Assembly: GCA_956465555.1 (NCBI GenBank)
Contig: OY101121.1
Coordinates: 1,326,722-1,390,721, forward strand
Reading direction: 5' to 3'
Length of the DNA: 64,000 nt
Source: Nitzschia sp. pyKryTriq1
Taxonomy: Eukaryota; Bacillariophyta; Bacillariophyceae; Bacillariales; Bacillariaceae
How positions within the stretch are numbered: the stretch's first letter is position 1; each line of letters begins with the position of its first letter. Both the position numbers and the translations under genes were made by a program. Below, piece by piece: positions 1 through 64,000 of the stretch. The notes beneath the pieces are model-generated. The model did not search any database. It saw only the letters and a program-made list of their open reading frames with translations, and was not told the origin of the DNA.

Positions 1-73
1 CTTACGCCACACGAAGACATTCTATTCTGGCTTATTTTATCATATTTTTGGTGAGGGAAGGCATTCCCCTTAC

Positions 74-165
74 CTTTTGAAGAATGAGTCCTCCATCTCT
101 TCACTGAAGATCTCAGCTTCCGACTCGGAGGAAGAAGCCCTTTTCAAGCAGCACGCCAGATCCAT
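74..165 (-). CDS. Possible first exon of a gene running off the left edge
   Basis: On the minus strand an ATG at 165 opens a short acidic, serine-rich reading frame (starts MDLACCLKR, then SSSESEAEIFSEE). It reaches a good donor, AAAAG followed by GTAAGG, at 73. The rest would lie in or beyond the first 70 bases. No domain is visible. It could instead be 3' untranslated sequence of the F-box-like gene to its right. Only the start, donor and amino-acid bias support it. Confidence 0.25.
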
Positions 166-349
166 TTATTCAGTCTAGCTTCAAACTTTTATCTCTACAA
201 AAAGCCACACTACCGCAAACCAGAACTTTGGTGAAGTTGCTTCTCTGTCGAAATTTGGAGGTGGTCGAGCAGCCTTTTGCATCGATGTGAAGGTTGATGA
301 CAGCGGATTCAAATAATCCCAGACGACAGAGTTCACCCTGAACATCAAA

Positions 350-1189
350 TCATGACTGGGACCCGGCGCTCCCTTGATAAGGGGACCCATCTAATGTCTT
401 GACCGCCTTTGAAAATCGTTCGTCCCAGTTAATCTCAGGAAATTCGCCCACACTTCTACGTGTCGATACGTCCACAGCTATCTTTTGGTTCTTGATCACG
501 ATCGGTTGATGAGCCATCCCAGTATTCTGGATGACAATTTGTAGCTCCACAACTGGTCGGGATTGATACACACCAAATCCTGAAGCAATAGCTGAAGGTT
601 CTCGTTTGACACTCCTCAGTGTTTCACCGTTGCTTCGTTCCACCATGAAAACCCACCCACTGATTCTTCCCGGTATTTTTGCATCCCCAAGAAGCACCAG
701 CCCATCGTGCGGCATATGTGGCATCACGTTGGCTGCATTCATGGCACGATACAGCACTTTCTTGGAAACATTCGTATCTTCTGTTTCGCCATCTTCAAGT
801 TTCTCCGTCCACTGACGCACATTAAAAAATCCAAATCTCTGGACAGCCAATTGCAACCAAATAGAATCATCGTCGAACACATTCATGTCACGCCACTGTC
901 TTGAAACGGAAGGGCATCTGGAGAGGGAGACCGGATCAAGCATTTTCGCGACCGATCCGAAAACGGTATGTTCATCGGCAGGTACTTCTACGTGCTTGGT
1001 CGCCGATCCATTCTCGCCCGTTGATGTTTCGGGCTCGGATTTCATTCGCTTGACTGGAGACCCATTCACATCTTCTGTAGGATGTTCCTGCCGTTTGTGA
1101 TCCGGATGTGACGCTAGTAGTTGGCTCTGGGCAGGTAGGGGGAAGCGGAACACTCCCTGGTACACCACTTGTAGTTCCAGTGGTCGCAT
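350..1189 (-). CDS. F-box-like protein of unknown target
   Basis: This 279-aa frame has an acidic low-complexity N-terminus. Around residues 70-115 it has an F-box-like helix set (KMLDPVSLSRCPSVSRQWRD, then IWLQL), the form that would bind SKP1 in an SCF ubiquitin ligase. The rest, with blocks such as GWVFMVERSNGET and PVVELQIVIQNTG, is a compact fold I do not recognise. The ATG at 1189 is the first in frame, but an upstream coding frame with no clear splice site overlaps it. The protein stops at 350, while the next frame stays open to 181 and reads like globular protein (RVNSVVWDYLNPL). The true C-terminus may therefore be longer through a splice or a sequence error. The domain is moderately supported; substrate is unknown. 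Confidence 0.55.
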   Translation of the reverse strand: MRPLELQVVYQGVFRFPLPAQSQLLASHPDHKRQEHPTEDVNGSPVKRMKSEPETSTGENGSATKHVEVPADEHTVFGSVAKMLDPVSLSRCPSVSRQWRDMNVFDDDSIWLQLAVQRFGFFNVRQWTEKLEDGETEDTNVSKKVLYRAMNAANVMPHMPHDGLVLLGDAKIPGRISGWVFMVERSNGETLRSVKREPSAIASGFGVYQSRPVVELQIVIQNTGMAHQPIVIKNQKIAVDVSTRRSVGEFPEINWDERFSKAVKTLDGSPYQGSAGSQS

Positions 1190-1340
1190 CGAGCCGCTCT
1201 TGCAGGCAAACCATTTCCCTGGACAAAGATTCGCATTGAGAATTCAATGCTCGTAGACTCCTCGTACCAGAGCAAGTAGTCGGTACGTTCGGCACAAGTA
1301 CTCTAGTCTACTGTAGTAGTAATACTGGTCTTCCGCCGTT

Positions 1341-1370
1341 TCGCGGCGTTTCGCGGCGTTTCGCGGCGTT
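1341..1370. repeat. 10-bp tandem repeat, three copies
   Basis: Three exact copies of TCGCGGCGTT, with a diverged fourth copy at 1371-1380 and a partial one just before. Confidence 0.85.
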
Positions 1371-1384
1371 CCGCGTCATTTCAA

Positions 1385-1517
1385 AACTCCGCGGACTTTG
1401 AGGAACTCCGCGGACTTTGAGGAACTCCGCGGACTTTGAGGAACTCCGCGGACTTTGAGGAACTCCGCGGACTTTGAAGAACTCCGCGGACTTTGAAGAA
1501 CTCCGCGGACTTTAAGG
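1385..1517. repeat. 19-bp minisatellite, seven copies
   Basis: Seven head-to-tail units of AACTCCGCGGACTTTGAGG. The first four are identical; the last three differ by one base in the final AGG part. Diverged units continue to about 1560. Each unit contains the palindrome CCGCGG. Copies abut with no spacers, so this is not a CRISPR array. Confidence 0.95.
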
Positions 1518-2095
1518 ACAACCGGGAACTCTGCGGACTTTTTTGAACTCCGCGGACACTTTCTGGATTATTACGCGGATGTTTTTCTCATCCTGCGCGC
1601 CGTCATGCGGAAAATTTCCGCGCGGAATAGATATTACGCGCAGAGTTTTGAACCCTGCGGAAATTCTGCGAAGAAGCGCGTCATTCCGCGCGAGCGCTGC
1701 GAATCGCCATCCCTCACTTCTTGAGAACAGCCTGGAGCGGCTTCGCCACGCTGTCCGTTAACGCCCGCCACAAGCCAAACGATGCCTGATTGAAGAGCGA
1801 TACATATCGTACAAGTACTCGTACCAGTACAAGTACCTTGTCTAACGGGTACCGCGGTATATGCATAGGTCTCCTCTAATAGATTATTTTTCGTACGAAG
1901 CGATCCCTTGTCCAAAATCCAATCGATCATCAATCGTTGTGTCGCTGATAGTTTGCGACATTCAAAGCGAAATTGGTTTCGTAGTACTGTCACCGAATTA
2001 CTATCACAGAGCAGTCTTTCCTTCGACGAAGAAGACCCTCGCTTTGTTTCCACCCTGTGCAGAAGTCTTCAGAGACCAAAATCGACATCGCCGCC

Positions 2096-4370
2096 ATGAT
2101 GGTGGTTCTTCCATCGGCAACTCCAATGGTTCGAAGCTTATCGCTGGTGTTGCTTCCCTTGTTGTCGGCAGCAGTAGCTTTCCGCGGTGGAACGGCCGTT
2201 TCCGTTCCCTCCTTCACGTTGGAGGAGCTGAATCGCGGTACGCGGTCCCAGGATTTACTTGAATCTTTGCGTACCACAGGGCTCGTGGCGGTCCAGGTGG
2301 CGGACCAAGTAACCGCCGAGGGCGGTGAAAACGGACATTCATTTCATCGTACTGTGGCGATGGATGGGCTCTGCCACTGCTTGGAGCGTGTGGCCGCGGT
2401 CGCGACCAGGAATGGTGTGGAGGGTGTGGATACCGTGGTATTGGACGACCAGGCAACCCGTCGGACTACGATTGCTACGGGAACTGTGGGGGATTCTTCG
2501 CCCCTTCCACTGGCAAGTCGAGACATTTTGGAAGAGAATTGTGGTCAAGGGACCGTTGCCGCTATGGAAGTGGTGCGTGATCAAGTGGCCCTGGCGTCGG
2601 ATACCTTTGTTCAATCCTTGGATCGCCTCCACATGCTTTACCACAACGATGTGACTCCTCTACTCAAGGACAATCTAGGCGGAACCTATTCGACCTTGAA
2701 ATCGGTTGTGCAGTCCGCAAATCATTTGGAACACTTTCATCACTACAGCAAAGAAATTGGAACACAAACCACCAACGAAGACGACGATTCTCCTTCATTG
2801 GACTGGCACACCGATGCTGGATTGTTTCTAGCGTTTATCCCGGCTTGGGATTGTCACTCCTCGGGAGAGCAATTGGATGCTTCTTTCTGGGTTAAGCTCC
2901 CTGGTGGGCAACAAGTGCAAGCGAAGTTTGACCCCGGGACTGTTGTGATTATGATGGGTGTTGGTGTGGAGCACTGGATTTACAATGCCTTTGGTCTCCG
3001 AGCTACGCGCCATGCCGTGCGGATGAACAACGGAGATGCTCGCACTTGGTATGGGATGAGTAAGTGCATATTATACGTACACGTAGCTGAGAAATGGCCA
3101 CACCTTGTAACGGTACCGATACGAGTAGCGGCGTCGTTTGCATGATCACAACTCACTGATTTTCTTGCTTGCTCGATTGCACTACTTTCTCTTCCTTGTA
3201 CAAATAGTGCATCTAGTCCCCGACAACGCTGTTATTCAAGAACTTCCCACTCGGCAAACATTCGGCGAGATGAAAACAAACATGCGACTACTTGCGGAAC
3301 GTCAGCAAGTCTACGGTGACATTAACGTGGTGGACACGCGAGGGGTAGCCATTGGTTGTGGCCCGGCTTTGGATGACGACTTGATACTCGCGGTGACCAT
3401 CGGACTTTCTGCCGAACCCGCGATCTCGGAGACTCCGATGCGCCGCCGGCTCCAGCATGTTCAAGATGCAAGTGCCTGCAACAACGCCACTAATTTCTTT
3501 TGTTGGATGCAGTGCTTGGAAATCCCAAACTATAGACAAGCAGAGAGCTACGTGGATGAAGGATATTCTCTGTACTGCCTAGATCCAGGCATTCTAGCGC
3601 GCACGGGAAATCAAGTCTCGAAAGCTATGTCTCCCTGCCAAGGTCAAGTACACAATTCCAACTGCATGGGAATCTGGCATCCAACGGCACCAGGTATACC
3701 AGGACAAGATGTGCTCTACAATGAAACGGCAACCGGAGCAGACGACGTATACTGCTACGGTGGGACGTCCATGTACATGGATGGATTCCATTGGATCCAC
3801 GACACGACCTGCGTGATTTATCTATTCCCTCAGTGGGTCCTCTCAACACAAGGAAAATTTGCAGCGGCTTGCTTTGGGACGCTGATATTTGGTATTGTGG
3901 TAGAGTACGTCATTTCGAGGCGACGCGATTCCGTGACGGGTCTGTCGGCTGGATACTATCGTCTTGCCGCTTCGGCCGGCTTCTATGGACTTCAATTGAC
4001 CATGGGGTATGTGATCATGTTGGTAGTAATGACCTACTCGATCCCACTCTTTTTGTGTTGTGTGATGGGACTGGTGGGTGGCCATGTCCTCTTCAATGCC
4101 AAGGACGCGCTGCTTTCGAAACTACCAAGTACGAGTGGTGGCAAATCATCGAATAATGTGTCGAGATCGGATAGTACGCAAAGCGCTGGAGCCAACAATG
4201 CAAGTGATGAAGAGCGTGCAGGACAAACCCCCGAAGATATCATCACTTCACTGCCCGAGTGCTGCTGCACCAACTCCGAACCTTTTCAGCAGAACGGAGC
4301 CACGGAAGTCGAGGAGGATCATGAAATACCGGAGGGGTGCACTCCATGTTGCCAGAATGTACTATCATAG
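2096..4370 (+). CDS. 2OG-Fe(II) oxygenase-like domain fused to CTR copper transporter
   Basis: Two exons (2096-3059 and 3208-4370, donor GTAAGT, acceptor AAATAG) give about 708 aa. The ATG at 2096 has a GCCGCC context and opens a signal peptide (SLSLVLLPLLSAAVAF). Residues about 200-320 resemble isopenicillin-N-synthase-type oxygenases: HTD supplies an iron-binding His and Asp, GVEHW the distal His, and a following Arg could bind 2-oxoglutarate. A Cys-rich segment follows, then a CTR unit: an external Met motif (SMYMDGFHW), a first membrane helix ending YVISRRR, a second with MLVVM (the family's MxxxM copper selector) and a third with GLVGG (GxxxG packing). The tail ends in clusters ECCCTN and CTPCC, like CTR metal hand-off sites. 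CTR trimers import Cu(I). The frame runs cleanly across the intron. Why a secretory-side oxygenase is attached is unknown. Confidence 0.75.
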
Positions 4371-4838
4371 AAAATCAAAGTGTGAGACTATGTACGGTAT
4401 ATATATATTATTATAAAATGGGAGATGGTAAACCTTTCCTTTTTAACCAAGGCAAATATGGACCACTGTATAGTATCAGCGTAGTCTACCCAAAAATGCA
4501 ATGGCTACGCTATGGAGCTGTCCAAGATTTACTGTAGAAGAAAGACGACGAACGACTCATGTGACCTGTAGTCTGGCCTTCACACGAAGTTTCAAATTGT
4601 GCTGTGAACTGTGCGAGTTATTTCGGGAGAGGGGTCTTCAAGAGGCGGGGAGGCGCGATGAGCTACGCTAATACAGTACCAGGTACCCCGCCGGTAGAGA
4701 ATGACAGATTACTATGATCCCACACTACATTTTGATGATTGATGATACTGTAGCTGAGGCGCTGGATCCCAATACATTGATGAAACGGTGACGATTGTGC
4801 AAGAATGCCTCGCTTGATGAAGAGAAACCGGCTGTAAA
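4371..4838. other. Intergenic spacer
   Basis: No gene seen. AT-rich 3' end of the upstream gene, a small GTACCAGGTACC palindrome cluster near 4676-4695, then presumed promoter of the sulfotransferase. Confidence 0.6.
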
Positions 4839-5900
4839 ATGCCGCGACGGAGGGCGACGAATCAAAGAAGTGGGTCGAGGCCCGCCAAGCGACAGGCGGT
4901 GCTGGGATGTTTTGCGATAGTTGTCCTGGCCTACTTTGCCCTGGTCACACACATGATTTCTTCGAATCCGTCGCTTCCTTCGAATGGTAGCGTGGTGCTT
5001 TCATCAGCACCGTTATCATCGACAATGGTGTCCCCGAAGCCGCCTCTTGATGAATTGGTGCAAGGGTGGAACATCACTGGCAACGTCAGTTGGTTGATGG
5101 ACTTTTCGATCGTTGGATTTCCCAAGACGGGAACTTCCACACTAATGTTCTATTTGGAGCAATACACGGACTCGATCTTTATATTTCCCGATGAACGCTG
5201 CGAGCTAGGTTGGAACCAGCACGTCAAGCTCATTCGAGCCATGTACCGCGAGTATCAGCCCCATCGACGGATGGGCATCAAATGCCCTCGCGATTTGGAA
5301 ATCGATCTTTCGATGTCGAATTACAATCGATTCTTCCCAACGACCAAGTTCATCGTCGGCTTACGACATCCAGTTCTCTGGTTTCAATCATTTTACAACT
5401 TTCGCGTTACCAATGAATTCCCCATGCCTCCAGGCGAAAAATTGATTGGAAGGTGCGTTCGGGCGAATCAAGGCGTGTGTACTGCACGAGCAAACTTCTC
5501 GAACCACTTGCAAAAGATTGAACCGTGGCGGAAAGTATTTGTCTATCACGTCGATCAGTTACTAGAGCGACCAGACAACAACGATAATGGTCCACTATTC
5601 CGTCGTGATTTGGGGGACTTTCTTGAAGTGTCACGTCCTCTCACGATGCCCATGATATGGGTCAAGCCCGGACAACGAAGTGTGACCGTGGAGAAACAAA
5701 AAGAGATTGATGCCTTGAAAATGGACATATGTGAAGACCGATATTCTCGTGTAAGGCAAGTTTTGTTGAAACAAGCCGCCCAATCAGCCGAATGGATCCG
5801 TAATGTCTTTCTGAAGCAACGGAATGTCGTGGTTTCGAATCCAGATCAATTCAGTAAACTTTTGGCCGCCTGGCATTCCGACCCGTGCGATGGACGCTGA
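4839..5900 (+). CDS. Golgi-type sulfotransferase
   Basis: A single-exon 353-aa type II membrane protein. A basic N-terminus is followed by one membrane anchor (AVLGCFAIVVLAYFALV, residues about 20-36) and a luminal domain. FPKTGTST (about 94-101) is the 5'-phosphosulfate loop that holds PAPS. RHPVLWFQSFYNFR is the matching 3'-phosphate motif. This family moves sulfate from PAPS to sugar hydroxyls or other acceptors in the Golgi. The ATG at 4839 follows AAA and lies just before the basic stretch; an earlier short frame stops. The acceptor cannot be told; a sulfated cell-wall or mucilage polysaccharide is a reasonable guess. Confidence 0.85.
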   Translation: MPRRRATNQRSGSRPAKRQAVLGCFAIVVLAYFALVTHMISSNPSLPSNGSVVLSSAPLSSTMVSPKPPLDELVQGWNITGNVSWLMDFSIVGFPKTGTSTLMFYLEQYTDSIFIFPDERCELGWNQHVKLIRAMYREYQPHRRMGIKCPRDLEIDLSMSNYNRFFPTTKFIVGLRHPVLWFQSFYNFRVTNEFPMPPGEKLIGRCVRANQGVCTARANFSNHLQKIEPWRKVFVYHVDQLLERPDNNDNGPLFRRDLGDFLEVSRPLTMPMIWVKPGQRSVTVEKQKEIDALKMDICEDRYSRVRQVLLKQAAQSAEWIRNVFLKQRNVVVSNPDQFSKLLAAWHSDPCDGR

Positions 5901-6102
5901 CATTATGTTTTTTTAAAAATGAAAACCCAGAAACAGCACGGAATCAAAATTATAAACTTCGTTTCTAAAGATCGACCCCCACGATAAGATGCAGGTTGTT
6001 CTTGGTCTTAAGGCTACTGTGTGCCCAGCATACGTCAACGGAATCAGGCACTCAGTCGGTGCAATCAACCTCATCAGGCAGCCCAGCATGGACAAGCAAC
6101 TA

Positions 6103-7632
6103 TCAAGGAGACTGGTGGCCCTTGGTGTTGCTGCCCCAGCGGAATCCAAGGAGGGTTAGGCGCTGGTACCGATCTTCTGTCATGGTCGAAGCTTCGTTCG
6201 CGATCCAAAGTTTGTGTTTTCGTCGTTGGCGCTTCATCCATGCAAAGAGGCGCGTTTCCTTAGCAGGAACATGACAGTGCTTGTGAAGTTTTACAAACTC
6301 CTCGAGCTGCTTGTAGTTCGCTTCCCAGGCGTTGTCGTGGGTGTCCCAAGCAAAGTCAACCTGTTCCAGGAACTGGATTCTTTCAAGCGTCAGTTGGGAC
6401 TGTTTGGCCTGAAGAAAACACTTGTACTGATATCTCTGCCTTTTCACCCAAGAGTAAAGTAGGGGGCTCTCCGTGCAATTGTACGGAACATTGCAATCAC
6501 CATATTTTCTACGGTACTCGAGAAGATCATTATACCGTGCACCCCACCTATCAGGAGTATCTGGTGTGTGTTCTTCTTCGTCCATAGAACTGGCCAGTCG
6601 ATAGGTGTTGTTGCTGCTGGTATTCCTTGGGTTTGTGCGTCGACGAGTGCCGTCTCGTGAAGTTTCGAAGCGTACTGTAGAACTATTAGTACTGGTGTCA
6701 CCACCACCATCAGTCCTGCTGACCTTTGATCGCTGCTGGGGTCCTTCGATATTTGTCGTCCTAGAAAATCCAGCGAAAGACGAGGACAGGTCCAGCGAAT
6801 GTTGTGGGATTGCTCCTGCTGCTGGTACATTGCCAGGTATCAATGAGTAGAGTGGCGAATTACTACTCGTAGCATGAAGGGAAACAAGGTGAGGTCTCAC
6901 CAGGCTCGCCGCCACCTGAGTAACGTGATGATGCTGTGGGACGCTTTTGATGTTTTGCTGGGGAGAACGGTCGAGAGAGGATACTACCACAGAGCTCGTC
7001 GTCTGATGCACGCTGATATTGTTGATGGTCTTGTCTCCTGATGGTTCTAACCAACTTTCTTCGTCTGTGTGTTGCGAAAAAGAATGAAGTTAGTCATTTT
7101 GAATTTCAACAATCAGCAGCAGTACCTCCTGGTCCCTGCCAATAATGCATGCCTCCCTCGCTTCCTTCCTTGTTGTTCCTTCCTCCTTCCTCGATCATAG
7201 TACTAGGTCCTTCATGTGAGCCATGAGAAGAGAAGTTTGTTCTTGTTTTGAAGCAATCGGGCAAGAATAGAGGCTAGTGGTATGATGACTATGGTATTTG
7301 GTTGGTATTCATTCCAACATGTCATGCTACGAGTATACATGATATGCGTACTAGTAGTTGTGTGCACCTGGCCAGCACCATAAGAACCTTCCTCTTCTTT
7401 AGACGACGAAACATACGAGTAGTAGTAGTAAAGAGTATTTACCTGATTTGTTGATTTCGATGATGTCTTCCCGCAGAAGTCCCCACAGATCTTCGCTTTC
7501 ATCAACTTCCTGATACAATGAAAATGTTGGCGGGTCCATACGGAATTCAGTGATTGTGTTACTAGACTCTAACGAGGAGTAGGAGGAGTGTGTTGTCGTA
7601 TTATGGTTAGCTACCGTCGTGTTATTGCTCAT
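6103..7632 (-). CDS. Helicase-associated (HA) domain protein
   Basis: Two exons (7632-7443 and 7064-6103; GTAAAT donor, CACACAG acceptor, 378-bp intron) give about 383 aa. The N-terminal 220 residues are Ser/Thr/Asn-rich and disordered. Two helicase-associated repeats (PF03457 type) follow: RWGARYNDLLEYRRKYGDC with a matching LYSWVKRQRYQYK, then AWEANYKQLEEFVKLHKHC with LFAWMKRQRRKHK. These are three-helix modules thought to bind nucleic acid. Stand-alone copies without a helicase are plentiful in diatoms and of unknown role. The intron is long for this window and A/T-rich, so another small exon inside it is possible. Confidence 0.75.
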
Positions 7633-8503
7633 TGTGGGACTTCTTTGTGAGCAGAAGAATATGGTTCTGGATCAGGTTCGGTGGTTTCTCCCTTGGACTT
7701 CGAAGTAGTGGGAGATCGTGAAGTCGTGAACAGTTGTTACTCGTTTTGTGACGACAATTTCAAATTGCCACAGTACACGTACTTCTTCTGGATTGAGAAT
7801 ATTGCTATTTACTGCACATACCTGAAGTGGCGAACGTTCGACTGTAACAATCTCCCGGTACCTGGTACCGGTATCGGAAAAGGGCGGAATGAGCACCTGC
7901 TGGATAATGATTGTACTCCATGCTTCTGTAGCTGGTGGCGGAACGACAAATACGTGCCTTTATGGTGCTATGCTCACTTATGGTTTTAATTGAGAAGCGC
8001 TACCAACGGACGAAGCGAGTTCGGGTTTATTCGTGTCTTTTTCGTTGCTCGTCTAAGCAAGTAAGGGCCGCGATCGGAATACAGTACTGTGCGCAGGTTC
8101 CTTTCCTTCATAATTATTGTCCTTAAAGTGGCGGGACAAGGGGAAATGGGCGTGGTAACTTCTCGTACTTATCGTCGCAGGGAGGCAGAAAAAGTCGCAA
8201 ACGAAACAGCTGTTATTGGGGCACTAATACCGGTAAACGGTAGACTACTGGCTACTCTACTGCCAGCAGAAAGCTTTATAGAAAAAACAGTAGGAGAGAC
8301 CAGTTCAGGTGCAAAGTAGGTAGTATGAGAGGTGCGAACCGGCGTGCAGTGGTCGTGAAGAAAAAGAAGACAATGTATTTTTTACTGAAGTTTCAATGAT
8401 ACATATACATCGTGAAGTAGTACTATCGACCATTCTTTCTTCAGCCTAGAGTAGGGACTCGGATTTCCACCGCACTTTGTACCCATCCACGGGATCTACG
8501 GAC
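7633..8503. other. Gene-free stretch
   Basis: No gene supported; frames here have no domain and poor composition. A perfect-looking CCGGTACCTGGTACCGG palindrome sits at 7855-7871. The region separates the promoter of the HA-domain gene from the 3' end of the AAA ATPase gene. Confidence 0.6.
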
Positions 8504-11252
8504 TCATTTCCCCCACCAGGAAAAGAAGCAGTTGTGCCCCTTCCAATCGTCTTGGACATCTTCGACGTATGGGTTCTTGACCATAGTGACTTTATAGTCG
8601 CTGACAATTTCCACAGTTTCCAAAAGAATAGTTTGGGAGAGCGCTTCGTCCTTTTCACTCGCCATGGCCATCGCGAGACGAAGAGCGTTCTTGATTTCGC
8701 GTCCATTGAGAGACGCCTTTGCTAACTCAACAGGAATAATCAAGCCGTCGTCCACAATCTGCTGGAAACCAGACTTGAGAAGGAGGTTCGTCCAAACCTG
8801 GGTACGAGCTTCTTTGCCCAGCTGTTCGTACCGTAGAGCCAGCGTAATACGAGTCTGAAAGGCCGGATCAAGAGAGTCGATGCGGTTCGAAGTCAAGAAC
8901 AGGATACCCGAGAAATATTCTACCAACTTGAGCATAACGCTAACCATCGCGTTGCGTTCCAAAGACGAGCTGGCGGAGCGCGTCTCGAGGAAACTATCGG
9001 CTTCGTCCAAAAGAATCAACGCGTCCCACCTGGCCGACATATTCATGATTTCTCCTAAGCGTCGTTCGAGCTCGGCTGCTGTAGTCCCCAATGAACCCAG
9101 GGAAAGCGAGTAAAGAGGCTTGTGCAAGAGTTCCGCTACTGCCTCGGCGGTCAAGGTCTTTCCTGTGCCCGGCGGCCCTGGTAGCAAATCAAATACAAAT
9201 AAATCAACGTGAGAACATTTGCCGGGCCAGATATAAGTTCTTTTTGGTAGTAAATTGAGATAACTCACCGTACAGCAAAAAGAGTGTTCCTTCGCCTTTA
9301 CCTTGGACAAGATCTTGAAACGAGTCACTGCTGTGGCGTACCAACGCTTTTACCATCATCTTGCGCTTCTCTGGCAAGACTAGGCGCTCAAAGATGTCTT
9401 CTTGCCATTGAATCTCCTCCAATCCGTCTACCAAGACATCTCCCCAGCCTTTCGCAGACAACGAGAATCCAACAACGGATGGCCAAACCATCTCCAAAAA
9501 ATCGAGCGGGACTTGGTCGAAAAGGATGAGACCTGCTTCTCCGGCGCTCTTTCCAGGCTTGGGGATTCCTCCTGAATCGCCCTTCTGCTTTGACGAGCGA
9601 AGATGCAGGCTGTATTCTTTGTGCTTGTATTTGATGCCCATTACCATAGGATCATATCCAACTCCCAGCGTGTGGGCGTTGTCATAGGCACCTTGAGTAT
9701 CGATAATGATCCGCCCGCCTGTCGCCAGGGCAGCAGCGGTACTGCTACTGCTCTCCACTGGACCTCCGCTACGCTTCAAAAAGAATGATCCTTTGTCATA
9801 GGCCATGTAGGCATGCTTGCCACACAAAGCAACCCGATTGAATAGTTCACCACGACGACGGTAACGGGCCAACAAATCGTCTTGCTCGTCTTCGGAGTAT
9901 GCTCTCATTGGTACGAAGATTAAGGATGACTGCTTGCGGCGACCTTCGAAAGACTCCATTCCCTCAACGACCTCCGCCATTGTGGCGTGGGAAGCACCAA
10001 CAGCCACAATGTACTGGAAACAAACCTTGAAGTATTTCATTGGCTGTCCCATAACAGTACGTCCCTGCTCATATCGATTCCAGGCCACTTGACAAATCAT
10101 ATCCACTCCTCCACCTCCAGCATTCTTGGCAACAACCTTGCTACCGGGTGCATACAAAAGTGCCAACGAGTTAAAGTCATACGAACCGTCTTCTACCATG
10201 ACTTTGAACGTGTTCAACTCATCGGCATATACACTTTCAATATGAAGAACAAGATCGTCAAGGCCGGGAATATCTACCGCTACCGAGATTTCCTTGGGAA
10301 GATCCATGCCAATGGTTTTTGCAATCTCTCCAAAGGCTTGACGCTTCGCCTTAATTTCTTGGAAGGACATTGCGTGCCCACCACAAGTCGAATTGTAGCG
10401 ATCGCGTGCCATCTGCACACCTTGGAAGGCGCCCAGGGCATGGTACAAAGTGAGAGAGTCCACTACCATGATAGAAGATTCCTTGCTGGTAGAAATACGC
10501 TTCTGGACGGTTTGTACCATCTTGCACACCACATCAGAAAGCAACGAGCCCCCTTCAAAGGAGACTCTTCCATCAGCGTTACACTTGAAGTACTTCGGTG
10601 AGGTCGTGGCATCGTTTGTGCCAGCCACCTGGGAGCGCTGGGGTTGGTACTGTTCAATATGGACGTCCTTCTGAGGATCAAGGAAATCTTTCAAGGCATC
10701 AACAACTTGATCGGGACCCCATCGACCATCTACAAAGGCTTGCGCTTGGACGCCCTTCAAAGGGACTCCACTTTTGATCATGCGCTTGTACTTTTTGAGC
10801 AAAGGAGTCGGAATCACATCATTGGATTTGGCTTCATCGTCAGGCTCCTTGCTTTCTCCAAGAACGACCGATAAATCGACCCCTTCCAACTTGGCTCGCA
10901 GCTTGACAGCTTCCATCGGGATTCCATTTTGAATCATCATACGAAATCTCTTGACCACAGCGCGATTCCTCACCGTAGCAGCAGGACGCCGACTCGCGAG
11001 CATTTCCGCTCTGCCTCGAGCCTGCTCTTCTTCCACAGCGGCTTTGATTGCGGCTCTGTTTGGATGACGAAATGATTCCTGGCCGTCAACATGGATGAAG
11101 GGGGCCTTGGACTTGGAAAAATCCAAGTTGCGGGTCCATCCTTCGGGCAACTCCGTGTACAGTTTTTCTAGGTACCTCAACAACTTCAAATCACCGGAGT
11201 TCGGGTCATCAGACACGGACACGATCGGGTGGACGTCGTCTTGATTGGTCAT
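8504..11252 (-). CDS. AAA ATPase with WW-like N-terminus
   Basis: Two exons (11252-9269 and 9177-8504, GTGAGT donor, ACCAG acceptor) encode about 885 aa. The intron falls inside the Walker A codons: splicing rebuilds YGPPGTGKT. Walker B is LILLDEAD, sensor 1 FLTSNR, and Arg residues follow (DPAFQTRI). Near residues 35-65, LPEGWTRNLD...FRHP looks like a WW domain with its second aromatic changed. Two related segments follow, RFRMMIQNGIPMEAVKLRAKLEGVD and KYKRMIKSGVPLKGVQAQ, similar to the KYxxMIKxGVPxxAV motif of WASH-complex and formin-linked proteins. The middle (about 230-600) is a globular region I do not recognise. Only one ATPase module is present, so it probably works as an oligomer remodelling an unknown partner. 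Confidence 0.8.
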
Positions 11253-11598
11253 ACTACCAATGTTGTTGTTATATCAGCAGCTTGCAATTTGGAGTTATCT
11301 CTTTTCGATATCCCAGTAGACACAACAGAATGGAGAAGAGGAGATGATTAGGCAACTGCATGCACCCATCAAACTTGCATGATGCGACATTACCGTCGCG
11401 ATAAGAAAGAGCGATGTAAGCACTGGTACGAACGGTACACGTACGGTACGATAGCGAGGGATCTGGCGATGATGATTGATGATGATTCTTCTTCTTCGCA
11501 GCGCGCGCGGAATGGGGTTACAAACGAAACCCACTGTACTCACTCCAACTACGGACTAAATACAACTACCGGTATGTACCCCAGTGTTAAAATCCGTG
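11253..11598. other. Spacer between AAA gene and LTR element
   Basis: Presumed promoter of the AAA ATPase gene; GTAC-rich around 11424-11446. No gene seen. Confidence 0.6.
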
Positions 11599-11900
11599 AG
11601 TTCTAGGCAGTGGCTAGCGGCTCAGGGATTCGGGCTAAAGGACTAATTTGACTGGGGGTTAACGAAGTGCGCTAACATAAATTAATGAGCTCTTGCTCTA
11701 ACTGATGAAATGAACTTTTGTTCATTTCTACTTTTCTTGAATCGTTGACATGTATTTCGATAGAAGTCTGTGGGCTTCTTATAGTTTCTTGGAGGATCAT
11801 AGACTGTCTCAGAGAGTCTTAGAATGAATCTCTGGGTCGTGATCGAAACGTGCGTTGTGCGTGATCGTGCGTAATTGCGAACGCTGGTCGCGTCCGTCCG
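11599..11900. repeat. LTR-like terminal direct repeat, left copy
   Basis: 302-bp repeat beginning AGTTCTAGGCAG, matching the right copy almost base for base. For the minus-strand element this is the 3' side. Confidence 0.85.
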
Positions 11901-13118
11901 GATGACTGATCGGTAGTTGAAATGGTTGTCGAAAGGTCTCGAATCGGGGTGTCGCGATAGCAGCTTGCTTGATGCCATGGGAGTTTCCTTCGTTGCAACA
12001 TTGTCGTCGTTAAGCCTGAGGTCGTCCAGTACTTGTTGGATTAGGCGTGGTTGTGATAACTTGATGGTACCGTCATCGCGGCGATCGATGTTTACGCCAA
12101 GAAAATCCGATAGAGTTCCTTCGATGGTAATATTGAGTACTTTCTTCATTTCTTCGACGGTCCTCATAATTTCGTCTTTGTCTGGTCCGGCAAGAATGCT
12201 GTCATCGGTGTATAAGACGTACATCATCTTGCCCTTGTAGAAGATGCAGTCGTCGAATTTCGATTGCGTAAAACCGAGGTCGGACAGCTTTTCTTTCAAA
12301 TAAAGGTACCATGTTCGTCCGGCGTCTTTTCCGCCGTAGAGGTTCTTGTGTACTTGGAGAACGTACTCCTCTGGGTTCTCCACTCCGTCGAGCGTGAAGC
12401 CTCGTGGTATTTCCATGTATAGGTCGCGGACTGCTGGCGCTTGTGGAAAGGCCAGTACATAATCCAGTTGGACGGTGTGCCATTTCATTTGTAGAACCAT
12501 TGCGAGTATCAGGCGAATTGCAGTCCAACCAGCCACTGGGGCATATGTCTGCTCATAGTGTTCGCCATGGATCATCTTTGAACCCTCAATATTGCACCTT
12601 GCTTTGTACTTCTTGACCTCGTTGGTTCGGACGTCGCGCTTGCGCCGTAACTGCCATACTGCGGGCAGTATTGTGGCTCCCTCTGGGACCTTGGTTCGTT
12701 TGACATAACCGTATATGCCCCCGGCCACTTGTTGCTTGATCTCCAATTCCATCGCCTGTTGAAAGTGCTGCCAGTCGGGCTGCCTCATCGCCTCATGATA
12801 GTACAGAGTATCGGGGTCAGCTTTTGCTTTGAAGGCGTAAATTTCTTCCAGTAGATCATCGTTCCTCGGGAATTGAGCTTGGAGGGAGAAGATTTCGTTC
12901 TTATCTTCCGTGCTCGCTTCAATCTCCGTAGTCATCGCTTCGATTAGTCTTTGCACTGGTTGTCGACGTCGGTCGCTTGATCGAGTTCTTGTCGGTAGCT
13001 CCACTGTTCGTGCGGGTTCGCCATCCTCGTTGCTTGGATGTGCCCGTGTGGGTTCGCCTGGCGTATTCCCGAGGTCGCTCCGAAGCGTCGGCGGGCGTTC
13101 GGTTTGCGAGTCAGGCAA
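11901..13118 (-). pseudogene. Copia-type reverse transcriptase region (fossil)
   Basis: The region has a Ser/Thr/Arg-rich lead, then the copia pol signature: WQHFQQAMELEI near the start, WQLRRKRD, KARCNIEGS, TYAPVAGWTAIRLILAM, QLDYVLAFPQAP, LYGGKDAGRTWY and the catalytic LYTDDSIL. It is only part of a pol polyprotein; the frame runs on into the left terminal repeat. Treated as a relic. Confidence 0.8.
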
Positions 13119-13245
13119 GTTGCCTCCCTCTGAATCGGCGATTACTCTTGTTCGAGTTTCGCGGTCGGAATCCGCTTGGACTCTCGCCGCCGGCGATGGG
13201 ATTGTTGTGCCGCTCGCCGTTGCCGTTTTAACTTTTGATGCGTCC

Positions 13246-13547
13246 AGTTCTAGGCAGTGGCTAGCGGCTCAGGGATTCGGGCTAAAGGACTAATTTGACT
13301 GTGGGTTAACGAAGTGCGCTAACATAAATTAATGAGCTCTTGCTCTAACTGATGAAATGAACTTTTGTTCATTTCTACTTTTCTTGAATCGTTGACATGT
13401 ATTTCGATAGAAGTCTGTGGGCTTCTTATAGTTTCTTGGAGGATCATAGACTGTCTCAGAGAGTCTTAGAATGAATCTCTGGGTCGTGATCGAAACGTGC
13501 GTTGTGCGTGATCGTGCGTAATTGCGAACGCTGGTCGCGTCCGTCCG
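13246..13547. repeat. LTR-like terminal direct repeat, right copy
   Basis: 302-bp partner of the left copy, ending CGCGTCCGTCCG; the upstream (5') repeat of the minus-strand element. Confidence 0.85.
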
Positions 13548-13774
13548 TCGTTCCGTGGACGTTCGATGTAGATATTCGAACACCCCAGGTACAGTACCAT
13601 ACGATGTCACGTGGGTCTTATTTACCCGCCCTGCAATGCCGATCAACAAAAAAACAATGATGTGCGGACCGATGCGATCGCTCATTATACCTGTACGATT
13701 ACCATTACACGTGCATTTGGCACACTCACTTTGACTTGCTCACCATTGCCTCGGTGCATAGAGGGAAAGATAAG

Positions 13775-15218
13775 ATGGTTTGCTGTATTCAATGTGCTCT
13801 CCGAGTCTTGGTGATTTCGATTCTCACTTTGAACCCTCAAGGGTTCAGTATGCCGTCGGCTGTTCCTCCGAATTCCATGCCAGGGACAAAATCGGTATGG
13901 CAGCCCGCATCATCCGGTCCGGGAAGCTTTGACACCACTCCGCATTTGCAGTCAATCACATCCTTACAATCTGGTAGTGCTGCTGGGCTTGGTAGCGATC
14001 CACACGCGTCATCATTCCTGGACAAGGTCGGCCGTTTCACCGACAAGAACTTTTTCCTGGTCGGTCTCGTCTTCGCGGTCCTATCTGCAAAATTCTTTCC
14101 ATTTGTTGGGGTAGATGGGGGGATACTTAGACCGGAACTTTTTATCGGGAAATACGGAGTCGGATTAATCTTCCTCCTTTCGGGACTATCATTGCAAACT
14201 TCAGAGCTCGCAAAGGCTCTTTCCAATATGAAACTCAATGGTTTGATCCAGTTTGCGATTTTCGTGCTTTGGCCGTTGGTAATTGGTCTTCCACTGAAGG
14301 CGCTTTTGACCAACTTCATTCCTGGCTTGATGCCTCCTGCTTTAGTCGATGGGCTGCTAATCATGACATGTTTACCGACCACTGTAAACATGTGCATAAT
14401 GCTAACGTCAGCCAGTGGTGGAAACGTGGCTGCCTCCATCTGCAACGCCGTCTTGAGCAACATGGCAGGCATTTTCATTACCCCTGCGCTGTTGTTTCAG
14501 TTCTTTGGAACTCAAATCCGGTTGCCATTCGTTCAAATGGTCTTGAAACTTTGCAAAAAGGTCCTACTCCCCGTCAGTAAGTCAGAAATTTAACTGTACT
14601 ATTGATTGTATCTTGGAGACCCGTGAATTCATCCCTTGCACTTTGTTCCATCCAGCTGTCGGGCAAGGCCTACGCGCGACAAAAGTAAAAGAGTTCTACT
14701 CTTCCCATTCAAAATTCTTCAAGCGTCTACAAGAGGTAAGAAACTCGGATGGCAAGCCAATTTTCCTTCCCTGCTACTGTACACCATGTTTTCTCAAAGC
14801 GCCATGTATATTGGGTACTCCGGAGTAGGTAATACTATTGGGTATCGCGTGGAATGCTTTTTGTAACGCCTTCTCTAGTGGATTGGGGATCGATCTACGC
14901 CAAACGTTGATTTTGTTGACTCTTCTACCCACACTTCATTTGGTATCACTTGCCGGCCTCTTTCAGATCTTTTCGTTACCCATGTTCGGGTTTTCGCGCG
15001 GTGAAGTGGTTGCAGCTTTATTTTGTTCCTCCCAAAAAACCCTCGCTTTCGGATTGCCTCTTATCCAAACAATTTTCGAAGGAAATGCCAATTTAGCGGC
15101 GTATTGTGCACCTCTCATGTTCATTCATCCTCTACAAATGACGTTGGGGTCCCTACTTATCCCTACTATATCGAAGTATTCCAGTAGTGAACCGACAAAC
15201 GGAGTAAAGACAAACTAA
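13775..15218 (+). CDS. SLC10A7-like (SBF) membrane transporter
   Basis: Three exons (13775-14576, 14656-14735, 14829-15218) give about 423 aa, with donors GTAAGT and GTAAGA and acceptors CCAG and GTAG. The frame joins as [18 protein letters not shown] and [17 protein letters not shown]. About nine or ten hydrophobic helices match the SBF-like family of the bile-acid/Na symporter fold: [68 protein letters not shown], and [24 protein letters not shown]10A7 relatives affect calcium and Golgi glycan handling; the real substrate is unclear. The first ATG in frame is 13775; a hydrophobic stretch near it could be a signal or plastid leader. It ends only 19 bp from the CysRS stop. Confidence 0.85.
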
Positions 15219-15237
15219 GCATACCCACTTTCTTCTT

Positions 15238-17298
15238 TTACTTGGCTTGCAGTCGTACCATGTGGGCTTCACGCTTTTTCAACAGTTTCTTCAGCGCACT
15301 CTTGGAGACGTCGGATCCATCGGCGTTATGCGTTGGGATGCCATCCGATGTGTACTCTGAAAACAATCCTTCATATTGTCCAACACGGAACAAGTCTTCT
15401 AGCGCAACGTTCCCGAGGTTGACCTGAGGTGATTGTTTCTGTCCTTCCTGTGACTCGCTATTTTGATCATGGAGCTTGGGCTTTGGAAGACACATTCTCC
15501 ACCTTTCGCCATCTCCTTCTGCTCCACCATCAAGTACCTCAACTCCAATCTGGGGAAGATCGAGATCACGTATACTGTCGCAAAGATCCAATATTTGTTT
15601 CATGCGATCCGTTGCTAGACCAGCTCTAGCATCGTCCAGCGCTGCATGTCGGACCGCGGATCGAAATTGGACCAACAAGTCGGTCACCTTATTTTCATCT
15701 CTCCCGCTGTGAGTTGATGCCCCCGACGCGAACATAGTATTTTCCAGGCCCGCCTTGGTTGTTTTGTTAGTAAAACCAACAAGAGACAGCATGTCTCGAA
15801 GGATTGATAAAGCGGTTATCATCGGTTCTATCGGAGCACCTTCTTCTTTTCTCAGCGTGTATATGTATTTGTATCCAATATCAACAATGAGAAGACATTG
15901 CTTGATGAATAAGGAACCGTCCATGTCACAGTGGAGTGCCTCCATGCCCACTCTCCGAGCTTCTTGGCAATCGCTGAACAATTTATGATCAACTCCCTCC
16001 CATGATTTCGAAGATTGTTCGATGCCAATTTCTTGACGGTGTACCCACAGTTGCCCATCCATCAAGAATCGAAAGATCTGTTGTCGAATGGTTCGAGCTT
16101 CCGCTAAACGTTCGTTGGAAAACGTCGCAGGCCCCCGATAAGATCCAGACAAGCCCAAACACCAAAGCCGAAAATCGTCACTCGGACTTTCCAATGCAGA
16201 CTCTATATTGTAACCAGCCAGAAAGTCTTGAATACTGATGAAATTCTTTAGCGACTTGGACATTTTGAGCCCATCAATATATAGATGTCCTGTGTGGACC
16301 CAAAAAGGAATCCAATTCGCTGTTTGCCGGTAAGCTTCAGATTGTGCGATTTCATTAGTATGGTGAGGAAACTTCAAATCGACACCTCCCGCATGCACCA
16401 AAAACTGATGAGTGGCTTCAAATTGAGCTTGCACCTCTTCAATCATGGCAGAGCATTCAATGTGCCATCCTGGTCGACCTTCGCCCCAGGGTGATGGCCA
16501 CGCAAGTGCTTCATCGGGCTTCTTCCGTTTCCACAAGACAAAATCCCTAGGATCCTTCTTTTGCTTGGCTTCCGCATCCGGACCATTTCGGCTCGTGATT
16601 TCGATATCTTGAGCAGCCGCAGGGGGTGCCAGCTTGCCATACTTGGTGATCAACCCGAGCCGTTCATTGTAGGCTCGAACGTGAAAGTACACGCCATCAT
16701 CGATTTCATATGCCATACCTTGGTCGACCAAACGTTCAATAAAGGGCACAATATGCGATCCCACACATTCGGTGACGCGAGTGACTACATGGGGCCGCAT
16801 ACAGTTCAGTGCGTCGAGATCTCTCCAAAATTCAGCCTCGAATTTCCGAGCCAGAGCGATGGGCGACAATTGTTTCTCCGCCGCAGCCGCCAGTATCTTA
16901 TCGTCCACGTCGGTAATGTTCATCACAAACAGAGGCGGAATGAAATTGTCTGCTCTGCTCACTCGGGCCTCGAGTACTCGACGAACAATGTCCAGACATA
17001 CGTAGGTACGGGCGTGGCCCAAGTGGGCCGGCGCATATGTAGTGGGACCACAAGTGTACCAGGCCAGCCCTTTGCCTTCTATCGAGGGTAGCGGCTGGAT
17101 GCTTTCCGAGAGGGAGTCAAACAAGGATATTGTGTTTGACTCCGACGACACATTATCAATGCTGCTGAAGGATCTTATAGAGCATGCAGAATTCCCAGGC
17201 CGTCGCCGGCAGCGGCTCTTTGGAATGTGATGTCCTCTGGGGAAATGGTTCACCCGAGCTGCCGAGCAGAGCAAGTGTATGGCTGGACGCTGGATCAT
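15238..17298 (-). CDS. cysS: Cysteinyl-tRNA synthetase, probably organellar
   Basis: Single-exon, about 686 aa. It charges tRNA-Cys with cysteine. Class I signatures are clear: YTCGPTTYAPAHLGHARTY (zinc Cys and HIGH-like motif), GRPGWHIECSAM (zinc-site Cys), HHTNEIAQSEA, and GLKMSKSLKN (KMSKS loop). The first 65 residues from the ATG at 17298 are Arg/Ser-rich with little acid (HFPRGHHIPKSRCRRRP), typical of a transit peptide, so mitochondrial and/or plastid use is likely. The frame is open a little above the ATG, but only with a GTG start. The C-terminus is longer than in bacteria and ends with a basic tail (KKLLKKREAHMVRLQ), as in many CysRS. Confidence 0.9.
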   Translation of the reverse strand: MIQRPAIHLLCSAARVNHFPRGHHIPKSRCRRRPGNSACSIRSFSSIDNVSSESNTISLFDSLSESIQPLPSIEGKGLAWYTCGPTTYAPAHLGHARTYVCLDIVRRVLEARVSRADNFIPPLFVMNITDVDDKILAAAAEKQLSPIALARKFEAEFWRDLDALNCMRPHVVTRVTECVGSHIVPFIERLVDQGMAYEIDDGVYFHVRAYNERLGLITKYGKLAPPAAAQDIEITSRNGPDAEAKQKKDPRDFVLWKRKKPDEALAWPSPWGEGRPGWHIECSAMIEEVQAQFEATHQFLVHAGGVDLKFPHHTNEIAQSEAYRQTANWIPFWVHTGHLYIDGLKMSKSLKNFISIQDFLAGYNIESALESPSDDFRLWCLGLSGSYRGPATFSNERLAEARTIRQQIFRFLMDGQLWVHRQEIGIEQSSKSWEGVDHKLFSDCQEARRVGMEALHCDMDGSLFIKQCLLIVDIGYKYIYTLRKEEGAPIEPMITALSILRDMLSLVGFTNKTTKAGLENTMFASGASTHSGRDENKVTDLLVQFRSAVRHAALDDARAGLATDRMKQILDLCDSIRDLDLPQIGVEVLDGGAEGDGERWRMCLPKPKLHDQNSESQEGQKQSPQVNLGNVALEDLFRVGQYEGLFSEYTSDGIPTHNADGSDVSKSALKKLLKKREAHMVRLQAK

Positions 17299-17680
17299 CT
17301 TTGAATACTGTACTTCTGAACTCGCCACCGACTTTACTGCAGCGGAGCGCCAGTTGTGTTGTGTTCGATCGCATCACCAACGTCAACAACCATCCAAACA
17401 TTGGTCCCTTGTTGATAACATTGTTGATGAAAGCTTGTTTAACTTGCTATTTGCTTCATGGCTCATTTTGGTTTGGCTTTTTTCGCCGTGCTTTCAGAAG
17501 ACGAATGATTAGTTGGACTACATCATGATCCCTCCACGTGGAATCATCCTGCTATATACAGTATGTATGCTAACGATGCCATGGGCGGCCGCGCGCGGCG
17601 GAGGGGGGAGAATTTTCGCCTGCACCGCACCTCCGCCAGCCGACTGGAGCGCCGCAATCCAACCGTACTTGCGCCGGTGC

Positions 17681-17820
17681 GTACCGGTACCAGGTACTGT
17701 ACCAGGTACCTGGTACGGTGCGGTACTCGTACAGTACCTGTCCAGGTACCAGGTACTGTGCGTACATGCAGTACCGGTACAGGTACTGTACCGGTACATA
17801 CAGTGTCTGTACACAAGTAG
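17681..17820. repeat. GTAC palindrome swarm
   Basis: By eye, eighteen GTAC tetramers lie in 140 bp, as GTACCGGTAC, GGTACTGTACC, AGGTACCTGG and CAGTACCGGTACAG. The expectation for random DNA is under one. Confidence 0.9.
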
Positions 17821-17907
17821 TAGTCTACGCCAGGTCTACTGGACCTGGATCACTACCAGTACCTGGTACTGGTACGAAGTACATGTTCTCCTCGATTTTT
17901 CTACTCT

Positions 17908-17941
17908 ACCGGTAGAGACTACCGGTAGTCTACCGGTAGAG
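17908..17941. repeat. CTACCGGTAG palindrome cluster
   Basis: Three copies of CTACCGGTAG set 3-4 bp apart, each a perfect 10-bp palindrome, inside CTCTACCGGTAGAG-type context. Confidence 0.85.
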
Positions 17942-18479
17942 CGAAAGTTACCACGAAGTATAGTAGACCTCTCCTTCGGATTGCAACCGGAGAACCCAAC
18001 TTGGTTAGTAATGCTGTGCGTGTCATCGTATACCAGGTATTGATGTTGCGCCTCCTTCTTGTATCGTGCTCGTAGATTAGAAATGTAGCGAGGTGCGAAT
18101 TCTAACGGTGCGTAGTACTCTAAGAAGTAGCGAGAGACGACCCGTTCTTCAAAAAACTAGGGTACCTACAAACTTGATCTGTACCGTAGAGAGTAGAGAA
18201 CTAGGATTTTCTAACTGGTGTGAGGACTACTATATCAAGTACAGTACGGTATGAAAATGTGGGAGTCAAAAGCATCGTGCTATTGTACAGGTGGAAATTA
18301 TTTGCATTCCATTTAGTATACATGATATTGGTCGCAGTGGAAAAGGCCGTGTGTGTCGATTGTTGTGAGTCAGGAGATAAGGGATCGTGATTGTACGGTG
18401 GGGATCCTCAGTACAAATTCAAAAGGTCGTTGTGAATGGTACCGTAAAAGTAGACGATTCATAGATGATCATGATTCGT

Positions 18480-19589
18480 CTACTCAAAGCACCCTTCTTC
18501 TGAGTAGTAGCTGGTGCTTTTGTCGTGTTCGGATAGACTAAGAGAGTCAGATGAAAACGAAACTTCGTGGTCATCTTCGAGGTGCTCAGTCTCTTCCCAG
18601 CATTTTTCAAGGAACGCGCGCTCCGAGCAGCCGCCACTTTCCCGTCGCTTGTTATCTTTCATTAGCTTGAGGATAAGCTCAGGGGTGGGTCGACCAAAGA
18701 ATACCTGGTGACCGATGGGGAGCCAGGCAAAGCTGAAGTATTCGTTAACCATAATAAGTTGTCCATCAATCCATTGTGAGTCCAGATAGCCATCAGCAGC
18801 TACTTGGCCTCGACCGCCAAATCGTTGCAAATACTTGCAGCCCCATTGCTTTGCGGCGTTGTCGCCAAGTTCGATAGGTTCCAGAAACTCATCAGTGTCG
18901 TCGGCCATGCTTGGGCTCAAGTCGACTTCAAAGGTTACCTGTCCCTTGGGGACGTTCTTCGTTCCGGTGACCTTTTGGGCGATCAAAGTGTCGCCGTGGT
19001 AGGTAACGTTGATCATTTCGTAACCGTGATCGCCGTACTTGCCAACCCAGAGGCCCTCCAAATTGAAATGAGGCATAGCAGCGCGGGCGTCGTACGCTAG
19101 GTATCGGAACTTCTCAGCATCCTGGAAACGCCCTTCTTGTTGGGCAAGTTCCATGCGCTCCAGTGACACCGTGTAAACGAACTCAGCATCTACTTGCTGC
19201 GCCTTCATGATCGACCGTTCGAGATCTCGAACCTGCTCCTTGCTGCCGCTACGGCGCGCCTCTTGAAGCTCCAAGCGCATGGCTAGCACTTCATGGCGAA
19301 GGCGATGAAGCTCGTCCCCCGTGATGAACTTCGACGCGGCGCAGTCGCTAATCTCGACATTGTCCCCAGAGTTGCCCTTTCGCGACGCGCGTCGTCTTCG
19401 AGAGATACTTTCATCGTCGAAGTTATCCGAAGAGGTTGCCACCATGTGCAGCGGTTGGATGGCGGGAGCATTCGAAGGAGCCGAGCTGTGGAAGACTCGG
19501 GAAGAAAGATCGTGCGAGGTGGGCAGGGTCGTGAATGCGTTGGCGACGGTGGCCAAAGTTGCCGTGAGAAGAAGGGAGATTCGCACCAT
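18480..19589 (-). CDS. Plastid EXECUTER-like protein (UVR-like + FBXO31-type domain)
   Basis: Single-exon, 369 aa. ISLLLTATLATVANAF then TT is a signal peptide ending in an ANAF/T junction, the diatom plastid address. After a basic RRRRASRK linker come long charged helices (residues about 90-175), including QEGRFQDAEKFRYLAYDARA, which resembles a UVR motif. The conserved part starts at GLWVGKYGDHGYEMINVTYHG and TLIAQKVTGTKNVPKGQVTFE. This matches the FBXO31/cyclin-D1-binding fold (PF12014) that plant EXECUTER proteins, sensors of singlet oxygen in chloroplasts, also carry. The C-terminus is an acidic Ser-rich tail. It lies head to head with a paralogue at 20618. Function as a singlet-oxygen sensor is inferred. 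Confidence 0.7.
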   Translation of the reverse strand: MVRISLLLTATLATVANAFTTLPTSHDLSSRVFHSSAPSNAPAIQPLHMVATSSDNFDDESISRRRRASRKGNSGDNVEISDCAASKFITGDELHRLRHEVLAMRLELQEARRSGSKEQVRDLERSIMKAQQVDAEFVYTVSLERMELAQQEGRFQDAEKFRYLAYDARAAMPHFNLEGLWVGKYGDHGYEMINVTYHGDTLIAQKVTGTKNVPKGQVTFEVDLSPSMADDTDEFLEPIELGDNAAKQWGCKYLQRFGGRGQVAADGYLDSQWIDGQLIMVNEYFSFAWLPIGHQVFFGRPTPELILKLMKDNKRRESGGCSERAFLEKCWEETEHLEDDHEVSFSSDSLSLSEHDKSTSYYSEEGCFE

Positions 19590-20617
19590 TTTGATTCAAG
19601 TATTCGGGTTAGAAAGAAGCAAAAAGTTAACAAGGTGAATGAGCAACAAATGTGTTGTTGCGTTAGTAGAGCGTTGTGAGAGGGAGTGGTTGAAAGATTT
19701 GTGGAACGCTTTCGTTGGGATTTGGGATCGATGGGTCAACGCAACGAGACTGTTGTGTCAGAGTGCAATGTGTGTATCGAGACGCCGAAGAACACCACGA
19801 CCACGCACGCACGCACGTTGCCTCCTTTTTTACGGATACTTTTTGCTGCGCTCTGCGTTTTCGCCGCCGACGATCGATGTGCTCTTGCGTGTGAATATTC
19901 TCCACGTATGCGTATCGCCCGAATCGCTATATTTGTGCCCTGTCGACGAAATTTTGTCATATTTATGTCTCTGCACTAAATAAGGCAAGCTGCTACAGAA
20001 CAACGTCACTTGACGTGTTGCGTTTTTCTTCGAAAAAGAATGGTTGGCTGCCGCATTTACTCCGAGTACTTTGTTTTTTATCCGGTCGACGAACGAAGTA
20101 CAGACACGCATGACACGTCATGTGTTAGTTGATTTCCCCCTAAATTGCCCCGCTTCAAGAGAGAAAGAGGGGGAAAGTTGGAATTCTTGCGTGGACCAGA
20201 GTGAGATTTGATTGGTTCAAAGGGATCAACGTGAGACAGAGTGTCGTTAAATACGTGGGAATACGTCATCCACTTTTTGATGTACGTTTTCCCTCCAACA
20301 ACGAACAAGCAAGCAAGGAGGCAGGAGAGAAGAATTGCAATCGAGAGACATCACAACATCTCGTACAAGTACGTACCTGGTACTGTATGCTACCAGTACC
20401 AGGCACTCGTCCGAAGTCGTGGTGGTTGGCATCAACGGCATCGCTGATCAAAAACAGAACATTCTGTCTCATTCAGAACGAGCTGACACACTAAAAAGTG
20501 TTCATCGGCACTGCGCCCAAGAAGCACTTGTCATTTTTCGTCCGAAGTGTCAAAAGCAACGACGTCACTTTTTCCAACACTTGGACGAAAGATCTACACC
20601 TTCCAAAATACATCACC
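19590..20617. other. Shared divergent promoter region
   Basis: About 1 kb between the two head-to-head EXECUTER-like genes. No gene of its own; short frames have no domain. A small GTACCTGGTACTG palindrome cluster lies near 20370-20405. Confidence 0.6.
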
Positions 20618-21889
20618 ATGTTGTCGTCCAACTCTATCGTTTCATTCGTTGCAGCGGCTTGCTTCCTGACGCACCATTCCCATCATGTGGCATCCTTTTC
20701 GGTCGGTTGGAGCTCCAAGTCTCACCAGCCGATCGGCACAGCCCTCTCCGTTTCCTTTTCATCTGCCGATGAAGCGTCCGACCTTAATCACCCCAACCGC
20801 ATTGCGGAGTTCCAGGATCTCGAGCCACTGATCGAGTCGGATACTCGACGGGCTCGCAAGAAAGAAGATAAGAAAATTCGTCGCCGCTTTGCCAGGTATG
20901 GTGACGATCTTTGGGCCCTTCGATCAGTCATTGGAGAATTGAGTAAAAAACTTATCAAGGCAATCAACAATGATTCCCGCGAGAAGGAGCAATCCATCCG
21001 TGAAAAGCTTCGAGAGATGGAAGAACAGGACCCTGAATTTGTTTACAAGATGGAACTTCAGAAGATGAGAAACGCTCAAAACGAAGAACGAATCGAAGAT
21101 GCGGAAGAACACAGTAAAAACGCAGTTGCAGCGAGGAGTCAGCTGCCCCAATACAATCTTGATGGACTTTGGGTTGGAAAGTAAGTGAGCTGAATTTTTA
21201 TTCTGGTGAATGCGAGCGAAATAATGCAACTGTGCTGGTTAATGAAAAGTAGATTACTCACTCTCTTCCTTCCTGTGTGAAGATATGGTCACCACGGATA
21301 CGAAATTATCAACATCACTTACTCTGGTGATACCTTGGTTGCGTACAAAGTGACGGGAGATAGGAACGTGCCTCGTGGAGAAATTACCTTCCAAGTCAAC
21401 CTCGATCCATTCCCTACCAAATCTGTGGGATCCAATGTCGCCGCCGCGGACACACAGTTGCAGCCCATTTCCCTTACCGAAAAGGCTGCCAAGAAGTGGG
21501 GAACTTCGCAACTACCAAGGTACCGTGGACTCGGGCAAGTTGCGGAGCCCGGCTATTCCAACAGCCAGTGGATGGACGGACAACTCATCATCATCGGGGA
21601 GGAGTACTTTTCGTTTGCGTGGGTACCAATTGAACAGCAGATCTTCTTCGGACGACCATCTCCGGAGTTGGCATTGAAGATGCTTCGAGAGAGCTCCGCT
21701 GCGTCTTCTATTGGTGCAAAGCGGGTATGGGATGCACCGCCTTCGATGGATGACGATGTTGCCGTTTTGAAGGACTACGTTGCAAGTTGTTTGGAGCGAA
21801 CCTCGGAGACTGTGGAAGAGGAGCTTCAAGGGGATCCCTTTTCTTGCATTTGGCACGGAATGGACACTGAGGAATGCTATTTCCAGTAA
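20618..21889 (+). CDS. Plastid EXECUTER-like protein, second copy
   Basis: Two exons (20618-21180 and 21283-21889, GTAAGT donor, GTGAAG acceptor) give about 389 aa. The N-terminus has a hydrophobic leader ending HHVASFSVG, an ASF junction typical of diatom plastid import. Charged helices with a UVR-like stretch follow (RNAQNEERIEDAEEHSKNA). Then GLWVGK-intron-YGHHGYEIINITYSG, VAYKVTGDRNVPRGEITFQ and YFSFAWVPIEQQIFFGRPSPEL line up with the minus-strand neighbour's KYGDHGYEMINVTYHG, TGTKNVPKGQVTFE and YFSFAWLPIGHQVFFGRPTPEL. The neighbour has no intron at this point. Role as above: a plastid protein of the EXECUTER/FBXO31-domain type, inferred to sense or signal photo-oxidative state. Confidence 0.7.
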
Positions 21890-22025
21890 ATAATGTGAGG
21901 CAAGAATCCTATCAAATTTTGTAACATAAACGCTAAGCAACACCAATGTAAATAATACAACATATAAACTACAAGCGATTGACAGTTGCACATGAAGCAC
22001 CACAGAAACATAGATAAACTCCAGA

Positions 22026-23435
22026 TCAGGCTAGCCTGCCAACATCGGAAGAATTACTTCTTTGGTGTCGTGCTCCTACCAGTGACGTGCTTTCGGTAGC
22101 AATTTCGGCCTGTTTGCGCTTTCCCATTTTTGCTGGTGCCTTGGGTACCACGAAGAAGACCAGACCAAAGAGCGGAAGCGTCGCAAGCAAAAGGATCATG
22201 TTGGCGCCAAAATAGTCCTCTTTGGCTTCTGCCGATTCGACTAGAGGCCCTTGCACTAAGCTTGCACTCGAAACAATGATGTTGGTCAAGCCTAGCAAAA
22301 TACCGTAGTTCTTGAAGCCAAAGATTTCCCCTGTTTGGTGGAACACTGTACTATAAACCAGCTGTCGCGACATCGCAACTGAGGAAAATACAATGAGGAC
22401 TTGGTACCATGCTTGGTGTGGGAAGAAGGTAAGGACAAGACCATATAAGACACCGATGGTATTCGCCGCCTGAAAGCAAGCCATGGTAGACTTCGCCAAG
22501 CCCAGGGCTACCAACGGCAGAACAACGAATCCAAATGGCAACATAGCACCAAAGATATTGATGAGAATGTCGGCGGTTCGCTGATCCATGGAATCGTCCA
22601 GCTGGTCGTTGATCGTAGCGACGACAAAGTTCAGCTTCAAAATGTGGATGGCGACCCAGAAAGATAGACAATAGAATGGTGGTCGGGTGAGAATAACAGA
22701 TAAAGGTCGGTCTTTGAGAGACGATGTGGAGGGTGTGTCAGCATGGGATGCTGGGCTCAAATATGTGTAGGGAGACGCGAAGGAGTATCGTTTCGTCAAA
22801 GGCGTTGGATCGGGTAGAATTTCGTTCGGCCAGACAAAGACAGCCGTTAATAGAGTGAAAAGAGGAACAGTCATATAAGCGATGAAAAAGGTGGATGATT
22901 TGATGCCAAAGACTGCAGCTGCAGCTGCGAACAAGGCAAAGACCATGGTACCTCCATCAAACGCCCCCGCCTGAGCGGACATGAAGAGAGCAGCGCCTCC
23001 ACTTCCACCTTCGCGAATTTCACCCGGAAATAGCCGAGCCAAATGGAGGGTCGGTAATTGAATGGCCGGACCAGCAAATCCCAGGAGGGCAAAACCAGCA
23101 TCCAATGCCAACGTTGAAGAATCGGCAAGCGAACATAGAAATAAACCAACTGAAAACAAAACGCTTGCAGTAATTCCACAATACTTCGGTCCGAAGTTAT
23201 CGAGCACCAATCCGAATGGAAGTGTGCTCAGGTAGTTTCCAATGGCTCCATGCGTGAAAATCCTTGCGAAGTCCCCAGGTGACAAGTCAATTCCCTCCGA
23301 TCTCAGAACGGGTAGCAGAGAAGCCCAACCAAAAACAATTCCGGCCGTCAGCAGAGTATGGATTACGCCCACACAAGCAAAAAACACTGGATGTCTCTCT
23401 AGGCGAGCGTGATAAGGATCTTCTTCGCTGAACAT
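22026..23435 (-). CDS. Major facilitator superfamily transporter, SLC43-like
   Basis: Single-exon, 469 aa, about twelve membrane helices. VGVIHTLLTAGIVFGWASLLPVL opens helix 1. NYLSTLPFGLVLDNFGPKYCGI is the loop 2-3 signature (GxxxDxxGxR/K type), and GFAGPAIQLPTLHLARLFPG is typical of the SLC43/FMP42 group, whose known members move large neutral amino acids or nucleobases. The long central loop is Ser/Thr/Pro-rich and may be regulatory. The C-terminus is short and basic. The start at 23435 leaves 20 cytosolic residues before helix 1, as usual. Substrate unknown. Confidence 0.85.
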   Translation of the reverse strand: MFSEEDPYHARLERHPVFFACVGVIHTLLTAGIVFGWASLLPVLRSEGIDLSPGDFARIFTHGAIGNYLSTLPFGLVLDNFGPKYCGITASVLFSVGLFLCSLADSSTLALDAGFALLGFAGPAIQLPTLHLARLFPGEIREGGSGGAALFMSAQAGAFDGGTMVFALFAAAAAVFGIKSSTFFIAYMTVPLFTLLTAVFVWPNEILPDPTPLTKRYSFASPYTYLSPASHADTPSTSSLKDRPLSVILTRPPFYCLSFWVAIHILKLNFVVATINDQLDDSMDQRTADILINIFGAMLPFGFVVLPLVALGLAKSTMACFQAANTIGVLYGLVLTFFPHQAWYQVLIVFSSVAMSRQLVYSTVFHQTGEIFGFKNYGILLGLTNIIVSSASLVQGPLVESAEAKEDYFGANMILLLATLPLFGLVFFVVPKAPAKMGKRKQAEIATESTSLVGARHQRSNSSDVGRLA

Positions 23436-25768
23436 GGTGGTGTCGTCGTCTGTTGTTGTACATCGGACTGGCTTTCAGGCGATGCCAGGCATGTATTCCA
23501 TGGATGGTTGATGCGGGTGGAAGGTGGAATAGATGATCGGATGGGGATGGTGGATGATAGTATACGCAGTCGCGTACTTGTACCGATACCAGTACCAGGT
23601 ACAGTACTGTAATATTTCAATGCGCGCGAGGAGCACAAGCGCCGATATACAAAACAGAATGTGAATGAATCGACCGATTTTTCAAAATCGCTCAACTGTG
23701 ATCCGTTTCGAACTCAAAAGCATCTCAAAAGCATCGGTTTCTTCCTTGGCACACATGATGCAGTAGCAGTAAAAGTGCTACATACTCCACCCTCTCGCCG
23801 TTGCATTGAACCATGTGCAAGATGTCCGAATTTGAAGAAAAACGACTTGCGACACCGTTCTCTTTCTACGTCCGCCCGTACATTTGGCCGCCCGAACACC
23901 GTTGCCGCGGTCGTTTGCAATTTCGACGAAAAAAGATCACCACCTTCGTTCAATCCTACGCTCCGCAGTAGACAAAATACCGTTACAGTTGATCTTGGAT
24001 CGATCCGAACTCGACAGAAAGTCCTCGCATCGTCCTCACTTTTCCGCTCATTTTGCGGTCATTATTTTGACTTCGGTCGATTTCGTCACCCCCGTTGGAA
24101 TTGAGGTTGCCGCGCCGCTGGACCAGCCCACCCGCGTGTTGATCGCGTCTCTGAGTGTGAGCCTCCCTTCCGTGCTGTGTATAGTAGAAATTGTGGTAAA
24201 GTTGAAAGATTCCCGTTTTAGCATCGAGCGACTTTGTCACGTCGTTTGATGTGGGAGGAGCCGGTTTGGGGTTCCGGAGAAGGCGCGTGAAGAGCCGGAC
24301 AGTTTTGGGTTGCCCACAGCCCCGTCCGAACAGGACCGTGCGGTGTACTACCGCACGGTCCAGCTCGTATTCCGCTAATTTACGTCCCCCCATGGACCCG
24401 CATCAGAAATGGTGCGGTTCGTGCAGCCACAATAAAAATCTACTGACAAACACATGCCATGGAAGAGGGGCTCGACCATGGACTTGATCATCACGCGGGT
24501 AAGTTGGTTTGGCGGTGTGCCACTTTCTATACTGACGGGGGTGTCGGAAGTGTTTGACGCTGGAACAATGATAGAAATATAGCTATATTCTAATAGTAGT
24601 ATTTGATTGCTACCGGAGTATGATGTTTCACTGTCTTCCATGAACGATGTGGTCGCTTGTTACTATCGTATCCTCGTTCATCGTTTTTGTTCGTCTCGTC
24701 GTCGGCGGTGCGTTTGCTATCATATCCTCCTTTGTCAAGTACAATACAGTACAGTACAGTACAGTACTCTAGTATTAGTTTTGCTGGTCTTTGTCGCAAT
24801 AGTAATAGTCCCGCTGTTCTTGGATGCGATGCACGTCACTCCGAACCAACTGCACACATACGATTTTGAGATTCTTCTGAAAGCCAGTTGTCCGACTGAG
24901 CCCATGACTGACTCGCCTTCTATGCCAAAATGAAAAGGCTCGCAAGTGCATATCGTTCCCTTCTAGCGGACTCGCTGAACTCATAGTCGTTCGGAGTAGA
25001 CAGCCAAACAAGTTCAAAGTGCTTGGTTGCGAACACTGCATGAACCGATGGGTTCATCATACTCCTGATATAGCCGAGAAATAAAGTCTTGAGGGTGAAG
25101 CTGGTATCGATGTCTTACGTCAATGGGAATGATTGTGATTTCGCCACCGCACCAACACTGGTCAATATCACGAGGCATCGCAGAATCCGAGAAGTCACAA
25201 CTGTCTAGCTTGATATCATCCATAGCTCACGTTGGGGTCCCCTGAGGGGTCTCATCATCGTCCAACAAAAACACAAGGCTAGTCTCTACTCCCCCACCTA
25301 CCATCAAGATGTATGGATGAGAACGGAAATGCGAAGTCAAATGTAAATTGGTCCAGTCCTCTCCATTTGAGCTCTGAGCTTACTAGTAGTAGCTAGCTCT
25401 ACTAGAGGTCACGGTCGTCACTGAAACGTTGTCCTTGGTGTTAAAAAAGAGATGATGAAATAAAGAAGTGAGAAAAAGCTTGTCACTCATTTGAATGGGA
25501 TGTCTCGACAGACAGGTCCAGCAAAAATCCATGGAAAGAAGATCTTGTTGGGTTAAAACGTCGAATTGATGATTTGTTTTTCTCTTCGAAGACCTTGACA
25601 CCCGTAAAGTGCTTTAGCACAGGCTCATGGGATGCAACTTTCAGCAGTGACATTTTGTCATCGCGTAGAGTAGCACAAAAGAACCCCGGGCAACGCCTAT
25701 GATCTTCGATTGTTCTCCGACGAGTAGACTAGTACGACAGACGAGCAATCCTGCATACCTTTCTTTCT
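23436..25768. other. 2.3-kb gene-free stretch
   Basis: I find no supported gene. Frames are short, out of register and lack domains. Contents include a GTACCAGGTACAGTAC cluster at 23587-23606, a 12-bp-stem hairpin at 24333-24361, and a (CAGTA)n tract near 24742-24768. It may hide an unrecognised RNA gene or an old decayed element, but nothing definite shows. Confidence 0.6.
24333..24361. repeat. Perfect 12-bp inverted repeat with 5-nt loop
   Basis: GGACCGTGCGGT, loop GTACT, ACCGCACGGTCC. GC-rich arms and a short loop would make a stable hairpin in RNA from either strand. No coding frame around it looks real. Confidence 0.85.
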
Positions 25769-27247
25769 TTAAAAATCCAGCGCCGAGCCAGCCATGTTGG
25801 ACGCGCATCCCATGCCGCCCCCGCTTGAGGGCCGCTTTGCCGACGAACCATCAGAAGGCTGTTTTCCAGCTCCGGATCGAACTCCTGAACCCACACTTCC
25901 GCCACCTTCGGCATAGTCTTCTGGTGGAATGTGAAGAAGAGGAATGTGAAGTTTTCGTCGGTCGCGCTTGAATCCGTAGATGAAAGCGCTGGGCCGTTTG
26001 CTCGTGGTCAAATCGGCAAAGTGTCCCCCGCCATTGGCAGTTGCTGCTGTCACCGTAGAAACTTTGGAAAGAGTCAAAAGGCCTTGTAGATGCCGAAACT
26101 CGGGAGGAGGAGGATATTCCTTTCGGGAGGCAAAACCCTCTGTCGACATTACGACGTCGGCTGTTCGAGACAAGGAAACCCAAGCTTTTGAGTCTGCCGT
26201 GGGCTGTGAACATACCAAAACTACGACAGGAAGAGACTGCTGTCGGATATGGGCCATCAGTAATGGCAATGCAATTGATGCTATCTCCAAGTCAAGATGA
26301 AAAAGAAGCAATCGGATCGCTTGTCCACCAGTCTCTGCATTCTGTAGCAATCCTGCCAAATCGCGGAACATGGTCAGCCCCATCGCGCTAGTAGATTCGC
26401 CGTCCAGTTTCAGCGACATCATCTCAGCAAGATGAGAATCTACATCGATGGCTCGCTGCTCGTTCATTCGACCGGATAGGTCGTAGGAGTGACAAAAGAC
26501 ATTTGTAATCGAGGCTGGCGATGACGCCGACACCACCGACAGCGACGGCTGTAGACCCAAACGTTGCTGCTGTACTGACTTTTTATACTGCCAAGCCACT
26601 TGAAGACCCTCATCAGCATCACCCTCCTCCTCGTCTTCTTCTTCCAAAATTGTTAATGATTGCGAAGCTTCTGGTGTTTGTTCCGATGGCTGCTGATCTT
26701 TTCGCTTTTGCTTCTCCCAGTGAAGATTTTTAGGCAACGCAAGAAGAATCTCTTCGACCTCGCCACGACCAGCGAAACAACATTCTACCCGGCCATCCAG
26801 TAGACTCATAAACGAGTCGATACCCACATTATCAACGTCGCTCGACCATTTTTTGGCCACTGGAATCAACAAGCGTTGCTCTTGAGAGATAGCCTGATCG
26901 CGCGGAGGGAGAAGTGAGATATGATGGTACTAGGAGAAAAAGAAACGAATAAATCTTTCAGGGATTTTGAAACTTACCTCAGCTGCCCAATACTTGACTA
27001 GAGAGACGGCAAGGTCTCGAGTCCAGCGATCTTCTCGTAACAAAATGCAGGTACCTAGTGGTTGTCCACCGCCCAGAATAACGTCAAAATCGTTCAAGCC
27101 CGATGAAGTCAAGTGGATGCCCCCGGCCCAAGGCTTGACGCCACGATACCCAAGAAGCGATGGAACTGTGGAGGAATTATTGGAGGTCAATGGGTTCCCA
27201 TGAGTGCCTTGCGACTTGGCTCCGGCACGGCGGAAGGCAGAGGGCAT
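25769..27247 (-). CDS. ELP4: Elongator complex subunit 4 (ELP4)
   Basis: Two exons (27247-26978 and 26893-25769, GAG/GTAAGT donor, GATCAG acceptor, 84-bp intron) give about 464 aa. The start region GVKPWAGGIHLTSSGLNDFDVILGGGQPLGTCILLREDRW is the ELP4/PAXNEB RecA-like entry: a Leu-Gly-Gly-Gly turn replacing a true Walker A, followed by an acid-rich strand. After the intron come QRLLIPVAK, RLLLFHLDLEIASIALPLL and a Ser/Gly-rich tail. ELP4 joins ELP5 and ELP6 in a ring that binds tRNA for U34 wobble modification by Elongator. A long acidic, Gln-rich insertion (residues about 130-190) is lineage-specific. Confidence 0.8.
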
Positions 27248-27968
27248 GGTGTGAAATTTGCTGTGTGCCGACGATTTGAGGCTACCTGCCTGCTTCCCCG
27301 ATGCTGCTACTGGCTTCGACTATAGTCCATGCTTTTCAGAGGATACCGAGTAAAGACATGCAAGGATCATGAAGTACTCGTAGAGCTGATCCTTGATATT
27401 TCACGGGGCAATGGATGTCAAGTCACAACACCGAGCTGCAAAATGATGAAGTTTGTACTTCTATTCACAACAAAAACACACTTCGACGCTGTCCCAAAAT
27501 CCGAAATCGAGAAAGATCACGAAAAATATAATGAACGGTCGGTGACTGTTGATGGCACGTCTGTGATGGTACGTCGATGGTATTACACCAGATGTCTGGC
27601 GATCGCCGGCCAGGCAGAAGGGAGAGATTACGCAGTCTCGCTGACGCTCGATCGCCTTTTCGTTCGTCTGCCCTCTCTCACAACTTGCACCACCTCTCTC
27701 TCTACTTGTACCGGTCGTACCTGCTACCCAGTAGAGAGTAGAGGTAGGTAGATAGATAGATAGATAGATAGATAGATGGAGAGGTAGCTAAATAAGGGAG
27801 AACAAGTCGAGAGTTATATCGTAAAGCAGCGAAAATGCCAGTAGAGAGTAGCTAGCTTGCCTATACAAGTAGAGTAGAGTATCCAGAGCATATACTTGAA
27901 ACGATATCAGATTTTATATGGTAGTATATAGTTCTATGTTACAAATAAGTTTTCTCCTCTCCGATACA
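27248..27968. other. Intergenic stretch with TAGA microsatellite
   Basis: No supported gene. A 140-codon plus frame (27329-27751) lacks any domain. A pure TAGA tract lies at 27749-27777. The right part is 3' sequence of the J-domain gene. Confidence 0.6.
27749..27777. repeat. (TAGA)n microsatellite
   Basis: About seven tandem TAGA units. Confidence 0.9.
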
Positions 27969-29021
27969 CTACGAGGCAGACCGCAAATTCCGGGCAACAA
28001 ATGTCTGGATGAGGTCTTTGTCGATACCTTGGAGCCCCCCCTCAGCATTCCGCCGTGTCATTTGTTCTTGAGCGGCAGCCAGCGGGAGCAAGTTGATCGG
28101 GCCCTTGAATTCGGTTCGGGCACGCCCGCCCAAAGACTCATACCATGAGACTCCATCTTGCCGCACTCCTGATGATAGCATTTCGTAGGCGAGCTTTACT
28201 CGGCCAAATCGTTCAGCAGCGGCTTCTTGCTCTTCTGGCGACCCCTCGAATCTGTCGGGATGAAGTTCAAAGGAAAGTTTTCTGTAGGATTGCTTGATAA
28301 CAGTCTTATCAGACTCATTCTGATCCAAACCTAGTGTCTCCCGTGCTACTTTCTTAGTCATGTCTTGCTCCGTAACGCCCTCGATCACCGTGTCGTACAC
28401 GAACTTTTGGAATGATTGGATTGGTTCAATAGAGTACTGCAAGTCACTGCGAGCCAACGTTGCAAATACCGGTGCTCCAAAGGCAGCGATACTGGAAAGC
28501 TCTCGGCAATAGGATGAAACTGCTGCTTGGACCACATCGTGAGCGTTGTCGTATTCACTCTCCGGCCGCACCAGACAAAGTTGAGCGAATGGAACCCAGT
28601 CTTTTACACCCCCCGACTTTGCGATGGAACGGGCAGCTACAATATATTCGCTGGTGATCTTCTCTCCGGCGGAGCTGCCCCCCTCTTCACCGTCATCTTT
28701 GGCCGTTTGTTTGGCAGCCGCCATGAGCAATTCGTCGTATCGCTTTTCGAGACGCAACATGGATGCACTAACATCGAAGGCAGTTGAAGCACCACTCTTG
28801 CCATTGGCACCATTCTTTTTCCCCATGCCATTTCCTTTCGTGCCATTTCCTTTTTGCTTCGTTGACGCAGCCATACCCATACCCTTGCCTGCCTCCAACT
28901 GCGAGTGCATCGAACGAGGCGATGACGAAAAAGTCTGAAAGGAGTGTACCCGCAGGGCACAGGAGATCCACAAAAGGACATTCAAGCACTTCATTGTCGT
29001 CATATTTCGAGTCATTACCAT
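27969..29021 (-). CDS. J-domain (DnaJ-like) protein, plastid-type leader
   Basis: Single-exon, 350 aa. KCLNVLLWISCALRVHSFQTF is a signal peptide ending SF/Q, close to the diatom plastid junction. A Gly/Asn/Lys low-complexity linker (GNGTKGNGMGKKNGANGKSG) follows, then a helical region. A J-domain lies near residues 228-288 with the HPD triad in LSFELHPDRFEG, which stimulates an Hsp70 partner. No G/F-rich or zinc-finger parts, so it is a class C (type III) J-protein. Partner and client unknown. Confidence 0.8.
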   Translation of the reverse strand: MVMTRNMTTMKCLNVLLWISCALRVHSFQTFSSSPRSMHSQLEAGKGMGMAASTKQKGNGTKGNGMGKKNGANGKSGASTAFDVSASMLRLEKRYDELLMAAAKQTAKDDGEEGGSSAGEKITSEYIVAARSIAKSGGVKDWVPFAQLCLVRPESEYDNAHDVVQAAVSSYCRELSSIAAFGAPVFATLARSDLQYSIEPIQSFQKFVYDTVIEGVTEQDMTKKVARETLGLDQNESDKTVIKQSYRKLSFELHPDRFEGSPEEQEAAAERFGRVKLAYEMLSSGVRQDGVSWYESLGGRARTEFKGPINLLPLAAAQEQMTRRNAEGGLQGIDKDLIQTFVARNLRSAS

Positions 29022-29469
29022 AGTTGGTCGCTAAATGCTATGATCGAAATCAACTTTTCAATGAAGATGGGACGTCAAAGTCTATCTCGCGAAAGGAGAA
29101 GAAAAGAATGATGTTGAGAAATAATGTGTATTTATTATTTTCTGTTCTTTATTTCTCAACGCCCGTCGGAGCGGTGTCGTCAGTGCGTGATGATGATACC
29201 GGTACAGTACTGTACAAGTATGTATTTAGTTGATGAGCGATGATGGGAATTGATCGAAGTGCCAATGGTTGGCTGTGGATAAGGGCGAAAGCCCGAGTAC
29301 TTATTTAACTCCGTGTACGTTTTGTACTATGTCTAGGTAAATATATGCATGACTCAGATCGAGATTCAAAACCCATTTTTCCTCCCTCCGACCAAGCATC
29401 CACAGAGGATGAAACACGTGTCGCATGTCGCTTATTTTGTTGAAATGATGATGATGACATCCTCTCAAG
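29022..29469. other. Intergenic stretch
   Basis: No gene seen. Presumed promoter of the J-domain gene; one GGTACAGTACTGTAC palindrome near 29201-29217. Confidence 0.6.
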
Positions 29470-29994
29470 TCAACGAGAGGAGGACAGAGCATCCAAATAC
29501 TCGTGAAATGTCATTCCATTGGGAATTCTTCGTTCATTAAGGTACTCTTTTTGAGTGAAGAACGCATCATCGTTGTGCGCGATCTTCCTCACGATATATT
29601 CTGAAAGGCATTGCTTGAAGAGAAGAAAGGTGCGGTTCGCATTTCCCGCTACCTGCTTCTCTATGTCATTCCATTTTTGTTCTGCTAGAGAGGAAAGGCA
29701 TTTCTTCCATTCCGTAAATAGCTCAGAACAGTCAACGACTTGGGAGGCGTTCCATAATTGTTTAACCTCTGCCCATGTTTTGAATTGGGACAGAGTAACA
29801 ATGAGAGAAACCAAATCCTCATTCGTGTTTCCGCTGAAGACACGAACTTGGAAGGTAGACTTACTCTCTATTCCATTTGTGTCGCGTGTGATAATCTGTT
29901 TCTTCGTGAGCACTCGCGAATCATCAGTGGTCTGATATTGCTGCCTACGAAGCAAGGGCATCGGTGCTGCAGCATCGGATATCTGAAAGTTCAT
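29470..29994 (-). mobile_element. Gag-like relic of an LTR retroelement
   Basis: A 174-codon frame with the flavour of diatom retroelement gag proteins: LVSLIVTLSQFKTWAEVKQLW, charged helices, then RIPNGMTFHEYLDAL, which resembles the end of copia/gypsy gag helical domains. No protease, integrase, RT or terminal repeats are nearby. It is an isolated, incomplete piece and its age cannot be judged. A stand-alone host gene derived from gag remains possible. Confidence 0.4.
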
Positions 29995-30099
29995 GGTTGT
30001 CTGGGTAGTTGTTTTACTAGTATATTGTGTATTTTTTTTTGGGATTTGATATCAAACTGTCCCAGGGCTCTACGTAGCGCTAATACACGAAAGGAGTAG

Positions 30100-30997
30100 A
30101 GTGTAAATTATGAGGTTATCTATGCGAACAATCGGTTGAGTCGTGATTGGAGCCTGATTGCTGGGGTTCGGTTCACGTTGGACCAGAAAACTGCCGCTAC
30201 GGTTGGTTTGGCCTATTTGGCCGGGCATTGTGTCCTGGACATTGTCAAGCCTTCCAAAGTTGTGGAAGGATACGGCCTGGATGCTAGCCAAGAAATCAAT
30301 TCTTTTTATCTTTCTCGAGTCGGTGGGTGGGGCTTGGCCGCGGTTGGATCGTTGTTGCTACAACTCTACACGGATATTTCCTTTGGCAAAGCCATTGGAT
30401 ATTCCCTCCTTCCGATCGCAGTGCTGACGCTTTATCAGCTACTAACAGGAAAATATGAAAAGGTGAGTAGTTGATGCTTTCCGTGGATCTTGTCGAAAAT
30501 TCACTTATTATTAACACAATTTGAATCTTTTCCAGGCTGGAGTGAATCAAAACAGTGGAATTGTGGATATTTTCTTTCAAACGATTCACTGTGCGATTAT
30601 GTTGGTGGGAGAAAAGGTCCCTCCGTCCACACTGAAGCTCTGGACTCAAACGTACATGGCATTGATAGGTTTATCAGGTCTCAATTTGGTAATATCGGCT
30701 CAGACTATTCCAGGTATTGGTCCATCCACAACCACGATTGTTCGCATGCTCGGTACAGTTTCCTGCTACATGGCAGCCTCGATACTCTCTCAGGAGTCAT
30801 TCGACTTCATCCCTTTGAAAGCTGTTGGTGTATTAATGGCGACTCTCGCGGTAACATCCATCCCAGTTTGCATGGATTTGCATACTGTTGCAACGAAGAG
30901 CTCTACCAGTACCAGTGCACCCTTGGCTACTCCTGTGCAATTGTACACTATCTACATGCTGTTGGAGATTGGGATCGCGGCTTACATGTTCCGGTAA
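30100..30997 (+). CDS. Multipass membrane protein of unknown family
   Basis: Exons about 30100-30462 and 30536-30997 (AAG/GTGAGT donor, TTCCAG acceptor) join as TGKYEK-AGVNQNSG and give about 274 aa. Six to eight hydrophobic helices are visible (TVGLAYLAGHCVLDIV, GGWGLAAVGSLLLQLY, LLPIAVLTLYQLL, TYMALIGLSGLNLVIS, MLGTVSCYMAASIL, AVGVLMATLAVTSIPV, LYTIYMLLEIGIAAYMF). No ATG is in frame before a stop at 30097, so a short 5' exon is needed. One option is ATGGTTGTCTGG at 29993-30004 with a GTAGTT donor and acceptor at 30099. The family is not recognised. Confidence 0.6.
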
Positions 30998-31123
30998 CGC
31001 TTCACTGGTCAATTTATATACCTTTAGCTATCAGCAAGGAGGACTCGTAGTCGATTTTGCGCTAGCGGTCTCCCACCTTGTCAGAGTCCTTCTTGGCCGC
31101 ACACGATGAAAGTAGTCAACGAG

Positions 31124-32287
31124 TTATGTTTGTTCATTCTTCGGGGTATTTTTGAGCGTGCTGTCGGTGTCGAGGACAATGCCGTCCAAGATGCGCTGAA
31201 TGTCCATAGCTTTTGGGCTCCCGGCACCCTCGGAGTGCTCTACAGCAATCAACTCTTTGGATAAATAGGATTGTGCCATCGCCATATCGCCTATTCTTCC
31301 CATGGCAACTTGATAGCCATAATGAAGAAGCGGCTTTACCAACGCGCCCGTGTCGATCCGTTGCTCTCTCAACAACTCGAGACATTGTTCGATGGCTTCA
31401 ATGGCCGCTTCGGGCTTTCCAGATGCTGCTAACAGCGAAACATCTTCCTGCAGAGCATCCAGTTTCAGCATTCGATCATCTCCACCGTCATGATTGTTCT
31501 CTAGGCACATTTCACAACCACAGGTAAAGGAGAACCGTTCCAGAAGGTAGGATTGACGCCCGACCGTATCGAGGTATTGGGATGGCCCATATGTGGTGTG
31601 AAGCTCTTCGCCCGCGGAAATATCCCGAGTGGCGAAAACCAGCATTTCTTTCAGATCCCGCCGCCACACGTGATGGCAACTGGGGCGGCAAGAATGATTC
31701 AATCTCGCAATTGTGAGAAACAATCCACCATACGGTTCGCTTTCTCCCAGTCGATAGCTGTTTGTCTGGTAAATACCGACAGGTGGCGAGATGCCAGCGT
31801 TGTCGTCGCAACAGTTGGACAATTCCAAAAAGGCTTGTTTCGTAGAAGGGTCGAGGTTCTGAAATCCTGTGTTTACGGCCGCTTCGTGGAGCTCCTCCGC
31901 CTCCTCGAGACTTGCTGCTTCCTGTTGGTTGGGAATACGCATGGCTGCTCTTTCTCGAAGAATTTCCTCTCCACAGACAAAATCTTTAAGTGCCTTTAAG
32001 CCTTTTCCCGCGGAAACAGAGTCGAATACTTCATAGTTGGGACTGACGAGTGGCACGCACACGCCAGTAGGTGTGCGAGTGCGAATATTAGATTTATGTA
32101 CAAGATGATGCGATCGTTTCATGGCTGGGGTTGTTATCGGCGTCGCCTGCTCTTGCTCGTTGTCATCGCTGTCGCTGCCAAAGCAATCAAAGGGGTCTTG
32201 TTGTTCGTCCTCCGCGTTTGTTTTCTTGTCATCATCCTCGCCCCCGCGAACAGCAGTGATATTTGTTCCTACTGTTTCAGGCAACAT
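31124..32287 (-). CDS. SET-domain (SMYD-like) protein methyltransferase
   Basis: Single-exon, 387 aa, acidic N-terminus. The SET fold starts with KGLKALKDFVCGEEILRERA and has the key ARLNHSCRPSC (NHS catalytic motif), ATRDISAGEELHTTYG (Tyr at the active site) and a Cys-rich post-SET element FTCGCEMC that binds zinc with an earlier Cys. This split arrangement without a MYND finger is common in SMYD-like enzymes of algae. A helical TPR-like C-terminal half follows (VKPLLHYGYQVAMGRIGDMAMAQSYL). Such enzymes methylate lysines on histones or other proteins; the target is unknown. Confidence 0.85.
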   Translation of the reverse strand: MLPETVGTNITAVRGGEDDDKKTNAEDEQQDPFDCFGSDSDDNEQEQATPITTPAMKRSHHLVHKSNIRTRTPTGVCVPLVSPNYEVFDSVSAGKGLKALKDFVCGEEILRERAAMRIPNQQEAASLEEAEELHEAAVNTGFQNLDPSTKQAFLELSNCCDDNAGISPPVGIYQTNSYRLGESEPYGGLFLTIARLNHSCRPSCHHVWRRDLKEMLVFATRDISAGEELHTTYGPSQYLDTVGRQSYLLERFSFTCGCEMCLENNHDGGDDRMLKLDALQEDVSLLAASGKPEAAIEAIEQCLELLREQRIDTGALVKPLLHYGYQVAMGRIGDMAMAQSYLSKELIAVEHSEGAGSPKAMDIQRILDGIVLDTDSTLKNTPKNEQT

Positions 32288-32821
32288 GTTTGCTCCGGGG
32301 AACTGGCTTGTTACTTGTTATGGTGGTTGCTTATATATTCATGCGGCTTTGTAATCTAGAAGTACTGTACGAGTACTGTACCTTATTGTAATGGACTCTG
32401 TTATTGTCGTCGATCGTCGATCACAACCGACCGCAGTCACCGCCATTTTATTCTTCCGCCGTATGATATACATACAGCAGTACGCGCTTCGCACTAAAGA
32501 GTAGTTTTGTGAGAACGACGAAGGTTTGGTTTGGTCGACGGGCGCACGTCGACTGAAACATAGTGAAAACGATCCCTTATTGCTTCTGAGCCACCAATTT
32601 TTCACAATAATTATTGCTGTCGCGCGTTTGAGATCTCACCAATTGACGACTGACTCTCCTCCCGACCTTCTGTAAATACCGTTACATAGCTTGTAGACTA
32701 GTTAAATATAATATAGTACGAATTACAGTAAGTAAGATTCAAATAAATATAGAACCATAAAAACAATAATACGATCGATCAGTGATACTACTCACTCGTT
32801 TGTATTATAATAATAACACCA
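32288..32821. other. Divergent promoter region
   Basis: Spacer between the SET gene and the methyltransferase gene. It becomes AT-rich toward 32690-32820. One AGTACTGTACGAGTACTGTACC cluster at about 32360. No gene seen. Confidence 0.6.
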
Positions 32822-34342
32822 ATGACGACGATGAGTTCCTCTGCTGAAAGCATGAAGATGGATGAATTCCAAGGGGCTTCCGAGTCGTCTCACAAACTTG
32901 CGCTGTCGCGTATGGAATATTTGAACGACGACGGCCAGGGTGATGGAATGGCGAAGCATGTCGTGGAGCTGCTGGAAAGCACGGTGAATTCTTGGCAGAA
33001 AAAGAAGGCGGCGGCACGGTTATCAATACAAGACGACGGCGATGGAGGAGAAGAATCACCATCGTCGGAAAACGCCTCGTCGTCATTCGAAGCGCGGCAG
33101 GTGATACAAATGTTGACGATTCTTCAGAATATCAACTTGGTGGATTCCACATTGACGGAAGAAATTGCCCGTTCTGCAGGGTTTTTACCGCGTCTTCGAG
33201 GTCTCTTAAACTCTCCAGAGAATGCTATTGCCACAACAACAACAACTAGTGGCAAAGACGAAAAGGAATTTCTGGAGCACCAGGTTCAAAGGCTCGTGTT
33301 CGATGTCATGACATCGTTTACACAGTCGAATAGTGAGGATGATGATAATGGTGATGATGCTTTACCCTTTTCAAGGTCTGAATTACAAAGCCGTCTTCCT
33401 CTTATATTCGCCTTGCCGCAATATCAAGAGCATACCTTGAAGATTTTGATCCAACAGTCGAATGATAAAGAGACAGCACAACATGATGTTGGTTTTGTCA
33501 TGTGGCCATCGTCAGTCACCTTGGCGCGATGGATCGCAATGAATCCTTCTATAATCATCGACAGTGCGGCCCAAAGTGGAATTTTGGAATTGGGAGCCGG
33601 GTGTGGTTTGGTGGGATTGACCGCCGCCACACTGTTGCAGCACAATGACGACCGTACTGCCGCGCAATGCACCAAACAAGAACAGCAAGGAAAGGAAAAC
33701 AATGCAGATTCCGCCAATACTATATTTCTGACGGACTATAACCCAACTGTACTTGAGAATCTTGCACGAAACATTCGCCTGAATGATCTTGACGAGGTGC
33801 AGACGACAGTGGTCGGATTAGATTTCTGGGATCAACCAGATAGCTCCGAAAACAACAATGAAAATGATGATATCACCGGCACCAGAAAAGCAAACGCAGC
33901 ACAGGCATGGGTGGACATGGATGGAACAAGAAGACCACAAGTCAGCCTCGTCCTAGCTGCTGATATTCTTTGTTATTCCAATGACGCCGAGCTGGTCGCC
34001 AACACCATCCAGGCAGCCCTTGTCGAGGGTGGCCAAGCAATTTTGGTATCCGCCGATGCCAATCTAAGATTTGGGGTTGAGCATTTCCCCCAAGCCTGTC
34101 GAAATGCTGGCTTGGAGATTGAGATTACAACCATCGTTGCCGATCAGCCTGAAACCGCCCGCAGCAATGACGGAGAAAGAACAAGTGGTGCTGCTAGCAG
34201 TACCACCGGTAGTAGTAGCAGGGACGGTGTCGGTTGTATGAACGAACTTTTGGTACACGACTTGGAGCAGACCACTGGCTTTACCAAGGATTACAGTACT
34301 TTAATGTTCAAAGTCACAAAGCCAATAACTAACAAGAATTAA
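32822..34342 (+). CDS. METTL21-type lysine methyltransferase
   Basis: Single-exon, 506 aa. The N-terminal 220 residues are helical with acidic low-complexity runs (SEDDDNGDDA) and are of unknown fold. The catalytic part is a class I SAM methyltransferase of the METTL21/Methyltransf_16 group: VGFVMWPSSVTLARWI, then motif I ILELGAGCGLVGLTAA, FLTDYNPTVLENLARNIRLN (motif II acidic residue), and LVLAADILCYSNDAELV (the DxxY-like active loop). Members trimethylate lysines on chaperones, eEF1A or similar proteins. A Ser/Gly-rich insert lies near the C-terminus. The target cannot be read from sequence. Confidence 0.8.
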   Translation: MTTMSSSAESMKMDEFQGASESSHKLALSRMEYLNDDGQGDGMAKHVVELLESTVNSWQKKKAAARLSIQDDGDGGEESPSSENASSSFEARQVIQMLTILQNINLVDSTLTEEIARSAGFLPRLRGLLNSPENAIATTTTTSGKDEKEFLEHQVQRLVFDVMTSFTQSNSEDDDNGDDALPFSRSELQSRLPLIFALPQYQEHTLKILIQQSNDKETAQHDVGFVMWPSSVTLARWIAMNPSIIIDSAAQSGILELGAGCGLVGLTAATLLQHNDDRTAAQCTKQEQQGKENNADSANTIFLTDYNPTVLENLARNIRLNDLDEVQTTVVGLDFWDQPDSSENNNENDDITGTRKANAAQAWVDMDGTRRPQVSLVLAADILCYSNDAELVANTIQAALVEGGQAILVSADANLRFGVEHFPQACRNAGLEIEITTIVADQPETARSNDGERTSGAASSTTGSSSRDGVGCMNELLVHDLEQTTGFTKDYSTLMFKVTKPITNKN

Positions 34343-35007
34343 TCTAGTAGAGAGAGTAGTAAACCTTAAAGTTTTCATCAAAACGTACGTAAAACCGTAG
34401 ACTACTGGAGACTGCCTCGTCTCTACTACAGTACCTAGTAGAAGTAGTACCGGTAGTATTGTACCGGTGCGGTAGACCAAACGAGTGAGTATCCTGGAGT
34501 GGGAGTACCAGTACGAGATTAATCGGGTCCATTGAGTCGAATACAATGGTCCGTCCCGCGTCTTTGAGTAGTCAGGTTAATCGGAAATCGGAAGTCTTGG
34601 TGGGACAGGTCAAGCATTCATTAGTCTACTCTAGAGCTAGTAGTAGAGTAGTCTACTCTTCTTCCGTTGAGTTTCGAATTTTGCGGGAACCAATGCGGGA
34701 GCGTGTCTTGTTACCCTTCTCTTCTGTACAAGTACCATGATGTACTGTACCGGTACAGTACCAGTACAGTACCATGGTTTTGCGCCCCCATAGTCTCTTG
34801 TAACACGGTTGTCCCATCATCAGTACTCAATCATCGACACAGCATACTCCGCATCTCTATCCACATTTATTGTTGTTGCTATCATCTCCCACGGCAAGCA
34901 ACGTCTCGGGGGACTTTATTTCGACAGCGTGGAAAAGCAAGCCGGAGAAAGAGTAGTTCGTGCATCATCAGCAAAAACAAAACAAGAGCAACCCAAACCG
35001 CCACGAC
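34343..35007. other. Intergenic stretch with GTAC and TAGTAGAGTA motifs
   Basis: No gene. GTAGTCTACT, TAGTACCGGTAGTATTGTACCGG and GTACTGTACCGGTACAGTACC swarms at 34420-34470, 34618-34660 and 34740-34775; then the promoter and leader of the glycosyltransferase gene. Confidence 0.65.
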
Positions 35008-36756
35008 ATGGCTCCCAAAACAAATTTTCCCTCACCGGCAGGCCATCGTAATAATAACCATCACAACACGATGTTATCCGCGTCACCCTCCAAGTCCCCT
35101 CCCAGCACACCGCACTCGAGTAGCAGTCCTCGACTTCGGTCTCCTCGCGGATCGCCGCGGCATGGCGGCGCCGCGATGGTATACAATTTGTTGCGACACA
35201 CCAAGGGGATGCTATTTCTCGCGGCGATGGCGGTGATACTTTTGATACGACCGTCCAGTATGGACCCGGGAGGCAACCTGGGGGCGTTTATGGATGCTTC
35301 GTCGTCGGCGACCTTTGACTTGGGGACCTTGATGGGTGGCGCTACTGCTCCTACGACTAGCAGTAGTGGTTTCTCCTCGCCATCCTTTATGACTCCAGGG
35401 CACACAATATCAACAAAATCCTGGGAAGAAGAAAAGGATTCCTACAAGGAGGCCGTGCGAAAGTCCCGCGCTGGTAGTAGCACAAGTACGAACCGGGCCC
35501 TTTCCAACTATGATCCCGACCTGCATCCGCTCGTTCCCCTCCCAAAAGAAGAAGGTTCGCAATCATCTTTATTAGCTGCGAAAGATATCATTCCCGCAGT
35601 GGATGTGCACATGATTGTCGACGTCAGCAGTGACTCTGCTTCGGTAGGCCCCCAGTCCAAGTTTTTGTTGGACGGATTAGAACGATCCCCCTACACCAAC
35701 GTGGTGGGGATGACCTTTTTGAACCCCACCATGCATCAAGTTCAAATAGGACAACGAAGAAGCTCGTCGCTTGTTCCTATGGTATGGATGGTAGATTGGG
35801 GTTCAATGCAGCGCGATTGTCACCGACTCGAACGGGTTTTGGAAAAGTTGCAACGAAAGGAAAAGGAGTATGTGCTCTTGGTGGATTACACTGGATCGAC
35901 TCGACAATCCAAGTGCGATTCTTTGTTCTTGGGTGACCCATATGTGCGACTTGCGAAACGTACCATTGTCACCAACCGACACTACGATCATGCTACGCGA
36001 CAAATTGTCCCAGGAAGTATCTCCGAGAATACCGCTATGAGTACTACTCATACTAGTAGTAATACGGAACAACAGGAACCAGTGATGCAAGCATCCTTGG
36101 TAGTTCGAGAACGATTTGTGACGGCGCTTCGGAATAGTACACGGTCGAGGAATCCAATGAAGTCTACCCGCCGGACGGATCTTTGCTTCTTCTGGAAACC
36201 GGGAGACTATTCTCATTATGGTTTTTGGAGACGGGATGTTTCGAATTTTGTAAAACGAGTGGGCAAGTCCTCCAAGTATACCACGCTGGTAGATGTGATT
36301 GCCAATGATGAAGAGGGTATGGTACTGGGGAATATTCAGCTGAAATATATCAAGGCTCTATTGCACTGCAAACTTGTAGTCATTGCCCAACGGGACGAGT
36401 GGGAAGATCACTATCGACTCTATGAAAGTCTCGCCAGTGGAGCACTGGTCCTGATGGATTCCATGCTCGCTCCTCCTGAAGGCTTGCGGAACAAGACCAA
36501 TGTCTTGATCTACGACAGCCTGGAATCTCTCGAACGTCTCATTCACTATGGTTTGGAACGTGATAGTCGGAGACAATCGATTGCGAAAAGGGGAATGCAA
36601 TTGGCATTGGGACGTTACCGATCGTGGCATCGAGTCGAACAGCTCTTGTTTGGACAGCCACTGTTTCAAGTCGATCAACCTCTGGTCGATGCTCCGCCAA
36701 AAATGACGAGGCCTCAAATATCGTTGGTCGACGGTGATGTGGCCGTTTCAACGTAA
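35008..36756 (+). CDS. Type II membrane glycosyltransferase, exostosin-like
   Basis: Single-exon, about 582 aa. The first ATG is 35008. A Ser/Pro/Arg-rich cytosolic tail of about 60 residues precedes one anchor (GMLFLAAMAVILLI), then a Ser/Thr-rich stem and a luminal domain. The C-terminal half has the look of exostosin/GT47 or GT-B enzymes: KALLHCKLVVIAQRDEWEDHYRLYESLASGALVLMDSMLAPP, the conserved acidic nucleotide-sugar region, then VLIYDSLESLERLI. Glycan-building in the Golgi is the likely role; donor and acceptor are unknown. Family assignment rests on the C-terminal pattern only. Confidence 0.65.
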   Translation: MAPKTNFPSPAGHRNNNHHNTMLSASPSKSPPSTPHSSSSPRLRSPRGSPRHGGAAMVYNLLRHTKGMLFLAAMAVILLIRPSSMDPGGNLGAFMDASSSATFDLGTLMGGATAPTTSSSGFSSPSFMTPGHTISTKSWEEEKDSYKEAVRKSRAGSSTSTNRALSNYDPDLHPLVPLPKEEGSQSSLLAAKDIIPAVDVHMIVDVSSDSASVGPQSKFLLDGLERSPYTNVVGMTFLNPTMHQVQIGQRRSSSLVPMVWMVDWGSMQRDCHRLERVLEKLQRKEKEYVLLVDYTGSTRQSKCDSLFLGDPYVRLAKRTIVTNRHYDHATRQIVPGSISENTAMSTTHTSSNTEQQEPVMQASLVVRERFVTALRNSTRSRNPMKSTRRTDLCFFWKPGDYSHYGFWRRDVSNFVKRVGKSSKYTTLVDVIANDEEGMVLGNIQLKYIKALLHCKLVVIAQRDEWEDHYRLYESLASGALVLMDSMLAPPEGLRNKTNVLIYDSLESLERLIHYGLERDSRRQSIAKRGMQLALGRYRSWHRVEQLLFGQPLFQVDQPLVDAPPKMTRPQISLVDGDVAVST

Positions 36757-36980
36757 GTCTCTAGCTAGAGTGAGAGCATTGTTATTTATGCACTCTTTCA
36801 ATAATTAGCCAACCTATTCCATTGCTGGTTAATATACCGTACTGTACATTCTGTAGCCTAGACTTCCCACCAAAATCACTGCTAGGAAGACCACTGAAAC
36901 AAGACTAAACTAGACTAGTCTACTAAACTATTATCTTGAATCGTATTGCTTCGGATGAGATGGGTGCGGCCTCTCTATTC

Positions 36981-39197
36981 TTAGCTAGGCGTGCGGACGC
37001 TACCAGTTGCCATTTCGTACAATTTGGTAAAGATGTTGGCTCCGTCATCGCGCAATCCCGAATGTTGATACTCGTTCGTGACGTAGGTCTTGCATTGCTC
37101 TAAAGGTCCACCCCGAGAGGCGACCTTCATGGAGTTCTCAAAGTCCACGTACATGTCGCCATAGTACACGGCAGCTGCCGCCCGTGACACTCCACTCTGG
37201 CTGTCCAATACCTTGCGCATATGGTCCTTGTCGTACAGTGGGCCCCAATCGTTCTTCTGAGCCAAGGCTGTTGCCAATGCGGAGCAACCCACCCCACTGC
37301 ATTCGGCATAATCCTGGGACATCCAAGGAAAGACCATTTCTCCGAAAAACAATGTAGGGATCGAGTCATCGTCAGTCGCTTTACTGGTAACTTGGTAATC
37401 GAAAATTTCGGGTGGTTTATCCAAATACGCACGATCTGCCGCCCAGTTGGATGGTGAATTCTCTGGTCCATCGGCATAAATGCTCTCGTGGAGCCAGTAG
37501 TAGATTGGGTAGTCGTCAAAGGGTTGTGCCGAGTCAAAATATTTGACAAAAGCCCGAGTCAAATCGTTCGATTCGGAATCCAAAAAGGCGGATGAAAAGA
37601 GATTGTGCATGGAAGCAAAGCTCGAAGGTCCTCCACCCAAGGCCATGCCATACTGCAAGAATCGACGGGCCGTCAACGTCCCTCCCGAGGGTAACTTGGC
37701 AGGCTGTTCCATTAATGTGCGCACAATCTTCTTGACGACCGCGATATCTCCAGGATACATGTCGTAGTACATTAAACTTCGTTCGCGAACGCGTTCCCAT
37801 AATTTGGAGTAGGCTTCATAGGCGGGCGTTAGCATGGGCGCAATTCCCCCTGTCATCAGGCAAACGCGAGGAGGGTGCTCTACAAAGGATAGGTAGGACA
37901 TCATACAAAAGCCTCCGAAGGATTGGCCAAGAGCAGCACCCCAGGGTCGTGGGCCGGGAGGATTCGAACCAGGTTCGAGAGGTAGCATCAAGGCTTCGCG
38001 AAGATATTCCGCATCCTGTACAATAGCGTCTGCGCGAAACTGGGCCATGTAGTTAGTGGCTTCCTGCAAGGCCGATTGCACCTTTTCATAATCGCCTGAG
38101 TGGGAGGTCTTTAAGCTTTCCAAGGACGCATTATTGGGTTCGGCCTTGTTGTCCAGTAAGAATAGGTCTGGAAAGCGCTTTTCCAAAGTTTGTTTCGTAA
38201 CTGGTGTCGATTTTCCCGTCCCGCGCTGATCCATTAATACCACACGCTTGTACTTTGTCAACGCCTTGGCTCCCCAGCTTGATTCTCCTGAAAAGGCTAG
38301 ACCAACCACTGGCACAGGCGAGCCGAAACCAGGTCCACCTTGCAAATAAATTATCATGTCATCAGCATTGGCTAGTGCTGCCTTTTCAATGTACGCCGCG
38401 GCCCGCTTTTGAGGTGTCATTCCATTCAAAGACTGGAACCACTTGAATGTGGCTTCGTCTTTGACTTCTTCCACCATGGTAAAAGCCAAGTCAATGCGAG
38501 GATTTTTGCTATCTGGCCCCAAGAGCGGAACCGACAAGCGATGTTCTGTGACGACGATTTGGCGTCCACTGCCGCAGGCATGAAATGCTGCTGGCGAAAT
38601 GATTCGATGGTTTCGTTCCTGTTGCAGCATGGCTTGTTTCAATCGATCTTGAGCTTTGGCAAGGCCTCCTCCACTATCGCCGTCTTTTGCCTTCGCAGCT
38701 GTTGCTGCCTTTGCTTTGCTCGTAGGTGTCGTGTTGTGCAACCAACCAGTTCGAGCTGTTTTAGAAGAGTTTCCCTCGTCTTCTTTCGACTGCTGGCTTA
38801 CTTGTCTTCGGTCCCCGTTGACTGGTTGCCAAAAGTCTGGCTTGCTCGGGGTGTTGTGATTCCAACCGGTGGCCGGAACCCGTTCGTCTTTTGACGACTC
38901 TTCGTCCGGTTTTTCACTTTGGCTTTCGCTGAACAGCTGCGACCCACCTCGAAATGCAGTGGTGGTGGTGGTGCGAGTATCAATAGTAGTGGCGACGGAA
39001 AGCTTGTTCCACGATCGGCCGATGAAACGCGGAGTGGAAGAAAATGCTCTCGCGGCAGTAGTACTGCTGAGAGTGGTTGTTACCAGTGTTCGCCCACAAA
39101 GTAGCAGAATGCCCATCCACGGGATGCGGTGGTGCCATATACTGGTGATGAGTATTGGAAATAGTCGAATGCTGGATCGAGGCAGACCGCTGGTCAT
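36981..39197 (-). CDS. Serine peptidase S33 (prolyl aminopeptidase-like)
   Basis: Single-exon, 738 aa. The alpha/beta-hydrolase core shows the S33 features: oxyanion turn YLQGGPGFGSP (about residue 287), VVLMDQRGTGKST (about 322), and nucleophile elbow ALGQSFGGF (Ser near 426). Family members cleave N-terminal proline from peptides. A cap region and the catalytic Asp/His region lie in the C-terminal third (PTLFFGEMVFPWM, then DKDHMRKVL). The first 200 residues hold a hydrophobic leader ending TTAARAFSS, a plausible plastid or secretory junction, and two WNHNTPSKP/WLHNTTPTSK-like repeats of unknown use. The protein is longer than bacterial enzymes because of this extension. Confidence 0.8.
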   Translation of the reverse strand: MTSGLPRSSIRLFPILITSIWHHRIPWMGILLLCGRTLVTTTLSSTTAARAFSSTPRFIGRSWNKLSVATTIDTRTTTTTAFRGGSQLFSESQSEKPDEESSKDERVPATGWNHNTPSKPDFWQPVNGDRRQVSQQSKEDEGNSSKTARTGWLHNTTPTSKAKAATAAKAKDGDSGGGLAKAQDRLKQAMLQQERNHRIISPAAFHACGSGRQIVVTEHRLSVPLLGPDSKNPRIDLAFTMVEEVKDEATFKWFQSLNGMTPQKRAAAYIEKAALANADDMIIYLQGGPGFGSPVPVVGLAFSGESSWGAKALTKYKRVVLMDQRGTGKSTPVTKQTLEKRFPDLFLLDNKAEPNNASLESLKTSHSGDYEKVQSALQEATNYMAQFRADAIVQDAEYLREALMLPLEPGSNPPGPRPWGAALGQSFGGFCMMSYLSFVEHPPRVCLMTGGIAPMLTPAYEAYSKLWERVRERSLMYYDMYPGDIAVVKKIVRTLMEQPAKLPSGGTLTARRFLQYGMALGGGPSSFASMHNLFSSAFLDSESNDLTRAFVKYFDSAQPFDDYPIYYWLHESIYADGPENSPSNWAADRAYLDKPPEIFDYQVTSKATDDDSIPTLFFGEMVFPWMSQDYAECSGVGCSALATALAQKNDWGPLYDKDHMRKVLDSQSGVSRAAAAVYYGDMYVDFENSMKVASRGGPLEQCKTYVTNEYQHSGLRDDGANIFTKLYEMATGSVRTPS

Positions 39198-39878
39198 GCT
39201 GCGTTGGTAGCGGTATGTACAGTTCGCGTGCAGATGGATACTACTTTAGATGGACTACTCCTGTTCGAGGGTCGAATGAAGTGAAGTAAGGGTCTGCTAG
39301 CAGGGACATGTGTACTGGTACAAAGACATGCGACCCATGTGGACGATGGAAGGAAGACAAGATCATCAAGTCAAGATCTCGTCATCATCGGTGGCGGCGG
39401 CAGCAGCCATGAGCGCGGATAGGATCCATTCTTTACCGGTACAATACTACTACTTGTACTGAACGTGTACCTGTACACTGTACAGTACGAGTACAGTACT
39501 GGGGGTACCGGTACCACTGGTACAGTAGACTACTCATGCTGTGTGCTGCACGGAACAGTATGTAGCAAATCTTTCGTCTTGCATCCATCCGTTGGAGCCA
39601 GTTTTGGTCGGGTGGGTCGGAACCTCGAGATTTTTGACGATGACGTGTTTCGTCGAATGGGATGAAGAGGATGCGATGCTGTAGATGTAGAAGAAGCGAG
39701 AAACTGCTGGACAATTTCCATTCCTTTTGATTTTCAATTTCAAAGGAGCTAATCTTATTGTCATTGAGAAACCACCAGACTTGACATGGATGAATAGATT
39801 ATTAGATGCAACAATTAGAATCGTCATTTTCGTCTGAGAACTGGTGCAGTGTCGCAGTCTGATTATCGGGTTGAAATA
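39198..39878. other. Divergent spacer with GTAC swarm
   Basis: No gene. About 100 bp at 39435-39535 hold eleven GTAC tetramers with CCGGTACC and AGTACTG palindromes. The rest is presumed promoter for the peptidase and lipase genes. Confidence 0.7.
39435..39535. repeat. GTAC palindrome swarm
   Basis: TACCGGTAC, TGTACAGTAC, GAGTACAGTACTG, GGTACCGGTACC in close order; eleven GTAC by eye. Confidence 0.85.
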
Positions 39879-41798
39879 ATGGGATCCCAGACTCATCGTA
39901 GCGATCTCAGTTCGACCGCTACAAAAAATAAAGGCCGCTGGCCCGCCTGGGCTTCGCCGGGCGGCCGAAAACAACCCATAATCTTTTTCTTCTTCCTTCT
40001 GATGTGCCGTTTGGAGCTTCTACATGGATTTGACTACAAAGGTAGCTCCCGTTCAGCTGGAGCGCTGTACAATTACTCTTCAATATTGGACGATGTTGTC
40101 AAAAGCTATTCCGACCCCAGAAGCATCATAGGTCGAACCAGCGTCAGAGCCAAAGGAATTTTTCGGAATTTGTGGTTGCGAGGGCGAGAGCGAAGTGTAT
40201 CTATGGTGGAAGGGGTACGTGCCTCGTACAAATTGAGAGGCGGGGGCGACTCGTCGTCGCGCGATCGTCGCTTGCCATCGTCCACGGACTTTGATATGTT
40301 GGGCCGATCCTTCACCATGTTAATGGCATGGATCGTCTTCTATCAAGCCGCTTGGGCGGGCGTCGTTGCTCATCGTAGGAGCTTCTTCGGGGTGCGTGTG
40401 TGGACGTTGGTTGTTCCATGATCGTTTAGATCTTTGTCATCGAACAACATTTCTCACTCAAAATTCTTGCTATCCACTTGCCGTTTCATTGCGTGCACAG
40501 CTGGCAGTTCGTTTGGCAAAGAGCGACACGATTTCTGCTGTGAGAACGATACAAACAATATTGGATTCGGTGGATGATCACGGTGTGGTAGATGTTTTCA
40601 ACAATTACCCGATACAGGAATTGATCGCAGCAATATATGCGCTCTCTCGTCTGCAAGCTGCAAGTGAATTTCATAACGACACTGTTTACGGTGAGACAGG
40701 AACGTTTCATCCGATGAAAGACTTTCCGCTACTGGAAGATGATGAATTGCTGGAGGAACTTTGCCACTATGCATCTTTTGCCTCTGCAGCTTATGGCTGG
40801 TGGCTGGATTTGGCGACTGCGGGTCGGTTTCATCGTGGCGATCTTCATGCCGTTCTCAGAATGACAAAAATTGACCCTGAGGATGTTGTCAAAGTCGACT
40901 GGGAATCGAGAGCCAACCGTCCGGTACGTGTAACAAGGATTGTGCAGGATTCATCGCATCATCATATTACTTCTTCTACCAGTAGAATCTAACTTTTTTT
41001 TTAAAGGCATTCTTCATTGCACGGGATAGACAGCGAAAACGGATCGTGCTATCCATCCGAGGAACATGGTCGGCCCATGATATATTGACGGATCTTTGTT
41101 GCACTCCTGAAGAATACTTCGTCTCCTCACGGCGTCACCGCGCACATAATGGCATGTTGGGGGCAGCAAGAGCGGTGAAAGCATTGGCGGAGGAAATCAT
41201 CGAGAAAGAGCTCAATGACAACCCAGAGTACACTCTACTTCTTGTGGGCCATTCATTAGGGGGGAGCGTTGCGGCAATCCTTGGGCAAATATGGTCTGAT
41301 TATTTTCTAGGGGTTACGGTGTACACCTATGGTCCAGCATGTGTAGCCCCGATGAATGACATGAACAGTGACAAGATTGTTTCCGTACTCCTGGAGGGGG
41401 ACCCATTTTCATCGGTATCTCTGGGCCATGTGGCAGATACATCGCGGGCGTTGGCGTATCTTTGCGACGAAGACGACTTGCGAACTGCCATCTTGACAGT
41501 CACAGATGGACCTCTAGATTCTCTGGACAAAGAAGATCTACAATGGTGTAGCGACAAAATGGAAGACATAAGGAAGCACATGACAGGGGAAAAAATGTAT
41601 CCCCCCGGCCGTCTTTTGTTCCTAAGTGACCCTGAAGGAAAGAAAGGTCCACCTGTGATCCAAGAAATTCCACCTAACGAGTTTGATGAGCTAAAGATCA
41701 GTGCGCGAATGTTCGATCTATCACGACACGTACCACGGGTGTACCAGCGTAGACTCAAAAATGCTCTGCGCAGTCGGATTTCCGATCCAAATCGATGA
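39879..41798 (+). CDS. Class 3 lipase, diacylglycerol-lipase-like
   Basis: Three exons (39879-40391, 40501-40923, 41007-41798, all phase 0; donors GTGCGT and GTACGT, acceptors CACAG and TAAAG) give about 575 aa. Two hydrophobic helices (IIFFFFLLMCRLELL and FTMLMAWIVFYQAAWAGVV) lie in exon 1. The catalytic region has RKRIVLSIRGTWSAHDILTDL, then the nucleophile elbow LLLVGHSLGGSVAAIL, Asp candidates near GDPFSSVSLGH and a downstream His. This matches sn-1 diacylglycerol lipases, which release 2-monoacylglycerol and fatty acid from DAG; they are membrane-anchored. The ATG at 39879 is the first in frame. Confidence 0.8.
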
Positions 41799-42351
41799 AA
41801 CATCGGCATCTGACCCACCAGATGCCACTAGGGGGGACGGCCGTCCCAATATGGATGAGGTAGAATTGCAAATGCTAGTTTCCTTGCTGTTGAGCAGGCT
41901 TCTCTGGGCCGACAAAATCGCAGTCGAGATTGCCATAGAGAGAGAGACGCGCTATAGAGAGAGACGCAGTGTGCCGGTCCGCTACAACTTTTGGCTACAA
42001 GTACAGTGCTCGTAATTCTGGGTTCACCCTTCGGCGACAATAGCAGCAGTTTGCTGGGTGGGAACGGACGACTTGCCTCGTGCAGTAAGCTTCATATCGA
42101 GAGGCTGCAGCACCTGCAACCTTGATCCAGTGTAATTGTCACCAATCGAAACGATACACGTTCGCGTAGTACTGTACTACCGGTAGTAGTAACTACAAAG
42201 CGGCGTCGACCCGTACGATCGAGTCGCGAGAAAAGAGAAAGTGAAATTAATACTCATCATTCTCTCATCTCGTCTATTCTCTCCTAAAGAGTAGAGAGGT
42301 AGTCGTCTACTACTGTACCGGTATCTACGACCTAGTTCCTGTACTTAGGCT
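41799..42351. other. Convergent intergenic stretch
   Basis: No gene seen. TACCGGTAGTAG palindromes near 42178 and TAGTCGTCTACTAC-type repeats near 42300; 3' regions of both neighbours. Confidence 0.6.
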
Positions 42352-43509
42352 CTACTCGACCACTGCCCAAAGTCCATGCTCTTGCAGTTTCTTCTTTTTG
42401 TTGTCGTGGCCAACGATAAAGTTGGCATGTACATTAACCACGGCATCCCGTTGCTGTTTCGTGAAGGTTTCAAAAAACTCTCTACCATTGGGAAAGAGCG
42501 CGGAGGGCAATGGCTGGACAATATGCAATTCCTGTTTCTCGACACCCGCTTTCCTCAACGTGTCTCCCAATAGCTGAAACTTGTGATAGTTCGAATAGAC
42601 TGTGTTCCAAATCCCCTGGTTCATATCTTTCTTCTTCAGATTTTTCTCCCACGATTGTATCCATTCCAGACCATATCGATTCGCCTTGATTGCCATCAGC
42701 CCCGTACATAAATTATAACCATGACTATACTTCTTGTCCATCCAATCCACAATCATGTACCCATCGGAGATAGTTCCAATTTCCTTGTCGTCCTCGTCTT
42801 GAAGATGAACAAGAGGATTGGATTTCCAGACGGTATCCGCATCAACGTAGATGATATTCCGACCCGTGCACAAAACACTCAGCATTCGCGTGGGCCGTTT
42901 TGCAACCAGTGTCACATATTTCCAATTGCCGAACTGAAAAGCTTGGTTCTCGTCCTTTCCAGTTACTTTTTCCAAATGAGTCGGGACGACCACCATATTT
43001 TCGGGCTTTTGGCCAAATTGCTTGGTGAGTTTTTCGAAAGAGTGTGAATCTTCCGCAAAAAGAACTAGCTCGGTATCTTGTTCGATTCCAAGGAGCTCAT
43101 AGTGGTGGTACCAATTTTGAAAGAAATCATAGTAGCCGTCGTTGACGGTCATGACAATGGTCCACTGCTTTTTGGTTTCTCGATCGAACTCGACCAGATT
43201 TCTTCCACGACAAATGTCTCCGATGGTAGAGTCCGTGTGTATCATATCCCAGCCAACAGGAAGAGACTCCTTTGTGACCGTACTTTTCGTCTTCGCGAGA
43301 AAGCGACCACCATCTTCGGACCGAACCACCAACAAGAAGATCAACGACACCAGGAACAGACAGCCTTTCCACACCAAGCCGATAGAACCACGAATTAGGG
43401 TCTTCTTGTGATGTTCTTGGTATTTTGATGTAAAGTGTGGGAGCGTGTCTGTATCCCTTCTCCCAGATGATGATGATTCAGATTGCGAAATGGCGCTCGA
43501 ACGCAACAT
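42352..43509 (-). CDS. Nucleotide-diphospho-sugar transferase (GT77/PF03407-like)
   Basis: Single-exon, 385 aa. A Ser-rich cytosolic tail and one membrane anchor (GLVWKGCLFLVSLIFLLVV) make it a type II Golgi protein. The luminal domain has WTIVMTVNDGYYDFFQNWYHH, ELVLFAEDSHSF, then TRMLSVLCTGRNIIYVDADTVW, where DAD is the metal-binding DxD, and YNLCTGLMAIKAN. This is the pattern of PF03407 glycosyltransferases (GT77 arabinosyl/xylosyl type and relatives). It is likely to add a sugar to secreted protein or polysaccharide; specificity unknown. Confidence 0.8.
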   Translation of the reverse strand: MLRSSAISQSESSSSGRRDTDTLPHFTSKYQEHHKKTLIRGSIGLVWKGCLFLVSLIFLLVVRSEDGGRFLAKTKSTVTKESLPVGWDMIHTDSTIGDICRGRNLVEFDRETKKQWTIVMTVNDGYYDFFQNWYHHYELLGIEQDTELVLFAEDSHSFEKLTKQFGQKPENMVVVPTHLEKVTGKDENQAFQFGNWKYVTLVAKRPTRMLSVLCTGRNIIYVDADTVWKSNPLVHLQDEDDKEIGTISDGYMIVDWMDKKYSHGYNLCTGLMAIKANRYGLEWIQSWEKNLKKKDMNQGIWNTVYSNYHKFQLLGDTLRKAGVEKQELHIVQPLPSALFPNGREFFETFTKQQRDAVVNVHANFIVGHDNKKKKLQEHGLWAVVE

Positions 43510-44241
43510 GGTCGTTGCAACAGACCACGATCACACGACGACGAAAAATGCGAAACAAGTAAAGTTGCAGGAGGTACTGTACCAGGTACCTGGTACCGTG
43601 CCGCTGAGGATGATGAGAGTCGGTCGTTCGTCTTGCCCCGCTTGGGGGAATTTCAAATTCAGCTCAGTCATTTCGGAGAATCTATCAGGCATGCACTGGA
43701 TTTAGAATGCACCGTACGTGTACGGTGCTAGTTTGTAGACTTCCAGTACCCTTATGTTGCACGGCGGCCTTGGGGTACGACAAGTACGCCCTCCATGGTG
43801 CACCAGTACGACGAGTATCGGGTACCCCATAACAGGAAGTAAAAGTACTGGTACATAAGAAGTTGTACCGTGTTATGTGCGAATAGTCCACATAAGATGG
43901 TTTCCACGAAAATACGTCATGCGGACAGACGCGCGAGTGCGGGCGGAATGAACGGAATGCGGTCGATGCGGTGACTACAAGCAAGAGGTAATATTACCTC
44001 TTGCTACAAGTACGTGTACTTCGTACAGTGATGTCGTTGAAGGAAGGCAGGTCCCAGATATTACGTAGAGGCGAAGCCCAAAATATCTGATAATGGATTT
44101 TATGAAACGAAACCACCAATGCTGAATTACAGTAAATACAGTAGACTACTAGCTAGAGAGTAGAGACGCCGCAAAAGGAAGGCCCACTCCACACTGGTAC
44201 TCCACTCCACTAAACTCCACTAAACTCAACTGTCAGCTGCC
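43510..44241. other. Divergent spacer with palindromes
   Basis: No gene. GTACCAGGTACCTGGTACC near 43575-43595, ACCGTACGTGTACGGT near 43709-43728 and a 26-bp perfect palindrome at 43980-44005. Confidence 0.65.
43980..44005. repeat. 26-bp perfect palindrome
   Basis: Each half reads AGCAAGAGGTAAT with its exact complement; no spacer. Immediately flanked by CTACA and ACAAG. Confidence 0.9.
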
Positions 44242-46233
44242 ATGTCGTCTTCTGTGTTTAGCAACAACATATTGTGGTCCTCGACGGGTGGAGGATGGCG
44301 GGCCATGTTTGCCGATGTCGGTTATGCAAATGTCTTTCATCAAGTCGGATTGTTGATGCCAGACTCTTCCCAGTTCGATACCATCTCGACTGTTTCCGGT
44401 GGCTCTTGGATGTCGGCCCAACTCTTTTACAGCCAAGAATTTTACAACCGGACCGCGTTGGCTTCTTCGCCACAAGAAATCAACGACTTTGTGGTGCAGT
44501 GGATGGGCACTTACAACAACATTTCCACGGAGATCGATGCCGAAACCAAGGCGGCATGCAACTTTACCGATCTGTATAGTAACAAAAACTACGACCCCGA
44601 CCGAGATTATCTCACTACATTGATCGACGTGTGTTATTTGTTGGTCAAATACGACTATGATTGGGCAACTTTCATTCAAGCCATGATGGAAGCGGCGACG
44701 GTTGGATATGGGACACCAGGGTTTGTCGATATTCTTGCCACGACGGAGAATCGCATTCCTCCTCTGAACACTACAGATCTAATCCTCCAAGCGTCACTGG
44801 CGCCCAACTCCAGAGTACGATCCTCTGGGGCGAGTAGTACAGCGGTATATCTCGGGCATCCTGCGGAAGGTGACGGTGATGGTGTGAACCTGTGGACAGT
44901 GGCAATATCTGCGGCTTGGGTTGTCAATGGCGACACTCAAACTTCCGGATATATCTTCGGCACGGACACGGACGAAAGTAGCCCTACACGTAGAACCAAC
45001 ACATTGCAGACGTATACGGCTCCAACACCCAACGAGTTTTCTTGGGAGACCTGGTCACCATTTTATCTTTTTCAAGGCAATGGTACCACTACCGGCAAGG
45101 CCCAAATCAACAATACCGGCGATTCGATCAATGCCAACCTAGTTGGACCCATGAGAACTCCTTTTGGCAATTCTACAAATACCACTGTGGTCCAAACGGC
45201 TGCTGCATCTTCGGCAGCCGCAGGTTCGGGGTCTCCCTTGACGCCTTCGGCGTACGCACAAACTCTATCGATTGGGCAATATACCATTGCAGAAAACATA
45301 GTACGAACTGTTTGGAGAGTACTGGCTGGACTTGCGGCTGGAATAGGAGCGGGCGCCCTATTCGGCTGGTTCATTGCCTATCTGGTTAACAGATGGAATT
45401 GTTGCAACAAGGAAGACAGTTATTGTTGTCCTTCTGGTGGTGAAGATCCGCCTACATGTTGCTGCTGTACTTGTGAAAAGCCGCCTCGCAATTGGGGGAT
45501 CGGTTCCGGTATTTTCATGGGAGTGGTCGTCGGACTTGTGACCGGATTGTTCTACGGTATCGGTAGTATCTTTGTCCCCACGGCATATGACACTGGTGTC
45601 AGCGATGCCTACATGAATACTTCCCTTGACAATTTTGCTGTGTGCAGCCAATGGCCCAATCTGCCTTGTCAACAAGACGACGCGTATATGCTTGATGGAT
45701 GGTATGTCGATAATCCGGCCTTGGCGATCAACATTGGACATCAGCAGCGAAAAATGAAGGCCTCCGCGAGGATGAATGAAACCATCAAGGTTATTCTTAC
45801 TAATTGCAATGAAGTTTGGGATACGGAATGGAACCGAGCACAGTATCTGGCATATTTCTCCACCTACTTCAATGTCGGCATTGCACCGGGCGATTTTTCG
45901 TGGGGCCCTGGGTGGTATATGCCTTCACGATCGCAACAAATCTTCTCCGAGTACCTGGATCCGGCCGGTTTGGATGCTCTGTTAGAACCTATTGTGGACA
46001 GCAACTTCACCACGGCCTTGCTCCAAGGCACGACGGTTGACAATCCAGCGTTCAATGTTGTGGCCGGACAACGCGTCGAAATGATCCTGTTGAATACCAA
46101 TACCAATATTACCACCTATGTGATTGGAACCGCCCAAATAGAAAAATTCACACAGCCATTGGCGGATATGGCTAGTCAAATAGCTGGAACCGAGGAGCTG
46201 GTGAGACGAGTAAGAGCGTTTGTAGAGGCATAA
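44242..46233 (+). CDS. cPLA2/phospholipase-B-like protein with membrane insert
   Basis: Single-exon, 663 aa. LWSSTGGGWRAMF gives the Gly-rich oxyanion loop and conserved Arg of the cytosolic PLA2 fold. ISTVSGGSWMSAQLF holds the nucleophile Ser near residue 52. DAYMLDGWYVDNPALAINIG near 486 supplies the catalytic Asp. Such enzymes cut acyl chains from phospholipids or lysophospholipids. Unusually, two membrane helices (about 357-383 and 419-446) with a Cys-rich loop between them (NCCNKEDSYCCPSGG, then CCCCTCEK) interrupt the catalytic domain, so Ser and Asp parts both sit on the same side. Several N-glycosylation sites suggest a luminal or external face. Whether the N-terminus is full is uncertain; it starts right at the oxyanion loop. 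Confidence 0.75.
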   Translation: MSSSVFSNNILWSSTGGGWRAMFADVGYANVFHQVGLLMPDSSQFDTISTVSGGSWMSAQLFYSQEFYNRTALASSPQEINDFVVQWMGTYNNISTEIDAETKAACNFTDLYSNKNYDPDRDYLTTLIDVCYLLVKYDYDWATFIQAMMEAATVGYGTPGFVDILATTENRIPPLNTTDLILQASLAPNSRVRSSGASSTAVYLGHPAEGDGDGVNLWTVAISAAWVVNGDTQTSGYIFGTDTDESSPTRRTNTLQTYTAPTPNEFSWETWSPFYLFQGNGTTTGKAQINNTGDSINANLVGPMRTPFGNSTNTTVVQTAAASSAAAGSGSPLTPSAYAQTLSIGQYTIAENIVRTVWRVLAGLAAGIGAGALFGWFIAYLVNRWNCCNKEDSYCCPSGGEDPPTCCCCTCEKPPRNWGIGSGIFMGVVVGLVTGLFYGIGSIFVPTAYDTGVSDAYMNTSLDNFAVCSQWPNLPCQQDDAYMLDGWYVDNPALAINIGHQQRKMKASARMNETIKVILTNCNEVWDTEWNRAQYLAYFSTYFNVGIAPGDFSWGPGWYMPSRSQQIFSEYLDPAGLDALLEPIVDSNFTTALLQGTTVDNPAFNVVAGQRVEMILLNTNTNITTYVIGTAQIEKFTQPLADMASQIAGTEELVRRVRAFVEA

Positions 46234-46884
46234 TAATGTTAGACGTCTATAATCTGCTATTGTCTTTTCATTCTTTTTCTTGGTGACTACGGGCATGGGA
46301 TTCTACCGTATCCTCGTAAATTCTACTCTAGAGAGAGGATAGCCAGCGCCATCGTTGAAAGCAATTTGGCTAATTTCAGCGAGAGTGGGACAACGATGTC
46401 GCTTTTGTATTCATTCTACTTCTTCTACTAGTACTCAACCGACAACCTCCAGCATAGAGCCGGTGTAAATTTAAGTTGGTAGTAGAGTAGGTCTACTCTC
46501 TACTAGCCAGAGCGAAAATCTCCAGTAGTAGAGCTACATATGAGCTCTACACATATTCGTACCTCTTTCTCTCTCTCTCTCTGCTTCGTAGTGGAGAGCA
46601 TCAGCTCTATGTACTCTTGCCGAGGGCTTGCCGAGCCGAGGGGGTGGTGATCAAGCCAACCTAATTTTTGGTCACGAACGTGTTCGAACTGATGACGTAC
46701 TCATCGCACGCCCACATCGCATCATCGCATCGATCGGATTTTGGATCTTATTCCTCGTAGTCACAGAGAGCTTGGTACCGGCGGTACAAGTAGTGAACCG
46801 TTGAGCGAGCGCAAGAAGAACGTGGAATCCATCTTCATTACCATTGTTACCAGTATCCTCGACGTAAAATATTGCATCTCCATC
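46234..46884. other. Intergenic stretch with CT microsatellite
   Basis: No gene; (CT)n at 46568-46582 and AGTAGAGTAGGTCTACTCTCTACT repeats near 46480-46505, then promoter of serine racemase. Confidence 0.6.
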
Positions 46885-48015
46885 ATGACGGAGCCTAAAT
46901 ATTGCATCACGTTTGACAAAGTGAAAGAAGCAGCCAGTCGGATCGAAGGTGTCGCTCATCGGACGCCCGTTCTGACGTCGCTAACGATCATCCCAGATAC
47001 GGGCAAGGAATATTTCTTCAAAGTGGAGGCGATGCAGAAAACTGGCTCCTTCAAATTCCGGGGCGCTCTGAATGCCGTCAAGGCGGAACTGGAGTCACTG
47101 TCGTCGAGCAGTACGTCCATGCCAGTAGTGACGCATTCGTCGGGGAATCATGCGCAAGCCTTGGCGCTCGCTGCCAAGCTGGCCACGACGAATGCCGTGG
47201 ACGTTTCAGCGACGATTGTCATGCCCAACAATGCACCAATGGTCAAGAAAAGGGCAGTGGCGTCCTATGGGGCTACTATCGTAGAGGTAGCAAATACCAA
47301 TGAAGCTCGTGAGGATGAGGCTGATCGAATTGTGGAAACTACGGGCGCCGTCTTTATCCATCCCAGCGAAGATCCTCGAGTCATTGCAGGACAGGGAACG
47401 ACGAGTATAGAATTGGTGGAGCAAGTTCGTGAGCTCGCATCGAAAGAGCTGGACGCAGTCATCATTCCCGTGGGGGGCGGTGGTCTAGCGTCGGGAAATA
47501 CCATTGCGTTGCGAGGATTGCTTGGCGACAAGGTCAAGGTAAGAGTTTCGAATCGTTGAAAAATATTGTGATATCATGTTCTCAGCTATTTATATTGTTA
47601 TGGTTGTTGGGAATGAAAGATTATCCTCGCGGAGCCGTCCGCGCTGGATGATGCCAAACGATCATTCACAGAGGGCAAACTATTGAAGCACAATCCCGAT
47701 AATACGCTCGATAGTGTGGCAGATGGTTTGAAAACGACATTGGGGCCGAATACTTGGCCGATTGTACGAGATTTAGTCGATGATATCTATACTGTATCTG
47801 AAGAAGAGATTTTGAAGGCCACCAAGCTGGTATGGGAGAGGCTCAAAGTGTGTATAGAGCCGAGTGCTGGGGTCGGAGTTGCAGTTGCCATGGGTGAAGA
47901 GTTCAACTCCAAATATACTACAGAGAGTGGAATTAAGAACGTTGGAATTATTCTTTGTGGTGGAAATGTTGATGTCATCAAGATTGCGGCAAAGATGGAT
48001 GCGCTAAACTTCTAG
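46885..48015 (+). CDS. Serine racemase / threonine dehydratase-like PLP enzyme
   Basis: Two exons (46885-47538 and 47620-48015, GTAAGA donor, GAAAG acceptor) give about 349 aa. KTGSFKFRGALNAVKAE holds the PLP-binding Lys. THSSGNHAQALALAAKL is the Asn loop, and IPVGGGGLASGN the Gly-rich phosphate site. The joined frame reads LLGDKVKIILAEPSALDDAK, then GLKTTLGPNTWPIVRDLVDDI and LKVCIEPSAGVGVAVAM, which fits eukaryotic serine racemase better than biosynthetic threonine deaminase: no C-terminal ACT-type regulatory domain, about 350 aa. It would make D-serine and/or eliminate serine to pyruvate. ATG 46885 is the family's usual start; the frame is open upstream without an ATG. Confidence 0.85.
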
Positions 48016-49192
48016 AGAAGTAAATTGGGCTCGTGTCGTCAGTTCGGTGGACGATGCGTGTTCAAGTCTCGTTGATTTTGGATCGTTCAAAGAAATAACT
48101 AAATTTTCCTGTCAGTAAACTACTACCGGTATAATGCTTGGAATAGTAATACCGGGTATGCGTACCAGAGACAAGACGGTCGAACCACTCAAGCTAGTAG
48201 TAGAAAAGTTCATTCTTACAATCTTGAAAGCATCAACCCAGCGTCTCTCTACTAGAGTAGACGAGCAGCTAGTATTGTCTTCAGCTCCAGTACTGTAGTC
48301 GTCGTATTATAACCCAGAGTAGCTCTATATATGCACTCACATCTCTTTTCTATCTCTACTACAAAGCAGAGTAGAGGCTGCAGTACTACCTTATTACATT
48401 TGTCTGTCTCCTTGTTGCTTTATCGGTAGTTTGTTGGTCTGTCCTTCGGGCCAAACCCAAAAGTAGAGCAAGAAGGCATGAGCTGGTAGACGGCCAGACC
48501 GCACGAATTTTGTCGTCAGGTTCGCATGCGTAAGTTTAGTACTGATTGTACGTGGGGATCACTGTGAGAGGCCTTGATCGGATGATGATTGATGATCCCA
48601 TTCATTCCACGTAGCAGTACGAAAGAAGTCGTAGAAGCGCAATGCGCGGCGGGTATTTCCTCCCGCGGCGTCATCATGATATCGTCGGCAACAACGGATA
48701 TCTCTCGCAGCGGCTTTCTGGTTGTTGTTGCCACAAGGAGAAAGAAGGATCGAAGAAGCTGAAGCACTATCACATTTGCATCATCCAAGAAACATCAAAC
48801 GACGAACGATATCAAACAGGTTAGAGGTTGAGATTAGGAATAATCCTCTAGTTTGTTGAAAATCGAAAAGAGAACGAAAGGAAGACAAAGCACAAGAGGA
48901 TTTTCACCCGATAACAGGGATCGCTGTCCGCTTTTCTCATCTCCAGTACTAAAGCTCTGTAGATTTCTACGCAGTAAGATACGAAACGCTCCGTGTCAAG
49001 TACCGGTACGAGTAACTATAACAGACAGACGCAGTATTGTGACATTCGGCGAAGGCCTCAGACGAAGAACTGACTTTGAAGCCCCCCTCCACATTACTAT
49101 CATTCAGAAGACACCAATAAAGATACACCAACACAAGGAAGAATCTACCTCTCACAAGTTTGCAAGAAGTGCCAGCATCTACCGCGAAGACC
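48016..49192. other. Intergenic stretch
   Basis: About 1.2 kb, no supported gene. CTACCGGTATAATG near 48123, TAGTAGAGTAGACGAG near 48250 and AAGTACCGGTACGAGTAAC near 48998. The last 300 bp is A/G-rich and may be the leader of the DDX6 gene. Confidence 0.6.
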
Positions 49193-50626
49193 ATGGCATC
49201 AGTAAAATCCAACGGGAACAACGGCAAGACTGTTGTGGACGGAACTGGGACCTACAAAGATGGTCTCATTGAGCCGAAGAAAGACACCAGATACAAGACG
49301 GAAGACGTCACGGATACGAAAGGGAGAGAATTTGAAGATTTCTTTCTGAAACGGGAGCTTTTGATGGGAATTTTCGAGAAGGGGTTCGAACGACCAAGCC
49401 CTATTCAAGAGGAAGCGATCCCCATCATCTTGCAAGATCGTAACGTCCTGGCCAGGGCAAAGAACGGAACCGGAAAGACAGCAGCCTATATTATCCCCTG
49501 CTTAGAGAAGACGGACACGGCAGCTAAACACATTCAAGGTGAGTTCGGACGCTTCGCTTTCGCCTCCAGAGAGCGGCGCTCGATATCGGTGGCTCTAACG
49601 CAACTTTCCTCTTTTCCACAAAGTCTTGATCCTCATCCCAACAAGAGAGCTCGCGCTCCAAACATCAGCGATCGTCAAGGAAATGGGGAAACATATGGGT
49701 GTCCAGTGCATGGTTACAACTGGCGGAACCTCCTTGAAAGACGATATCATGCGTCTCTACAACACTGTGCACATTATCGTTGCTACGCCCGGACGTATCC
49801 TGGACCTGTCATCCAAGAAGGTGGCAGACTTAAGCAAGGTCAAAACTATCATTATGGATGAAGCCGACAAGCTACTCTCGCCCGAATTCCAACCGGTTTT
49901 GGAACAAATCATCACCAACTGCGACCCGGAGCACCAAATTTGTTTGTTCAGTGCTACGTTCCCTGTCACTGTCAAGAGCTTTTGCAAGCAGTTCGTACCC
50001 AACCCTTACAGTATTAACCTGATGGACGAACTCACTCTCCGCGGTATCACACAATTCTATGCCTATGTCGAGGAGAGGCAAAAGGTCCACTGCCTAAACA
50101 CTCTCTTCTCGAAATTGGAAATCAACCAAAGTATCATTTTCTGCAACTCTGTCAACCGCGTAGAGTTGCTCGCCAAGAAAATTACTGAGCTTGGATATTC
50201 TTGCTACTACATTCATGCAAAGATGCAACAGGCAAACAGAAACAGGGTGTTCCATGAATTCCGCAACGGTGCTACGCGACACTTGGTAACTTCAGGTGCG
50301 TTCCAACTTTTCTCTTGGCTTGCTCCATCTTGTACATTCATATCATCGGTTGACTCACTCTCTTCTTTGCCTCTTTTTCGACAGACCTTTTCACACGAGG
50401 TATCGATATTCAATCGGTGAATGTTGTCATTAACTTTGACTTTCCCAAGAACAGTGAAACCTACTTGCACCGTATTGGTCGTTCGGGACGTTTCGGACAT
50501 TTGGGTCTGGCGGTGAACCTTATCACCCAAGAGGACAGAGCAGGCTTGCGGCGTGTGGAGCAGGAACTGGGCACCGAGATCCGCCCGATTCCTCCTATCA
50601 TTGATCGCAGCCTTTATGTTGGCTAA
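49193..50626 (+). CDS. DEAD-box RNA helicase DDX6/DHH1
   Basis: Three exons (49193-49538, 49624-50295, 50385-50626) give about 419 aa. Motifs run in order: [14 protein letters not shown] (Q), [10 protein letters not shown] (I), PTRELALQ (Ia), TPGRILDL (Ib), MDEADKLL (II), FSATFP (III), [16 protein letters not shown] (IV), TRGIDIQ (V) and [11 protein letters not shown] (VI). [34 protein letters not shown] and [16 protein letters not shown] are nearly diagnostic of the DDX6/DHH1/CGH-1 branch, the P-body protein that represses translation and promotes decapping. It is short at both ends, as in yeast without long tails. Confidence 0.9.
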
Positions 50627-50888
50627 GACTACGATTTTAATTGCTGTATGGAGGAGTGACTGATTGGTGGGGGGTGGCCTGAAAGTATGTGTATACACTT
50701 TGCATGTATGGACGGGATCCTCATACCAAGAACTCTCCTACCGTTTTTTGATTTTTGGATCGCTTGGGAGAAATAATGATTACACTATTGTTGACAAGGA
50801 GTACGTATAAGTCTAAAGATATGGTTTCTCGGTGTGAAGAATTAGGTCGTCTCTATCTTTTGTTGTCGGTCACGCTGAACGATTAAGC

Positions 50889-51317
50889 TTAGCCGGGAGG
50901 CCAAGTGAATTCACGACCACCTAGAACATGGACATGCAGGTGAAACACCTCCTGGCCAGCATCTTTGCCATCATTGATAACAATTCGTGCGCCGTCACCG
51001 AAACCCAACGACTCGTCCTTGGCAATCTCGCCAGCGGCAACCAGTAGTCGGCCTAGAATCTCAACATGTTCGTTCGTGGCTTTTCGCAGTCGCGTGAGCC
51101 CGTCCCTATCCTTGGGAATCACCAATACATGAGCAGGGGCGGCGGGGTTGATGTCTTTGAAAGCTAGAATCTTGTCGTCCTCCTTGACTACAGTCGCTGG
51201 AATCTCGCCGGCCATAATTTTCTCAAAGATTGTGCTCGGTTCCCTGTCACGAACCCCGGCAAGATGGATCGAATCCCACCTCCCATTAGCATCCCATTTA
51301 TGGAGGCCTTCCAGCAT
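50889..51317 (-). CDS. HIT-domain hydrolase (HINT1-like)
   Basis: Single-exon, 142 aa. TIFEKIMAGEIPATVVKEDDK and FKDINPAAPAHVLVIPKD are typical HINT strands, GDGARIVINDGKDAGQ follows, and the histidine triad is HLHVHVLGGREFTWPPG. HINT enzymes cleave phosphoramidate bonds of AMP (for example AMP-lysine). The ATG at 51317 gives a normal cytosolic enzyme with a slightly longer N-terminus. It starts 47 bp from the stop of the GST gene upstream on the same strand. Confidence 0.9.
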   Translation of the reverse strand: MLEGLHKWDANGRWDSIHLAGVRDREPSTIFEKIMAGEIPATVVKEDDKILAFKDINPAAPAHVLVIPKDRDGLTRLRKATNEHVEILGRLLVAAGEIAKDESLGFGDGARIVINDGKDAGQEVFHLHVHVLGGREFTWPPG

Positions 51318-51364
51318 CTATTTATCGTTTTACGAAGATTGATGCACGTGAGCCATGTTAACTT

Positions 51365-52228
51365 TCAAGATACATTGAAAATAGTAGCCATCGTCGACCT
51401 TACCTCCTCGTACACCTTTTGGAAAGCTGGGTCTGTATTCTTCATTGTTTCAAACCATGATTCAATCTTCTCTGGTACTGGCTGTTCAATTCCATGGTCA
51501 AACTTGGGAAACATATGAACCGCAAACAGCACAGATGGAAATATGGTTGCGTCAGCGAGAGACACTTCGCCGCCACAAAGGTAGGGTCCCGTCGGATCCA
51601 TCATGCCAGCCAAGACGTAGAGCTGTTTTGAGAATTCTTTCAGTGCGTCTTTGCGGGTTCCAAAGCTACCAAACGGAGGACCTGGCTTGTACAAGCACAT
51701 CTGGATACTAGTCAAGTAAATGTCATGAAAGCGCGCCATTGTGTTGGAAATCGGATTGTCCGGTTGAAACGAAGGGCCAAGGTGTGCGTATTCCGAGAGG
51801 AGAAATCGACCAACCGTATCGCTCTCGGCAATTGCCATTCCAGTCTCTTGACATTTGAGTGCAGGAACTTTTCCTTGTGGATTTATGCGAAGAAACTCGT
51901 CAGACTTGAATCCGCCTAAATCAGCTGGTGACATGACGGCAAGTTCTGATTCTGGAATTCCTTTCTGCATCAAGCGCCAGTAGTCAGTCGAAGAGGAGGA
52001 TATTGTGAGAGAGTCGTCACCAGCACACACCAATACAACAATTATCAATATCGCTTTCAAAGGACTTGCCTTATACGCAATGATGCGACAGCGCGCTCCA
52101 TTGTTGGAAACAGGCACATCGAATAAGATTCGCTTTGCGGTGGGCGAGGGGCTGGAAAGGCCTTCCGAAGCTACCAAGAACACGGTAGCCAGTAGAAATG
52201 CGACTCTCCTCCGTATCGTGATCATCAT
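51365..52228 (-). CDS. Glutathione S-transferase-like protein with signal peptide
   Basis: Two exons (52228-52070 and 51964-51365) around a 105-bp GC-AG intron (GCAAGT ... ATGCAG), about 252 aa after splicing. MMITIRRRVAFLLATVFLVASEG is a signal peptide. The thioredoxin-like half has VSNNGARCRIIAYK joined to KGIPESELAV, NPQGKVPALKCQETGMAIAESDTVGRFL (cis-Pro and the Glu-Ser glutathione site); the helical half follows (GPYLCGGEVSLADATIFPSVLF). The intron is a multiple of three with no stop, so an unspliced form would add 35 residues between strand 1 and helix 1. Detoxification or isomerisation of an unknown substrate. Confidence 0.8.
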   Translation of the reverse strand: MMITIRRRVAFLLATVFLVASEGLSSPSPTAKRILFDVPVSNNGARCRIIAYKASPLKAILIIVVLVCAGDDSLTISSSSTDYWRLMQKGIPESELAVMSPADLGGFKSDEFLRINPQGKVPALKCQETGMAIAESDTVGRFLLSEYAHLGPSFQPDNPISNTMARFHDIYLTSIQMCLYKPGPPFGSFGTRKDALKEFSKQLYVLAGMMDPTGPYLCGGEVSLADATIFPSVLFAVHMFPKFDHGIEQPVPEKIESWFETMKNTDPAFQKVYEEVRSTMATIFNVS

Positions 52229-52641
52229 TGTTGGTTTATGACTTCTGATTACTACTAGACCGAGCAGTCGGTCAGAGTACGCTACTAGCTAGACCTGGCT
52301 AGTAGAGAGCGAGAACGAAGCGGATTGAATGAACGAGTACTACCGGTAGAGCAAGTAGTAGGTTGTTGTCAAACTCATCAAACATCAACACCCTCTCCTA
52401 CCGGTATCATCGATCTGCTTCCGATATCCGATACCTCCGTTTAAATCCCGTGGGATTGGGTAGGAACACGTCATGAGTATGACGTCGCCATTGCGGGTGA
52501 CGTAAGGACATTGTAGGATATCACATCTCCGATGTGATCATGACCATGATGTATTGATGTGATATAATCGTTGTTTACTCTCTTTGACTATCTCTACTAG
52601 TACTTTATTCGGATTCTATCAGGTATGTTAGGACTTTAACG

Positions 52642-52666
52642 CCTCTACCGGTAATACCGGTAGAGG
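52642..52666. repeat. Perfect 12-bp inverted repeat, 1-nt spacer
   Basis: CCTCTACCGGTA, A, TACCGGTAGAGG. Each arm ends in a smaller TACCGGTA palindrome. Confidence 0.9.
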
Positions 52667-53346
52667 TATCATCATGTCTGCGGCGCAGGCGCGCGGTATC
52701 TCCGTTTACTCGGTATCTTGGTGTGTATCCTACCGGTATTTATTACTCGTACACTCAGAGCTCGTGTCCACAAAGGACAGACTCTGCAGCTACTCGTCGT
52801 TGGAGACAAGTCGTAGAATAAAGCACTTGGATAGGCCAAAAGTTGAGTAGACTCTTGTAAACGTACCAATACAGACTGTAGGCATTGCGTTGAAAGTTGG
52901 TAACTTTCAAACTTATGAGCTTTAGCTAGATCTAGTAGTGTTTTTGCATCTGTTGATCTACTGGATGACAACTTGCTTAGCGAGTCTCAACGGTCACCAA
53001 ATAAGCGTTGAGCAATATAGCGATCAATGCTCTCTGTTAAGGGAACATTCAGATATGGTTAGTTGCAAACTCGGATCGCATCCATCATCCATCGCCTGAT
53101 GCGATTGATCGTCATCCCTCCTTGCCCTCTGCTCGACAAAAAGCCGATGATGTCATTGAGGATGCCACTGTAGGGCAAAGGTCTATATTCTGATTTCATT
53201 GCGCAAAAGCGCGGAGGAAGAGGAAAAACGTGGAAAATATTTTTGTGGCCTTGCTCCCCCACGAAACGGTTTATAGCGGTAGCTACTAGTAGCGAGCATA
53301 CAGTAGCGCTAGTAGCTACCGGTAGCAGTTACCCGGGACAGGAATT

Positions 53347-53371
53347 GATTCATTCATTCATTCATTCATTC
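53347..53371. repeat. (ATTC)n microsatellite
   Basis: Six tandem ATTC/TTCA units in the spacer before the HAD gene. Confidence 0.9.
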
Positions 53372-53556
53372 CACGTCATCAGACCTTTTTCCGGACTACA
53401 GACAGACATCGACAATGGCGAAAAAAAATGGAGCGTCTCTCGCATCATCGTTTTGCCACCGATCACTGACTCTTTCAATATTCGGTATTGTCATATTGTT
53501 TCTTGGCAACCCAGCAGTCTACTAAAGAGACTACATACTACTGCGCAAGCAGAATA

Positions 53557-55410
53557 ATGCAATTGATATTCCGATTCCTTCTGCTTGGACTGCTCCTGCT
53601 AAAATTCCGTGCCACTATTGCGTTTCAAGGCTTGTTTCATTGTTCGACCTCTGCGTCGACGACGACGCTGCTGCGCCGCTGTCTGCAACAACATCGGTCA
53701 GTCCAACAACACCCGATCTGCCGTACCGGTAGCTTCATCACTCGTAGATTCAATCTACTGAAACACTTTTCCTCCACAGACAGCTCGTTTTTGGAAGAAG
53801 ACCTGGCTCGCTGGGAGCGCATGTATGCAGAGGGAGGGTCCTCGTCATCGCCTACGAGTACTACTGTCGACTTTGACGCAGAAGGAGAAGCAATGGTGAT
53901 TTCTAGAAGGAGTGAAGTGAAAGTGGTGTCGTTTGATCTCGACAATACGCTTTGGAAGACGTATGGTTGTATCGATGCTGCCAACGATGCACTAGCGACC
54001 TTTTTGGATGAGCACAAGATTGAGCAGCCCAAACGAGTCGAAAAGGTCATGGGAGAATTGTTTCGAGCCAACAAAACGCGATACAGTCCAATTCTCGGCG
54101 AGGAGGCCGAAGCTGCCACTCTGCTTACTCTGCTTCGAACCGATGCCATTCAAAAAGTGCTCGAAGAGTATAACGGCTACTCGAAAAGCGAGGCAGAAGC
54201 CTTTGCACAGCAGGCATTCGATGTATGGGCAACGGCGCGCCACGATGCGATACCCGACAACTTGGCCATGAATGTGCTGCAATGCTTAGACGAAATTTCC
54301 AGCCTCAAGACGTCTCAAGGACAAAAGGTATTGATTGGTGCCATTACGGATGGGAATTCGGATCCAAGAAGGGTACAGATCTTGGAAAAATACTTTGATT
54401 TCTGTGTCAATGCAGAGTCTGTGGGGGTGAGCAAACCCGACAAGCGCGTCTACCTTGAGGCCGTGAGACAGGTCGCATCGCATCCATCAGCCAAGCATCT
54501 CCCATCGATAAAAGACATTATGGACGATGATGGTGACTTTGAGGTGGGGCCCTATTGGGTCCACGTTGGGGACGACTTTGTCAAAGATATTGTGGCGGCA
54601 AAGGACCTAAAGATGAGAACTGTATGGGCAACAGAGCTTGTTCGCGATAAACTTCAAGCGAAAGTAGTATCGACTGACAATAATGACAGTACGAAAAAGT
54701 CTGCGAGTAGTGGCGACGACAGCGACGTGAAAGATTTTGTGAAACGAATCTCAGAAAAAACGGTTGTGGAGCTATCCATCGGTGCCGACAACTATCTCGC
54801 CGATTCCTTCACAGAAGACTTTGTGGACGCCGTGACGGAGGAATTTCATCATCTCAGTGTGGTCATCACAGAGTGGCATGCAGAAGGTCTTTCCTCCGCA
54901 AAGGAGGAGGGGGGGTCTTCAAGCGAAACCAACGTGACTGTAGAGCTCACTTCGTCAGCAGCAAGGGTGGAAGCACCACCCTCCAAAGATTTTAGCGTAG
55001 AGGACGCAATTTCCGTTATCATGCCGGATGCCAACCCATCCACACCAAGTTCTAGTACGGCAGCACAGGTGCCATCTCGTGCGTTTCGGATAAGACGAGA
55101 AAGCTTTTCCACAGATGTCGCCGCGCCTTTGCGAGATCGTGACACTCGGGCAATGCAAGAAGTTATGGTAGTGGCTCAACTTGACAAATCATCGGGTGTA
55201 TTTGCCTTTGCGCCTGAAGACGTCGAAGATGTTCGAGTAGGGAAAAAGGTTTTGATGATCAAGGTTGGAGGTACAGACTTGGAGTTCTCTCGAGAGATCT
55301 TTACCAAGATGACGGTGCAAGATGTGCTTAGTATTACGGAAGATAATCCTTTGATACTGTCCCTGTACATCAAGGAAGCTGCCAGTGCACCATCTTTCGA
55401 TCTTTTTTGA
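53557..55410 (+). CDS. HAD-family phosphatase, plastid-type leader
   Basis: Single-exon, about 617 aa from the ATG at 53557. The leader LIFRFLLLGLLLLKFRATIAF ends AF/Q, a diatom plastid junction. HAD motifs follow: VVSFDLDNTLW (I, nucleophile Asp), IGAITDGNS (II), VSKPDKRVY (III, Lys) and VGDDFVKDIVAAKDLKMRTVW (IV). The cap is the inserted helical type between I and II. These enzymes hydrolyse small phosphoesters; the substrate is unknown. After residue about 370 there is an acidic linker and a conserved-looking end (SGVFAFAPEDVEDVRVGKKVLMIKVGG) that I cannot place. Confidence 0.8.
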   Translation: MQLIFRFLLLGLLLLKFRATIAFQGLFHCSTSASTTTLLRRCLQQHRSVQQHPICRTGSFITRRFNLLKHFSSTDSSFLEEDLARWERMYAEGGSSSSPTSTTVDFDAEGEAMVISRRSEVKVVSFDLDNTLWKTYGCIDAANDALATFLDEHKIEQPKRVEKVMGELFRANKTRYSPILGEEAEAATLLTLLRTDAIQKVLEEYNGYSKSEAEAFAQQAFDVWATARHDAIPDNLAMNVLQCLDEISSLKTSQGQKVLIGAITDGNSDPRRVQILEKYFDFCVNAESVGVSKPDKRVYLEAVRQVASHPSAKHLPSIKDIMDDDGDFEVGPYWVHVGDDFVKDIVAAKDLKMRTVWATELVRDKLQAKVVSTDNNDSTKKSASSGDDSDVKDFVKRISEKTVVELSIGADNYLADSFTEDFVDAVTEEFHHLSVVITEWHAEGLSSAKEEGGSSSETNVTVELTSSAARVEAPPSKDFSVEDAISVIMPDANPSTPSSSTAAQVPSRAFRIRRESFSTDVAAPLRDRDTRAMQEVMVVAQLDKSSGVFAFAPEDVEDVRVGKKVLMIKVGGTDLEFSREIFTKMTVQDVLSITEDNPLILSLYIKEAASAPSFDLF

Positions 55411-55526
55411 GGATGACGCTGTTCTTACTGCTCTAGAGAAACAAAATAGGATAGCTCATATAGTAGTCATAATTGGTCCCCATAAGTAAATTCCCCTTAC
55501 TTTACAGTATGCGGACACGGGAACTA

Positions 55527-58110
55527 TCATCTTTTCTTGCTTTGCCACTTCAGGCGATCCAATTCCCGTTTGATCTCCTGCATGCAATCCGCATCTTTCG
55601 CGAGCCCACTTGTCTTGTATTGGCTCAGCGCCTGTTTGAATAGCTTTTCCGCCTCCGAAACTTCCTCCTTGATCAAGTAAAGCTTTGCAATGTCCACTGT
55701 TGTTCCTGCTACCTGCCGGAGCGCTTTGCTTGGGTCTTTTTTGCCTTCTCGTCTCTTCGTAAGGTAAGCTTGCTGAAATTCGAGAATGAGCTTCTTTGCC
55801 TCCAGTGCACCATCAATATCGCCTTTCTTTTTCCTCAATGTAGCCTTCTTTTCAAGTCGGGAGGTAGTTTGAAACCAGGCGTTGAACTGAGTAAACTTGG
55901 GCGCACGCTGGATGTTCTCTGGTGTATTTTCTTCGTTTTCGGTCACTTCATCGTCCAAGTCGGTCTCTGGAGTCGTTGCTGATTCAAAATCGCCTGTTTC
56001 GTCGGCAAACTTGTTAATTAGAGATTCTTGTTCTCCTTCCATCTCCCTAGCTGCCACTCTTGATCGCTCCCACAACATTTGGACAATTGGATGATATTCA
56101 GGAAGATCTACAGAACAGAAGAGAAGTGTGTGAGATGTAAAAAATTTTCATTTAAAAAAAGATAACAGGACTGGGACGGCTTCAAAACTTACCTTCATCT
56201 CTTGCACTCTGGATTGCTTCATTAAAGGCCTTGAAAGCCATACTATACTCGCGTCTATGTATGCGCATGTTTCCGATTCCAGCCAGACACATAGCGATAT
56301 GGACTCGATTCATTTTCTTGCCCTTCGGTCTAAGCTTGTCACTGTAGAGGCGAAACCCTAAGGACTCGTCGTAGAGTCGAATGGCCTCATTGTATTTTTT
56401 GTCTGCCTCTTTTACTTCGGCGAGGCAATATATCATATTCGCGATCAGGTCCTGCTTATCCGCCAAATCGAAGGGTGAAAGCTTGTCGATGTTTTCTTTC
56501 GCGCTTTCGACCGTATTTTGAAGAATTGTGAGACCCTCCAGTAGCGTATTGTATGCTTTGTTGTATTCACGGTTGGCGGCATATGCTCTTCCTAGTCGCT
56601 TCAGTGTGTCTGAAATATTTTCATCGCGAATGAGAGGGGGCATTTCCAAATTTGCATCTGTTTCGATTGCAGTATCAAATATCTTTCTTGCATCCCTCTG
56701 AACATTAAGTGCGGCTTCAAAATTGAGAGCAGCCATGTCCCATTGCTTTCGCAAGACGTAGCATTCAGCTAAATTTCGCCATACTTGAGCCGTATCAGCA
56801 CAGATGTCACTTGCATCGCATGTTGTATTATACTTCTCGAGAGCGTCACTCAAATGGTGAATTGCTTGGTCAATTTGTCCTTGTTGGATGAACAAGACTC
56901 CCATATCATTCGAGATCGATCCAATGACACGGGAATGATCCCCTCCTTCCGCCTCCTTGAATGCATCAAGTGCCTTCTCGTAGTAAAGACCCGCATTTAT
57001 TTTGTCGAACTTGTCCCGCTTTATGTATTCATATTGACGTGCAAGTTCGTAGTACTTTTCGCCTGTCCTCGGGTGTTTCGAGCCAAGCGCAGTTTCTGCA
57101 ATAGATGTTGCGCGTTCCATTGAAGCTAGGGCCTTTGGTTTATCGTTTCTTTCGAGGTGGAGTTTGCTCAAGAAGGCCAAAGTCTCAGCCACTTGTGGGT
57201 GATTCTTTCCCAGGCTCCGGATCTCTAGACCTAGGGCAAGGGACAGCTTGTCGAAAATGGCATCAAACAGATTATTGCAACGCAATCCCATGCCTTGCGC
57301 AGTCTTGATTTCGGTGTGAATCTGTAGAACATCTTCGTGTAGCTGTTTTCTCATCTCAAATGTTTGCTTGGCTTCGTCCAATTTCTCGGACATGTGTGTC
57401 ATCATTTCAAAGTTGGCTTGGGCGTGTGCAAGGTGTTCAGATTGTTTGGATGAGTCCCGGCGCAACTGTCGCTGATATACCTCTTTCGCTTCTTTGCACG
57501 CATATATGGCTCTATCGTAGTCTCCCGTTCGTTCATAGATAATTGCCATCATTGTTTTAATTTCCGCAATGATCAACGCGACCTCTGTCCATTCGTTACT
57601 TAACATGAGGTAGATTGTGTTCTTCAAATACTCTGGTTCTTTCATTGCTGTATCCATGCGTGTTTGAATCCTTGCAACTTCGTTGGTAGTCAATTCAAGC
57701 GCATGCTTGTAAAGCTTTATCGCTGTTTTCTCATCCCCTCGAAGCGCATAGTCAGCAGCTTCGCTATTCAGAAGCTCCACGTGCTCATAGTTCATGGGTG
57801 GTAAATACCGCACGGCATCTGTCGCCGATCCCTTTGTTTCTGCACTGGTATTCATTGTGCACGGTTTGGAACTTTCCTTTATGGAAGGCAGTCGCGGGCG
57901 AATGCTTTTACTAGAGTGCAAAAGCTCACATGTACGTTGGTATCGGCTGGAAGGATTTTCTGGATAGTCATTCTCGTCCCCTCCGATGGTTCTTTCTTGG
58001 GTCCTCTCGGATGCCTCAATGTCGGCCATAGAAGGGGCGTTCGATCGAATGGCCTGGAGGAACTTCTCATTCAAAGGATATTTCATATAGGGAGGTCTGA
58101 TATTCGCCAT
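55527..58110 (-). CDS. Tetratricopeptide (kinesin-light-chain-like) repeat protein
   Basis: Two exons (58110-56193 and 56107-55527, GTAAGT donor, CTGTAG acceptor) give about 832 aa. From residue about 110 on it is almost all TPR helices: YALRGDEKTAIKLYKHALEL, YERTGDYDRAIYACKEAKEV, LGKNHPQVAETLAFLSKLHLERNDKPKAL and LGSKHPRTGEKYYELARQYEY, spaced 42 residues in the kinesin-light-chain/TPR_12 style. The N-terminal 100 residues look disordered. The C-terminal exon has an acidic stretch and one more TPR-like pair. A protein-binding scaffold of unknown partners; no enzyme domain is visible. Confidence 0.85.
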
Positions 58111-58608
58111 GGTGGAAGAGCAACGACGAGCGAAGAGAAATCAGTGGATCAAGTTTCGAAAGTTCGTTGTTCGGAGGTTGGAGGCAGGTCGGTGCAAGAT
58201 CCTCGCTTTTTTATGCGAGCGATTTTTGGTGTTTGGCGATGCTGGCCGGCTGGCGCGATTGGAAAAGATCGCTGAAAGCGCGCCTAGTCGCGCGTATTCA
58301 CTGTCTTGCCGTCGCTCCTCTAGAAAACATGCCGCCGACAGCCGACCACCACCGACCGTCGTGGGGAGCGCGTTTTGGGTTCCAGCCTGCCGCAATGCGT
58401 AGCGCACGTCGTGTACTGTACAAGGATCATCGACAAGCAACAAACGACTACCATTCGGTATACCGGTAGGGTACGAGTACCGGTACGCTACCGGTATGGT
58501 ACAAGAGGTGGGGAGATCTGGACAAGGTACTAAGTACTCACAAAGTAGGAGCAGTAATATTTTCTACCCTCGTGTCATCGTTCCTGCGATTTGAACTTCA
58601 AGTGAGCA
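58111..58608. other. Divergent promoter region
   Basis: Spacer between the TPR and TrhO-like genes. GGTATACCGGTAGGGTACGAGTACCGGTACGCTACCGGTATGG swarm near 58457-58500. No gene seen. Confidence 0.65.
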
Positions 58609-60354
58609 ATGAGTGGGCACAAAGCAGTTGTTTTATTCTATAAGTACTTTGTTTCATCGTGGTGTCCAGATGTATTTTCGGGCAACGCCGAGTGGTACGT
58701 GGACCGCCTGGAAGAATTTCAAAGGAACCTGTGCCACGAACTTGGCTGCCAAGGACGGATCCTACTATCCGTGGAGGGGATAAATGGTACTCTTTCAGGG
58801 GCTAATGAGAAAGTCATAAAAAACTATATTTCAAGTATGAAATCATTCCATTTGCAACGAGATTGTGGGCTGCCACCTGAGTTGAATGATTGCTGTCCTT
58901 CCTCCACTACTGCTGCTGCCAACACGGAAGATGAACGAAATTTTCTCTTCCGAGATGTCGATTGGAAAGAGTCTTCCGTCGAAGATGGAATACTGGAACC
59001 ATTTCCAGACCTAAAAATATCCGTCGTGAAAGAAATTGTGAGCACAGGTGGTCAAGTAAAAGTTAATGACATCCCGGGTGGCACCGGTAAGCATTTGTCA
59101 CCGAAAGAGTTTCATCAAGCCCTGATCTCGAATGAAAAACCGGTGGTAGTGATAGATGTACGCAATACTTTTGAGCACGACATTGGGCATTTTGTACTCC
59201 CAACAACAGGGGACGCCGCTCTGAACCCAGAAATGGTCACCTTCAGCTCTTTCGACTCAAATTTCTGTGCTAGAAATGCTGATGAGTTGAAGGACAAAAA
59301 GGTGCTGATGTATTGTACGGGAGGAATACGGTAGGTACAATCGTCTTTTTCCTAAGTCGTACTGCAGCAGGTATTGTCTTCATTTGCTGATCGAAAATGT
59401 GGTCCGGCTGCTATGCGTAGTTGTGAAAAAGCTTCAGTGATGTTGCGCAGAAGGGGCGTGGAGGATGTCAGTCAGCTCAGCGGTGGCATTCACCGATACT
59501 TGGAAACGTTCGGCAACGATGGCTACTACAAGGGCCTGAATTTTGTCTTCGATCAAAGAGTGACAATGAAGCCAGATCCCGTCAAACCGCAAAACGAAAT
59601 AGTCGGTCGTTGCGTCCAATGCAGCGCGAAATTCGACGAAATCTGTGGGTCGCGAGTTTGCACCGTCTGCAGAGATTTGGTTTTGGCATGCCCGACTTGT
59701 CAATCCACCTTGCGGGAGTACCATTGTCGCCGTCACTCCTCGTGGAAGGATTGCTATTTCACTTTTTTGGAGATGTTTGATGTCGACGAATTGAAAGAGC
59801 ATATTCGCGGCATCAAAGAAGTGCGCGATGTGTTGATTCCCCCATCCTCGCACAGGAACCAACGTCGCACTCTGACACGCCAAATAGAGAAAGTGAATGA
59901 GCACATCTTAAAGCTTGAGGCAGGTACACTTACAGTGAATAAAAATGCGCCTCGACGATGCCGAACGTGCATGGAGCCATCAACAATATGTAACGGACGG
60001 TGTTGGGGGTTCTGGAAGACAAAAAATGACCAAGATGAAATCCACAAGGCGGGTACGCCAAACGAGGAATTATTGCCAGTCTCTGTAGGAGACACCGTTG
60101 TACCAGGTGATCACTGGAATCCAATGCGGCTTGGTGAGCGAACGGATAAAGAGGGCAAACTGTTGCAAGGTGCAGTCACAGAGGTTAAGGGATGGTCCGG
60201 AGACAACGCCAAGGATTGTGTTTCAGTTCTCTGGGAGGATCGCGTAGCGAGGGGTAGAAACCAAGCTAAAGTACAGCCCCAAATATATAGATGGGGTGTG
60301 CTAGCTTTGGACGGAACAAGAATGTATGATGTTCGAAGGATTAGTTCAAACTAG
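58609..60354 (+). CDS. TrhO/TSTD2-like rhodanese fused to MIB/HERC2-like domain
   Basis: Two exons (58609-59330 and 59421-60354, GTAGGT donor, GCGTAG acceptor) give about 551 aa. Residues 1-110 are the UPF0176 N-terminal fold (FYKYFVSSW, GRILLSVEGINGTLSG). The rhodanese domain has VVVIDVRNTFEHDIGHF and the active loop CTGGIR joined by splicing to CEKAS, the TrhO/YceA signature, whose bacterial members hydroxylate U34 of tRNA. A zinc-type Cys/His region follows (RCVQCSAKFDEICGSRVC, VLACPTCQSTLREYHCRRH), as in animal TSTD2. The last 100 residues (VGDTVVPGDHWNPM, CVSVLWEDRVARG, VLALDGTRMYDVRRI) resemble a MIB/HERC2 domain, not usual in this family. The activity is inferred from family only. Confidence 0.8.
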
Positions 60355-60512
60355 CTATGAAGGCAAAGACATCGTGTCTTTTGGATTGGACGTCGAGTAT
60401 CCGGGGACCACCCCCGACTCTTTTCCAATGTAAATAATATAATCTTCAACCCGAGAATCTGAAAGGAGTCAAACAAAACCACTCGCATGGTGCCTTGCAT
60501 GAAACTCCTTTC

Positions 60513-61844
60513 TCAAGGGCTATAAAAGTCGAGCAGCATCTTTTTCGACATTTGTTGATGTGGAACATGAGGGCAACGAATCAAAGTTGCCTCCATTTCG
60601 TCGTGTGATGGAGTGGCATAGTCGAAGACATTCGAGTGCTCATAGATAGCGCCCTCTACGCGATCGTCGTCATCGTCGTCCTCTCCTTCGTCTTGAAATA
60701 TGACAACAGGGTCCGCCCCGTTTCCACAAAAATTATTGTGGCTCAGGTGTACATTCCCGTCACGAACGACGCTCAGGCCAGTCAGACAGTTACCAGCAAT
60801 GAGTGTATTTCGAATTTCAGCATCTGCGGCTTCGACGTAAAGTCCGCTGTGACCTGCACGAACCGTGTCTTCGGCGTCATTCTCCAATGGATCACGGCCA
60901 AACCCGTTTCGAATAATATTGGACGTGATGATGTCCAACGACGAACCATCGCCGCCCAAGTATATACCAGTAGCAGCACAGTCATGCACAGTGGTCCGAG
61001 CCACAATGACTTCTGCCCCATTTGAAACCACAATGCCCCGCCCTGAGTCGCTTTGGATAGAACATCCATCGAAATAAGTGTGGGTCAGGTTGCCGTGACA
61101 ATAGATGGCACTGTTTCCGTGCCACAAATCGGTTCCTTCAGAGTAATGCAGGAAAGCCAGGTTCTGGAGCGAGACGTATGTGCACGACTCCTCTACTTCC
61201 AAAACGCTTTCATTCTCCTCGTGGCCGCACTTGCACGTGGAAGAATCATCGTGGTTCCGAAGCTCACAGCGATGATACCAGACAATCGCCGCACCTTTTT
61301 TCTTATCAGCAGCGCGGATTCGGATCGAGTTCTGAATGACTAGCCGTTCTTGGTAGACCCCTGGCTGCACTGTGATGGTGGTACCGGGAGGAGAAACGTC
61401 CAGCGCTTGTCCAATAGTCGCAAAATCGACCGGAACGCATGGGACACGGTGGTACAATCGAGAGTAGAAATCCGAATCCATGGATGGCTCTTCGTCCAAC
61501 ATGGAACAATCTTCCGGCGATTTTCCCGTCTGTTTGCAAAGCTCCATCCACAGCACTGGCGATGAGGCAGCACGACTGAATACAATACAAACGCAGGGAT
61601 GTGATGTTTAGATGGACACCTCTGTCTATCTTTACAGAATTCAGAATTGAAATTCCCTCCAAGGAACAACTTACCGTAGAGCCTTGCACGTCAAGGTGAG
61701 CCCATCGTCAAGATCAGTTGCATCCAAATACGAAAGTATGTTTGAAAGCACATCGTCGTCGAGCGAAGTGATCATGGAAGTGGATGCTTTTGGCGACTTC
61801 TCAGGCTTATGGATCATGGGAAGCAACGATTGCAGGAATGACAT
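60513..61844 (-). CDS. F-box protein with right-handed beta-helix (FBXO10/11-like)
   Basis: Two exons (61844-61675 and 61575-60513, CTACG/GTAAG donor, TTCAG acceptor) give about 410 aa. Near the start, ITSLDDDVLSNILSYLDATDL...CKALRRAASSPVLWMELC is an F-box whose last helix is rebuilt by splicing. Then PPGTTITVQPGVYQERLVI opens a pectate-lyase-like beta-helix with repeated turns: NSAIYCHGNLTHTYFDGC, GRGIVVSNGAEVIVARTTVHDC, GIYLGGDGSSLDIITSN, GLYVEAADAEIRNTLIAGN and LSVVRDGNVHLSHNN. FBXO10/11 use this plan to bring substrates to SCF ubiquitin ligases. The first ATG in frame is 61844. Confidence 0.8.
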
Positions 61845-62510
61845 GTTCCATGGAAATTCGTCGAAGGCGGGGGCGGTTGACAAAGGCGTTCCTGTGTGAT
61901 CTTGTTCTTGCTCTTCTCTTCGGCGTCTTTTCCAACTCTCTCTGCTGGTCGTTCAGATTGACCTTCCTTTCTTGCTATGTAGCTTGTGATACCTTACGAA
62001 GTTTTCTGGCGTCTTCGCATACTCGTTCGGTACCGGAATGGATCATCGTGGTGATGACTTCTAAGAGGAACACATACCGGTACAGTTCACAGTCGTACAA
62101 GTATCTTGGCGGGCTGGGCATGTTGGTGATGATGATTTGGCGAATGAAAGATCAGCATTGGAGGCGCAACCGCCCGACTGACGGACTTACACGTGCGAAA
62201 CAGCAAACCAGCGGCAAACAGCAGACCAAACGGAGCGCGATATGTCAGAGAGGGAGACCTCGTGGTATTTGGAGCACATGCGCCGATATTAGTACACCTT
62301 CTGCGCGCCCGCCCGCGCGTGCCGCTCTCAACCCTCAAACAAAATCATCGCTCATCTGGAATAGTCGGCAAAATGTCCAGAATTAGTCCTCTTCAGCGGT
62401 CCCCTGGACGTTTGCGACGTTGATGGACGTTACTGGACGTTATCTGGACGTTTGAGACGTCTGGACGTCTTGCACATCTAATGACGGACGTCTTGGACGT
62501 TCGTTGTACG
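61845..62510. other. Spacer leading into a minisatellite
   Basis: No gene supported. From about 62405 to 62510 the DNA is a degenerate prelude of GGACGTT-type units before the perfect array. Confidence 0.65.
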
Positions 62511-62700
62511 TTTTTGGACGTTATTGGACGTTATTGGACGTTATTGGACGTTATTGGACGTTGTTGGACGATGTTGGACGATGTTGGACGATGTTGGACG
62601 ATGTTGGACGTTGTTGGACGAAGTTGGACGAAGTTGGACGATGTTGGACGATGTTGGACGATGTTGGACGAAGTTGGACGATGTTGGACGATGTTGGACG
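62511..62700. repeat. 10-bp minisatellite, nineteen perfect-length units
   Basis: Nineteen decamers in exact 10-bp register, each ending TTGGACG and starting with one of ATG, TTA, TTG, AAG or TTT. The three variable bases form short runs of like units (four TTA, four ATG, two AAG, three ATG), as unequal crossing-over would make. Since 10 is not a multiple of three, all three plus-strand frames are open and give the same peptide repeat, so frames here are artefacts. Confidence 0.95.
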
Positions 62701-62792
62701 TATTCTTTTTCGCTGCTTTGTTTTAGTAGTACTCGTACCAGCAACAAGAGTAGTCTACCTACAGTATATTCTCTCTCTCTAGCGTTATGGTA

Positions 62793-63188
62793 TTACTCTC
62801 CAGTGGTCATCGACCGTGAATTCAAGGCATTGTTGCTGTTGCTGCTACTGTAGGTATTTGTGTTCGTCGGATGCCACCCACCGCCACCGCCACCACCACC
62901 ATAAGGAGGAGGAGGAGCGCCCATCCAAGCCGTCGAGGCGGCGGGGGGTTCCTCGTACGGCATCTGGTAGGAAGGTTGTGTTGGCGCTGGTGCTGGAGCC
63001 GCGGGTGGGGTTTTCTCGGTCGAGTTGTGTCGTTTGTTGTTTTGAGAATCTAAAGAAGAGGAACGTTTCTGGAAAAAAGAATGAGGGGCCGGTGACTTCC
63101 GAACGGGACGCTTGTTGCTCCTTCTGTTGGAAGTACTATTATTTGGGATGACCAAACCAATATGATCATCGTTGCCAATATTCATCAT
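62793..63188 (-). CDS. Low-complexity hypothetical protein
   Basis: A 131-codon frame rich in Asn, Ser, Pro and Gly: basic RRSNKRPVRK, then APAPAPTQPSYQMPYEEPP and PPPPYGGGGGGGGWH. Upstream the same frame stays open without an ATG and is Cys-rich (ECENSGSFECCGIICHGG), so a 5' exon may exist. No known domain. It faces away from the eS30 gene and its upstream open part overlaps that gene's 5' side. Confidence 0.4.
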   Translation of the reverse strand: MMNIGNDDHIGLVIPNNSTSNRRSNKRPVRKSPAPHSFFQKRSSSLDSQNNKRHNSTEKTPPAAPAPAPTQPSYQMPYEEPPAASTAWMGAPPPPYGGGGGGGGWHPTNTNTYSSSNSNNALNSRSMTTGE

Positions 63189-63398
63189 TTGATCCAGAGG
63201 GTTGCTGCTGCCAATATTCGATGATGATCCAGCACCAGTCGATGATACATAACTTGGAGTGGACGAGGGTGTAGTGGTGCCCCCATGACAAATAATGCCG
63301 CAACATTCGAACGAGCCACTGTTCTCACATTCTTTCTCTGCTCCTTGCGTTCATCTTTCAGGCTTTTTGTTGTTGTAATTGTAGAAACTATACACAAG

Positions 63399-63600
63399 GG
63401 GAAAAGTTCACGGATCGTTGGCACGTGCCGGTAAAGTCAAGGGACAAACCCCCAAGGTAGAAAAGGGAGAAGAAAAGAAGAAAAAGCCACGAGTCCGCGC
63501 CAAGAAGCGACTTCAATACAACCGTCGTTGTGTCAATGTCGTACCGGGTATGGGAGGAAAGCGAGTGGGTCCCAACTCGAATGCTGACAAGATGAAATAA
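63399..63600 (+). CDS. RPS30: Ribosomal protein eS30, 3' exon
   Basis: The exon encodes [20 protein letters not shown], then basic runs, [33 protein letters not shown] and stop, an almost complete 60-odd-residue eS30 of the small ribosomal subunit. There is no in-frame ATG; a stop lies just upstream. An acceptor at ACACAAG (63397-63398) leaves a lone G, which would complete a start codon if exon 1 ended in AT. The 5' exon was not found; a ubiquitin-like FAU fusion partner is possible but not seen. Confidence 0.85.
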
Positions 63601-64000
63601 ACATATTTCTTTATATCCTGCACCACCACACCGAGTGTACATTCCTTCTACTCGTCCCTACTTCGCGTGCCTGCAGCTGAGCTGAGTGAAATTTGTTGTG
63701 TGTAGGCCGTCCAACGGTGGAAACATGCTGGATCGTGCCATTTTCACTTTTCGAAGTCTCGTGTCGACTCTGCTGTCTTGGTATCGTTCTGTTCATGTAG
63801 TCTGCTTCCACTGTTGTCACACAAGTGCGGTAGTTGCATATTTTGATTTGCCGATAGTGCTCGTTTGGTCAAGTGGAACTTGCTATGCCTGGCACTACTC
63901 TACGTATCGTTCTTTTTCCATAGAAAGAGTTCACCCGCTCTCGCTAGGCTCTCATGTTCCCGCAGCTCTCAAGCTGAGAAACCAATCCTTTACTAGTAGT
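63601..64000. other. Right-edge spacer
   Basis: Downstream of eS30. No gene, repeat or structured element recognised. Confidence 0.5.

Follow-up and report, generated by a model that had tools for sequence, protein, structure and literature searches.

In Chlamydomonas the copper transporters CTR1 and CTR2, which are characterised by a Cys-Met motif, have enlarged Cys-containing ectodomains, and the soluble CTR3 is a duplicated ectodomain without the transporter. To our knowledge, none of the three carries an oxygenase-like domain. CTRs take up Cu(I), and in a reviewed model of copper acquisition by diatoms ligand-bound Cu(II) is first reduced at the cell surface by reductases which are separate from the CTRs (PMC9502191). 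Another arrangement is described for the fungus Cryptococcus. There, Bim1/Cbi1, a GPI-anchored, LPMO-like, copper-binding protein, interacts with Ctr1; it both binds copper and releases it, and the redox activity known from LPMO-type enzymes is said to be missing (PMC9258870, PMC7924993). Here we describe a gene from the diatom Nitzschia sp. which is predicted to unite a signal peptide, an oxygenase-like domain, a Cys-rich module and a CTR transporter in a single polypeptide (the fusion), and a second gene nearby which contains the outer part (the twin). The gene features are as follows:

C7:1326722-1390721: source stretch of 64,000 bases in a 40.65-Mb genome of 20 contigs; this whole stretch is the window, and all positions without a contig name refer to it
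2096..3059, plus strand: exon 1, residues 1-321 and base 1 of codon 322; encodes the signal peptide and the larger part of the oxygenase-like domain
3060..3207, plus strand: GT-AG intron of 148 bases, splits codon 322 after base 1; the open frame of the twin matches on both sides of it
3208..4370, plus strand: exon 2, with the end of the oxygenase-like domain, the Cys-rich module, the CTR, the Cys-rich tail and the stop codon
C7:1323512-1324921, minus strand: twin, a single-exon gene of 470 amino acids, 1.8 kb before the window start, found by a genome search with the 708 residues of the fusion

Joining of 2096-3059 and 3208-4370 on the plus strand yields a protein of 708 amino acids. The gene boundaries were exact: ATG at 2096, GT at 3060, AG at 3206-3207 and the stop codon at 4368-4370; reading through the donor site leads to a stop at 3143-3145. 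The splice was examined by comparison with the twin. Both proteins are 30% identical in a pairwise MAFFT alignment. A tblastn search of the genome returned the twin as a single match to residues 119-347 (E 8.4e-17). With the low-complexity filter off, the match covered residues 121-447 (E 6.3e-22), i.e. it spanned the splice junction and reached into the Cys-rich module; residues 1-120 of the fusion align to the twin in the pairwise MAFFT alignment only. Aligned with the twin were R316, W318, Y319 and G320 before codon 322, and M322, L324, P326, A329, P335 and TFGE (339-342) at or after the junction. Because the twin is continuous coding DNA across the junction, homology and not consensus alone speaks for this intron.

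Codon usage was scored with a model whose training set comprised 6330 codons; these came from 15 of the 17 2OG frames in the same genome. In frame, exon 1 scored 0.148 (other frames, -0.29 and -0.20) and exon 2 scored 0.054 (other frames, -0.32 and -0.28). Exon 2 thus was less coding-like than exon 1, and some 30-codon stretches inside it dropped to about zero. The intron was not coding-like (-0.23 for 3060-3142; -0.10 for its end when read in the exon 2 frame). One may ask whether the locus consists of two genes, an oxygenase gene with its stop at 3143-3145 and, from ATG 3270 onwards, an independent CTR gene. Both open reading frames do exist. However, the twin is a single open frame over this junction with homology on either side. 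Further, the 60 bases from the acceptor to the alternative ATG (3210-3269) were coding-like with a score of 0.21 whereas 3060-3142 was not, and the Cys-rich module, which in the twin is attached to the oxygenase-like domain, sits in the CTR exon. On the whole, the codon scores count against two separate genes, and we consider such an arrangement highly improbable. The fusion gene is thus predicted to encode a single protein, with a splice backed by the twin. This bears out the sequence-only reading of this DNA, which had joined the frame across one GT-AG intron and had given the domain order as signal peptide, oxygenase-like domain and CTR. Retention of the intron (3060-3207) would result in a secreted-type product of 349 residues which ends at 3143-3145 and is devoid of the Cys-rich module and the transporter.

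The C-terminal half contains the following features:

3771..4103, plus strand: CTR copper transporter core, residues about 510-620, by PF04145 and 6m97; the motif MYMDGFHW precedes the first membrane helix
4017..4082, plus strand: MxxxM-x12-GxxxG signature, residues 592-613
4260..4352, plus strand: Cys-rich C-terminal tail with C673-675, C699 and C702-703

Judged by its sequence, this half is a CTR copper transporter for which transport of Cu(I) is predicted. The 708-residue protein matched PF04145 (Ctr) with E 8.6e-11 and 43 bits at a cut-off of 25.3, and up to E 1 this was the only Pfam family matched. The structure 6m97, a CTR1 chimera from salmon, was matched with E 0.0019 for the whole sequence by one weak stretch per membrane region. 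Hydropathy of the CTR half displayed a stretch at 538-559 and a long one at 578-620, which is wide enough for two helices. Like the CTR/COPT proteins of PF04145, the fusion thus combines the Pfam match with a Met motif before the first helix, the MxxxM-x12-GxxxG signature as given in PMC9502191 and a Cys-rich tail, and the CTR identity noticed from the letters was confirmed. Unlike those proteins it adds a signal peptide and a presumably folded ectodomain of about 480 residues. The genome contains two other credible CTRs, on contigs C1 (197 amino acids) and C11 (215 amino acids). Both are short frames with upstream exons outside the models, and the ectodomain of the fusion had no match in either frame. 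A fourth match to PF04145 at C8:1834874 (29.5 bits, over the cut-off) we regard as spurious; it contains three stops and falls within a Met/Leu/Val-rich stretch.

The identity of the N-terminal half was less obvious. It was analysed together with two further proteins of the genome:

2195..3293, plus strand: oxygenase-like domain, residues about 34-350, spans the intron; from the twin alignment and hhalign
C13:505300-506352: L031, clavaminate synthase-like, with a signal-peptide-like start by eye
C3:397980-398936: L036, clavaminate synthase-like, a relative of L031

The domain had been named an isopenicillin-N-synthase-like 2OG-Fe(II) domain. Exon 1 was without a match in Pfam, NCBIfam or PDB sequences, in Pfam up to E 1, and therefore this name is not directly readable from it. 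Similarly, the twin matched no Pfam family up to E 1, and fusion and twin were both absent from the 18 places in the genome which matched PF03171 (E up to 1). Among the PDB sequences, a profile of the two copies matched only an unrelated protein, with two hits of E 0.32 and 0.97; the twin by itself found one with E 1.4 via its His-rich stretch. Structure prediction of exon 1 alone by AF2 without an alignment ended at a pLDDT of 34.5.

A relationship emerged from profile-profile comparisons. The 18 PF03171 places correspond to 17 distinct frames; of these, L026 was dropped and the other 16, in which the distal His could be recognised, were aligned. The oxygenase-like domain was represented by an alignment of fusion and twin, the only two sequences which define it. 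In hhalign it scored 44.7 against the 16 genome proteins (P 1.7e-6). As controls, 200 column shuffles reached 28.3 at most and the reversed alignment 11.5. With L031 removed from the PF03171 set the score was 35.4, and each copy alone gave 30.6 and 30.9, respectively. L031 and L036 each match PF03171 and DIOX_N weakly and represent a recognisable subfamily; their joint profile led to 9hdl, a solved clavaminate synthase-like protein, with E 3.4e-58. Against L031 and L036 the two copies scored 43.1 (maximum of 200 shuffles, 26.1), and against L031, L036 and 9hdl 52.5 (P 1.1e-6; maximum of 200 shuffles, 24.3). The profile match extended from before the HxD motif to the distal His, with HxD placed on HxD and distal His on distal His. 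The Arg, and TFGE with the TFGE/TFGD of L031 and L036, were aligned in the multiple alignment only.

Comparisons with single sequences were much weaker. BLAST to individual 2OG proteins was non-significant, with E 0.018 for twin and L031 and a best E of 0.22 for the fusion; BLAST to 9hdl was equally non-significant (twin E 0.028, fusion E 1.7). With hmmsearch, a model of the 16 sequences found the fusion at E 3e-4 and the twin at E 0.27; the latter was outranked by one of 2000 shuffled sequences, which had E 0.019. Therefore, the claim of a relationship rests on the profile-profile scores. These lend good but not overwhelming support to a 2OG-oxygenase-like ancestry in the clavaminate synthase-like branch. 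Of the original domain assignment the ancestry was thus upheld, whereas a direct match in Pfam or PDB was absent. We also searched collections of prokaryotes and viruses. The two-copy domain alignment gave 40 and 55 pattern matches, respectively, none of which was confirmed. The same applied to the virus collection queried with exon 2 (two pattern matches) or exon 1 (three) and to the prokaryote collection queried with L031 (nine).

Next, the residues of the presumed active site were compared:

2732..2740, plus strand: H213-F-H215, in the strand before HxD; kept in the twin
2807..2815, plus strand: H238-T-D240, the metal-binding HxD; kept in the twin and aligned with the relatives
3011..3013, plus strand: H306, the distal metal His, matched in the alignment by its counterpart in 2OG proteins; kept in the twin
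3041..3049, plus strand: R316-T-W318 at the RxS site of the family, by twin comparison and multiple alignment

H238, D240, H306 and R316 are present in fusion and twin, in agreement with the HTD, distal His and Arg reported for this frame before. The RxS site reads RTW in the fusion and RVW in the twin, i.e. Ser is replaced by Trp in both. RxS is found in 14 of the 16 scored PF03171 relatives of the genome; L027 and L028 are without it and L026 was unscorable. Fusion and twin differ by one residue around HFH and, because of this, no direction of its side chains is claimed. Like the clavaminate synthase-like and IPNS-like proteins (PF03171, 9hdl), the domain has the HxD and the distal His by profile and the Arg by multiple alignment; unlike these, the fusion has RxW for RxS, an extra HxH, a Cys-rich module and a transporter. 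This pattern fits a metal site that is kept and a co-substrate pocket that is changed.

Is the ectodomain an active Fe(II) oxygenase? It might then modify a copper-holding ligand, a wall protein or the transporter, either in the lumen of the secretory pathway or at the cell surface, and through the fusion its product or the released copper would be placed beside the pore. That HxD, distal His and Arg are all kept in both copies at an overall identity of 30% speaks for this. The clan relatives IPNS and ACC oxidase function without 2-oxoglutarate, and so the loss of RxS need not abolish activity. Yet RxW replaces RxS in both copies, and Fe(II) and 2-oxoglutarate are expected to be scarce outside of a marine cell, which we counted against an active enzyme. 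Such an enzyme is the main rival to the copper hand-over discussed below, albeit in our estimate an unlikely one. The term oxygenase, used without qualification in the sequence-only reading, consequently holds for the ancestry of the domain; an activity is putative at most, with Trp in place of the RxS Ser in both copies. At the other extreme, the ectodomain could be a dead enzyme with a metal-free role in structure or protein interaction, e.g. in holding the CTR trimer or in binding to the wall. The loss of RxS in both copies would agree with this; however, the metal triad is also kept in both, which would be needless for a pure scaffold, and we regard a dead enzyme as very unlikely.

The segment between the oxygenase-like domain and the transporter was delineated by the twin comparison:

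3357..3758, plus strand: Cys-rich module, residues about 372-505

Fusion and twin have six of its Cys in common (372, 412, 420, 424, 445 and 465), and the module is probably disulphide-bonded. Used alone as a query, the module found only itself in the genome. As even the twin went undetected, this search was insensitive. The twin has no CTR part. Its C-terminus consists of a His/Asp-rich stretch, SSGVGFHSGR and then 17 mostly hydrophobic residues, and by eye this tail reads like a GPI-anchor signal. A third copy of the ectodomain was not found in the genome; the only extra match, at C10:628226 with E 0.005, was to the tail of the twin. By sequence comparison, fusion and twin are a pair which presents the outer part with and without a transporter. 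The first description of this gene contained neither the Cys-rich module nor the twin.

Twin and fusion gene point away from each other and are separated by an inverted repeat:

C7:1325609-1326515 and 1326892-1327799: inner blocks of the inverted repeat, 99.8% over 908 aligned positions
171..1078: right inner block, between twin and fusion gene
C7:1325159-1325439 and 1328157-1328437: outer blocks, 99.6% over 281 bases
1436..1716: right outer block, ends 380 bases before the start codon of the fusion
350-1189, minus strand: F-box-like gene, in both arms, the left copy without the start of the right one; Pfam E 0.0029, below the cut-off

Together, the blocks form a near-palindrome (C7:1325159-1328437) with arms of about 1.4-1.5 kb. 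Both genes start outside of the arms at roughly mirror positions, the twin at a distance of 238 and the fusion of 380 bases. The repeat as well as the gene pair would be explained by an old inverted duplication whose inner arms were later homogenised. For the F-box part, a recent copy or an assembly fold-back is conceivable. The fusion/twin pair itself is not an assembly artefact because the two sequences are far too different. Upstream of the fusion gene, the outer arm contains a tandem array of a 19-base unit with 7.1 copies (window positions 1385-1518); the left arm apparently has fewer copies of this unit. Downstream of the fusion, at 4839-5900, a gene for 353 amino acids has weak sulfotransferase matches below the Pfam cut-offs. 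Elsewhere in the genome, an open frame with long Ser/Thr/Pro-rich repeats of the SPTVSPT type was noted (L010:4218-5258, minus strand), perhaps a wall or surface protein. The silicon transporter family had eight matches in this genome, of which seven were near full length at E < 1e-260; among 14 control genomes one had a match, which was below the cut-off. By these genes alone, the genome would most likely be assigned to a diatom. Silicon transporter genes are also present in a few other silicifying algae.

Where in the cell would the ectodomain reside? Fusion and twin both begin with a signal-peptide-like stretch, which in the fusion is placed as follows:

2096..2182, plus strand: signal peptide, residues 1-29, hydropathy maximum at 11-29; presumed cleavage AAVA/FRGG, by eye

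Sequons for N-glycosylation are present in the ectodomain of the fusion (N414, N493) and in the twin (N46, N85, N366, N414). These sequons and the shared Cys are as expected of proteins in the secretory pathway. By its sequence features the fusion would most likely reside in the plasma membrane and expose its ectodomain to the outside. Both precursors have a Phe at the presumed +1 position, AVA/FRGG in the fusion and DGA/FSPAR in the twin (cleavage by eye). In the plastid presequences of diatoms, a Phe is often found in this position and is of crucial importance there (PMC4329603). It could indicate a plastid or another internal membrane as the destination, with the signal peptide followed by a short, Phe-led transit peptide and the CTR moving copper across the plastid membrane. 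Against this, the aligned domain starts within about 6-10 residues of the Phe and little transit peptide is left. This is not decisive because the length of the transit peptide is less critical, a case of 12 residues being reported (PMC4329603). As judged by eye, the residues between this site and the domain carry no net positive charge in fusion or twin. Sequons, common Cys and the GPI-like tail of the twin point to the cell surface instead, and a plastid location appears quite unlikely. The initial placement of the oxygenase outside of the membrane is thus retained as the favoured one on the signal peptide, the CTR topology and the tail of the twin, which were assigned by eye or inferred; the Phe at +1 counts against it.

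Tentatively, we favour as a possible function a copper-binding and copper-handing ectodomain at the cell surface, built on an altered oxygenase fold and fused to the Cu(I) channel of a CTR. The oxygenase-like domain and the Cys-rich module together would face the secreted side of the plasma membrane. The barrel would keep its 2-His-1-Asp metal site, while the co-substrate pocket would be altered by the change of RxS to RxW and by the extra HxH. The ectodomain would bind copper, raise the local copper concentration at the mouth of the CTR pore and hand the bound copper over to the Met motif located there. The twin, which ends in the GPI-like tail, would take part in this system as a copper-binding surface protein of its own. 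We infer surface location, copper binding and hand-over from the features described above. In our view copper binding and hand-over fit better than the metal reduction, ligand release or copper sensing which had been suggested at the outset. A more far-reaching version is doubtful in its entirety: a 2OG-oxygenase fold turned into a copper receptor, in which the iron site and the HxH take copper from seawater ligands and pass it in reduced form to the Met motif of the CTR, with the GPI-anchored twin alongside. This would amount to a second, unrelated invention of the solution realised in fungal Bim1.

If the copper hand-over reading holds, the system would resemble fungal Bim1/Cbi1 (X325) and Ctr1 in that a surface oxygenase-type fold serves CTR uptake and a GPI-anchored form exists. 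The differences are considerable. The fungal copper site is a His brace in a different fold, whereas here a 2-His-1-Asp site is present, and Bim1/Cbi1 and Ctr1 are separate proteins in the fungus but one polypeptide in the fusion. The N-terminal His of a copper His brace of the Bim1/X325 type is absent, the presumed mature N-terminus being F30 (by eye). The resemblance is functional; we see no sign of homology. No CTR-oxygenase fusion was known to the sequence-only reading, and none was among the matches listed in our targeted text searches of open-access papers. Such fusions may be common among diatoms and yet have gone unremarked.

Research on copper nutrition in the ocean continues to ask how diatoms capture copper from strong organic ligands and reduce Cu(II) before the CTRs take it up. 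A concrete molecule for such tests is provided by a CTR which carries its own metal-site ectodomain and is accompanied by a channel-less twin. If the proposal is true, metal capture would have become the task of an oxygenase fold here, independently of Bim1 in fungi.
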